Shown piece after piece: positions 1 to 43,964 of a DNA stretch of 43,964 nucleotides (positions are counted from its first letter, which is position 1; every line of letters starts with the position of its first letter). Source of the stretch: Bacteroidota bacterium (GTDB taxonomy: Bacteria; Bacteroidota; Rhodothermia; Rhodothermales; UBA10348); contig JAJCYQ010000005.1 of assembly GCA_029262835.1 (NCBI GenBank), positions 1 to 43,964 on the forward strand, written 5' to 3'. The position numbers and the translations under genes are program-made. The notes under the pieces were generated by a model. It saw only the letters and a list, made by a program, of their open reading frames with translations, had not been told where the DNA came from and ran no database searches.

Positions 1-1058
1 CGGCCGCCGCCGACCTTTTGGACGGGTGGTGCCGGGCGCGGGGTTTGTTTGGGGTCGGATTGGGGGACACCGTCGTGGCGCCCCACGCCACGCCCGGGCA
101 GGACACGGAACACCCCGACACGGGCGCGCCGAGGCCGCACCGTACGCTGCTGCTGAATTCCCACCTCGATGTGGTACCGCCGTCCACCGACCATCCCTTC
201 CCGCCATTCAATCCGGTTGTGCACGAGGGCGCCGTCTGGGGCCGGGGCACGGTCGATGCCAAGGGGTGTGTGGCCGCGATGGCTGCAGCGCTCGTCGCGT
301 GGTCGCGCCGGAAGGATCGCCCGCCGGGACGCGTCCTGGCCGCGTTTACGACGTGCGAAGAGCTGGGCGGCGCCGAGAACGGACTGGAAGACATCCTTCC
401 GAAGCTTGGCCCGCTGGATGCTGCGCTCGTTGGTGAGCCCACCCACATGCAGCCGTGCACGGCCCAGAAAGGCCTTCTTATCCTGAAACTGGTGGCGCGC
501 GGCCGGTCGGCCCATGCGGCGCGCGCTTCCGAAGGTGAAAATGCCATCACCAAGGCCGCTGAAGCCATTCGACGCCTCGAGTCGCTACAGTTCACGCCCC
601 ATGACCCCCTGCTGGGCGCGGTAAGCTGCGTGCCAACGGTCATTGAGGGTGGCGCGGCCCGCAACGTAGTGCCGGACGAGAGCACCGTCTGGCTCGACAT
701 CCGCTCCACGCCCACGTGGCCGCATGACAGAATTCGTACGCATGTGGCCGCCCACATGGAGGGGCTCGTTGACGTCGAGGTCCATAGCGAGCGGCTGCAT
801 CCAGTCGGCACCGCCGAGACTGAAGACATCGTGCAGGCCTGCATCCACGGCGCGGGCCGTGGCGGGCAGCAGCCCTTTGGATCACCCACCGTGTCGGACT
901 GGGTGCACCTGCGCGCACTGCCCGCGGTCAAGATTGGCCCCGGCGACAGCCGCCTCTCCCATACGCCGCGCGAACACCTGCCCATCGCCGAACTCGAAGC
1001 GGCCGTTCGCATGTACGTTGGAATCATCGAAGCCTATCACAGACGTCCGAATCCATGA
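1..1058 (+). CDS. argE: M20-family deacetylase, probable acetylornithine deacetylase (5' partial)
   Basis: Zinc-dependent M20 amidohydrolase that probably removes the acetyl group from N-acetylornithine in arginine synthesis. The reading frame is already open at base 3, so the true start lies upstream of the window. The family signature is visible in order: NSHLDVVPP (first zinc His), GRGTVDAKG (bridging Asp), TCEELGG (catalytic Glu pair), VGEPT (zinc ligand) and the C-terminal HTPREH. The middle part, roughly residues 150-255 of the visible protein, matches the small dimerisation domain. It overlaps the next gene, argH, by four bases (ATGA), which supports the arginine assignment over the related dapE or a dipeptidase. 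The family is certain; the substrate is inferred from the neighbour. Confidence 0.85.
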   Translation, partial: AAADLLDGWCRARGLFGVGLGDTVVAPHATPGQDTEHPDTGAPRPHRTLLLNSHLDVVPPSTDHPFPPFNPVVHEGAVWGRGTVDAKGCVAAMAAALVAWSRRKDRPPGRVLAAFTTCEELGGAENGLEDILPKLGPLDAALVGEPTHMQPCTAQKGLLILKLVARGRSAHAARASEGENAITKAAEAIRRLESLQFTPHDPLLGAVSCVPTVIEGGAARNVVPDESTVWLDIRSTPTWPHDRIRTHVAAHMEGLVDVEVHSERLHPVGTAETEDIVQACIHGAGRGGQQPFGSPTVSDWVHLRALPAVKIGPGDSRLSHTPREHLPIAELEAAVRMYVGIIEAYHRRPNP

Positions 1059-2356
1059 GTAAAAAACCCATCTGGTTCAAGGAAGGTGCCGCCGCCGACT
1101 GGGTCACCCGCTTCACGGTAGGCGATGATCCCTACTGGGACACCCTGCTGCTGTCCTACGACCTGCGCGCCTCGCGTGCCCACGCCCGCGGCCTGGCGAC
1201 GGCGGGCGTACTCTCGGAAGACGATTTCCGCACGCTGTCCGGTGCCATCGCCGAACTTGAGGAGCGCGATGACCTCGTCGTGGAGGCTGACGATGAAGAT
1301 TGCCATTCTCTCATTGAACGCCTGCTTACGGAGCTCGTAGGCGACGTAGGCCGGCGCATCCACACGGGAAGAAGCCGAAATGACCAGGTGCTGGCCGCAC
1401 TCCGTCTCTGGATGATGGATGCACTCGACGCGCTTACGCGTGGGCTCGGGGGCGTAGCGAACGAGTTGCTTGCCATGGCCGACGCCGGGCACGATCAGTT
1501 TCTTCCAGGTTACACCCACATGCAGCGGGCCATGCCTTCGACCGTTGCCGTCTGGGCGCACGGGTATGCTGAGAACCTGCTCTCCGACATGCGGGCCCTG
1601 ATCCACGCCCGCCAGCAGGTCAGCGCATCGCCCCTCGGCAGCGCCGCCGGATACGGCGTGCCGTACCTGGATATGGCCCGCCAGCAGGTGGCCGATGAAC
1701 TCGGTTTTGACCGCGTACAGACGAGCGTGGCGGCGGTGCAGCTCTCGCGCGGCAAGCTGGAACTGCACGCTGTGCACGCCCTGGTCCAGGCTGCCATGAC
1801 GCTCAACCGCGTCGCATCTGACCTCGTGCTCTACGCCAGCGCCGAGTACGGTTTCGTGACGCTCCCGCGAGAGTACACGACAGGCAGTAGTATCATGCCC
1901 CAGAAACGGAATCCGGACGTCCTCGAACTGGCACGGGCAGCGCTGCACCGCATTACGGCCGAAATGCAGGTGCTCATATCCGTGCCGTCGAACCTGTCAT
2001 CGGGCTACCACCGCGACCTGCAGCTGACCAAGGAAGCGGTTATGCGGGCGCTTTTGCGCGGCCAGGACCTGGTTTCCGCCATGCAGGCCGTCCTTCCCGG
2101 CGTGCAATTCAATACGGACCGCGTTGAGGCTGCGCGATCGGCCGATCTGTACGCCACGGCCCGCGCACTTGACCTCGTGCGGCAGGGCGTGCCCTTTCGG
2201 CAGGCGTATCAGCAGACAGCCGAGGATCCTGGGGCCTGGGAGGACTACCGCACCGCCGCGGCTTCGGACACGTACCAGTATGATGGTGCTCCGGGCCACA
2301 CCCGCTCCGCGGGCGCGGCCCTCCGCACCGAACTCGAGCACCTGAAAGCGTGTTGA
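1055..2356 (+). CDS. argH: Argininosuccinate lyase
   Basis: Cytosolic enzyme that splits argininosuccinate into arginine and fumarate, the last step of arginine synthesis. At 433 residues it is slightly shorter than the common length of about 460. Fumarase/aspartase-superfamily motifs are present: HTGRSRNDQV near residue 105, LPGYTHMQRAMPS near residue 150, and the signature loop TTGSSIMPQKRNPD near residue 280, whose serine pair holds the catalytic Ser. The ATG start overlaps the stop of the upstream deacetylase gene as ATGA, so the two are probably translationally coupled. No obvious terminator follows; the downstream gap holds repeats. Confidence 0.96.
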   Translation: MSKKPIWFKEGAAADWVTRFTVGDDPYWDTLLLSYDLRASRAHARGLATAGVLSEDDFRTLSGAIAELEERDDLVVEADDEDCHSLIERLLTELVGDVGRRIHTGRSRNDQVLAALRLWMMDALDALTRGLGGVANELLAMADAGHDQFLPGYTHMQRAMPSTVAVWAHGYAENLLSDMRALIHARQQVSASPLGSAAGYGVPYLDMARQQVADELGFDRVQTSVAAVQLSRGKLELHAVHALVQAAMTLNRVASDLVLYASAEYGFVTLPREYTTGSSIMPQKRNPDVLELARAALHRITAEMQVLISVPSNLSSGYHRDLQLTKEAVMRALLRGQDLVSAMQAVLPGVQFNTDRVEAARSADLYATARALDLVRQGVPFRQAYQQTAEDPGAWEDYRTAAASDTYQYDGAPGHTRSAGAALRTELEHLKAC

Positions 2357-2403
2357 AAGGCCCGTCGCGCACCCTTCTGCGGCGGTGCAATCCGGGTCCA
2401 TGC

Positions 2404-2697
2404 AAGATGAGCTTTTAAAACCTGGGCAGGTGACATGCGCAGCGCGGCGCGGCCAGTCAGCTGGTGACATGCGCGGCCCTGCCCGCCCAGGAAGCAAGCT
2501 GAGGTTTCAAAAAATGGGCAGGTGACATATGCGGTGCAGACCTGCCCGCCCAGGAAGCAAGCTGAGGTTTCAAAGTCTGAAGGATGAGCTTGCGTCTTGG
2601 GCTCGTGTGGCCCAGTATGGATCAACGAAATATGTTGGTGTTTTGAATTCGACAGGCTCAGCTTTCAACGGCCTGCCAGCCTGAAAGCCAGCCAGCC
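2404..2697. repeat. Cluster of short repeats in the 428-base gap after argH
   Basis: The gap 2357-2784 has no credible gene. A 34-base unit beginning CCTGCCCGCCCAGGAAGCAA occurs twice, identical, at 2478-2511 and 2541-2574 (63-base period). GGTGACATGCGC occurs at 2429-2440 and 2463-2474, with a variant at 2521-2534. Bases 2552-2602 match 36307-36357 in inverted orientation with about 4 mismatches in 51. Bases 2651-2693 resemble, inverted, part of 7684-7734. The gap therefore contains several members of a dispersed family. No inverted ends or transposase typical of an insertion sequence were seen. Confidence 0.85.
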
Positions 2698-2784
2698 AGC
2701 GCGCCCGCACGCCCGCCGCGCCCCAAACCATGACGTTCCTCGGATCGGGCCGATCTCAGCGCCCGCTGGTTCTTCAACGGGGTT

Positions 2785-5181
2785 CTACATCCGGAACAGA
2801 TACTGGAGCTTGAAGAAGACCTGTCGGCGGGTCTGGCCAAAGACAGTCCGCTGCAGGGCGTCCGATTCGGCCGATGGGCTGGCCGGGTCCACCACCGTTC
2901 GGTCCTGCAGTTCGTGCGATGACCCCACGTGGAAGACCGTGAAGGGACTGATCCGGTACGTTACGAGTGGGTCTATCTGCAGCGACTCCGAGAAATCATT
3001 GTACTGGACAATTACGCGAGCCAGCAGTTTCCGGGTGAACTGGTAGTTGGTCCGCGTTCGGAGAATGTACCCGGAAAAGAAATTTTCTTCGGTATCAACA
3101 CTCTTCAGCCGTGAAAAATTCAGACTGGGAGAAAAAATCAGTCGATTGTTCGGCCGCAGTACAGCATTGAGTCCGCCATTCAGTTGCCTCCCAAGCTCTG
3201 GCGAGGCCGAGCGGAAAATTGCTTCGCCTACCGAGATATTGGCGCCGAGCTGAACCTGCTTGGTGAGCACGGTATTCACATTGGCACTCCCCTTGAGCAT
3301 GTTGTCAAACTGAACATCTGCGAAGCGCTCACTCGACGAATTGATATCCAGATTCAGGAAGGTCTGCCGGATGAGCTGCGCCCGCAGTCCGCCCACAATC
3401 CAGTTGTCCTTGCGCACGCCTTCCCAGTTCCAGACGCGCCCGAGGGCCATCCACGGCGAAATCCGGTCCACGAACCGGTTGTCTTCGGTCCAGAAACTGT
3501 AGTCCTGGAACGCCGTCACGCGGCGGTTGTCATTCTGCGTCACGAACCCGTTTTCCGTACGGAACGTCGGGCTGGAGTGCCAATAATCCACATCGAAGGA
3601 CCAGTTTCGGGCATTCCGCTCCAGGCTTGAATACAGCGCGTTACCCCAGAACGACTCTCCGTCCAGCGCGAGCGAATGGTCGCCCCGGTCGAAGGTGCCG
3701 CCGAGCCCGGCCGCGTCGCTGGCACGTGTGGCATCCTCGCCATCGGCCTCCTGCGTCCGGTGTCCGAGCGCCTGCCATTCGAACTGGTATTTCGTGCGAA
3801 ACCGCACAACGCCGTCGACGCCGAACGTCGTCCCGGATCCCCCCATGTCGTACCGGCGGTCAGAGACGACGCCCGCTATGAAGGAATTGTTCTCAAACGA
3901 GCGCCGTGCACGCGCTACAGTCGACCAGCTTTCACCGGCCGATACCAGGCGGCTGCTCTCTTCGAGCGGAATGAGAATGGGTGAGTTTTCGTCGCGGGCC
4001 GCAATGTACCCGAGCGTCCAGTTACCGCTGCGCCCCGACAGTTTACTGGCTGCAATCGGATCGTTGATGGAGCGCGTGTGGACCACGTTGAAATTCGTGT
4101 TGTACAGGTCCGACCCCTCCTGGAAGAACTCTCGCCGCTCCGGAAAGAAGAGCGCAAACGGCGTGTTTACGTCTATCTGGGCCGCATCGGATTCAATTTG
4201 GCTGAAATCGGGATTGACGGTAGCATCGACCGTGATTTCGGACGTGAGACCGTACTTGAGGTTGAGAGATGGGATGGTTGTCGCCCGGCTGTTGTCGAAC
4301 TGGCCCTCCGCGGCGTCCCACGCGGCGCTCTGGCTGCCCGTGAACGAGGGCAGAATTTCCACATTTCGACCGGGAGAGACGCCCTCGATCCCGGAAATAT
4401 GACCGAACTGACACGGCGTGCACGGATTGTCCCGGTCGAGTGCTGCCCAGGAGTACCGGTTGCGGGCTTCCCGTGGGTGCGTGATCCAGTGCGTAAACCG
4501 CCACTCCTGCACGTCCCGCTCTGGAAACCGGAGACTTCGGAAGGGAATGGCCATCTCGACGATGTATCCGTCATCGGTGATCGTACCGGCCGACGAATAG
4601 ATCATATCGAACGAGGCATCTTCGCGCTGCGGGCTCGAACGCGTATCGCCCTGTATTCCGTATGGGTTCGCCGCAATGAAATAGACCGTCTGTCCGTCGC
4701 CATTGGTGTCGAGCATGAACCCGGCATAATCGTCCTGCCAGATGGCATCGCGCTCCGAATAGCGGGCTCGAATGAGCGCCGGATTGTCCCGGATTTCGTA
4801 GGCCACGTACAAATTCTCCGCGTCGTACGCCATCCAGGCCGTAATTCCGATCGGCGGTACGGCATGTTCGTCGGGAAACGTCTCGGAGAAGCGGGTCGTA
4901 CGCTCGGCGCGCTGCCACACGGAATCTGACAGGTCGCCGTCAAGGACCGGCCCATCGCTCACACGAGGAATCCGGGCTTCAGGCTCGAAGAGCGGGACGA
5001 ATTCGGAACCGGCCGTTTCGTGCTCGGTCTGGACGAGATCTTTGTCGGGCGAAGACAGCTGGGCCTGGGCGGACGCAGGCTCGAGAAGAAAGACGGCAAG
5101 CAGAAGCGTTATGTATCCGAGATGGGCGGCAGAAACGGAACGCAGCGTGGCCCACGCAGCCGGCCAGATGAAGAAGCGCAT
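2785..5181 (-). CDS. DUF5916 outer-membrane protein with CBM9-like domain
   Basis: Probable exported outer-membrane protein of the DUF5916 family, 798 residues. An N-terminal hydrophobic stretch ending near SAQAQ looks like a signal peptide. Residues about 65-270 form a carbohydrate-binding-module-9-like domain (VLDGDLSDSVWQ, then YVAYEIRDNP and FMLDTNGDGQTVYF). From about residue 290 the family's barrel begins, with VNPDFSQIESD and FFPERREFFQEG, two very typical strings. The protein ends LQYLFRM, an aromatic C-terminus as expected of a beta-barrel. The substrate is unknown; relatives are often near peptidases or glycan genes, but nothing here fixes the role. It is transcribed divergently from the gene set at 5413. 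Confidence 0.88.
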   Translation of the reverse strand: MRFFIWPAAWATLRSVSAAHLGYITLLLAVFLLEPASAQAQLSSPDKDLVQTEHETAGSEFVPLFEPEARIPRVSDGPVLDGDLSDSVWQRAERTTRFSETFPDEHAVPPIGITAWMAYDAENLYVAYEIRDNPALIRARYSERDAIWQDDYAGFMLDTNGDGQTVYFIAANPYGIQGDTRSSPQREDASFDMIYSSAGTITDDGYIVEMAIPFRSLRFPERDVQEWRFTHWITHPREARNRYSWAALDRDNPCTPCQFGHISGIEGVSPGRNVEILPSFTGSQSAAWDAAEGQFDNSRATTIPSLNLKYGLTSEITVDATVNPDFSQIESDAAQIDVNTPFALFFPERREFFQEGSDLYNTNFNVVHTRSINDPIAASKLSGRSGNWTLGYIAARDENSPILIPLEESSRLVSAGESWSTVARARRSFENNSFIAGVVSDRRYDMGGSGTTFGVDGVVRFRTKYQFEWQALGHRTQEADGEDATRASDAAGLGGTFDRGDHSLALDGESFWGNALYSSLERNARNWSFDVDYWHSSPTFRTENGFVTQNDNRRVTAFQDYSFWTEDNRFVDRISPWMALGRVWNWEGVRKDNWIVGGLRAQLIRQTFLNLDINSSSERFADVQFDNMLKGSANVNTVLTKQVQLGANISVGEAIFRSASPELGRQLNGGLNAVLRPNNRLIFSPSLNFSRLKSVDTEENFFSGYILRTRTNYQFTRKLLARVIVQYNDFSESLQIDPLVTYRISPFTVFHVGSSHELQDRTVVDPASPSAESDALQRTVFGQTRRQVFFKLQYLFRM

Positions 5182-5412
5182 GTTATTTTCAGGGTGGAGG
5201 TCATTGGAAATCCGTGGCGTGGTGGGGCTTTCGCGTGTCTCCCTACGGTGTTTCTCCGAATGGGGTTACAGGTACTTGGAGTGTGACGAGTGGAAAAAGT
5301 TGGCACGCCGCCGAAAAAAATTCACCAGACTTGCAAATATGGCCGCCAGACTCCTTCTTAGGACGGTAGAAGGACTGAACACCTCAAATCACCCCATCCG
5401 TGGCCTGTAGAC

Positions 5413-5505
5413 ATGAACAAAAAGCTCAAAAAACAGCTCGTGACCGCTGCCCTCATCCTGGTTGGCATCTTTGTCGTCTTCGCCGTCGTAAGTCGGATTG
5501 CCTGA
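5413..5505 (+). CDS. 30-residue single-span membrane peptide (hypothetical)
   Basis: ATG-initiated small frame encoding a lysine-rich N-terminus (MNKKLKKQL) followed by one hydrophobic segment (about residues 10-28, VTAALILVGIFVVFAVV) and a stop. This is the shape of a small inner-membrane protein with a cytoplasmic positive end. It lies 59 bases before the transaldolase gene on the same strand. No strong ribosome-binding site is visible. No family is recognised. The topology signal is clear for so short a frame, but expression is unproven. Confidence 0.5.
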   Translation: MNKKLKKQLVTAALILVGIFVVFAVVSRIA

Positions 5506-5564
5506 TGAGCGTGCGCCCGTTACCTTTCTGCAGATTGCATCTGCCACGATATTTTCGGTAACGA

Positions 5565-6221
5565 ATGAAATTTTTTATAGATACGGCGGATCTTGACGAG
5601 ATCCGCGAAGCCAACGACATGGGCGTTCTGGACGGTGTCACCACCAATCCGTCCCTGATGAAGAAGACGGGGGGCGTCGACTTTCACGCGCACATCCGCA
5701 AGATCTGTGAAATTGTCGATGGGGACGTGTCGGCCGAGGTCACCGCGACCGACTATGACGGCATGATGACGCAGGCGCACGACCTGGCGGCCATCCATGA
5801 CAATGTCGTGGTCAAAATTCCGCTCATCCGGGAGGGCATCAAAGCCATCAAATCGCTGTCTGGTGAGGGCATAAAAACAAACTGCACGCTCTGTTTTTCC
5901 GCGTCGCAGGCCCTTATTGCCGCCAAAGCGGGGGCTACGTACATCTCACCGTTCATTGGCCGCCTCGATGACATCTCGGCCAATGGCATGGAACTGATCG
6001 GTCAGATTGTCCAGATCTACTCCAATTATGGATACGAAACAGAGGTGCTCGCCGCATCCATCAGGCACCCTTTGCACGTCGTGGAGTCGGCCATGATGGG
6101 CGCTGATGTAGCGACCATCCCGTTCAATGTCATCACGCAGCTCCTCAAGCATCCACTCACGGACAGCGGACTGGAGCGGTTCATGGCCGATTGGGAAGCG
6201 TTCGAAAGCGCATCCCGATAG
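5565..6221 (+). CDS. fsa: Fructose-6-phosphate aldolase / small transaldolase
   Basis: Class I aldolase of the small transaldolase family (218 residues, normal length). The N-terminus [13 protein letters not shown] and the TTNPSL motif at residues 26-31 are diagnostic, and Lys84 in VVVKIP is the expected Schiff-base lysine. It either transfers dihydroxyacetone units in the pentose phosphate pathway or makes/cleaves fructose 6-phosphate; sequence alone does not separate these, and many bacteria use this type as their transaldolase. The beta-CASP nuclease gene follows after only 12 bases, so the two are probably co-transcribed. Confidence 0.93.
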
Positions 6222-6233
6222 ACGGCGGTTCCT

Positions 6234-7640
6234 ATGTTGTATGTACCTCTTGGTGGTGCGGTCGAGGAAATCGGGGCCAGTTGCCATTTCCTGTTCGTAG
6301 ATGGCACCGGCATTCTGCTCGATACGGGGTCGGACCCGGAGAAGGAGGGCCGCGCCAGCGTACCGGACTTCCAGCGCATCCATGACCGCCCCGACTGGCA
6401 CGTGGACCACATTGTGCTCTCGCACGCCCACCATGACCATATAGGGTCGCTGCCTGTTGCGGTGCGCGAGTTTCCGCACGCCCACGTGCACATGACAGCT
6501 CCTACCCGGAAGCTCCTGGACATTCTGCTCCCGGCCTCGGCGCGCCTGCAGCGCCGCCGCCAGATGGAAGGCGTGACGACGGAAGACCCGCTCTATACGG
6601 AGGATGACCTCGAAACGGGCTCCTACCTCTATCTGGTGCACGACTACGAGACCGACTTCGACCTGACGGGGCTCCGGGGCGGCTTTCCCGTGACGGGTCG
6701 CTTCTACGACGCCGGGCATATCCTGGGCTCGGCGGGCGTGCTCATCACGGCCGAAGACGATGGCCGGTCGCGCCGCATATTCTATACGGGCGATACGGGG
6801 CTCCAGTCGCAGACCATCATCCCGGGCGCCGTCTATCCGGAGGAGCCGGTAGATGTGTTGCTGTTGGAATCGACGCTGGGGGCCGATACGGAAGCGGAGA
6901 AATACCCCAGGCGCGGCGAAGAAAAGCGACTTGGCGCATCGGTAGCCCGCGTGTTGGCCAAAGGCGGTGTGGTGCTCATACCGGCCTTCTCGCTCGGCCG
7001 CAGCCAGGAAATGATTGCGCTCATGGATCAGTACAAGCGCCGGAAACTGATCCCGAACGACACGCCGATCTATACGGCGGGCATGATGCGGGCCATCTCC
7101 GATGCCTACGACAAGACGCGGTTTATTTCCCCGCGCCTGAATGAGGAATTTGAGGTGTATGGGGTTCCGCAGCGCCGCCTGCCACGGGGCAATTCGGGAC
7201 TCAACGAAGCGCTCCGAGAGCCGGGCATTTTCATTGTAGGCAGTGGTATGATGTTCGAGAACACGATCTCCAACCGGATTGCGCAGCGCATTGCATCGCA
7301 CGAGAAAAACGGCATTTTCCTGGTCGGGTTTGCCCGCGAGGAGTCACCAGCCGATCTGCTGCTGCGCGCCGCCGAAGAAGAGGGTCCCGGCGCGGAGGTG
7401 GTCATAAGCCGCACCCACGGCCCGCAACGCGTTCTGTGCGCGGTGGAACGTTTCCGGTTCAGCGGCCACAGCAACCGGCGTGACCTGCTCGAAATCGTAG
7501 ATGAACTGGAGCCTGAAACCATCGTGCTCCTGCACGGCGAGCAGGCGGCCCGTCAATGGATGCGGGACAACATCGGGTATTTCCACGCCGATATCGACGT
7601 CCGTATGCCCGAGAAGGGCGACGAAGTGTGGATTGACTGA
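6234..7640 (+). CDS. Metallo-beta-lactamase-fold beta-CASP RNA-processing exonuclease
   Basis: 468-residue protein of the MBL/beta-CASP/RMMBL type, related to ribonucleases and to CPSF-73. The zinc motif HAHHDHIG is near residue 65. Further elements are DAGHILGSAG (next His), the beta-CASP region with IPAFSLGRSQEM, and the C-terminal RMMBL block with RFSGHSNR and IVLLHGE. Expected role: metal-dependent RNA cleavage or processing in the cytoplasm. The start ATG lies 12 bases after the transaldolase stop. The 3' end faces the convergent repeat-protein gene at 7744. Confidence 0.9.
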   Translation: MLYVPLGGAVEEIGASCHFLFVDGTGILLDTGSDPEKEGRASVPDFQRIHDRPDWHVDHIVLSHAHHDHIGSLPVAVREFPHAHVHMTAPTRKLLDILLPASARLQRRRQMEGVTTEDPLYTEDDLETGSYLYLVHDYETDFDLTGLRGGFPVTGRFYDAGHILGSAGVLITAEDDGRSRRIFYTGDTGLQSQTIIPGAVYPEEPVDVLLLESTLGADTEAEKYPRRGEEKRLGASVARVLAKGGVVLIPAFSLGRSQEMIALMDQYKRRKLIPNDTPIYTAGMMRAISDAYDKTRFISPRLNEEFEVYGVPQRRLPRGNSGLNEALREPGIFIVGSGMMFENTISNRIAQRIASHEKNGIFLVGFAREESPADLLLRAAEEEGPGAEVVISRTHGPQRVLCAVERFRFSGHSNRRDLLEIVDELEPETIVLLHGEQAARQWMRDNIGYFHADIDVRMPEKGDEVWID

Positions 7641-7663
7641 ATCAGCGTGCGCCAGGATGCGGC

Positions 7664-7734
7664 GGCCGGCCGGCTTTGCGGCAGGCTGGCTTTTGGGCCG
7701 GCCAGTTTATCGGCCGTTGAAACCTGAGCCGGCG
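7664..7734. repeat. Intergenic hairpin and dispersed-repeat copy between convergent genes
   Basis: Between the beta-CASP gene and the convergent repeat-protein gene lie two GGCCGGCC palindromes (7664-7671 and 7696-7703) that can pair as an 8-base stem and might act as a two-way terminator. From 7684 the sequence, starting GGCTGGCTTTTGGGCC and containing GGCCGTTGAAACCTGAGCC, matches in inverted orientation the repeat at 2651-2693. It also shares the core TTGAAACCTGAGCC with 36336-36349. It is therefore assigned to the same dispersed family. Confidence 0.6.
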
Positions 7735-7743
7735 CCGTTACCT

Positions 7744-8748
7744 TCAGAAGTTTATCAGGGGCAGCACCTTGAAGCGTTTCTTGTTGGCCGCGTGGTTGAT
7801 CAGGCCAATCTGCACGCCGCGCAGATCACGGGCGTAGTTGTAGAGGCCAATCGTCAGGCCGCGCTGCTCGCCCCGCACAATGGACACGGCACTCGCCGCC
7901 AGTCCTTTCTGGAAACCTTCTTCAATCCGGAAGTATCCAGGAGCCACAATGAGTCCGTTTGCGCTTTCGGCGCCAATGGCGAAGCCCGCGACGTGCAGCC
8001 CGGTCATGGTGCCCCCGGACCCGGAGGCAAATCCACTCAGCGTGATGCCCTTGATGTCGCCCCCGGCTCCAGCTGCCAAACCGCTGAGCATGATGCCTGT
8101 GACGTCGCCGCCCGCTCCCGTGCCAATTCCAGAGACCAGGACGCCGAGGACATCTCCGCCTGCACCCGCGCCAATGCCTGCTATACCGAGCCCGTCGAAA
8201 TCGCCTCCCGAGCCAACGCCAACGCCTGCCAGGACGAGACCCGACACGTTGCCCCCGGCGCCTGCGCCAATTCCGGCAAGCACGAGACCGCTGAGTTCTC
8301 CGCCAGCGCCTGCGCCGATTCCGGCGGTTACCAGTCCGCGTACATCACCGCCCGCCCCAACGCCAAGACCGCCCGACATGACGCCGGTCAGATTTCGTCC
8401 AGCGCCTACTCCGAGACCACCGAACGCCACACCTGTTATATCCCTTTCAGCTCCTACTCCAAAAAAACCCCAGCCGTAGCCGTTGATGTACTCGGCGGAT
8501 GTCGCAGGCAGTCCGAGGGCGACGCCATTGACGGTGCCCCGCATGGGCTCATGGGCGGTCCAGATGGTGGCGTTCACACCGCGCACCATGCGCATGTTGC
8601 GGTCACGGAAGTTGAGCCGGAGCCCGGTTACCTCTTCGCTGTCACCAATGGACAGTCCGACGCCATCCACCATCAGGTCAAGGCTCTGTCGGGCCTCGGT
8701 AACGAGCGGGGAAAGGAGCAGAAGAAAGGCCAGGAGTAGCGTGCGCAT
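7744..8748 (-). CDS. Exported glycine-rich protein with ten 16-residue repeats
   Basis: 334 residues from the chosen ATG at 8748. A GTG 36 bases earlier would add a 12-residue tail before the signal peptide and is less likely. The N-terminus MRTLLLAFLLLLSPLVTEA is a signal peptide. Residues 90-249 are ten consecutive repeats of exactly 16 residues with consensus GxxxAGIGAGAGGDVx (example GLVLAGIGAGAGGNVS), followed by a decayed eleventh. The C-terminus contains GLTIGLYNYARDLRGVQIGL, a string reminiscent of the LA_2272-type surface-repeat family. A regular beta-solenoid or beta-roll is the natural model. It is probably periplasmic or surface-exposed; the function is unknown. It lies downstream of the alcohol dehydrogenase gene on the same strand. 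Confidence 0.82.
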   Translation of the reverse strand: MRTLLLAFLLLLSPLVTEARQSLDLMVDGVGLSIGDSEEVTGLRLNFRDRNMRMVRGVNATIWTAHEPMRGTVNGVALGLPATSAEYINGYGWGFFGVGAERDITGVAFGGLGVGAGRNLTGVMSGGLGVGAGGDVRGLVTAGIGAGAGGELSGLVLAGIGAGAGGNVSGLVLAGVGVGSGGDFDGLGIAGIGAGAGGDVLGVLVSGIGTGAGGDVTGIMLSGLAAGAGGDIKGITLSGFASGSGGTMTGLHVAGFAIGAESANGLIVAPGYFRIEEGFQKGLAASAVSIVRGEQRGLTIGLYNYARDLRGVQIGLINHAANKKRFKVLPLINF

Positions 8749-8808
8749 GGGTTCGATGACGTTGAATTCAATGATATCGTGCACTTGACGAATGAACGCG
8801 TCCGCAGG

Positions 8809-9909
8809 TTACACGTCGCTGAGCAGCGCGTGATAATCGGTCGCGGTCATGTGGCGACGGCACGATGCGTTCGAGCCGTTCTCCGCCGCCAGGCGGGCCA
8901 GGTCGTCGTACAGGCCCGGATCCACACCCAGCCCCGCTACGTCCGGTAGTCCAAGAGCTCGCCGAAGAGCATCGAGTCGGTCAATGAACAACCTGGCAGC
9001 GTCACGGAGCCCGGCGCCCGAGACGAGGGCCGCGAGCGGCTCCTGGATTTCAGACTCGGTGTACCGGAGCACGGGCACGAGCAGGACCGCATTCAGAAGT
9101 CCGTGCGGCATGTCCAGTACGCCGCCAATGGCTTCGCTCAGGCAATGCACGGCGCCGACATCGGCGTTTCCGAAGGCCATGCCAGCGAGTGTCGAGCCCT
9201 CCATGAGCCGGAGCGTATCGCGCTCGCCGCCGCCGGCCATGGCTTCGAGCGCAGGGACGAGGCGTTGGAGCGCGGCGGCGGCGAGCGCGTCGGAGGTTGG
9301 ATTCGCAGCGCGACCAACGGCCGCTTCCACGGCGTGTGTCACGGCGTCCATGGCGGTCGAGGCGACGAGCCCGTCGGGGAGCGACGCGAGCAGGTCGGGA
9401 TCCACGAACGCCGCGGCCGCGAACATGCCATCGCCCTTGATGCTGATTTTGCGTTTCGTGGCCGGGTTGCTGACGACAGACACCCACGTGACTTCACTGC
9501 CCGTACCACAGGTCGTGGGAATGGCCAGAAACGGGGCGGCAGCGTGCTCGAACCGGTTTTTGCCTTCATAGTCGGCGATGGAGCCGGGGTTGGTGATGAG
9601 CATGGCCACGGCCTTCGCCGCATCGAGCACGCTGCCGCCTCCAAGCCCCACAACCACATCGACGCCGGCGTGGCGCGCCTCGCGCGCGAGCCGATCTATA
9701 TCCGCCACGCGCGGGTTGGGCCGCGTCGATGCGTCCGTCAGGACGGGGCGCGCGAGGCGCGCCACCATATCGGGCCACGGCGTGGCCTGCAGTCCGCTGT
9801 CGGTTACCAGGAGTACGCGTTCGGCCCGGAGCCGACGCAGCTCCCCGTCCAGTTCCGACAGGCAGCCCGGCGCCATGAAGACCCGGACCGGGAGACGAAA
9901 CGGCATCAT
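8809..9909 (-). CDS. Iron-containing alcohol dehydrogenase
   Basis: 366-residue type III alcohol dehydrogenase, an NAD(P)-dependent cytosolic enzyme. The nucleotide-binding string VGLGGGSVLDAAKA is at residues 87-100. The four metal ligands are intact: Asp188 and His192 in MDAVTHAVE, His255 in GAVHCLSEA, and His269 in MPHG. The length is normal. The substrate cannot be read from sequence; families of this type reduce or oxidise simple alcohols, lactaldehyde, glycerol and others. The ATG at 9909 overlaps the stop of the upstream protease gene by four bases, so it is translationally coupled to ctpA, an unusual partner. Confidence 0.92.
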   Translation of the reverse strand: MMPFRLPVRVFMAPGCLSELDGELRRLRAERVLLVTDSGLQATPWPDMVARLARPVLTDASTRPNPRVADIDRLAREARHAGVDVVVGLGGGSVLDAAKAVAMLITNPGSIADYEGKNRFEHAAAPFLAIPTTCGTGSEVTWVSVVSNPATKRKISIKGDGMFAAAAFVDPDLLASLPDGLVASTAMDAVTHAVEAAVGRAANPTSDALAAAALQRLVPALEAMAGGGERDTLRLMEGSTLAGMAFGNADVGAVHCLSEAIGGVLDMPHGLLNAVLLVPVLRYTESEIQEPLAALVSGAGLRDAARLFIDRLDALRRALGLPDVAGLGVDPGLYDDLARLAAENGSNASCRRHMTATDYHALLSDV

Positions 9910-11606
9910 TGTCCGCTTGAACCGCGTCCGTTCACGCCCTGACCGCTCGAGCCACCGCGCCTCACACCGCCCGTCGTGCCCCCATGGTACGCCGAGAGCG
10001 TCTCTGCGCCCGTCCAGAACGCGGGAAGCTCCGTGATCAGCGGGTCAATGGAGTTGAAAACCGGATACCACGCCTCACTCTGCCACAGTCGCTGGGCAAT
10101 CCGCCCCTTGAGAATGACCGTGAGCATATCGCGCGACGCTTCCACTTCGGTCACATCGACCTCACCCGCCTCGTCGACAAACGACACGAACCGGTCCCAA
10201 AGCTCCTCATCCACGCGGAACGTCGTCATGAACGCATCCTGCCTGTTTTCCCAGGTGGCTCGAAACGCGGCGCCGTCCGTGTCGAGCCAATCGCGCACGA
10301 AGAGGAAAGGAAGCCCCGCACGCAGCGTAGTCTCCACGCCCGGCGCGGCCAGGGGCGAAAGTGAATCGGGCGGGACGACGCGGTCGGGCATGACGCCGCC
10401 GCCTCCGTATACCATGCGTCCGTTCTCCGTTTCAAATCGAAGCGAGTCGGGAATGTCGGCCAGATAGGCGCTCGGATCGTAGGTCGCCTGCTCGAGGTCC
10501 GCGAATTTGCCTTCATAGTAGGACGTCTGCTCACCGTCCGTGTATGGCGTCTGGATAAGCCTTCCACTGGGCATGTAGTAGCGCGAAACGGTCATCTGCA
10601 GTACGCTTCCGTCGCGCAGTTGAAAGGGCCGCTGCACGAGCCCTTTTCCGAACGTACGCCGGCCCACGACGAGGGCGCGGTCATGATCCTGCAGCGCGCC
10701 GGCAATGATTTCACTGCCCGATGCTGTGCTCTCGTTGACGAGCACAATCACCGGCTCGGTCGTCAGCAGCCCACCGGGCGTAATACGGTCCACCTCATTC
10801 TCGCGCGGATCCCGTCCGCGCGTGTACACGATCGTGCCCTCGCCATCCAGCATTTCGTCGGCAATCGCGACGGCCGTCGCCTTGATTCCACCCGGGTTGT
10901 CGCGCAGGTCGAGCACGAGGCGCTCAAGGCCCTCTCGCTTGAGACGCGTGACATGCTCCACGAATTCGTCATGCGTCGTCATCGCAAATCGGCCAATGCG
11001 CACATACCCCGTCGTGGCATCCATCATGTACGCGGCATCGACGGAGTAGAGCGGGATGGATTCGCGGCGAATGGTGAATTCAATCGGCGCTTTCGTGCGC
11101 GGCCGCTGGACGGTGATCACGACATCGGTCTGGACCGGGCCTTTGATCATATTCTGGATGTCGAGGCTCCCGAGCCCCACAATACTCGAGTCGTCGACGG
11201 CAATCAGGCGGTCGCCCGGCATGAGGCCGACGCGCTCGCCTGGACCATCAGGAAGCGTATTCGTGACCTTCGCCGTGTCATCCTCGGCCGCTTCGAACCA
11301 GATTCCGATACCACCGAATTCACCGCGGTATTCATCCTGTACGCCGTTTATCCGCGATGCGTCGATGAACGTCGAATGGGGATCCAGGTCCTTGAGCATG
11401 GCACGGATAGCGTCTTCAGCGAGCTGCCGCGCATCTACATCATCTACATACTGCCGGTTGATCAGCAGAAAGGCATCTTCCAGCTTCTGCAGCTGCTCGA
11501 ACGTGTCGTCTTTCTCAAAAAAAGAGTTGACCGACAGACCGAGGCCCGTACCGGCTGCAAAGATGAGGAGCGTTGGGAGGAGGTAACTGACGAGACGTGC
11601 TTTCAT
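9906..11606 (-). CDS. ctpA: C-terminal processing serine protease (S41)
   Basis: Periplasmic tail-specific protease, 566 residues. It has an N-terminal membrane anchor or signal (residues about 7-27), a conserved helical stretch with LDPHSTFID, a PDZ domain (about 100-185, with FGGIGIWF and MPGDRLIAVD), and the S41 core. The catalytic dyad is Ser296 in ESTASGSE and Lys321 in RTFGKGLVQ, 25 residues apart as in the family. The last 25 residues are a Gly/Ser-rich tail. Expected role: trimming or degrading envelope proteins. It starts 55 bases from the divergent ECF sigma gene, whose operon also deals with envelope functions, suggesting shared control. Confidence 0.93.
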   Translation of the reverse strand: MKARLVSYLLPTLLIFAAGTGLGLSVNSFFEKDDTFEQLQKLEDAFLLINRQYVDDVDARQLAEDAIRAMLKDLDPHSTFIDASRINGVQDEYRGEFGGIGIWFEAAEDDTAKVTNTLPDGPGERVGLMPGDRLIAVDDSSIVGLGSLDIQNMIKGPVQTDVVITVQRPRTKAPIEFTIRRESIPLYSVDAAYMMDATTGYVRIGRFAMTTHDEFVEHVTRLKREGLERLVLDLRDNPGGIKATAVAIADEMLDGEGTIVYTRGRDPRENEVDRITPGGLLTTEPVIVLVNESTASGSEIIAGALQDHDRALVVGRRTFGKGLVQRPFQLRDGSVLQMTVSRYYMPSGRLIQTPYTDGEQTSYYEGKFADLEQATYDPSAYLADIPDSLRFETENGRMVYGGGGVMPDRVVPPDSLSPLAAPGVETTLRAGLPFLFVRDWLDTDGAAFRATWENRQDAFMTTFRVDEELWDRFVSFVDEAGEVDVTEVEASRDMLTVILKGRIAQRLWQSEAWYPVFNSIDPLITELPAFWTGAETLSAYHGGTTGGVRRGGSSGQGVNGRGSSGQ

Positions 11607-11632
11607 GCGGCTGGCGTGTTTTCAGGGCCGGT

Positions 11633-11650
11633 TGTTACGCGGATGTAACC
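11633..11650. promoter_or_regulatory. GTTAC-6-GTAAC inverted repeat between ctpA and the ECF sigma gene
   Basis: In the 55-base divergent gap, GTTAC (11634-11638) and GTAAC (11645-11649) form an inverted repeat with a six-base spacer. AAC-containing -35 elements are common for ECF sigma factors, so each arm could be the -35 of one divergent promoter, or the pair could be an operator. No matching -10 elements could be assigned with confidence. Confidence 0.3.
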
Positions 11651-11661
11651 TTTCTGATTCC

Positions 11662-12219
11662 ATGTGCGTTTTGAGGACACAGACCATCTTTGGCGCCGTG
11701 TCCCCATCCGCATTCAATCAGATCGTAGCATACCACCGCCCGCGCATTTTCGCGCTTGCGTGGCACATCCTGTCTGACAGGGAAGAGGCGGCAGATGTTA
11801 CGCAGACCGTCTTCATCCGCCTGTGGGATCGCCAAGCGGAGATCGACATGGATCGGGTAGATGCGTGGCTCCTGCGCGTAGCACGCAATGCGGCCATCGA
11901 CGCGTGGCGCCGGCGGCGAACGCGCGAAGGGGTACTCTCGACCGATACGGATGCCGTTGAGCAGTTGGCGGCGGCTCACCAGGAGTCGCCGGATGCTGGC
12001 GTGGCATCTTCCGAATTTCGCGGGCGGCTCCGGATTGCTGTGGGCCAGCTGCCTGAGCCGCAGCGCAGCATCGTCGTCCTGCGCGAAATCGAGGGCTACC
12101 AGTACGACGAGATCGCCGACACCCTGGACCTGCCTCTGAACACGGTCAAAGTCTACCTGCACCGCGCCCGGCGCAGGCTGAGAGAGACGCTGAGAGTTTA
12201 TTCCCCTGAAAACGCATGA
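11662..12219 (+). CDS. ECF-type RNA polymerase sigma factor
   Basis: Group 4 sigma factor of about 185 residues. Region 2 is seen as YHRPRIFALAWHILSDREEAADVTQ, split by its typical helices, followed by VFIRLWDR and WLLRVARNAAIDAWRR. Region 4 is seen as LPEPQRSIVVLREIEGY, then YDEIADTLDLPLNTVKVYLHRARRRL. The ATG at 11662 is chosen because it begins just before conserved region 2; an in-frame ATG at 11605 would overlap the divergent ctpA start. Its stop overlaps the next ATG (ATGA), coupling it to the putative anti-sigma gene. It probably activates its own operon and perhaps ctpA. Confidence 0.92.
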   Translation: MCVLRTQTIFGAVSPSAFNQIVAYHRPRIFALAWHILSDREEAADVTQTVFIRLWDRQAEIDMDRVDAWLLRVARNAAIDAWRRRRTREGVLSTDTDAVEQLAAAHQESPDAGVASSEFRGRLRIAVGQLPEPQRSIVVLREIEGYQYDEIADTLDLPLNTVKVYLHRARRRLRETLRVYSPENA

Positions 12220-12734
12220 CGGTGCTGACTCAAAACGAACGCAACTGGTGGCTCGAGCGGCTCGATGCCGCGATCGACGGCGATCTCCCGGAGGCTGAGA
12301 GGGAGCGCTTCATGGAAATGGCGGCGCTCGACCCCCTTCTGGCCGACGAGTGGGCGCTCGCGGAGGCCATGCGCAGTGCACTGGCCTCGGAGCATGTGCC
12401 CGCCTGCCCGGCGCGTGTCGACGCGGCCATCGAAGCCCACGTACGGGCATCGCTCCAGCGCGAACGCGGAGGCAGGGGGGCGCGAGCCGATCGCGCCCCG
12501 AAACGCACGCTCCGGCCTGCGGCGCTCTGGAGTTCCGTGGCCGCGGTCATTGTTCTCACCATCGTTGCCGTTGTCATGATTCAGCCAGCCCCCGAGACGA
12601 ATTTTCCGGCGGGTGCGCCGACGGCGAGCGTCGACCGCGCGAAGCAGGACGTTCAGTGGGCGCTCGCATTCGTATCGGATGTTGGAGGGGCTGCAGGCCA
12701 TTCGGTCGGCCTGGGCGGAGGGGAAAACCAGTGA
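12216..12734 (+). CDS. Putative anti-sigma factor, single-span membrane protein
   Basis: 172 residues. A cytoplasmic N-terminal helical domain (NERNWWLERLDAAIDGDLP, then LPEAERERFMEM and LLADEWALAEAMRSAL) resembles the sigma-binding helices of anti-sigma proteins. The zinc His-x3-Cys-x2-Cys motif is absent. One membrane segment spans about residues 103-122, and a short Gly-rich periplasmic tail follows. The four-base overlap with the sigma gene and the GTGA overlap with the following gene define a tight trio. The anti-sigma function is inferred from topology and position. Confidence 0.75.
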   Translation: MTVLTQNERNWWLERLDAAIDGDLPEAERERFMEMAALDPLLADEWALAEAMRSALASEHVPACPARVDAAIEAHVRASLQRERGGRGARADRAPKRTLRPAALWSSVAAVIVLTIVAVVMIQPAPETNFPAGAPTASVDRAKQDVQWALAFVSDVGGAAGHSVGLGGGENQ

Positions 12735-13321
12735 GCGCCGTATCCATCATATCTGACAGGACGCTGTTGTGCGGCACGCGGCTTCGGGTGCTTTTTGTGG
12801 TGGGGCTGCTGGTGGCGCTCGTCGGCGGGCTCTCGGCCCGCGAGGCCGCAGCGCAGACCGTGCGTAGCCATCCGGGCTACGTGGACCTCGCTGCCCTCGG
12901 AAACCTGGACGACGTGTTCAGTACCGCCCCGACGGTCGAAGTCAATGTGGAGGGAGCCCTGCTGAAGTTGGTCGTGGAGGCCTCGCGTGCCGATGATCCG
13001 GAACTGGCCGACCTGCTCGAGCGGCTCGAAGGACTCTTCGTTCGGGGGTATCCGGCATCGGGCGCCTCTGGCGGACGCATTCGCGACCGGATGGGACTTA
13101 TGGGGACCATGCTCGCCGAGGACGGTTGGCAGACCATCGTATCGATATCCGAACGCGACCAGTTCGTGCGCATGTTCGCCCGTTCGGGCGCAGAAGGCAT
13201 AGTCGGCCTTGTGGTGATGTCGCTCGATGAGGAAGCCGTCTTCCTGAATATTGTGGGCGATGTCGATCCCGAACAGATTGGCCGCATCGGAAGCCGATTC
13301 CGCATCGCGACCGGCCTGTAG
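12731..13321 (+). CDS. Exported DUF4252-like protein
   Basis: 196 residues from a GTG start at 12731, preceded by a good Shine-Dalgarno (GGAGGGG, 12717-12723) and overlapping the anti-sigma stop as GTGA. The frame is open far upstream, but only this start gives a signal peptide (LRVLFVVGLLVALVGGL, cleavage near AAAQ). The mature part contains HPGYVDLAALG, then VEVNVEGALLKLV, and a C-terminal VVMSLDEEAVFLNIVGDVDPEQ, typical of DUF4252 proteins, which in Bacteroidota often follow an ECF sigma and an anti-sigma gene. Function unknown; probably an envelope protein in the regulon of its sigma factor. Confidence 0.82.
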   Translation: MSAVSIISDRTLLCGTRLRVLFVVGLLVALVGGLSAREAAAQTVRSHPGYVDLAALGNLDDVFSTAPTVEVNVEGALLKLVVEASRADDPELADLLERLEGLFVRGYPASGASGGRIRDRMGLMGTMLAEDGWQTIVSISERDQFVRMFARSGAEGIVGLVVMSLDEEAVFLNIVGDVDPEQIGRIGSRFRIATGL

Positions 13322-13381
13322 AAACCGCTCGCGCCGTGTGCCGTAGTCATGCGCTGACCCACAACCCTCTTCGGTAACAGC

Positions 13382-13981
13382 ATGAACATCGGTAAATATA
13401 TCCTTGTCGGTATTGTTCTTGTCATAGGATTTGGCCTTTTCAGCAGCATTGGCACGTATAATGGTCTGGTGGATGCGGAGGAAGGTGTCTCACAGGCCTG
13501 GGCCAACGTCGAGACCAACTACCAGCGCCGCTCGGACCTGATTCCGAATCTGGTGAGCACCGTGCAGGGCGCGGCGGACTTCGAGCAGGAGACGCTGGAG
13601 GCCGTGACGAGTGCCCGCGCACGGGCCACGTCCATCAATCTGGATGCATCGGACTTGTCCGATCCGGCCCAGCTCGAAGAGTTCATGGCGGCGCAGGAAG
13701 GGCTCTCTGGCGCGCTTGGGCGCCTGCTCATGGTGACGGAGAACTATCCGGAGCTGCGCGCGACCGAGGCGTTCCGTGACCTGCAGAGTCAGCTCGAAGG
13801 CACCGAGAACCGGATTTCGGTGGCCCGTCGGGACTACAACGCCGCCGTAACCGCCTACAATCAGCGCGTACGTCGTTTCCCGGGGTCCCTCGTAGCAGGC
13901 ATAACCGGTTTTGATCGCCGGACCCCCTTCGAGGCCCAGGCTGGCGCTGAAAAAGCACCTGAGGTTGACTTCGGTTCGTGA
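13382..13981 (+). CDS. lemA: LemA family protein
   Basis: 199-residue LemA protein with one N-terminal membrane segment (about residues 5-22) and a long helical domain outside it. Family strings are YNGLVDAEEGVSQAWANVE, YQRRSDLIPNLVSTVQG, LLMVTENYPELRA, and ARRDYNAAVTAYN near the end. Length is normal. The family has no settled biochemical role but very often sits beside TPM-domain genes and HtpX, and both occur here. Its stop overlaps a GTG start of the next gene. Confidence 0.95.
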   Translation: MNIGKYILVGIVLVIGFGLFSSIGTYNGLVDAEEGVSQAWANVETNYQRRSDLIPNLVSTVQGAADFEQETLEAVTSARARATSINLDASDLSDPAQLEEFMAAQEGLSGALGRLLMVTENYPELRATEAFRDLQSQLEGTENRISVARRDYNAAVTAYNQRVRRFPGSLVAGITGFDRRTPFEAQAGAEKAPEVDFGS

Positions 13982-14829
13982 GTCGGCGCCCGGCCACATA
14001 CCAGCGCATGTCTTCGTATCCGTCTTTCTCGCCGGTTATGCTGCTCGCCGCTGCCTTCGTGGTAGCGGTGGCATCGCTTGTGATGGCGCCGGGCAGCCAT
14101 GCCCAGCAGATCCGCACACTGGCTCCGACGGGCAAGTGGGTAACGGATGACGGAGAATTTCTGACGCCGCTCGAAGAAGAGCAGTTGTCCCGGCGTCTCG
14201 CGGGGTATGCCGACACGACGTCCACGCAGATCGTGATTGTGACGCTCGAGGATCTCGGCGGGTACGCGGCCATGGACTATGCTACGCAGCTGGGTCGCGA
14301 CTGGGGCGTTGGCACAGAGGGCGCCGACAATGGGCTGGTCATCCTGGTATCGCGCGAAGAGCGGGAGCTCTTCCTGGCGACGGGTTTCGGACTCGAGGGG
14401 CTGGTGACCGACGCCATGGCCGCTCGTATTGTGCGCAATATCATGAAACCTGCCTTTCGGGAGGGCGATTTCCACGGGGGGCTGGATGGCGCGGTGACGG
14501 CCGTCATGGGCCTGGCATCGGGCGTTTTCACAGCAGCGGACGTTGAAGCCTCCGAGCGGAGAACAGATTCAGGACGCGGAACACCGGTTCTTGGTTATAT
14601 CATTTTCATTTTTGTGTTTTTCCTGATATCATCTGTGCGTCGCCGCGGGGGTGGCGGTCCCGGAAAAGGGGTCCGTCGCCGGCACCATGGCATGCCCATC
14701 GTATTCTGGGGTGGCATGGGCGGACTCGGAGGCCACGGCTCGTCCGGTAGTTTCGGTGGAGGTTTCGGTGGAGGCTTCGGCGGAATGGGCGGAGGATTCG
14801 GTGGCGGAGGAGCCGGCGGGGGCTGGTAG
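13978..14829 (+). CDS. TPM-domain membrane protein (YgcG family)
   Basis: 283 residues from the GTG at 13978, which overlaps the lemA stop; an in-frame ATG at 14008 is an alternative. A signal segment (about residues 16-40, ending SHAQQ) is followed by the TPM domain (about 45-180), including STQIVIVTLEDL, DWGVGTEGADNGLVILVS and RELFLATGFGLEG. A second membrane span (about 203-218) and a strongly Gly-rich tail (FGGGFGGGFGGMGGG type) follow. The LemA-TPM pair is a widespread conserved neighbour set; a role in photosystem or respiratory complex upkeep is known only for plant relatives. Confidence 0.9.
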   Translation: MSRRPATYQRMSSYPSFSPVMLLAAAFVVAVASLVMAPGSHAQQIRTLAPTGKWVTDDGEFLTPLEEEQLSRRLAGYADTTSTQIVIVTLEDLGGYAAMDYATQLGRDWGVGTEGADNGLVILVSREERELFLATGFGLEGLVTDAMAARIVRNIMKPAFREGDFHGGLDGAVTAVMGLASGVFTAADVEASERRTDSGRGTPVLGYIIFIFVFFLISSVRRRGGGGPGKGVRRRHHGMPIVFWGGMGGLGGHGSSGSFGGGFGGGFGGMGGGFGGGGAGGGW

Positions 14830-14882
14830 GAGGCACATGGATTCATGGGCACACGATGCGTTGAACAGCGTAGAAAACTGAC

Positions 14883-15206
14883 ATGTCCAGGCTCGATCAA
14901 CTTTTGGCATTCCATGCAGACGATCCGGACGACTCGTTCGTCCGCTTCGCGCTCGCGGCCGAGTACGTCAAGCTCGGCCGTCTTGACGCCGCCCTCGAGA
15001 TGTTCGAGGCCCTTATGCGGGATGATCCCAGGTATGTTGGCACGTATTACCACCTCGGTAAATTGTATGAGCGACTTGGACGCACACAGGATGCCATTTC
15101 CACGTACAGGGCCGGCATGGATCGGGCCATGGAAGTCACTGACTTTCATGCACGGTCCGAGTTGCAGTCGGCGTTGCTGGAACTGCAGGGCCTCGGTGCG
15201 GACTGA
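14883..15206 (+). CDS. Small tetratricopeptide-repeat protein
   Basis: 107-residue soluble protein with two TPR-like helical pairs: FVRFALAAEYVKLGRLDAAL with EMFEALMRDDP, then YVGTYYHLGKLYERLGRTQD and AISTYRAGMD. There is no signal peptide, so it is likely cytoplasmic and an adaptor by protein-protein contact. It lies 53 bases after the TPM gene and 19 bases before the best start of the LysM gene, within the envelope block. The partner is unknown. Confidence 0.85.
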   Translation: MSRLDQLLAFHADDPDDSFVRFALAAEYVKLGRLDAALEMFEALMRDDPRYVGTYYHLGKLYERLGRTQDAISTYRAGMDRAMEVTDFHARSELQSALLELQGLGAD

Positions 15207-15225
15207 GGGCGGCGGGCTCGGGCCG

Positions 15226-16284
15226 GTGAGCTGTGTGCCAGCGTCGGCCTGGCGTGTCGGTATGCTCTCTTTGCTGATTTTTCTGGTGGCGCACATGGCT
15301 CCTGTGGCGGGTATTCGGGCGGCTGGTGTCCAGGCGGCTGCAGGCCAGACCACGGGTGACGCCGGTGCGGCGGCCGCGCCTGATACGACGTGGACGACGT
15401 ATACCGTACGGCCGGGCGATACACTTTTCGCCATTTCCCGCCTTCACGACGTGCCGGTCGACACGCTGCGCGCCTGGAACGCCGCCACCGCACGTAACCT
15501 GAGAGCGGGAACCGAGCTCCGCGTGGGCTACGAACTACCTGACGTGGCGCCGGACCCGGTGGATGCGGCGCGACCGGTGGATGTGGAGCAACTTGATGCG
15601 GACTCCACGCGTCTTACGCTGCTCGACGTCGTGTCCTCGTACGGACTCGCCGACAGTCTTCGCGCCTGGCAGCCGGATGCCGCCGCGTGGCTGGCTCAGA
15701 CGGCGGTGGAGCGGACGACTGCCGAGCGCCCGCCGCGCATACACGTCGTGACGGCGGGTGAAACACTCTTTGGCGTCAGCCGGACGTACGGCGTTGATTC
15801 CGACCGGCTGCGCGAGGCGAACAACATGACAGGTACCGGACTCAGGATTGGCCAGGAACTCCGTATTCCAGGCTCGGATGGATCGGTCACCGCCAGCGGG
15901 CTCGATGTACTGCCGCCTGTCCACGAAATCGTATCGGTTCTGGCGTGGCCATCGTCCTTCGACGGGCAGCAGCTCTCCAGTGGTGGCGCCTATGATCCGG
16001 CCGACTGGCTGGCCGGACACGGTGAGTGGCCGCTCGGCGCTGTGCTGCTGATCGAAAACCCGGCCAATGGGCGCATGGCGGTGGCCCGTGTGGCCGACCG
16101 CACGCCCGGCGCGGAACTCGGCATCCTGGATGTATCGCGCGCCGTCTACGAGGCGCTCGGACTGGAGTGCGTCGCGGATTCTGATGATACTGCGGCTTCT
16201 GACCGCGGTACTGCTGTCGATGGCGGCACGTTGGCGTCCTGCCGCGTCCGGGTCCGCCTGCTTCCGTGGAGCGTCAGCCAATGA
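15226..16284 (+). CDS. LysM protein with two LysM domains and RlpA-like C-terminus
   Basis: 352 residues from the GTG at 15226, preceded by GGGCGGCGGG. Other in-frame starts are a GTG at 15196 and an ATG at 15262. Signal segment: LSLLIFLVAHMAPVAG. LysM 1 covers about residues 58-101 (YTVRPGDTLFAISR) and LysM 2 about 172-215 (HVVTAGETLFGVSR); both bind glycan strands. Residues about 235-350 resemble the double-psi beta-barrel of RlpA-type proteins (GGAYDPADW, PLGAVLLIENPANGR, ARVADRTPG, LDVSRAVYEALG), but the catalytic Asp/His pair of lytic RlpA is not clearly placed. It is probably a periplasmic peptidoglycan-binding or remodelling factor. Confidence 0.85.
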   Translation: MSCVPASAWRVGMLSLLIFLVAHMAPVAGIRAAGVQAAAGQTTGDAGAAAAPDTTWTTYTVRPGDTLFAISRLHDVPVDTLRAWNAATARNLRAGTELRVGYELPDVAPDPVDAARPVDVEQLDADSTRLTLLDVVSSYGLADSLRAWQPDAAAWLAQTAVERTTAERPPRIHVVTAGETLFGVSRTYGVDSDRLREANNMTGTGLRIGQELRIPGSDGSVTASGLDVLPPVHEIVSVLAWPSSFDGQQLSSGGAYDPADWLAGHGEWPLGAVLLIENPANGRMAVARVADRTPGAELGILDVSRAVYEALGLECVADSDDTAASDRGTAVDGGTLASCRVRVRLLPWSVSQ

Positions 16285-17042
16285 ACCCTGTCAGGAGTCT
16301 ACGCGAACACACCGGGCGATATTTTGGTGCCACACGCTCGGCGACGTACGGTGTGCTGGCGGGTCTGCCGCTCTTCCTGCTCTACGAGACGTTCGTGATC
16401 CTCGTCAATGAGGGGCGCACCGAGCACATCCGCGTGGGCGCGGACGTCTGGATCAAGAATGTGCTGGCCTTTACGGGCCAGCCGACGCTCTTCGTAACAG
16501 CCGCGCTGCTCGGCGCCATCGGGGTCTACGTGGCCATTCGTGAGCGCCGGCGTCACATCCCGATACGAGCGTCCTGGTTCGGCCTGCTCGTAGCCGAGAG
16601 CATGGTCTACGCCGTCGTGCTGGCGCTCGTCGTGTCGACGCTTGTGGGCGCCGTATTCGGCCTGGACCTCGGCCTCATACCTGCCAACTCGGCCACGCCG
16701 CCCGGCCGCGTGACGCTCTTTGTGCTCTCCATCGGTGCTGGCCTCTATGAGGAGTTGGTCTTCCGTGTGGCGCTCGTGGGAGGGCTGTTCCTGCTGCTGC
16801 GCCGCTTCGTGAATGGTTCGCGAAAGGCCTACATCACGGCCGCGCTGATTGGTGCGTTCGTGTTCAGCCTGGTGCACTATATGGGACCTTACGGTGACCC
16901 TTTCCTGTTGTCCTCCTTCACGTTCCGGTTTCTTTTCGGTCTCGCTCTGAACGCGTTGTTCCTGGTGCGCGGATTCGGTGTCGCGGCGTGGACGCACGCC
17001 CTCTACGACGTCATGGTAGTGGCACAAATGCCTGGTTCCTGA
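16281..17042 (+). CDS. CPBP-family intramembrane glutamic endopeptidase
   Basis: 253-residue polytopic membrane protein of the ABI/CPBP type. Motif 1, EELVFR (Glu157, Glu158, Arg162), motif 2 with His in SLVHYMG, and the C-terminal WTHALYDV string are all present, so the intramembrane protease site looks complete. The start at 16281 overlaps the previous stop as ATGA. In bacteria such proteins cleave membrane substrates or confer bacteriocin immunity. Here the neighbours (HtpX, LemA, LysM) favour membrane or envelope quality control. Confidence 0.9.
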
Positions 17043-17083
17043 CGTATACACGGCCATACCCGAACCATCCCGTACCGAATTCG

Positions 17084-17914
17084 ATGAACGCGCTCAGAAC
17101 CTCGGCCCTGATGGCCGCCCTTATTGTGCTTTTTGCCCTGTTGGGCCAGGCCGTCGGCGGTAACAGCGGCATGATGATTGCCTTTGCTGTCGCGGTAGCC
17201 ATGAACTTCGGCAGCTACTGGTTTTCCGACAAAATCGTTCTCAAGATGTACAAGGCGTCGGAAGTATCGCGCAGCGACGCGCCGGAACTGGTTGACATGG
17301 TGGACCGGCTGCGCCAGAATGCCAATCTGCCCATGCCACGGGTCTACGTCATACCGTCGGATCAGCCCAATGCCTTTGCTACCGGCCGAAATCCAGAACA
17401 CTCTGCCGTCGCCGTCACAAACGGCGTGGTGCGTCTGCTGTCGAAAGATGAGCTCGAAGGCGTTATTGCGCACGAACTGGCCCATATCCAGAACCGCGAC
17501 ATACTGACAAGTTCGATTGCCGCCACGGTGGCCGCTGCCATCACCATGCTGGCCCGGTTTGCCTTCTTTTTCGGTGGCGGCGACCGGGATCGAGGCGGAG
17601 CGGTCGCATCCATACTGATGCTCATTCTGGCGCCCATCGCGGCCATGATGATCCAGATGGCTATTTCGAGATCACGGGAGTTCGCGGCGGACAGGGATGG
17701 CGCGACGATCTGCGGAAAACCGCAGGCGCTTGCGTCGGCGCTTCAGCGTCTGCAGTCGGGCGCCGAACATGTGCAGATGCAGGCCAATCCGTCGACTGCC
17801 CACATGTTTATTGTGAACCCGCTCTCCGGGGTCATGGGCGGCATGCGCGCACTGTTCTCGACGCATCCGCCAACGGAGGACCGCATTCGGCGCCTCATGG
17901 ACATGCGGGTCTGA
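17084..17914 (+). CDS. htpX: HtpX membrane zinc metalloprotease
   Basis: 276-residue M48 protease that degrades damaged inner-membrane proteins. The ATG at 17084 is chosen because it starts the two N-terminal membrane segments (about residues 5-22 and 28-46). The zinc motif HELAH is His130-Glu131-His134, with the third ligand expected in [11 protein letters not shown]. Two further membrane stretches lie between (about 146-163 and 173-196). The C-terminal [13 protein letters not shown] is typical. The length matches the family. It is in the same direction as, and 41 bases after, the CPBP protease gene. Confidence 0.95.
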
Positions 17915-17915
17915 C

Positions 17916-18134
17916 ATGGCACATGGGTACCTCGATGTCATCATATTGGCCTTCCTCGGATTCTGTTTCCTGGCAGCCATACTGCTAATTCCAGTCTATC
18001 GGTTCATGAAGCGGGAGGAGGCCGACGGGGAGGCCTTTACGGAGGCACTCCGGCGGCAGTCTGAAGTGAGTCGGGATGGGGAGCATTCGAGCGAAGCGAA
18101 TCAGGGCGAGGAGGATCCTCCGGCGCGACCGTAA
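17916..18134 (+). CDS. Small membrane protein (hypothetical, 72 residues)
   Basis: Starts two bases after the htpX stop. One hydrophobic segment (about residues 7-28, VIILAFLGFCFLAAILLIPV) is followed by a charged cytoplasmic-type tail (FMKREEADGEAFTEALRRQ) rich in Glu, Ser and Arg. No family recognised. Its last 98 bases overlap, convergently, the end of the helix-hairpin-helix gene; the tail may be real or the gene may be constrained by that overlap. Position suggests an accessory to HtpX. Confidence 0.65.
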   Translation: MAHGYLDVIILAFLGFCFLAAILLIPVYRFMKREEADGEAFTEALRRQSEVSRDGEHSSEANQGEEDPPARP

Positions 18135-18597
18135 CCAGTTCGCGCAGCTTTTCGAGTGTTTTGTCCCCGATACCGCGTACCAGGAGCAGGTCATTGACCG
18201 ACGTGAAGCCGCCGAGCCGGGTGCGCTCGGCCAGGATGCGGGCCGCCATGGCGGGTCCGATCCTCGGCAGGTGCTGCAGTTCGGACGACGTAGCGCGGTT
18301 GATGTCGATCGGGAATTCCACGGTGTCGGCCGCCGCTGCCAGCTCGGGGGCAGTCCACAGTATGAACTCGGCCGGCGTCCCGACCTTGTCCAGCGAATCG
18401 GCCCGCGCGGCGAGAGCCAGGAACAGGCTGTCCATCTCCGCATGGGACCAGGAGGAGAGATCGTTCGCATCTATCCGGAATGCGCGCAGCGACAGGCTTG
18501 CCGCGACGAGCACCAATGCGCCGAGCAGCATGAGCGCTTCCTTTTCCGTGCAATAGAGGTGCTCCTGTATTCGATATAGCCAATAACGTGGTCGCAT
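18037..18597 (-). CDS. comEA: ComEA-like helix-hairpin-helix DNA-binding protein
   Basis: 186 residues. An N-terminal membrane anchor (about 20-38, LMLLGALVLVAASLSL) is followed by a linker and a pair of helix-hairpin-helix motifs at about 98-155: IDINRATSSELQHLPRIGP, then AARILAERTRLGGFTS and LLLVRGIGDKTLEKL. This is the architecture of the ComEA DNA receptor used in DNA uptake; other anchored HhH proteins look the same. The tail is Pro/Asp-rich. It overlaps convergently with the small membrane protein gene (18037-18134) and is divergent from recO. No other competence gene is in view. Confidence 0.85.
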   Translation of the reverse strand: MRPRYWLYRIQEHLYCTEKEALMLLGALVLVAASLSLRAFRIDANDLSSWSHAEMDSLFLALAARADSLDKVGTPAEFILWTAPELAAAADTVEFPIDINRATSSELQHLPRIGPAMAARILAERTRLGGFTSVNDLLLVRGIGDKTLEKLRELVTVAPEDPPRPDSLRSNAPHPDSLQTAAGVPP

Positions 18598-18701
18598 GGT
18601 ACCTTGCAGATCGTGTCCCTGTACACTTTGTCTTCCTCTACAAAGACACGCCGTCCGGCCGAACGTAACTCCGCTGGACTACGAATCCATACTTCTGAGC
18701 C

Positions 18702-19481
18702 ATGGCAAGAGAGCGTCCCCACATACTCAGGACCCATGCGGTCGTACTGCGCTCCATTGACTATGGGGAGACGAGTCGCATTGTGACGCTCTACACCGAG
18801 GAGCGGGGACGCATGGCGGTCTTGGTTCGGGGGGCGCGCTCGTCAAAGAGCCGATTTGGCGCCACACTCGAGCCCATGTCGCACATCGAGGTGGTCATAT
18901 TCTGCAAGCCCGGACGGGATCTCCAGAATCTGACAGAGACCAGTCAGGCCAGCGCCTGGCGGGGTATTCGCCGGTCGCTCGACAAACTGGAGACAGCGTG
19001 GCGCATACTTGAATTCACGACCGCCCTCATGCACGAGGAAGAGGCGCACCGGGATGTCTACAACCTGCTTGTGTCGACGCTCGCGGCCCTTGATGTGGCG
19101 CATGCACGCTCGCGCAACCTGTGGCCGTTTTTCCAGCTCCGCCTTGTGGCCGAGCTCGGATTCGAACCCGCGTTCACGCGCGAGGACATAGCAGCGCTGG
19201 CCGACGAGCGCGGCGTGCTGCACCTCGAAAGTGGCCAGGTGGCCGAAGATGTATCCGGTTTCACGACGGGCGGCCCATCGGGTGCGGTCCGGGAGGCGAG
19301 TCGTGCGGCGCTCCGGGCGTTCGCCATCCTGTGCCGCGCAGATGCCCGCAGCGTACTTAACATGCATATGGATGCGACGCTCCGCAGCGAAGTCGAAGCG
19401 CTCGTGTCCGGGTATGTGTCCTGGCACGTGGAGGCCGCGCTTCCGAACCGTACGGAGAAGGTATTTGCACAGATCAGCTGA
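18702..19481 (+). CDS. recO: DNA repair protein RecO
   Basis: 259-residue recombination mediator that loads RecA with RecR/RecF. The N-terminal OB fold is recognised by THAVVLRSIDYGETSRIVTL, GRMAVLVRGARSSKSRFGA and LEPMSHIEVV. A helical C-terminal domain follows (NLWPFFQLRLVAELGFEP). The Cys4 zinc site found in many RecO proteins is absent; only isolated cysteines occur. The ATG at 18702 is chosen as the first Met before the conserved domain. The lexA promoter lies inside its last bases, putting repair and SOS genes side by side. Confidence 0.93.
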   Translation: MARERPHILRTHAVVLRSIDYGETSRIVTLYTEERGRMAVLVRGARSSKSRFGATLEPMSHIEVVIFCKPGRDLQNLTETSQASAWRGIRRSLDKLETAWRILEFTTALMHEEEAHRDVYNLLVSTLAALDVAHARSRNLWPFFQLRLVAELGFEPAFTREDIAALADERGVLHLESGQVAEDVSGFTTGGPSGAVREASRAALRAFAILCRADARSVLNMHMDATLRSEVEALVSGYVSWHVEAALPNRTEKVFAQIS

Positions 19482-19508
19482 AATGCCTATAATATGTGTG
19501 TAACATAT
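19465..19508 (+). promoter_or_regulatory. lexA promoter with candidate LexA operator
   Basis: TTGCAC (19465-19470), a 17-base spacer and TATAAT (19488-19493) form a near-consensus housekeeping promoter, with the -35 inside the recO 3' end. A perfect inverted repeat ATATGT-GTGTA-ACATAT (19492-19508) overlaps the -10 edge and the predicted start of transcription. This is the expected place for autorepression by LexA, whose ATG is at 19520. The promoter and palindrome are seen directly; binding by LexA is inferred. Confidence 0.6.
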
Positions 19509-19519
19509 AAGCACATGCC

Positions 19520-20170
19520 ATGGCACGCCGCGACCTTACCGACAAGCAGGAAGCCTTCCTGAAATATATCCGGGACTACACGGAGGAAGAGGGTATCTGG
19601 CCCACCTACAGGGAAATCTCCGACTACTTCGATTTCCGATCGCCCAACAGCGTGACGCAGAATCTGCAGGCGCTCCACCGGAAAGGGTATCTGGACAAGG
19701 ATGACGACGGGTTCTACTTCCCAGAGCGTCAGCATGGGGCCGAGGCGCAGCAGGGTATTCCCATTCGGGGTATCATCACGGCTGGTGGCCTCCAGGAAGC
19801 CGTGGAGGAAAACCTGGGCACCATTTCGCTCGAGACGCTGTTTCCGAATCTGGACCGGATATTTGCCATCCGGGTCGCGGGTAACTCCATGATCGGAGCG
19901 GATATCAACGATGGCGACTACGTGCTGCTCATGGACGATGACATCCCGAACGGGGGTATCGGCGCTGTCCTCTACAATGGCGAAACCTCGCTCAAGAAGG
20001 TATTCTACGATCAGCACGGTCTGCGGCTTGAGCCGGCCAATGATGAGTACCAGGACATCCACATCCGGCCGGATGTATTCGAAGAGGTGCGCGTCCTGGG
20101 GCGCTACGTAGGCCATGTGAACCGGACCGGAATATTCAGTCGCTCGGCGACGAGGCGGGCGGTGGCGTAG
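19520..20170 (+). CDS. lexA: LexA-type SOS repressor
   Basis: 216-residue transcriptional repressor with self-cleaving S24 domain. The N-terminal winged helix (about residues 5-68) contains PTYREISDYFDFRSPNSVTQ and LHRKGYL. The cleavage site Ala88-Gly89 lies in IITAGG. The catalytic Ser123 is in GNSM and Lys159 in SLKK, matching the Ser/Lys dyad of LexA. It would block SOS genes until RecA-stimulated cleavage. An inverted repeat in its own promoter suggests autoregulation. A relative such as a phage-type S24 repressor is less likely because of the recO neighbour and full LexA layout. Confidence 0.93.
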   Translation: MARRDLTDKQEAFLKYIRDYTEEEGIWPTYREISDYFDFRSPNSVTQNLQALHRKGYLDKDDDGFYFPERQHGAEAQQGIPIRGIITAGGLQEAVEENLGTISLETLFPNLDRIFAIRVAGNSMIGADINDGDYVLLMDDDIPNGGIGAVLYNGETSLKKVFYDQHGLRLEPANDEYQDIHIRPDVFEEVRVLGRYVGHVNRTGIFSRSATRRAVA

Positions 20171-20208
20171 AAGGTGTAGGGGAGCGGGGACAAGTTGCGG
20201 CACATGTC

Positions 20209-20223
20209 GTACTTTGTAAGTAC
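20209..20223. promoter_or_regulatory. GTACTT-TGT-AAGTAC inverted repeat upstream of GH13-like gene
   Basis: A perfect six-base inverted repeat with a three-base spacer, 38 bases before the ATG at 20261. It could be a regulator site or a small RNA hairpin in the leader. There is no independent support. Confidence 0.3.
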
Positions 20224-20260
20224 GGTCCTCTCATTGCTCCGAAACTCTGTACCGACGCCC

Positions 20261-21724
20261 ATGCGCCTCCTGCTGCCCGCTTTTCTGGTGATCCTGGCCA
20301 CTCCGGCGCAGCTGCAGGCGCAGGTGCCTGCCAATGATTTTTCGTGGGATCGGGCCACCATCTATGAGATCGTGACCGATCGGTTCTCGAATGGCAATAC
20401 GGAGAACAACAGTGCGTACGGGCGGGGACTCGATGGGCAGGGCGTTCCCTACGATGTGGACTCGACGGGCCACTTCCTCGGCGGCGACTGGACTGGTATA
20501 GCGGCCTGGATCGAGGATGGATGGTTCGAGCAGCTCGGCGTCGATGTCCTTCTGATTTCTGCGCCCTGGGAGCAGGTGCATGGATGGATGGCTGCCGACG
20601 AGGGTATGGTCCAGCGCTATGGCTTCGATGGACGCTGGCCGCTCGATTTCACCGAACCGGACGATGCCTTTGGCAGCCGTCAGGACTTCCGGGATCTTGT
20701 GGACCGCGCGCATGGCGCGGGGCTGCGCGTTGTGCTGGATGTCGCGCCCACGGCGCCGGGACCGCTCACGCTTCACGACCGTGCTGAAGTAGGCATGGCC
20801 GGTTCGCTTCCGGATGCCTGGCGCGCATGGCGGCCGTCGGGTGCGGAATCCGGGTGGGACGATCTGTACGTTTCAGGCAGTATCGGGGGCACGAATGGTG
20901 CCCCGGCGCCAGATGTTGCGTCCGATTTCGCCTCTGACACGGTGGCCACAATACCGTGGTGGGGCCCCGACTGGATACAGGAGGAGGGCCGTTTCCGGGT
21001 CGATGCGCCGCGTGTTGACTCTCTGCCGCCCTTCCTGCTCCAGAAATGGGGGCCTGGGAAGACGGAGCGCGAGCGCGCGGCGCTCGATGCGTTCTTTGAC
21101 CGTACGGGCTATCCGCGCACGGCGGCCTTCCACGTGGTCAAGTGGGTCACGGACTGGGTGGCCTTCGCTGGCGTGGACGGCTACCGGGTGCACGTTCCGG
21201 AGGCGCTTCGTGGCGCGTGGGCACCCGTTGTGCAGGCCCTCGGGGCCGAAGCCACGCGCCACAACAAAGATTTCGTCCTGATCGGGGACGTGTACCGGGT
21301 CGCCGAGCCTGCCGACATGCTCCACGCGGGCCCCGTGCATCTGCTCTATGGCGTCGAGACCGGCCGTGCCACGCCGGACATGAACTGGGCGACCTATGAC
21401 GAAGAAGAGCTGCGTTCGTGGCGCCTGCTTGGGCAATTCCGGGCGCGCCACTTGGCCATCGGTCAGGGAGACATGATGGAGCTCAGCCAGGACCCGCGTG
21501 TGGTCGGTTACGCCCTCGACGGATCGCAGGACGATGCTGCCGTCGTGGTTTACGGCGCCGAGCCCGGCACGCGACTGCGCCTGAATGTATCGCGCATATG
21601 GCCCGACGATACGGCGCTACGCGACGTCATGACCGGGGCCATCTCTATTGTCTCTTTTGGACAGATAGCCTTCACACCTTCGGCCGAGACCGGGGGAATG
21701 CTGCTGCTCGAAGAGGTAGAGTAG
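20261..21724 (+). CDS. Exported GH13 alpha-amylase-like protein, catalytic residues lost
   Basis: 487 residues from the ATG at 20261, which starts a signal peptide (MRLLLPAFLVILATPAQLQA). The fold is clearly GH13: IYEIVTDRFSNG (31-45), GGDWTGI, QLGVDVLLIS, then the (beta/alpha)8 motifs and a C-terminal domain with FRARHLAIGQG. The active site is changed. Region I reads DVAPTA from Asp160, without the usual Asn-His. Region II reads GYRVH, so Arg309 is kept but the nucleophile Asp is His311. Region III reads IGD, with Asp343 where the acid/base Glu should be. No region IV His-Asp is seen. A binding or regulatory pseudoenzyme is more likely than an active glycosidase. It converges with acnA. Confidence 0.85.
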   Translation: MRLLLPAFLVILATPAQLQAQVPANDFSWDRATIYEIVTDRFSNGNTENNSAYGRGLDGQGVPYDVDSTGHFLGGDWTGIAAWIEDGWFEQLGVDVLLISAPWEQVHGWMAADEGMVQRYGFDGRWPLDFTEPDDAFGSRQDFRDLVDRAHGAGLRVVLDVAPTAPGPLTLHDRAEVGMAGSLPDAWRAWRPSGAESGWDDLYVSGSIGGTNGAPAPDVASDFASDTVATIPWWGPDWIQEEGRFRVDAPRVDSLPPFLLQKWGPGKTERERAALDAFFDRTGYPRTAAFHVVKWVTDWVAFAGVDGYRVHVPEALRGAWAPVVQALGAEATRHNKDFVLIGDVYRVAEPADMLHAGPVHLLYGVETGRATPDMNWATYDEEELRSWRLLGQFRARHLAIGQGDMMELSQDPRVVGYALDGSQDDAAVVVYGAEPGTRLRLNVSRIWPDDTALRDVMTGAISIVSFGQIAFTPSAETGGMLLLEEVE

Positions 21725-21751
21725 GACCCGCGACGCCGGTCGCTGTCCGCG

Positions 21752-24481
<2,730 letters not shown>

Positions 24482-24581
24482 GGAAATGAAGTATTTGAAT
24501 TCGATGTGAGCAGGAGGCAAAAAAGATGAAATCCTGCACACAGAAGATACGAATCCATGCCTCTTCGTTACGGCACGCGAT

Positions 24582-24609
24582 TTGAAATCCCGCCGTATTC
24601 CCATATTTT
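24582..24609 (+). promoter_or_regulatory. Possible promoter of tRNA-Ala
   Basis: TTGAAA (24582-24587), a 16-base spacer and TATTTT (24604-24609), about 40 bases before the tRNA. It is in an AT-richer stretch than its surroundings. The spacing is acceptable but one base short of the optimum. Confidence 0.35.
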
Positions 24610-24651
24610 ACAGGCGTGCCGGGGGTGACAGCTGCTGCGCCGCCGGGACAG

Positions 24652-24724
24652 GGGGCTATAGCTCAGATGGTAGAGCGCCTGGATCGCACCCAGGAGGTCA
24701 GCGGTTCGACTCCGCTTAGCTCCA
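24652..24724 (+). tRNA. tRNA-Ala (anticodon CGC)
   Basis: 73-base cloverleaf. Acceptor GGGGCTA pairs with TAGCTCC with one G-T pair. The D arm has GCTC/GAGC. The anticodon stem is CCTGG/CCAGG, enclosing the loop ATCGCAC with anticodon CGC (reads GCG). The T arm contains GGTTCGACTCC. The discriminator base is A at 24724, and the following bases are CAA, so the CCA tail is not encoded and must be added. It stands alone, not in an rRNA operon. Confidence 0.95.
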
Positions 24725-24756
24725 CAACCCGCACCCCACCGACTGCGGCGAACCGA

Positions 24757-26070
24757 TCACCATCCCTCGACCTGGGCCACGAGCCGCCGTCCTTCCTTCC
24801 AGGTCGAAGCTACTGCGCTGCCGCGCTGCTCAATAGAGGGCAGCGACGCCCCCTGGCGAACATCTTCCCAGGTTACACTGCCGCGGCGAATCCGCCAGGC
24901 CGACAATCCGTCCCGCGTCGCATCTTCCGTGAGCAGGCGGATGTTGCCCTCTGCATCCGGGCTGAGCGCCACCTGCGCGACGGGCACGTCGGGCAGTACG
25001 TTACGTGCTGAGGTAAATGTCTCTCCCCGATCCCGCGACACGACGTGCTGAATGCCTGCATTGTCGTCGGCGCCGGTATACCAGGCCACGTGAAGGTCGC
25101 CGGAGGCCGAAATGTCCAGCGCCGGACCCGTGTGCGGGCAGGCGGAGATGTTCCAGTAGTCCCGACGTACGGGCCGAGGCTCGCTGAACGAGAGGCCGCC
25201 ATCGTCCGAGAACGCGAGTACAATGTCGCGGTCTCCATTTTCGTACTCGTGCCGCCAGGACGCGTAGACCCGGCCGTGCGCGTCGACCGTCAGATTCGTC
25301 CGGCAGCAGGGGCAGGACGACGTGTCCAGCACGGACGTTTCGAGAATCCGCGCTCCGCCGTCCTCAATTCTCGCGACGCGGATTTCGGAGCCGACATCGG
25401 ACGCGTGCATGGCGGCATGCGCCCCGTGACCCTCATGTCCTCCGCCGGCTCCGCCAGAGCTCGCCCCATCGGCACCGGCTTCTGCCTCCGCGGCGAGCCG
25501 CGCCGCTTCGCTGCGGCGGCCGTCAATCCAGGAGACCAGCATGGCGCCGTCCGTGAGGCGCGTCAGGTTGTGGAAAGTATGCCCCGCGGGCGCGCCGCCG
25601 GCATCGCTGTGTACGTGCTGCTCGGGCCCGAACGTCCGGCCCCCGTCAGAAGACACGGCGACAAAGAGGTCGCTCGCCGGAAAGCGGCGCCCCTCCACGG
25701 CTATGCTGTTCGTCCAGGCCACGTACACGCGCCCTTCGAGGTCCACGCCCACCTGCGGAGGCGCCTGGTCGTGCGCGGTCGCGTTACCCGGCGTGGCGTT
25801 CACGCGCACGGGCGCGGAGGGCCCCTCAGCCCCCCGCTCCCACGCGCTCAGCCAGACATCCCACGCACCATCCGTGCGCTCCACCCACGTATAATAGGCG
25901 GTATCTCCACTTTCCGACAGCGCAACCGTGGATCGGCCGACGTCGCCCGAGGCCAGTTCGGCTTCGCGCATCGTCGGGTCAGACCCGCAGGCGGAAAAAA
26001 CAGATACGAGGCACAGAAACGCCAGACTGTGCCCCAGACGACGGACGGTAAACATGGAATGCATGGACAT
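24757..26070 (-). CDS. Sialidase-fold lipoprotein with CPCC motif and His-rich insert
   Basis: About 437 residues from the ATG at 26070. A TTG at 26079 would overlap the TonB receptor stop, and ATGs at 26064 and 26055 are also possible. The N-terminus ends FLCLVSVFSAC, a lipoprotein-type signal. Asp-box repeats SSDGGRTFG (141-149), SDDGGLSFS and SRDRGETFT mark a beta-propeller of the sialidase/BNR superfamily. Unusual features are CPCC at residues 253-256 and HEGHGAHAAMH at about 212-222, both potential metal ligands. True sialidase activity is doubtful; a metal-related role fits the TonB receptor just upstream. Family confident, function inferred. Confidence 0.8.
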   Translation of the reverse strand: MSMHSMFTVRRLGHSLAFLCLVSVFSACGSDPTMREAELASGDVGRSTVALSESGDTAYYTWVERTDGAWDVWLSAWERGAEGPSAPVRVNATPGNATAHDQAPPQVGVDLEGRVYVAWTNSIAVEGRRFPASDLFVAVSSDGGRTFGPEQHVHSDAGGAPAGHTFHNLTRLTDGAMLVSWIDGRRSEAARLAAEAEAGADGASSGGAGGGHEGHGAHAAMHASDVGSEIRVARIEDGGARILETSVLDTSSCPCCRTNLTVDAHGRVYASWRHEYENGDRDIVLAFSDDGGLSFSEPRPVRRDYWNISACPHTGPALDISASGDLHVAWYTGADDNAGIQHVVSRDRGETFTSARNVLPDVPVAQVALSPDAEGNIRLLTEDATRDGLSAWRIRRGSVTWEDVRQGASLPSIEQRGSAVASTWKEGRRLVAQVEGW

Positions 26071-26075
26071 GGCAA

Positions 26076-28427
26076 TCAACGGAATGAGTAACGAAGAGAG
26101 ACATGGACCTGACGCGGCAGGCCCGGCGAGAATTCATCGCCCCGGAAACGGTTGTGCGTCGCGCGCTCGGCGAAGAGTTCGTCCGTCAGATTCGACACGC
26201 GGGTGAGCAGCGTGACCTCGTCTGTGATACCGACGTTGACGTTCAAATTCAGCAGGTCGTGACCGTCGTATTTGGCGGTGTTTTCCGGATCCATCCAATA
26301 GGAACCGAGCCGGCTCCACTCGAGCGTGATCATGGCTCCGCTGAGCACCGGCACACGGTACGTCGCGGCGGCATTGACCAGGACGCGCGGCGCCACCTCC
26401 ATTTCATTGCCTGAGAAGTCGGTGCCGTTCTGCGTCTCCCATTCTTCGTACGTGTGCTCGGCGTACGATCCGCTGAAGCGCAGCGAGAGGCCCTCGACGT
26501 CGCGCGTCGTGACACCTGCTTCAATTCCGCGGTGCCGTGTTTCGCCCGCATTCGAGCTCGCCTGCGTGCCGTCGGGAAGGACCAGACTCAGGATATCGTC
26601 CCGCTTGACCAGGTAGTACCCCGTAAAGTCATACGATCCAATGCCGGGCACGCGGCCCCGCACGCCTGCATCGAAGTTGTCCACCTTGACCGGGTCGAGG
26701 TCGACCGTGTTGATGGAACCACCCTGCCGGAAGACCTGACTCTCGGAGGGCGCGCGGAACGCATGCCGGTACGAGCCGAACACGTTCAGCAACGGGTGCG
26801 CCTGGTAGGTCACACCGAATTTTGGGCTCAGGTGGGAATAGGATACCGTGGTATCGCCGGGGCGGCGGTGCCGGCCTTCGGTCTCAACCGAGAGATTGTT
26901 CTCATAGTCGTAGCCCATCACGTCCAGCCGCAGGCCAGCCGTCACGCGGAGGCGTTCGGTCGGCGAAGATTCCAGGTGAACGTAGGGCGATGCCTGTCGG
27001 TAGGTGACATCGTAGTCGTACAGCTTCTCTTCGACCGTGTAGGACGTGAATGCCGGTCCGGTCCGCGAAGGGTCCACGCGGCGCTCAATGCGCTCGCCGG
27101 GGCTCAGGTCAAGGTCAACCCCCGATACGACGCGGCCGCGCAGCGACGCCACATCGCGCCGCACCTTCAAATTCGCCCCTACCGAGTAGTTCTGCGTCTC
27201 CCACACGGCCGGATCGAACGTCAGCGACCAGTTCGGCAGCAGGTCCATCGTGTTGAACCGGGCGTACGGCGTCACGCTCACCAGCGTCTTCGTGCCCACT
27301 TTTTCGAACGCGGAGGACACGCGAAAGGCCGACACCTCACGAAACGAGATGGGCTGGAAATTCTGCCGGGCATCGCGGTTGAACTCATCCTCGGGCAACG
27401 ACGCACTTCCCGCTGGTTCCTGGTCAATGTTCGACCACGAAGCGACCGTGCGCACCACCCAGTCCGAGCGCGAGCGGCGGTCCCAGCGCAGTGTGGCGCT
27501 CTGGCGGGCGTACTCTGTGTTGTCCCGCCAGCCCTCGCTGTCAGTGGCGTTCACATCAAGCCGCAGACCATTCAGGCCGACCGTGGTACCGGTTGAAAAA
27601 AGCACCCGTTTGTACCCGTAAGAGCCGCCCTCGGCCGTGACATCCACCATGGGCGAGGCGGGCGCCGAGCCGGAGGTGACATTGATGACGCCGCCAATGG
27701 CATCGCTGCCGTAGAGCGCCGTGCCGGGGCCCTTCATGACTTCAATTCCGTCCGACTGCGGAATGTTGATTTCGTAGAGCGCGTTGTGGTTGAAAAATCC
27801 GGTCGAACGCGTCGCGACGCCGTTTTCGAGGAACAGATACAGGGGATCTGTCGAGAGCGGCTGCCGGATGGACGTCATGTGCCCTTCGCCCGACGTGTTG
27901 TTCACCCACACGCCCGACACCTGGCCGAGTATATCCGCTGGATGCGACGGATTCTGCTCGCGGATGGCGTCGCCGCTGATGGACCCGATCGAGGCGGCAA
28001 TGTCCGATTCGAACTGGCGCTCGCGCGTGGCCGATACGACAACGTCTCCAAGTTTGAGGTCAACGGGCGCAAGGGCAATATCAACGCGTACCTGCGCATC
28101 GATCGAAATTTCCTTTCTCCAGGTTTCGTAGCCGACGAAACGGGCTACGAGGACGTCGCTGGAAGCCGATGTGGCAAGTTCGAACGTTCCATCAACGGCG
28201 GTGATGACGCCCGTTCGGGCGGTTTCGAGGAAAACGTGGACGCCGGGAATGGGAGCGCCCGATTCACTGTCGGTGACCCGGCCTTCAATCCGGTTTTCCG
28301 ATGAGTTCGAAGAGGAGTTCTGGGCAAGGACGGACGAAGTGACAATCGGCGCAATGGCCATCGTCATAAGCGCTGCAAATACGGCGAATACGCGTACCGG
28401 CAGCGCACAACAGTTACGAATGTGCAT
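26076..28427 (-). CDS. TonB-dependent outer-membrane receptor
   Basis: 783 residues. Signal peptide (about 8-36, ending VLAQ). A carboxypeptidase-regulatory-like domain covers about 46-125 (IEGRVTDSESGAPIPGVHV, GTFELATS). The plug domain follows (VVVSATRER, IEVMKGPGTALYGSDAIGGV). The 22-stranded barrel ends in LRYSFR with the C-terminal Phe-Arg near the terminus. The Shine-Dalgarno AGGAAA lies about seven bases before the ATG. The substrate is not fixed by the sequence; a metal such as copper is suggested by the His-bearing gene upstream and CPCC lipoprotein downstream. A foldable leader sits directly in front (28451-28512). Confidence 0.92.
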   Translation of the reverse strand: MHIRNCCALPVRVFAVFAALMTMAIAPIVTSSVLAQNSSSNSSENRIEGRVTDSESGAPIPGVHVFLETARTGVITAVDGTFELATSASSDVLVARFVGYETWRKEISIDAQVRVDIALAPVDLKLGDVVVSATRERQFESDIAASIGSISGDAIREQNPSHPADILGQVSGVWVNNTSGEGHMTSIRQPLSTDPLYLFLENGVATRSTGFFNHNALYEINIPQSDGIEVMKGPGTALYGSDAIGGVINVTSGSAPASPMVDVTAEGGSYGYKRVLFSTGTTVGLNGLRLDVNATDSEGWRDNTEYARQSATLRWDRRSRSDWVVRTVASWSNIDQEPAGSASLPEDEFNRDARQNFQPISFREVSAFRVSSAFEKVGTKTLVSVTPYARFNTMDLLPNWSLTFDPAVWETQNYSVGANLKVRRDVASLRGRVVSGVDLDLSPGERIERRVDPSRTGPAFTSYTVEEKLYDYDVTYRQASPYVHLESSPTERLRVTAGLRLDVMGYDYENNLSVETEGRHRRPGDTTVSYSHLSPKFGVTYQAHPLLNVFGSYRHAFRAPSESQVFRQGGSINTVDLDPVKVDNFDAGVRGRVPGIGSYDFTGYYLVKRDDILSLVLPDGTQASSNAGETRHRGIEAGVTTRDVEGLSLRFSGSYAEHTYEEWETQNGTDFSGNEMEVAPRVLVNAAATYRVPVLSGAMITLEWSRLGSYWMDPENTAKYDGHDLLNLNVNVGITDEVTLLTRVSNLTDELFAERATHNRFRGDEFSPGLPRQVHVSLRYSFR

Positions 28428-28450
28428 GGGTATTTCCTGCTTGAAAATGA

Positions 28451-28512
28451 CTGATTACCGGGCCCTGTTTCTCACACAGAGATCATGTGGCCCCTAAAAG
28501 GGAAGTAATCAG
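28451..28512 (-). promoter_or_regulatory. Candidate structured leader RNA upstream of the TonB receptor
   Basis: Read on the plus strand, CTGATTAC (28451-28458) pairs with GTAATCAG (28505-28512) as a perfect eight-base outer stem. GGGCC (28460-28464) pairs with GGCCC (28489-28493). Inside lies a hairpin with TCTC and GAGA arms, and CCC/GGG (28492-28494 and 28500-28502) gives a further small hairpin that competes for the shared bases. The whole lies between the 119-residue gene and the receptor ATG. It does not match a riboswitch class I recognise. Confidence 0.4.
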
Positions 28513-28868
28513 GCAGCAGGAGGACCGCGGGGCTGGTCGGAGGAGTAGTACGTGCTGGCCGGAAGCGTGTCCGTGGCCGCACCGAGAACGTTGTCATCAG
28601 CAAGAGGAACAGGTACGTCGGTGGCGGGCGCCGCGGTGGCCTGGGCCGTAGCAAAGATGCTGTCGTAGTCGCACGTGATGTGCTTTGGCGTCGTCGAGGA
28701 GGCTTCGAGCGGGACGGCGTCATTCGTGCCGTGCGCGTCGTGCATGTCGGGCGCGTGCGCAAACCAGTCGGTCGTCGCCATCCACGTATAGTGGACGAGC
28801 GGCGAAACCACCGTTCCGAGAACGAGGGCGGAGGCGAGCAGGACCGATATGTGCCGACGATTCAGCAT
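28509..28868 (-). CDS. Small His-containing membrane protein, DUF2946-like shape (hypothetical)
   Basis: 119 residues. One N-terminal hydrophobic segment (about 8-24, SVLLASALVLGTVVSPL), then HAPDMHDAHGT, a Cys in HITCDYD, and a C-terminus reading DQPRGPPAA. A short protein with an N-terminal span, His/Cys residues and a terminal RGPP is the general look of DUF2946 proteins, which often neighbour TonB copper receptors; this match is from memory and is not certain. It is the first gene of a minus-strand run with the TonB receptor and the CPCC lipoprotein, and is divergent from gabD. Confidence 0.6.
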   Translation of the reverse strand: MLNRRHISVLLASALVLGTVVSPLVHYTWMATTDWFAHAPDMHDAHGTNDAVPLEASSTTPKHITCDYDSIFATAQATAAPATDVPVPLADDNVLGAATDTLPASTYYSSDQPRGPPAA

Positions 28869-28910
28869 CCTGGATTTAGCATCTTACAGTCAATATACCG
28901 AACTTGGAGT

Positions 28911-30392
28911 ATGCTATCCATCGATTCGTTACTGCGCACCTCGTCTTTTGTCAATGGCTTCTGGGTAGATGCATCCAGCGGCGACACGTTTGGCGTCGAA
29001 AATCCCGCCGATGGCACGGAACTCGCGCGCGTCTCGGACCTCGCGCCGGCCGATGCGCTGACCGCCGTCGATGCCGCCCACGATGCGTTTCCCGACTGGA
29101 GCGGCCGCACGGCCGAGGAACGGGCCAGTCTGCTGGCGCGCTGGCACGATCTCATAGTGGAAAATGCCGAGGACCTGGCGCTGCTCATGACGCTCGAACA
29201 GGGCAAGCCGCTCCGCGAGGCCCGCGGCGAGGTGGCCTATGGCGCCGCGTTCGTGAAGTGGTTCGCCGAAGAAGCCCGCCGGGCGTACGGCGACATCATA
29301 CCGCCCCACGATGGCGACAAGCGGATTCTGGCGCTGCGCCAGCCCATCGGGGTGGTGCTCACCGTGACGCCGTGGAATTTTCCGATTGCCATGATTACGC
29401 GCAAGGCCGCGGCGGCGCTCGCCGCCGGATGCACGGTGATTTCCAAACCCGCCGAAGACACACCGCTCTCGGCGCTCGCGCTCGCGCGCCTTTCGGAGCT
29501 GGCGGGTCTGCCGCCGGGCGTTTTCAATGTTGTTCCGACAAGTCGTCCGGCGGAAGTGGTCGAGGCGCTGATGGCGGACACGCGTATTCGCAAGGTGTCG
29601 TTCACCGGATCGACCGAAGTCGGCAAGATCATCATGCGGCAGGCGGCAGACTCGGTCAAGCGCGTATCGCTCGAGCTCGGTGGTAACGCCCCGTTCATCG
29701 TGTTCGATGACGCGGATGTGGAGGCCGCGGCGCGCGACGTGCTGGCCTCCAAGTACCGCAATGCCGGCCAGACGTGTGTCTGCGCCAACCGTATCTATGT
29801 GCAGGACGGGATTTACGACGCATTTCTGGAGGCCTACGGCCGCCTGCACGCCGATCTTCGGGTGGGGCCAGGGATAGACGAAGATTCGGAGATAGGCCCG
29901 CTCATCAATCAGGCAGCGGTGGACAAGGTGACGCGGCTGCTTGCAGGCGCCCTTGAGCGCGGTGCGCGCGTCTCGCACGGCGGGCGGCGTGCAGATCTCG
30001 AGACGGGGGGCGGCCCAGGTCGCGCATCGACCTTTTTCGAGCCCACGATTGTAGAAGATGCCGACGATGACATGGAGATCTCGCGGGACGAAATATTCGG
30101 GCCGGTTTCCGTGATTTATTGCTTCAAAGACGAACATGAGGTCATACGGCGGGCCAACGACACGCCCTATGGACTCGCGGCGTACTTCCATGCCCGCGAC
30201 CATGCGCGCATCTGGCGCGTGTCGGAAGCGCTTGAGTATGGCATGGTGGGCGTGAATACGGGTATGATTTCCACGCCTGTCGCGCCATTTGGAGGCGTAA
30301 AAGAATCGGGATTCGGACGCGAAGGCTCCCGGTATGGCTTGGACGAGTACCTTGAAATCAAGTATGTTTGTATTGGTGGCCTGTCGCGGTGA
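28911..30392 (+). CDS. gabD: Succinate-semialdehyde dehydrogenase (NAD(P)+)
   Basis: 493-residue aldehyde dehydrogenase. Motifs: TPWNFPIAMI (153-162), KPAEDTPLSA, FTGSTEVGK (231-239), catalytic Glu255 in LELGGN, and catalytic Cys289 in NAGQTCVC, whose CVC form is typical of GabD. The end PFGGVKESGFGREGS is also typical. It oxidises succinate semialdehyde to succinate in the GABA shunt, feeding the TCA cycle; related aldehydes are possible. The ATG at 28911 has GGAG just upstream; the open frame before it is non-coding. A PLP-dependent decarboxylase that might supply GABA-type amines begins at 43.6 kb, but that link is speculative. Confidence 0.92.
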   Translation: MLSIDSLLRTSSFVNGFWVDASSGDTFGVENPADGTELARVSDLAPADALTAVDAAHDAFPDWSGRTAEERASLLARWHDLIVENAEDLALLMTLEQGKPLREARGEVAYGAAFVKWFAEEARRAYGDIIPPHDGDKRILALRQPIGVVLTVTPWNFPIAMITRKAAAALAAGCTVISKPAEDTPLSALALARLSELAGLPPGVFNVVPTSRPAEVVEALMADTRIRKVSFTGSTEVGKIIMRQAADSVKRVSLELGGNAPFIVFDDADVEAAARDVLASKYRNAGQTCVCANRIYVQDGIYDAFLEAYGRLHADLRVGPGIDEDSEIGPLINQAAVDKVTRLLAGALERGARVSHGGRRADLETGGGPGRASTFFEPTIVEDADDDMEISRDEIFGPVSVIYCFKDEHEVIRRANDTPYGLAAYFHARDHARIWRVSEALEYGMVGVNTGMISTPVAPFGGVKESGFGREGSRYGLDEYLEIKYVCIGGLSR

Positions 30393-30445
30393 CGGGCCGT
30401 AACCGCCTGGGTCACCCTGTCGGCCCGGCACCTCCCCCGCCGTCC

Positions 30446-32758
30446 ATGTCTCGTACTTCTCTTCGCGGCTCCCTCGTTCCTTTTCGTGGCGCCCTCATTC
30501 TCGCGCTCGCCCTCGTCTTTGTCCCGCTTCTCGGTACGGCCTGCCAGGCCCAACAGACCGACCTGTCACTGGAGCGCATTTTCAGTTCCCGTGACTTCGC
30601 CGCCGAGGGTTTTGGCCCGGCGGCCTGGCTTGAGGACGGGTCAGGCTATACATCCGTCGAGCCGTCGCTGGGCGGTAGCGGCCAGGACGTGGTCAAGTAC
30701 GATCCCGAGACGGGCGAGCGGTCCATTCTGATTGCGGCCCAGGACCTGACACCGACGGGCGCACAGTCGCCGCTTCCCATCCACGGCTACTCCTGGTCGC
30801 CCGACGGATCGAAGTTCGTGCTCTTTACCAACAGCCGCCGGGTGTGGCGTCTGAGTACGCGGGGTGACTACTGGGTGCTGGATCTGGCGTCGCGGCGCCT
30901 GGAGCAGCTCGGCGGTACAGATGCCGCCGAGGCAAGCCTCATGTTCGCCAAAATATCGCCCGACGGGACGCGCGCCGCCTACGTGCGCGAAAACAACATC
31001 TACGCCGAGGATCTGGCCACGGGGCGCATTACGGCGCTTACGACGGACGGGTCGGAGACCATTATCAACGGCACGTTCGACTGGGTCTACGAAGAAGAGT
31101 TTGGCCTGCGTGATGGCTTCCGGTGGAGCCCGGACGGATCGAAAATAGCCTACTGGCAGCTCGACGCGAGCGGTGTGGGCGAATTCCTGATGATCAACAA
31201 TACGGACTCGCTCTACTCGTTCACCATCCCGCTGCAGTACCCGAAAGCCGGGACCACGAACTCGGCCAATCGTATTGGCGTCGTGTCGGCGGGCGGCGGC
31301 GAGACGACCTGGATGCAGGTGGGCGGCGATTCCCGCAACTACTATCTGGCCCGGATGGACTGGGCCAATAATTCCAATGAACTGCTCATTCAGCACCTCA
31401 ACCGGCTGCAGAACACGAACACGGTGCTCATGGCAACGGCCGCGACGGGCGCCGTGCGGACCGTGATGGTGGACCGCGATGAGGCGTGGCTCGATACGGT
31501 CGACGATATCCTCTGGATGCCCGACGGCCGCACGTTTACGTGGCTCAGCGAGCGGGGCGGATTCCGGCAGGCCTGGCTCGTAGACCGCGATACAGGCGAG
31601 ATGACGCTCGCAACGCCCGGCACGTACGACGTGCTGAACGTGGTCCGGATCGATGTAGAGCAGGGGTGGCTCTATTTCGTGTCGTCCGTTGACAGCGCCA
31701 CGGAGCGGTACCTCTACCGGGTGCGACTCGGCGGTGGGGCGGCCGCAGGGGGCGACGGAGCGGGCGGCACGCCCGAGCGGCTCACGCCCGCAGGCGAAGC
31801 CGGCTGGCACAGCTACCAGGTCTCGCACGATGCCCGATTCGCCTTTCGCACCTACTCCAGTTTCGGCTCGCCGCCCGCCGTCGATCTCGTGGCGCTGCCA
31901 TCGCACGACGTTATCCGCACGTTCGTCGACAATGAGCGGCTCGGCCGTACGTTTGGCGCGCTCACGCTCGGCGAGCGCGAGTTTTTCCAGGTGGATATCG
32001 GGGGCGGGGTCGCGCTCGACGCCTACATGATTACGCCATCAGACTTCGATCCGGCGAAAAAGTATCCGGTGCTCTTCCATGTCTACGGAGAGCCTGCTGG
32101 TCAGACCGTGACCAATCGTTGGGGCGGCCGCAACATGCTCTGGCATCACTACCTGGCCGAGCAGGGATACGTCATCATGAGCGTTGACAACCGAGGCACG
32201 CCCGGTCCGCACGGCCGCGAGTGGCGCAAAATGATCTACGGCGAAATCGGGACCATTGCATCGGCAGACCAGGCCGCTGCGCTCGGCGCCATTGCCCGTC
32301 GCTGGTCATGGGTCGATACATCGCGCATAGGCATCTGGGGATGGAGCGGCGGCGGATCCATGACACTCAACATGCTCTTTCGCCATCCGGACAAGTACCA
32401 CGTCGGCATGTCGGTCGCGCCCGTTCCCGACCAGCGCCTCTACGATACCATTTACCAGGAGCGCTACATGGGTCTGCCGCAGGACAACGACGATGGGTAT
32501 ACGAAAGGATCGCCCATTACGTACGCCGAGGGCCTCGAGGGCAAGCTGCTGCTCGTTCATGGCACGGGCGACGACAACGTCCACTACCAGGGATCGGAGC
32601 GCCTCATGAACAAACTTATTGCGCACAACAAGCCGTTCGATGTCATGGTCTACCCGAACCGGTCGCATGGTATTTTCGAGGGCCCCGGCACGACGCGCCA
32701 CCTGTTTGAACTCCTGACGCGGTACGTGACCACGCACCTGGAGGCCGGCCCCCGCTGA
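30446..32758 (+). CDS. Exported dipeptidyl peptidase IV (S9B)
   Basis: 770-residue secreted serine peptidase that removes N-terminal dipeptides, usually X-Pro. The ATG at 30446 starts a signal peptide (ALILALALVFVPLLGTACQAQ). The beta-propeller contains the DWVYEEEF motif, whose Glu pair holds the substrate amino end. The hydrolase domain has Ser634 in GWSGGGS, Asp709 in HGTGDDNVH and His741 in NRSHGI; spacing matches classical DPP-IV. GWSGGG replaces the more common GWSYGG. It is the first of three exported peptide-catabolism genes in a row. Confidence 0.94.
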   Translation: MSRTSLRGSLVPFRGALILALALVFVPLLGTACQAQQTDLSLERIFSSRDFAAEGFGPAAWLEDGSGYTSVEPSLGGSGQDVVKYDPETGERSILIAAQDLTPTGAQSPLPIHGYSWSPDGSKFVLFTNSRRVWRLSTRGDYWVLDLASRRLEQLGGTDAAEASLMFAKISPDGTRAAYVRENNIYAEDLATGRITALTTDGSETIINGTFDWVYEEEFGLRDGFRWSPDGSKIAYWQLDASGVGEFLMINNTDSLYSFTIPLQYPKAGTTNSANRIGVVSAGGGETTWMQVGGDSRNYYLARMDWANNSNELLIQHLNRLQNTNTVLMATAATGAVRTVMVDRDEAWLDTVDDILWMPDGRTFTWLSERGGFRQAWLVDRDTGEMTLATPGTYDVLNVVRIDVEQGWLYFVSSVDSATERYLYRVRLGGGAAAGGDGAGGTPERLTPAGEAGWHSYQVSHDARFAFRTYSSFGSPPAVDLVALPSHDVIRTFVDNERLGRTFGALTLGEREFFQVDIGGGVALDAYMITPSDFDPAKKYPVLFHVYGEPAGQTVTNRWGGRNMLWHHYLAEQGYVIMSVDNRGTPGPHGREWRKMIYGEIGTIASADQAAALGAIARRWSWVDTSRIGIWGWSGGGSMTLNMLFRHPDKYHVGMSVAPVPDQRLYDTIYQERYMGLPQDNDDGYTKGSPITYAEGLEGKLLLVHGTGDDNVHYQGSERLMNKLIAHNKPFDVMVYPNRSHGIFEGPGTTRHLFELLTRYVTTHLEAGPR

Positions 32759-32795
32759 CACACATTTTTGATCACCACAGACCCCACCACCACGC

Positions 32796-34487
32796 ATGAC
32801 TTCTTTCCGATTCCTGCCTGCCGCCGTCGTCACGGCGGCCGTGCTTTTGGCTACGCCGTTTTCGCCCTTAGCGCTTTCGGCCAGCGCCCAATCGTCTGGC
32901 GCCCGGTCGTCCCAGGCCGCCGCATCCAGCGATTTCAATTATGAGAGCATGGGCGAGGGCCCGTACGAGCGTCTCGTCATTCGGGGCGCAACGATGGTTG
33001 AAGGGGCGGGGGCGCCGCCCGTCGGTCCGGTCGATATCGTTGTCGAAAACGATCGGATCACCGAAATCCGTGTCGTCGGTTACCCCGGTCTGCCCATCGA
33101 TCCGGACCGGCGACCGGCGCCCGGAACCCGTGAAATCGATGCTACCGGGATGTACATCCTGCCGGGCTTCATTGACATGCACGGCCATCCGCACGCGAGC
33201 GGCTCGGGGCAGGGCGTATCGCTCGAGTACGTGACCAAGCTCTGGCTCGCGCATGGCATTACGACGAGCCGCGTGGTGGGCGCGAAGGGCGTAGACTGGC
33301 TGCTTGAAATGCAGCGCCTCTCGAATGCCGATGAGATCACATCGCCCCGTATTGTGGCCTATCCGGTGTTTGGTCAGGGCGCCGAAAAACCCATCACGAC
33401 GCCCGAAGAGGCGCGCGCGTGGGTCCGGTGGCTGGCCGGGGAGGGAGCCCAGGGTATCAAGTTTTTCGGCGCTGCGCCACCCATCATGGAAGCCGCGCTC
33501 GATGAGGCCTCAAAGCAGGGCCTTGGATCGACCGAACATCATGCCCAACTTGATGTTACGCGCATGAACGTGCTGCGTACCGCGAGCCTCGGTCTGACCT
33601 CCATGGAGCACTGGTACGGTCTGCCGGAAGCGCTCTTCGAGGACCGCATTATCCAGGACTATCCGGTCGACTACAACTACCAGAACGAGGCGCACCGGTT
33701 TGGCGAAGCCGGACGGCTCTGGAAGCAGGCTGCCGAGCCCTTCTCGCCGCACTGGAACGCTGTCATGGATTCGCTCATCGCGCTCGATTTCACGCTCGAT
33801 CCCACGTTCATTGCCTACCTCGCCAGCCGCGACCTCGTGGCGCAGAGTCGCCGCGAGTGGCATTCGATCTATACACTTCCCGCGCTCTGGGATTTCTACC
33901 GGCCGAGCCGCGCCGCGCACGGATCGTACTGGTTCGACTGGACGACCGAGAACGAGATGGACTGGAAGGAGAATTTCAACCTCTGGTTCACGTTCGTCAA
34001 CGAGTACAAGAACCGCGGCGGGCGTGTCACGCTCGGGTCCGACAGTGGATACATCTACAATCTCTACGGATTCGGGTACATCCAGGAAATGGAAAACATG
34101 CGCGAGGCCGGATTCCATCCGCTCGAAGTCATCCGCTCGGCGACCATCATGGGCGCCGAGGCGCTGGGCATGGACGACGAACTGGGAAGCATCCAGGTCG
34201 GCAAGAAAGCCGATCTCGTACTCGTGCCTGGAAACCCGGTCGCGAATCTGAAACTGCTCTACGGCACCGGATCGGTCCGATTGAATGACGACACGGGGGA
34301 TGTGGAGCGCGTGGGCGGCATTGACTACACCATCAAGGATGGCATTGTGTTCAATGCGCGCGAGCTCCTCGCCGACGTGCGCCGCCTGGTCGAGGCGCAG
34401 AAGGCCGAGCGCGGCATGCCCGCTGGGCCCATGCCCATGACCATCGAAACGGTCGACGAACGGACCCCCGCCGGACCGGGACGCTGA
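32796..34487 (+). CDS. Exported amidohydrolase-family enzyme
   Basis: 563 residues. A signal peptide runs to about residue 31 (LALSASAQ). It is a metal-dependent amidohydrolase of the imidazolonepropionase/prolidase-like type. Metal-site residues are in order: PGFIDMHGHPH (His129, His131), Lys in IKFFGAAPP, His in GSTEHHAQ, His in TSMEHWYG, and Asp in TLGSDSGY. The C-terminal strand set closes with GSIQVGKKADLVLVPGNP. The site looks complete. The substrate is unknown; its place between DPP-IV and an M1 aminopeptidase suggests dipeptides, such as Xaa-Pro, or a cyclic peptide product. Confidence 0.88.
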   Translation: MTSFRFLPAAVVTAAVLLATPFSPLALSASAQSSGARSSQAAASSDFNYESMGEGPYERLVIRGATMVEGAGAPPVGPVDIVVENDRITEIRVVGYPGLPIDPDRRPAPGTREIDATGMYILPGFIDMHGHPHASGSGQGVSLEYVTKLWLAHGITTSRVVGAKGVDWLLEMQRLSNADEITSPRIVAYPVFGQGAEKPITTPEEARAWVRWLAGEGAQGIKFFGAAPPIMEAALDEASKQGLGSTEHHAQLDVTRMNVLRTASLGLTSMEHWYGLPEALFEDRIIQDYPVDYNYQNEAHRFGEAGRLWKQAAEPFSPHWNAVMDSLIALDFTLDPTFIAYLASRDLVAQSRREWHSIYTLPALWDFYRPSRAAHGSYWFDWTTENEMDWKENFNLWFTFVNEYKNRGGRVTLGSDSGYIYNLYGFGYIQEMENMREAGFHPLEVIRSATIMGAEALGMDDELGSIQVGKKADLVLVPGNPVANLKLLYGTGSVRLNDDTGDVERVGGIDYTIKDGIVFNARELLADVRRLVEAQKAERGMPAGPMPMTIETVDERTPAGPGR

Positions 34488-34522
34488 TTCTGATTCCTCC
34501 TCCCACCATCAAGATTCTGACC

Positions 34523-36196
34523 ATGCGTTTTTCTTCTCTTCTATTGCTTCTGCTTGTGGCGTTTTTCGTACCCATACCAGACGCCGCCGCCCAGGATGCC
34601 TACGCGCACGAGTACACCGACTCCTACCCCAAAAACCTCGCCATCGACATCCAGGGCTACGTCTTCGAGCTGCACCTGACCGACAACTCGGACGTCATCG
34701 AAGGCCGCACCACTGTACACGCGCGCTTCGTCGAAGGCGGCCAGTCGGCGCTCCGACTCGACCTTTTCGACATGTCCGTAACCGGGGTTCATATGGTCGA
34801 TGCGACGCCCTCCGGCCCATCACCGGGCGCGGCCCTTGCCTACGAGCACGCGGACGGTGCCCTCACCATTGATCTTGGCCGCACCATGCCCGCCGGAAGT
34901 CATGCCAAAGTCGTGGTCGAATACCGGGGTACGCCCACCGAGGGTATGGATATCGGCCCCAACAAGTACGGCGACTGGACCTGGTTCAGCGACAACTGGT
35001 CCTCGCAGGTCCGGCATTGGCTGCCGGTCGTGGACCACCCCTACGACAAGGCGACGACCGAAATGATCATCACGGCGCCCGACACCTACCAGGCGGGATC
35101 GAACGGAACGCTGAGGGAAGTCACGGATCTCGAGGGGGATATGCGGCTCACGCACTGGGTGAACCCCGTGCCGACCGCGACGTGGCTCTATTTCATTGGC
35201 GTGGCCGATTTTGCCGTCGACTACGTATCGACCTGGAATGGCGTCAGCATTGAGACCTGGGTTTACCGTCAGGACCGCGACAAGGGGTTCTATGATTTTG
35301 CGGAGCCCTCGGAGGACGTTCTCGCCTTCTACACCGATCTCATCGGGCCGTATGTGAACCGCCGCCTCGCGAACGTGGTCTCCAACGCCACGCCCGGCGG
35401 CGGCATGGAAGCCGCCTCCATGCCCGCCTACTCGGACCAGTCGGTGACGGGCGATCGTTCGCGCCGCTGGCAGCACGTGATTATCCACGAAATTGCCCAC
35501 CAGTGGTTCGGGAATGCAGTCACGCAGGTCCACTGGAACGATGTCTGGCTGAGCGAGGGCTTCGCCACCTACTACACGCTGCTCTTCCGCGAGCACGCCT
35601 ACGGCCACGATGATTTTGTCGAGGGGCTGAAGAACCACCGCCAGCGCACCATTGATTTTTACCGCGAAAACCCTGATTTCCAGCTCGTTCGGCCGTACAT
35701 CGAGGACCTGAACAACGTATCGGGCCTCATGATGTACATGAAGGGCGCCTGGACGCTCCACATGCTGCGGGAAATGATTGGCCACGATACGTTCGATGAG
35801 GGTATTCGTACGTACTATGCCGAGTACGTGAACCGAAACGCCCAGACGGCCGATCTTCGGCGCCACCTCGAAGCCGCCAGCGACCGCGATCTTGGCTGGT
35901 ACTTTGACCAGTGGCACTTCCAGGGCGGCATTCCTGTGCTCGAAGGAGCCTGGAAACCCGTCGACGGCGGCGTCGAAGTCGCCCTCCGCCAGGTGCAGGA
36001 CGCCGCATATCGCTTCCAGCTGACCATTGAAGTGGACCTCGTCTACGAAGACGGCAGCCGGCGCCGCGCCGCGATTGACATGCCCACCTCGGGCTCCGTT
36101 ACGCGCAGGATTCCGGTCGACCAGACGGTCACCGACGTCATCCTGGACCCCGACACGCGCCTCCTCGCCGATTGGACGTTTGAAAGGCAGCGGTAG
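34523..36196 (+). CDS. Exported M1-family metallo-aminopeptidase
   Basis: 557 residues with signal peptide (MRFSSLLLLLLVAFFVPIPDAAAQ). The N-terminal beta domain (about 30-215) is followed by the thermolysin-like domain with GGGMEAASMPAY, the GAMEN-like exopeptidase loop in changed form, and HEIAHQWFG with zinc ligands His322, His326 and Glu345 in WLSEGFATYY. It ends with a beta-sandwich (WHFQGGIPVLEGAW) and lacks the large C-terminal helical domain of PepN. It removes N-terminal residues from peptides in the periplasm or outside. It is 35 bases after the amidohydrolase gene; the three form a likely operon. Confidence 0.93.
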   Translation: MRFSSLLLLLLVAFFVPIPDAAAQDAYAHEYTDSYPKNLAIDIQGYVFELHLTDNSDVIEGRTTVHARFVEGGQSALRLDLFDMSVTGVHMVDATPSGPSPGAALAYEHADGALTIDLGRTMPAGSHAKVVVEYRGTPTEGMDIGPNKYGDWTWFSDNWSSQVRHWLPVVDHPYDKATTEMIITAPDTYQAGSNGTLREVTDLEGDMRLTHWVNPVPTATWLYFIGVADFAVDYVSTWNGVSIETWVYRQDRDKGFYDFAEPSEDVLAFYTDLIGPYVNRRLANVVSNATPGGGMEAASMPAYSDQSVTGDRSRRWQHVIIHEIAHQWFGNAVTQVHWNDVWLSEGFATYYTLLFREHAYGHDDFVEGLKNHRQRTIDFYRENPDFQLVRPYIEDLNNVSGLMMYMKGAWTLHMLREMIGHDTFDEGIRTYYAEYVNRNAQTADLRRHLEAASDRDLGWYFDQWHFQGGIPVLEGAWKPVDGGVEVALRQVQDAAYRFQLTIEVDLVYEDGSRRRAAIDMPTSGSVTRRIPVDQTVTDVILDPDTRLLADWTFERQR

Positions 36197-36207
36197 GGGG
36201 CCTTTTT
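36183..36207 (+). terminator. Possible weak intrinsic terminator of the peptidase run
   Basis: AAAGGC (36183-36188) pairs with GCCTTT (36200-36205) around an 11-base loop, with the T run at 36203-36207. The stem spans the aminopeptidase stop codon. The stem is short, so termination may be partial. Confidence 0.35.
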
Positions 36208-36246
36208 GGTGTCGGACGCACATCGCCCTGGCTGGCCGGTTTCGTA

Positions 36247-36415
36247 ACAGTTGAAAGATGAGCCTGTCGATCTCGAGAGAGTAACATATGCGGTCGCGAG
36301 GGGTGGGCCCAAGACGCAGGCTCATCCTTTAGACTTTGAAACCTGAGCCTGCTTCCTTGAGGTGGTCATCGAATCCGCGTATATGCCTTGACCAGTTTTT
36401 GAAAGCTCATCCTAC
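36247..36415. repeat. Dispersed-repeat cluster in the 450-base gap before the permeases
   Basis: The gap 36197-36646 has no credible gene. Bases 36307-36357 are an inverted copy of 2552-2602, about 4 mismatches in 51, with shared core GACTTTGAAACCT next to CTCATCCTT. Bases 36391-36415 (ACCAGTTTTTGAAAGCTCAT onward), read in reverse, match the GATGAGCTTT-AAAA-CTGG element at 2407-2426. Bases 36251-36293 hold AAGATGAGCCTG and ACATATGCGG, parts also seen in the 2.4-kb cluster. The remainder, 36416-36646, shows nothing recognisable. Confidence 0.8.
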
Positions 36416-36646
36416 GTCGCGCCGGTCCGGTCGCCGAGCGCGAGCTACAACCACGTGTCCGCAAGCGAACACCGGGCGTTCACTTCCGAACGCCACTCGA
36501 CGCCACGGAGCGTCATCGATCACTGAAATGGCCCCGTTCGGGCTCAGTACGTCCAGACAGATCGTGCGCGCCCCGATGGCACACTTCTTGATTCGTCCCA
36601 TGTGATCACAGCGCACTCACCAATCAGGCCCTCCTCCCGCACGACC

Positions 36647-39055
36647 ATGCTCCTGCATTCGCTTCGCACCACGCTCCGTCACGCCCGCCGGGATGCGGGC
36701 TTCGTACTGCTCAACGCCGGGGGACTGGCCGTTGGACTCGCCACCTGCCTCGTCATTCTCATGTACGTCCGGACGGAGCGGTCAACGGATCGCTTCCACG
36801 AGAATCACGACCGCATTGTCCGCGTCTGGGCTGAAACGACGCTTGGGGAGTCGCCCAGTTACGACAGTAACTCGGCGCATCCGCTCGCCGACCTGGCACG
36901 GGAACGCTTTCCCGACGTGGAAGAGGCGTTCCGGACGGTATCCATGGGGACGTCGCTTGTGGCATCGAGCCGAACATCTGCGTACGAATCGGACGTACTG
37001 CTTGTTGAACCCGCTTTCCATGACGTATTCGATTTCGAGTTGGAGGGCGCGTCGCCCGATGAGGCCCTCGGGGCGCCATTCTCTGTCGTCGTGACGCCGG
37101 CGTTCGCATCCCGCTACTTTGGCCGCGCATCTCCCATGGGCCAGACGCTCACCATGAGCTTCTGGGGTACCGAATACGAGTTTACCGTTACGGGCGTTGT
37201 GGCTGTGCCCGACAAGCGGTCCCGGTTCCAGTTCAGCGCCCTCGTTTCGTATGCCACCTACGAATACGTCCAACGGAATGTATTCGAGGACGACCCGTCG
37301 ACAGCCTGGACGAGCCTTAACCCTGACACCTGGATGCTGCTCGCACCCGGAGCCGATTGGCGCGCCCTCGAACAGAACATGCAGCAGGCCGTGACCGAAA
37401 TTGTCGGCTCAGGCGATGACGTCTGGTTCACCTACTTCCTGCAGCCCCTGTCCGACGTGCATCTGGGCGGGCTGGGCCTGAAGATCGCGCCCGAAGGCGA
37501 TCCTGACACGCTGCGCATGTTCAGCGGCATTGCCCTGCTCATCCTCCTCATTGCGTGCGCAAACTACATGAACCTGGCGACCGCCCGGGGCGCCGAGCGC
37601 GCGCGCGAAGTGGGCGTAAGGAAGGTGTTCGGCGCCCAACTCTGGCAGGTGCGCCTGCAGTTTCTCGTCGAGGCCGCGGGCATGACGGCGCTCGCCCTCG
37701 TTGTCGCGGCCGCTCTCGTCGAACTCGCCGTCCCGGAGATCAACCGGGCCGCCGGCGTGACCCTCATTGACGGCACATGGCTCTCTGCCACCATGGCCCT
37801 GTGGATTCTCGGTCTGGGCGCGGCCACGAGCCTGCTGGCTGGTGCCTACCCGGCTTTTTATCTGTCCCGCGTCAATGCGGGTGCCATTTTACGCGGCTCC
37901 AGCCAGACGGCTTCCGGGCGATCGGGCGGCGGCATGCGCCGGCTGCTGGTCGTGGCCCAGTTCACGGGCGGCATTGCCCTGCTCATGATGACCCTCGGAA
38001 TCCGCGGGCAAATGCAGTTCCTGGCTGAGAAGGACCTCGGCTTCGAAAAGGAGAACGTCCTTTTCGTGCCCGTCCGCTCCAACGCCGAGCGTGAACGCCT
38101 CGATCAAATCGCCGAACATCTGCGAACCGTGCCTGGCGTAGCCGCTGCGGCCGTGGCATCGAATGTCCCCATCGGCCTTACCCAGGGACACGGCGTCCGG
38201 GTGGTCGATGACCGGGAAGATGAAGGCACCATCCGCGGCGTACTTTCTGCATCTGCCGAGTACCGCGATGTATTGGGTCTCCAGATGATCGCCGGCTCCT
38301 GGTTTCGGGCCGACCGGGAGACCGACCAGACCGGTTTCGTCGTCAATGAGACGGCCGCGCGCATTTTTTCCCGGGACGGCACCGCAAGCGGCGCCCTCGG
38401 CCTGACGCTCAACCGGAACGGCCAGGAAGGCCCCATCGTGGGCGTCGCGAAAGATTTCAATTTTTCGGCCCTCCGCAACCCCATCGTTCCGTTGGTAATT
38501 TACCAGCCGCAGCGCGTCTGGGACAGACAGAACGTGGTCCTACGCCTGGCGCCGGGCTCCGAGACGCTGGAACGCGTGCGCCTGGCCTGGCAGGAAATTT
38601 CCCCCGGCACGCCGTTCGAATATAATTTTCTGGATGCGTCGCTCGCCGCTCTCTACCAGCGGGAGCGCACGGCAGGTCGCCTGTTCGCCTTGTTCTCGGG
38701 CCTCGGTATCGTCGTAGCCTGCCTCGGGCTGTTTGGTCTTGCCGCCTTTGCGGCCCACCGGCGGCGAAAGGAAATCGGCATCCGGAAGGTGCTGGGAGCG
38801 GGCGTCGTGCGCGTCATGCTCCTTTTGTCGCGCGAGTTTGTCGTGCTAGTTTCGCTGTCGATCGTGATTGCCCTGCCTATCTCCATATGGGCCCTGAACG
38901 CGTGGCTCGGCGCGTTTGCCTACCGTATAGACCTTGCGGCCTGGATGTTCGCCTGGCCGTCGGCCGCCGCCCTCGCCATTGCCATCGTGACCGTCTCCGG
39001 CCAGGCCCTGCGCGCGGCGCTCACGAATCCTGTCGACAGCCTTCGCTCGGAATAG
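36647..39055 (+). CDS. ABC transporter permease, FtsX/MacB type (first of pair)
   Basis: 802-residue inner-membrane permease with the eight-span Bacteroidota layout. A first span is near residues 20-42 (LNAGGLAVGLATCLVILMYV), then a MacB-type periplasmic domain. A block of three spans lies at about 290-410 (IALLILLIACANYMNLATA), an additional span and second periplasmic domain follow, and a final FtsX block ends NPVDSLRSE. The coupling loop GAERAREVGVRKVFGAQLWQ is the typical ATPase contact. The ATG at 36647 is chosen over an earlier GTG because it starts the conserved cytoplasmic segment. No ATPase gene is in the window. It probably works in mechanotransmission or export, substrate unknown. 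Confidence 0.92.
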   Translation: MLLHSLRTTLRHARRDAGFVLLNAGGLAVGLATCLVILMYVRTERSTDRFHENHDRIVRVWAETTLGESPSYDSNSAHPLADLARERFPDVEEAFRTVSMGTSLVASSRTSAYESDVLLVEPAFHDVFDFELEGASPDEALGAPFSVVVTPAFASRYFGRASPMGQTLTMSFWGTEYEFTVTGVVAVPDKRSRFQFSALVSYATYEYVQRNVFEDDPSTAWTSLNPDTWMLLAPGADWRALEQNMQQAVTEIVGSGDDVWFTYFLQPLSDVHLGGLGLKIAPEGDPDTLRMFSGIALLILLIACANYMNLATARGAERAREVGVRKVFGAQLWQVRLQFLVEAAGMTALALVVAAALVELAVPEINRAAGVTLIDGTWLSATMALWILGLGAATSLLAGAYPAFYLSRVNAGAILRGSSQTASGRSGGGMRRLLVVAQFTGGIALLMMTLGIRGQMQFLAEKDLGFEKENVLFVPVRSNAERERLDQIAEHLRTVPGVAAAAVASNVPIGLTQGHGVRVVDDREDEGTIRGVLSASAEYRDVLGLQMIAGSWFRADRETDQTGFVVNETAARIFSRDGTASGALGLTLNRNGQEGPIVGVAKDFNFSALRNPIVPLVIYQPQRVWDRQNVVLRLAPGSETLERVRLAWQEISPGTPFEYNFLDASLAALYQRERTAGRLFALFSGLGIVVACLGLFGLAAFAAHRRRKEIGIRKVLGAGVVRVMLLLSREFVVLVSLSIVIALPISIWALNAWLGAFAYRIDLAAWMFAWPSAAALAIAIVTVSGQALRAALTNPVDSLRSE

Positions 39056-39070
39056 GTAATCTGAACTGAT

Positions 39071-41476
39071 ATGCTGAAAAACTACTTTGTCATCGCGCAG
39101 CGGAATCTCCGCAAACATCCGGGGTCGACCCTCATCTCGGTCGGTGGCCTGGCTGTTGGCCTGGCGGCGAGCCTGCTGATCGGTATGTACGTCATGCACG
39201 AAATGTCGTACGACGAACATTTCGAGCGCTCGGAAGACCTGTTCCGCGTCGCGTGGTTCGGAGATAACCCGCAGACGCGTACGCCCCATCCGATGGCCCA
39301 GGCCATGGTCGACGATCTACCGGAGGTTGAGGCAGCGGTGAGCCTGTCGCCGATCTGGGGGCCAGGGCTTACGCGCCCCGAGATTACGTTCCAGAACGGC
39401 GACAATCGGTACCGTGAAGGTCGTGTCCTGTCGGCCGACAGTACCTTTTTCGACGTGTTTTCCTTTGATTTTCTGCACGGATCGCCGAGTACCGCGCTTT
39501 CACAGATCGGCGGTGTTGTCCTGACCGAATCCACAGCCCGGAAATATTTCGGCTCGGAAAATCCGATGGGAAAACCGCTGATGGTCAACGATGAATTCGA
39601 GCTTTTCGTATCGGGTGTGGTCACGGACGTTCCAGAAACAACGCATTTCCATTTCGACATTCTTGTCTCGTATGTCACACTGAAACTCCAGGAAACCGGA
39701 GCATATTACGAGTGGGCAGATTTCGGCCATTTCAATTACGTGTTGCTGAACGAGAACGCCCGTTCGGAGCAGATGGAGCGGCGTATCAACGATTGGGTCC
39801 GGGACTACGTCGCGTTTTCTCCGGGGACAATTGAGCGTATGAATGCCGATACGATGTTCGGATTCAGGTTGCAGCCAGTCACGGACATACATCTGAAGTC
39901 GAACATCCGCTGGGAACTCGAACCCAACGGTCGAATGGCCTATGTCTACATCCTGTCGGCCGCCGCCCTCATCATTCTTCTGATATCCTGTGTCAATTTC
40001 ATCAACCTGTCAACGGCGGGCTCACAGACCCGAAAGCGGGAAGTAGGTGTCAGAAAGGCGCTCGGAGCAGGACGGATTGATCTCGCTGGCCAATTCCTGT
40101 GTCAGGGATTTATTGTCACGCTTCTGGCCATGACGGGAGCGCTGGGGATTGTCGAAATTACACTTCCTGTTCTGAATGCCTTTCTGGGCTACGAGACGGG
40201 TCTGCTCCATTCATTTCGCGATGCAGTACCGCTTCTGGCCGGCCTCTTCCTGGTTGTCGGTCTGCTTGCTGGCGGGTATCCGGCCTTCATTATCTCCTCC
40301 TATCGGCCGGTGCTGGCACTGGCCGGTCGAACGGGAGAATCCTTGGGGGCAGGCCTGTTCAGGAAATCGCTTATCGTGTTTCAGTTTGCGGCATCGGTCG
40401 CCCTCGTTGTCGCCATTCTGGCCATCAAGGCGCAACTTTCATATGTGGAGAATACATCCCTCGGAATGGAGGCCGAACGGGTCGTCACCATTCCCGTGGA
40501 GTCCGGACTGGTTTCTGAGCAGTACGAATCTCTGCGGGAAAGATGGCTGGAGGAGCCCTCGGTTCTCAGCGTCGCAGCTGTTTCCAACATTCCGGGTGGA
40601 AACTTCAACCAACAACCGCTCGAATGGCGACCTGGACGCGACCAGATCGATGTATCACCCTGGCGAGTCGATTCTGATTTTCTCCAGGTGCTTGGAATCG
40701 AGCTGGCTCACGGCCGATCGTTCTCGCGGGACCGACCGGCTGACAGGGACAATGCCTTTCTTCTCAATGAGACCGCCGTGCGGCAGTTGGGTATGGAATC
40801 GCCGATTGGTGAGCGAATCACTTTCATGGACGATGACGAAGCGCGGGAAGGGACGGTCATCGGCGTGTTGGAAGATTTCCATTTCAAGTCCCTTCACCGG
40901 GAAATCGAACCCATGATCGTTGAATACAGGCCGAGCTCCATGAGCTATATCCTGGTCAAGCTACGCTCCGCTTCGTCTGCGCAGATGATCGGTGCACTCT
41001 CTGCCGGGTGGTCTGATGTATTCCCGGATATCCCTTTCACATCTGATTTTCTGGATGCGACAATCAGTGCCCAATACCGAAGCGAGCGGCAGATGGGTGC
41101 GCTCTTGACGCTGTTCGCCAGTATTGCGCTCGTTCTGGCCTGTCTGGGCCTTTTTGGACTTGTCGCGCTCGATACACATCAGCGGACGAAAGAAATCGGA
41201 ATCAGGAGGGTGCTGGGCGGTTCCGTAGCGGGCATTGTGTTGTTGTTCTCGCTGGATTACCTCAAGCTTGTCGGTGTTGCACTGCTCACAGGTGGCCTTG
41301 TGTCCGCCGTCCTGGTGAACGATTGGCTGTCGAATTTTGCCTACAGTACCCGTCTGGGTTTCGAAGTTTTCCTTTGGGCTGGAATAATTGTAACCGGCGT
41401 GGCCATGCTGACGGTCGCCTGGCAGGCCGCGCGCTCCGCGACGGACAATCCTGTCGACAGCCTGAGAAGTGAGTAG
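39071..41476 (+). CDS. ABC transporter permease, FtsX/MacB type (second of pair)
   Basis: 801-residue paralogue of the gene before it, 15 bases downstream, with the same plan: NLRKHPGSTLISVGGLAVGL at the start, a MacB-type domain (RVAWFGDN, VLTESTARKYFGSENPMGKP), the coupling loop SQTRKREVGVRKALGAGRID, a second such loop (HQRTKEIGIRRVLGGS), and the same last nine residues NPVDSLRSE. The two probably arose by duplication and may form a heterodimer. Base composition looks less GC-rich than in the first copy, which could mean separate histories. No ATPase partner is present nearby. Confidence 0.92.
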   Translation: MLKNYFVIAQRNLRKHPGSTLISVGGLAVGLAASLLIGMYVMHEMSYDEHFERSEDLFRVAWFGDNPQTRTPHPMAQAMVDDLPEVEAAVSLSPIWGPGLTRPEITFQNGDNRYREGRVLSADSTFFDVFSFDFLHGSPSTALSQIGGVVLTESTARKYFGSENPMGKPLMVNDEFELFVSGVVTDVPETTHFHFDILVSYVTLKLQETGAYYEWADFGHFNYVLLNENARSEQMERRINDWVRDYVAFSPGTIERMNADTMFGFRLQPVTDIHLKSNIRWELEPNGRMAYVYILSAAALIILLISCVNFINLSTAGSQTRKREVGVRKALGAGRIDLAGQFLCQGFIVTLLAMTGALGIVEITLPVLNAFLGYETGLLHSFRDAVPLLAGLFLVVGLLAGGYPAFIISSYRPVLALAGRTGESLGAGLFRKSLIVFQFAASVALVVAILAIKAQLSYVENTSLGMEAERVVTIPVESGLVSEQYESLRERWLEEPSVLSVAAVSNIPGGNFNQQPLEWRPGRDQIDVSPWRVDSDFLQVLGIELAHGRSFSRDRPADRDNAFLLNETAVRQLGMESPIGERITFMDDDEAREGTVIGVLEDFHFKSLHREIEPMIVEYRPSSMSYILVKLRSASSAQMIGALSAGWSDVFPDIPFTSDFLDATISAQYRSERQMGALLTLFASIALVLACLGLFGLVALDTHQRTKEIGIRRVLGGSVAGIVLLFSLDYLKLVGVALLTGGLVSAVLVNDWLSNFAYSTRLGFEVFLWAGIIVTGVAMLTVAWQAARSATDNPVDSLRSE

Positions 41477-41606
41477 TGCCGCGGAGGTGGGCTTGGCCGA
41501 CGTGGATTTCATGACGGAACTATTCAGGCACTGTACTCGAAGAGTGGATGTGTCGACAGTTGTGAAGGTCGTTCCGGTTGGGGATCCAGTTTCGTAACTT
41601 GCCGGC

Positions 41607-43073
41607 ATGAACACACCTGAACTCACGGCCTGTGACAAGGCCATGCTCGATGGTCGCGAAGGGCCGGCTACGCAGATGGCCATGCGTATTCTGGTGCGTA
41701 TGATGCCTGTATTTGGAGCGCATCGGCTTATGAACGTGTCGGCGGCGCATATTGACTCGAGCGTCTACATGGGGCCGGCGACCATGGAATACGCCGAGCG
41801 CCTGGCGGAGCTCGGCGCTCGCGTGCGCGTGCCGTCGACGCTGAATGTGGCGGGGGTCGATGAGCACGGCTGGTCCGAGTGGTCGGTGCCGGCGGGCGTT
41901 GCGGACGGTGCCATTCGGCAGATGCGCGCCTACGAGAAAATGGGCTGCATCCAGACGTGGACGTGCGCGCCGTACCAGACGGAGCACCGGCCGACGTTCG
42001 GGCAGCAGATTGCGGCTGGAGAATCGAACGCGATCTGCTTTTACAACAGTGTGATCGGGGCGAGGACGGCCCGGTATCCGGACCTGTTGGACATCTGTGC
42101 CGCCATCACGGGCCGTGTGCCGGCCGCCGGCCTGCATCTGGACGAAGGCCGGCACGGAACCGTGCGCGTAGATCTGGTGGATGTACCACGGAGCGTCCAG
42201 GAGGCCGATGCGTTCTGGCCGGTCCTGGGTATTCTGCTGGGAAACGTTGCGGCGGACGATGTGCCGGTTGTGACGGGCATTGAAGTTGAGCCGACGGATG
42301 ACAACCAGAAAGCGGTCTGCGCGGGCGCGGCAAGCTCGGGGGCGGTGGCGCTCTACCACATGGTGGGCATTACACCCGAAGCTCCGGACGAGTCGGCCGC
42401 CTTCGGCGGCCGCCCCGCCCCGAAAGTCATCAAAGTAGGCATGGACGATCTGCGCCGCGTGTGGCGCAGCATGTCGGCTGCGCGGCCGGAGGGCGGTGGC
42501 AGCGGCGTCATTCCGGCAGGCAGTTCCGGGACGGTCTCGGCGCGCAATTCAGAGGGCCCGTCTGAACCGTCCTCGGCTGGCGCGAGCCAGAGCCCGGGCG
42601 GGAGCGACGGCGCAATCGGAAGTGGAGACGGGGCAACCGAAGGAGGCGTCCCCGCGCCAGCAGCCGCCCCCGCCGAAGGACCTGGCGCGCTCGATATGGT
42701 GCTGCTCGGCAGCCCGCACTTCAGCCTCGAGGAGTTCCGCCGCCTGGCCGAGCTCGTTGAGGGCCGCACGCGGCACGAAAGGGTGCAGTTTCTTATTACG
42801 TGCAGCCGATCGGTGCGCATGCTGGCCGAATACGGCGGGTTCATGGCGCCAATTGAGGCCTTTGGAGCGAAGATCACGGTCGATACCTGTCCGCTGACAA
42901 GTCCCATGCTGAACGAAAGTGTTGGCACCATCATGACCAACTCGGCCAAATATTCCTATTACTCACCGGGCCTGCTCGGAACGGGCGTCGTCTATGGCTC
43001 GCTCGCGGACTGCGTGGAATCGGCCGTCAGAGGGACGGTCGTGCGCGACGAAACCATGTGGGAGGTGGCATAG
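41607..43073 (+). CDS. Aconitase X catalytic (large) subunit, DUF521
   Basis: 488-residue large subunit of aconitase X. Family signs: AMRILVRMMPVFGAHRLMNV, AHIDSSVYMG, GCIQTWTCAPYQ with a likely cluster Cys120, ESNAICFYNSVIGART, GLHLDEGRHG, VLLGSPHFSLEEF, and VDTCPLTSPM near the end. Known members are cis-3-hydroxy-L-proline dehydratases in bacteria and mevalonate-5-phosphate dehydratases in archaea; which applies here cannot be read. Two oddities: residues about 291-360 are a low-complexity Ser/Gly/Pro/Ala insert, and LGSPH has Ser where I recall Cys in many members. The small subunit gene follows after three bases. Confidence 0.9.
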   Translation: MNTPELTACDKAMLDGREGPATQMAMRILVRMMPVFGAHRLMNVSAAHIDSSVYMGPATMEYAERLAELGARVRVPSTLNVAGVDEHGWSEWSVPAGVADGAIRQMRAYEKMGCIQTWTCAPYQTEHRPTFGQQIAAGESNAICFYNSVIGARTARYPDLLDICAAITGRVPAAGLHLDEGRHGTVRVDLVDVPRSVQEADAFWPVLGILLGNVAADDVPVVTGIEVEPTDDNQKAVCAGAASSGAVALYHMVGITPEAPDESAAFGGRPAPKVIKVGMDDLRRVWRSMSAARPEGGGSGVIPAGSSGTVSARNSEGPSEPSSAGASQSPGGSDGAIGSGDGATEGGVPAPAAAPAEGPGALDMVLLGSPHFSLEEFRRLAELVEGRTRHERVQFLITCSRSVRMLAEYGGFMAPIEAFGAKITVDTCPLTSPMLNESVGTIMTNSAKYSYYSPGLLGTGVVYGSLADCVESAVRGTVVRDETMWEVA

Positions 43074-43076
43074 ATT

Positions 43077-43559
43077 ATGACGACGGAACAGACGGAGAAA
43101 GGGGCCGGAACTGGCGCGCAGGTCCGCGGCGAGGCCGAATCGAGCGCACAATTTCGCGGCCAGGCTGTGGTGCCGGGCACGGCGGCGGGCGAGGCGCTCG
43201 TGAGCGCCGAGCCCCTGTCGTTCTGGGGCGGCTACAGCGCACAGACAGGCGAAATCATTGATCGGCGGCATCCACTATCGGGCCAGCAGGCGGCGGGCAA
43301 GATCCTCGTCCTGCCCTTCACGCGCGGCTCGAGCACGACGACGGCCATTTTCCTCGAAGCCGTACGGGCAGGCGTGGCCCCGGCAGGTCTCGTGACCGAC
43401 CGGCCCGACGTTTTTCTGACGCTTGCCAGCGTCGTTGCCGAAGAAATGTACGGGCGCCCCGTGCCCATCGTGGCGCTCCGCCCCGACGAGTTCCGCGCGC
43501 TGGCCACCGCCCGCGAGCTGCGCATCGACCAGGACATTCTTTCTGTGATATATCATTGA
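43077..43559 (+). CDS. Aconitase X swivel (small) subunit, DUF126
   Basis: 160 residues; the DUF126 domain covers about 22-155. It begins RGQAVVPGTAAGEALVS, then PLSFWGGYSAQTGEIIDRRH and ILVLPFTRGSSTTTAIFLEA, with the RGSS substrate-binding loop, and ends with the AGLVTDRPDVFL and RPVPIVAL strings. It closes over the active site of the large subunit. The first 20 residues are a polar tail without family likeness. Its last codons and stop lie within the tandem palindromes at 43546-43577. Confidence 0.92.
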   Translation: MTTEQTEKGAGTGAQVRGEAESSAQFRGQAVVPGTAAGEALVSAEPLSFWGGYSAQTGEIIDRRHPLSGQQAAGKILVLPFTRGSSTTTAIFLEAVRAGVAPAGLVTDRPDVFLTLASVVAEEMYGRPVPIVALRPDEFRALATARELRIDQDILSVIYH

Positions 43560-43577
43560 TATATCATAAATATATCA
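43546..43577. promoter_or_regulatory. Three AT-rich near-palindromes at 11-base spacing
   Basis: TGATATATCA occurs perfectly at 43546-43555 and 43557-43566, and a two-mismatch copy AAATATATCA at 43568-43577. Each copy is its own reverse complement or nearly so, and the starts are exactly 11 bases apart, about one helical turn. The block overlaps the stop of the aconitase X small subunit and ends 21 bases before the next ATG, the usual place for an operator. The AT richness stands out in a GC-rich region. Confidence 0.6.
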
Positions 43578-43598
43578 GACTGTGAAGAGGCCAGGACC

Positions 43599-43964
43599 AT
43601 GCACAACGAACAGCACGATCTGGATCTGTTTTTCCTCGGGCCAAAGTCTGAGCAGCGGCAGTTCCTGACCGAAGTGCTGCAGCTCGTGCTGAATGACCAC
43701 GTGTTCTGGAGGCGCAACTATTACCCGAAAGATCCGCCGGCCATTCCGTACAGCAAGGTCCATGGCGAGCAGGCGCGGCACTTCCGGGAGGAGTTTTACA
43801 CGGAGCTCTTCCGGCTCATTTCGGAGCTCAAGCTGGACGTCCCGATATTCTCGCCACGCTATGCGGCGCATATGATTTCGGAGACGAACCTGCCATCGCT
43901 CGTGTCCTATTTCGCGACGCTGCTCTACAACCCGAACAACGTATCGAGCGAGGCCAGTCCGGTC
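43599..43964 (+). CDS. PLP-dependent group II decarboxylase (3' partial)
   Basis: The open frame of 122 codons from the ATG at 43599 runs off the window. Visible strings are FFLGPKSEQRQFLTEVLQLV, HVFWRRNYYPKDPP, PIFSPRYAAHMISETNLPSL and LLYNPNNVSSEASPV, the last two being the well-known entry of the glutamate/tyrosine/aromatic amino-acid decarboxylase family (substrate-side His-Met, then YNPNNV and ExSP). The PLP lysine lies beyond the end. The substrate amino acid is unknown. Control by the tandem palindromes just upstream is likely. Confidence 0.85.
   Translation, partial: MHNEQHDLDLFFLGPKSEQRQFLTEVLQLVLNDHVFWRRNYYPKDPPAIPYSKVHGEQARHFREEFYTELFRLISELKLDVPIFSPRYAAHMISETNLPSLVSYFATLLYNPNNVSSEASPV

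Follow-up and report, generated by a model that had tools for sequence, protein, structure and literature searches.

The gap between two convergent genes at positions 2404-2697 of the window (i.e., the whole stretch of 43,964 nucleotides analysed here) holds short repeats that recur in other gaps, raising the question of whether they form a mobile family, of what kind, and carried by what. An earlier note, made from the letters of the window alone, had taken them for a dispersed, modular, non-autonomous REP/MITE-like family, and the genome-wide copy search it had called for bore this out: BLAST of 2404-2697 against the whole 3.45 Mb genome located further copies in ~30 intergenic places on many contigs. 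A covariance model (R1), built from the alignment of 20 full copies, matched these full-length copies (~165 bp) as well as some ten truncated ones across the genome. The family, referred to as M, is built on the 16-bp near-palindromic word TTGAARSMTSAKSYTG, four of which are present per full element. Since this word occurs 63 times exactly and 112 times at one mismatch in the genome (vs. 0 and 2 times, respectively, for the reversed control), the repeat cannot be put down to chance.

The layout of the element is fixed in all 20 full copies (i.e., M1> spacer A <M2 - GAC - M3> spacer B M4>), and alignment revealed near-constant spacing between the words. Read in the direction of the 36251 copy, M1 (TTGAAAGCTGAGCCTG) and spacer A (TCGAAATCGAAACAGTAACATATTGCG..GGGTGGGCCAAAGACG) are followed by the inverted M2 (CAGGCTCATCCTTCA), GAC, M3 (TTTGAAACCTGAGCCTG), spacer B (CTTCCTTGGCGGGCGTGTCTGCACCGCATATATCACCTG..) and M4. 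The centre of the word is itself near-palindromic (AGGCTSAGCCT), with the half-site variants AAGAT, AACCT, AAGCT and AGGCT found on either side of it. Length is 165-167 bp in 13 of the 20 full copies, while seven carry one of two recurrent insertions, the first adding 8-10 bp to spacer A and the second 15 bp ahead of M4. Because spacers A and B are inverted relatives, the whole element amounts to one long imperfect hairpin. Mean divergence among the copies in this genome is 25%, with the closest pairs being 87-90% identical, and lone words occur as well (e.g., at 7717-7732 of the window).

Within the window (Table 1), the inverted 51-base repeats at 2552-2602 and 36307-36357, noticed earlier with about four mismatches, indeed differ at exactly 4 of their 51 positions. 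All three sites lie between genes, as had been claimed, but only two of them are full M copies; 7664-7734, which was thought to share their modules, has one M word and lacks ACATATGCGG. The modules are not mixed in different orders either, the single order of the 20 copies also applying to 2404-2697, which merely carries an extra M-spacer unit. That region is real as a shared region, but was drawn too narrowly, with remnants of a second family on both of its outer sides. Short tandem runs (CCAGC, CGGGCAGC, GGACTACC) are present at 2680-2730 and in the flanks of many M copies, and another self-complementary repeat of ~110 bp adjoins some elements (in the left flank of the C59:22547 copy and near the C70 copy).

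Table 1. Features of the M and X families at three intergenic sites of the window.
Feature	Position	Strand	Evidence
Species-specific DNA between two convergent genes, missing in congeners	2341..2784	.	444 bp vs. ~26 bp (G003) and 5 bp (G001)
Remnant X arm 2 (terminal inverted repeat and subterminal part)	2346..2390	-	nhmmer, X profile 115-159, E 8e-5 (flanks), 0.0014 (394 kb)
Extra M word ending additional M-spacer B unit	2403..2418	-	One mismatch
Full M element, 175 bp variant (recurrent 10-bp insertion, spacer A)	2494..2668	-	Model R1, E 4e-34
M4 word	2495..2510	-	Exact
M3 word	2558..2573	-	Exact
M2 word, inverted	2577..2592	+	One mismatch
M1 word	2653..2668	-	Exact TTGAARSMTSAKSYTG
Remnant X arm 1	2753..2781	-	nhmmer, X profile 4-32, E 0.005 (flanks); X end pattern at 2 mismatches
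Possible X arm 1 remnant beside lone M word, usual orientation	7638..7664	+	nhmmer, X profile 12-39, E 0.047, weak
Lone M word (GGCCGTTGAAACCTGAGCC)	7717..7732	+	One mismatch; E 0.14
Full M element, 165 bp	36251..36415	+	Model R1, E 1e-31
M words of 36251..36415	36251-36266 (+), 36317-36332 (-), 36336-36351 (+), 36399-36414 (+)		Pattern matches

Across 41 genomes searched, the M family was found in all four genomes of the genus and in none of the 37 others of the family and order, and among the four it has expanded only in the present genome. One congener (G003) holds a single full copy plus half elements of 80 bp (M1-A-M2), another (G001) half elements of both kinds, and the third (G002) one diverged copy with the layout unchanged. 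In this last copy (L034, G002:C15), the words are of type CAGGATCATCCTG but their four-word layout is kept, which suggests that the arrangement predates the sequence of the words. Outside the genus, a degenerate central M pattern had no match in 84,980 species genomes and viral contigs, nor did BLAST against plasmids and phages return any, although these collections may be missing the nearest relatives. The idea that TGAGCCTGTCGAA-like words are widespread REPs was not supported by a strict extended M1 pattern run on the 84,980 genomes. As neither these collections nor Rfam yielded a known named repeat, and a literature search for the core words returned only unrelated papers, M is a real, apparently undescribed and genus-restricted family of the MITE/BIME kind, in line with the earlier suggestion of novelty.

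Comparison with the congeners subsequently spoke to mobility. At four sites, the gap between the orthologous genes is short or missing in at least one congener: next to the 444 bp that separate the aligned coding ends at 2341-2784 of the window and the few bases at that place in G003 and G001, the site at C46:53413 spans 239 bp here vs. 16 and 24 bp in congeners, that at C46:46744 spans 612 bp here vs. 64 bp in G001 (with 457 bp of other sequence in G003), and that at C50:17463 spans 351 bp here vs. 50 bp in G001. Moreover, flank comparison did not place any congener M copy at a position that M occupies in this genome, and the empty or near-empty sites together with this lack of shared positions indicate that M is a mobile repeat. 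Since the closest M copies (87-90% identical) are more alike than the aligned congener DNA is to this genome (mostly 76-86%), some of the copying looks later than the species split. The intergenic DNA at the empty sites has turned over and is too diverged to reveal insertion ends or target duplications, no clean empty site was found in the congeners for the second window copy (36251-36415), and the absence of M from congeners could partly be loss. Between L036 (G003:C41) and L064 (G000:C70), the neighbouring DNA is 93% identical, compared with ~79% elsewhere between these two species, and this suggests either exchange or unusual conservation.

A second family, X, which brackets many M copies, was overlooked in the earlier note and was exposed by flank comparison. 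X is a miniature element of 159 or 177 bp with inverted ends GAAGCGTGTTGAARAACC (terminal inverted repeats of ~18 bp) and often TA at its borders; its end matches number 57 here, 75 in G003, 24 in G001 and none in G002 (loci L075-L114 in G000, G001 and G003; e.g., L104:868-1015). In L103, L104 and L114, both arms share one departure from the consensus, as might result from copying of one arm onto the other or from selection on the hairpin. Inverted X-type arms also bracket a tmRNA gene (1032-1392, tag ANDYAFAMAA) at L112:924-1518 (G000:C90), with ~595 bp between the outer ends. No X-end pairs at IS distance (0.7-3 kb apart) were seen among the matches listed.

The position of M relative to X is regular. 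In all 12 flank matches with E <0.05, arm 1 adjoins the M1 end of the element and arm 2 its M4 end, none being reversed, for which the chance is ~2^-12 even under a two-way null; both arms are present at the first window site and at C31. Because the arms beside M match X positions ~1-50 and 93-159, M occupies the place of the X loop, and its constant orientation between the arms suggests that M probably spread, at least partly, as the cargo of a composite X-M-X. The simplest reading is such a composite, many copies of which have since lost their arms or carry decayed ones; alternatively, M could have inserted independently, and preferentially, into X. Against the composite reading, about half of the full M copies (including 36251-36415) show no detectable X arm. 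At one place in G003, a half M element is found where this genome has an X arm and no M. Conversely, an M element at C81 is interrupted by an X copy with TA at either border, a pattern consistent with TA duplication without being proof of it.

Our preferred reading, which we consider probable, is thus a MITE/BIME-like family of non-autonomous, palindromic repeats that are mobile, intergenic and at least partly the cargo of composite X-M-X units. M would be carried as the central part of such units, the ends of which would be recognised by a putative transposase provided in trans, perhaps of a TA-targeting IS type. The mosaic of M forms could then arise via X arm loss or decay, tandem growth (the extra M-B unit), halving (the 80-bp forms) and truncation to single words. 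As in MITEs, tens of dispersed, non-coding intergenic copies of 70-300 bp are found; terminal inverted repeats, also typical of MITEs, are absent from the core and were not general when sought in the flanks of each M copy, but are provided by the X arms in part of the copies. Alternatively, the X arms might be a general carrier whose hairpin loop holds varied cargo, be it the short loop of X itself, a palindrome of 18 bp, M, or perhaps the tmRNA gene at C90, with M being a second palindrome that uses X as a vehicle in a two-tier system without a RAYT, although we regard this extension as doubtful.

The placement of M relative to genes bears on both its movement and its possible function. None of 28 M copies overlaps a predicted gene by more than ~50 bases, and 12 of them lie in convergent gaps (vs. 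36 of 300 other gaps; p-value of 0.00013), whereas their orientations in tandem gaps (9 vs. 4) do not differ significantly. As the genes on the stretches around the copies were called by a simple codon-usage script, these overlap and gap counts are approximate. REPs have likewise been reported to favour convergent gene ends (PMC3733652), and we propose that such ends are favoured because insertions there are least harmful.

Enrichment between convergent genes would also be expected of a functional 3′-end RNA element (i.e., a terminator, mRNA stabiliser or processing hairpin) that is kept and copied because it is useful. The central stem is strongly conserved, and the predicted folds for which the earlier note had asked gave a long RNA hairpin (z-scores of -2.8 and -4.0), but a less clear one as DNA (-1.1 and -1.4). 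Nevertheless, the 20 copies contain no excess of compensatory change (covariation score of 0.109 vs. 0.113 for shuffled alignments), terminator scans revealed neither a pattern nor an enrichment at M elements, and Rfam, at gathering as well as permissive thresholds, had no match for M, its one hit in the window being a tRNA located elsewhere, so that a conserved RNA function is unsupported. Given, in addition, the non-significant orientation in tandem gaps and the fact that M is not kept at orthologous places, we judge such a role unlikely.

It is decidedly unlikely, in turn, that M is a REPIN or BIME moved by a RAYT since lost from the genus, with the copies now decaying. Palindromic words in inverted pairs near gene ends, the average divergence of the copies, and the presence of RAYT-type genes elsewhere in the family and order would fit such a history. 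However, the link to a REP-associated tyrosine transposase was not supported: a search for PF01797, the gene family examined in looking for a transposase, identified none in the four genus genomes (94-99% complete; controls positive). Moreover, no GTAG tag is present in the M words or in the consensus of the 20 copies, and the ~90% identity of the closest copies argues against very ancient copying.

That M was spread through segmental duplication or recombination of longer segments, instead of moving by itself, is very improbable as a general explanation: among 28 copies, there is one pair (at C29 and at the start of C99) with 416 bp of shared neighbouring DNA, and other copies have unrelated neighbours except for further short repeats. 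In that pair (L012:996-1681 and L008:837-1436), the flanking DNA is 97% identical and is duplicated together with an M element; the duplication stops just past M4, and one copy lacks M1 and most of spacer A.

By description, X resembles RUP and Correia/NEMIS, which are TA-flanked MITEs, in its ~18-bp terminal inverted repeats and the TA often at its borders, and X-M-X would correspond to a longer MITE with cargo; unlike in those families, no autonomous partner was found among the X-end matches listed, and the M core has no simple terminal inverted repeat. RUP and Correia/NEMIS are listed as MITEs (PMC3733652). With ERIC, RU-1 (127 bp) and RU-2 (168 bp) of enterobacteria, M shares its similar length, intergenic location, long imperfect palindrome, tens of copies and non-coding nature (PMC2759123, PMC10969869), as well as the fact that the present search (PF01797) turned up no transposase for it, but differs in its four related words, X arm framing, restriction to one genus and lack of a sequence match in the collections searched. 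REP, BIME and REPIN elements likewise consist of short palindromic words in inverted and tandem arrays, with a preference for convergent and unidirectional gaps (PMC3116915, PMC3733652), whereas M is a fixed four-word unit, lacks both the GTAG tag and a RAYT in its genus, and numbers its copies in the tens, not the hundreds. M also resembles the CGTC-tagged REPs, which are palindromic, intergenic, often inverted dimers and without a known dedicated transposase, and for which what copies such repeats is stated as an open question (PMC3733652). These are described as having a 5′ CGTC, a stem starting with AT and a CCA tail (PMC3733652), a combination that the 20-copy consensus of M lacks; GCGTC does follow several M words, yet it lies at the opposite end from that tag.

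Mobile repeats of such a kind are thus already known in other bacteria, and what is unusual here is the four-word array and its regular seat between X arms. The finding contributes a clearly structured repeat family restricted to one lineage, together with a genome in which that family has multiplied, and the empty sites in congeners combined with the linkage to the X family and its terminal inverted repeats provide a concrete route for testing copying without a RAYT. Finally, M and X both reshape the DNA between convergent genes and can be a source of stop codons: at 2341-2784 of the window, where the two convergent genes overlap in G001, the inserted DNA gives the upstream gene a new stop codon (2354-2356).
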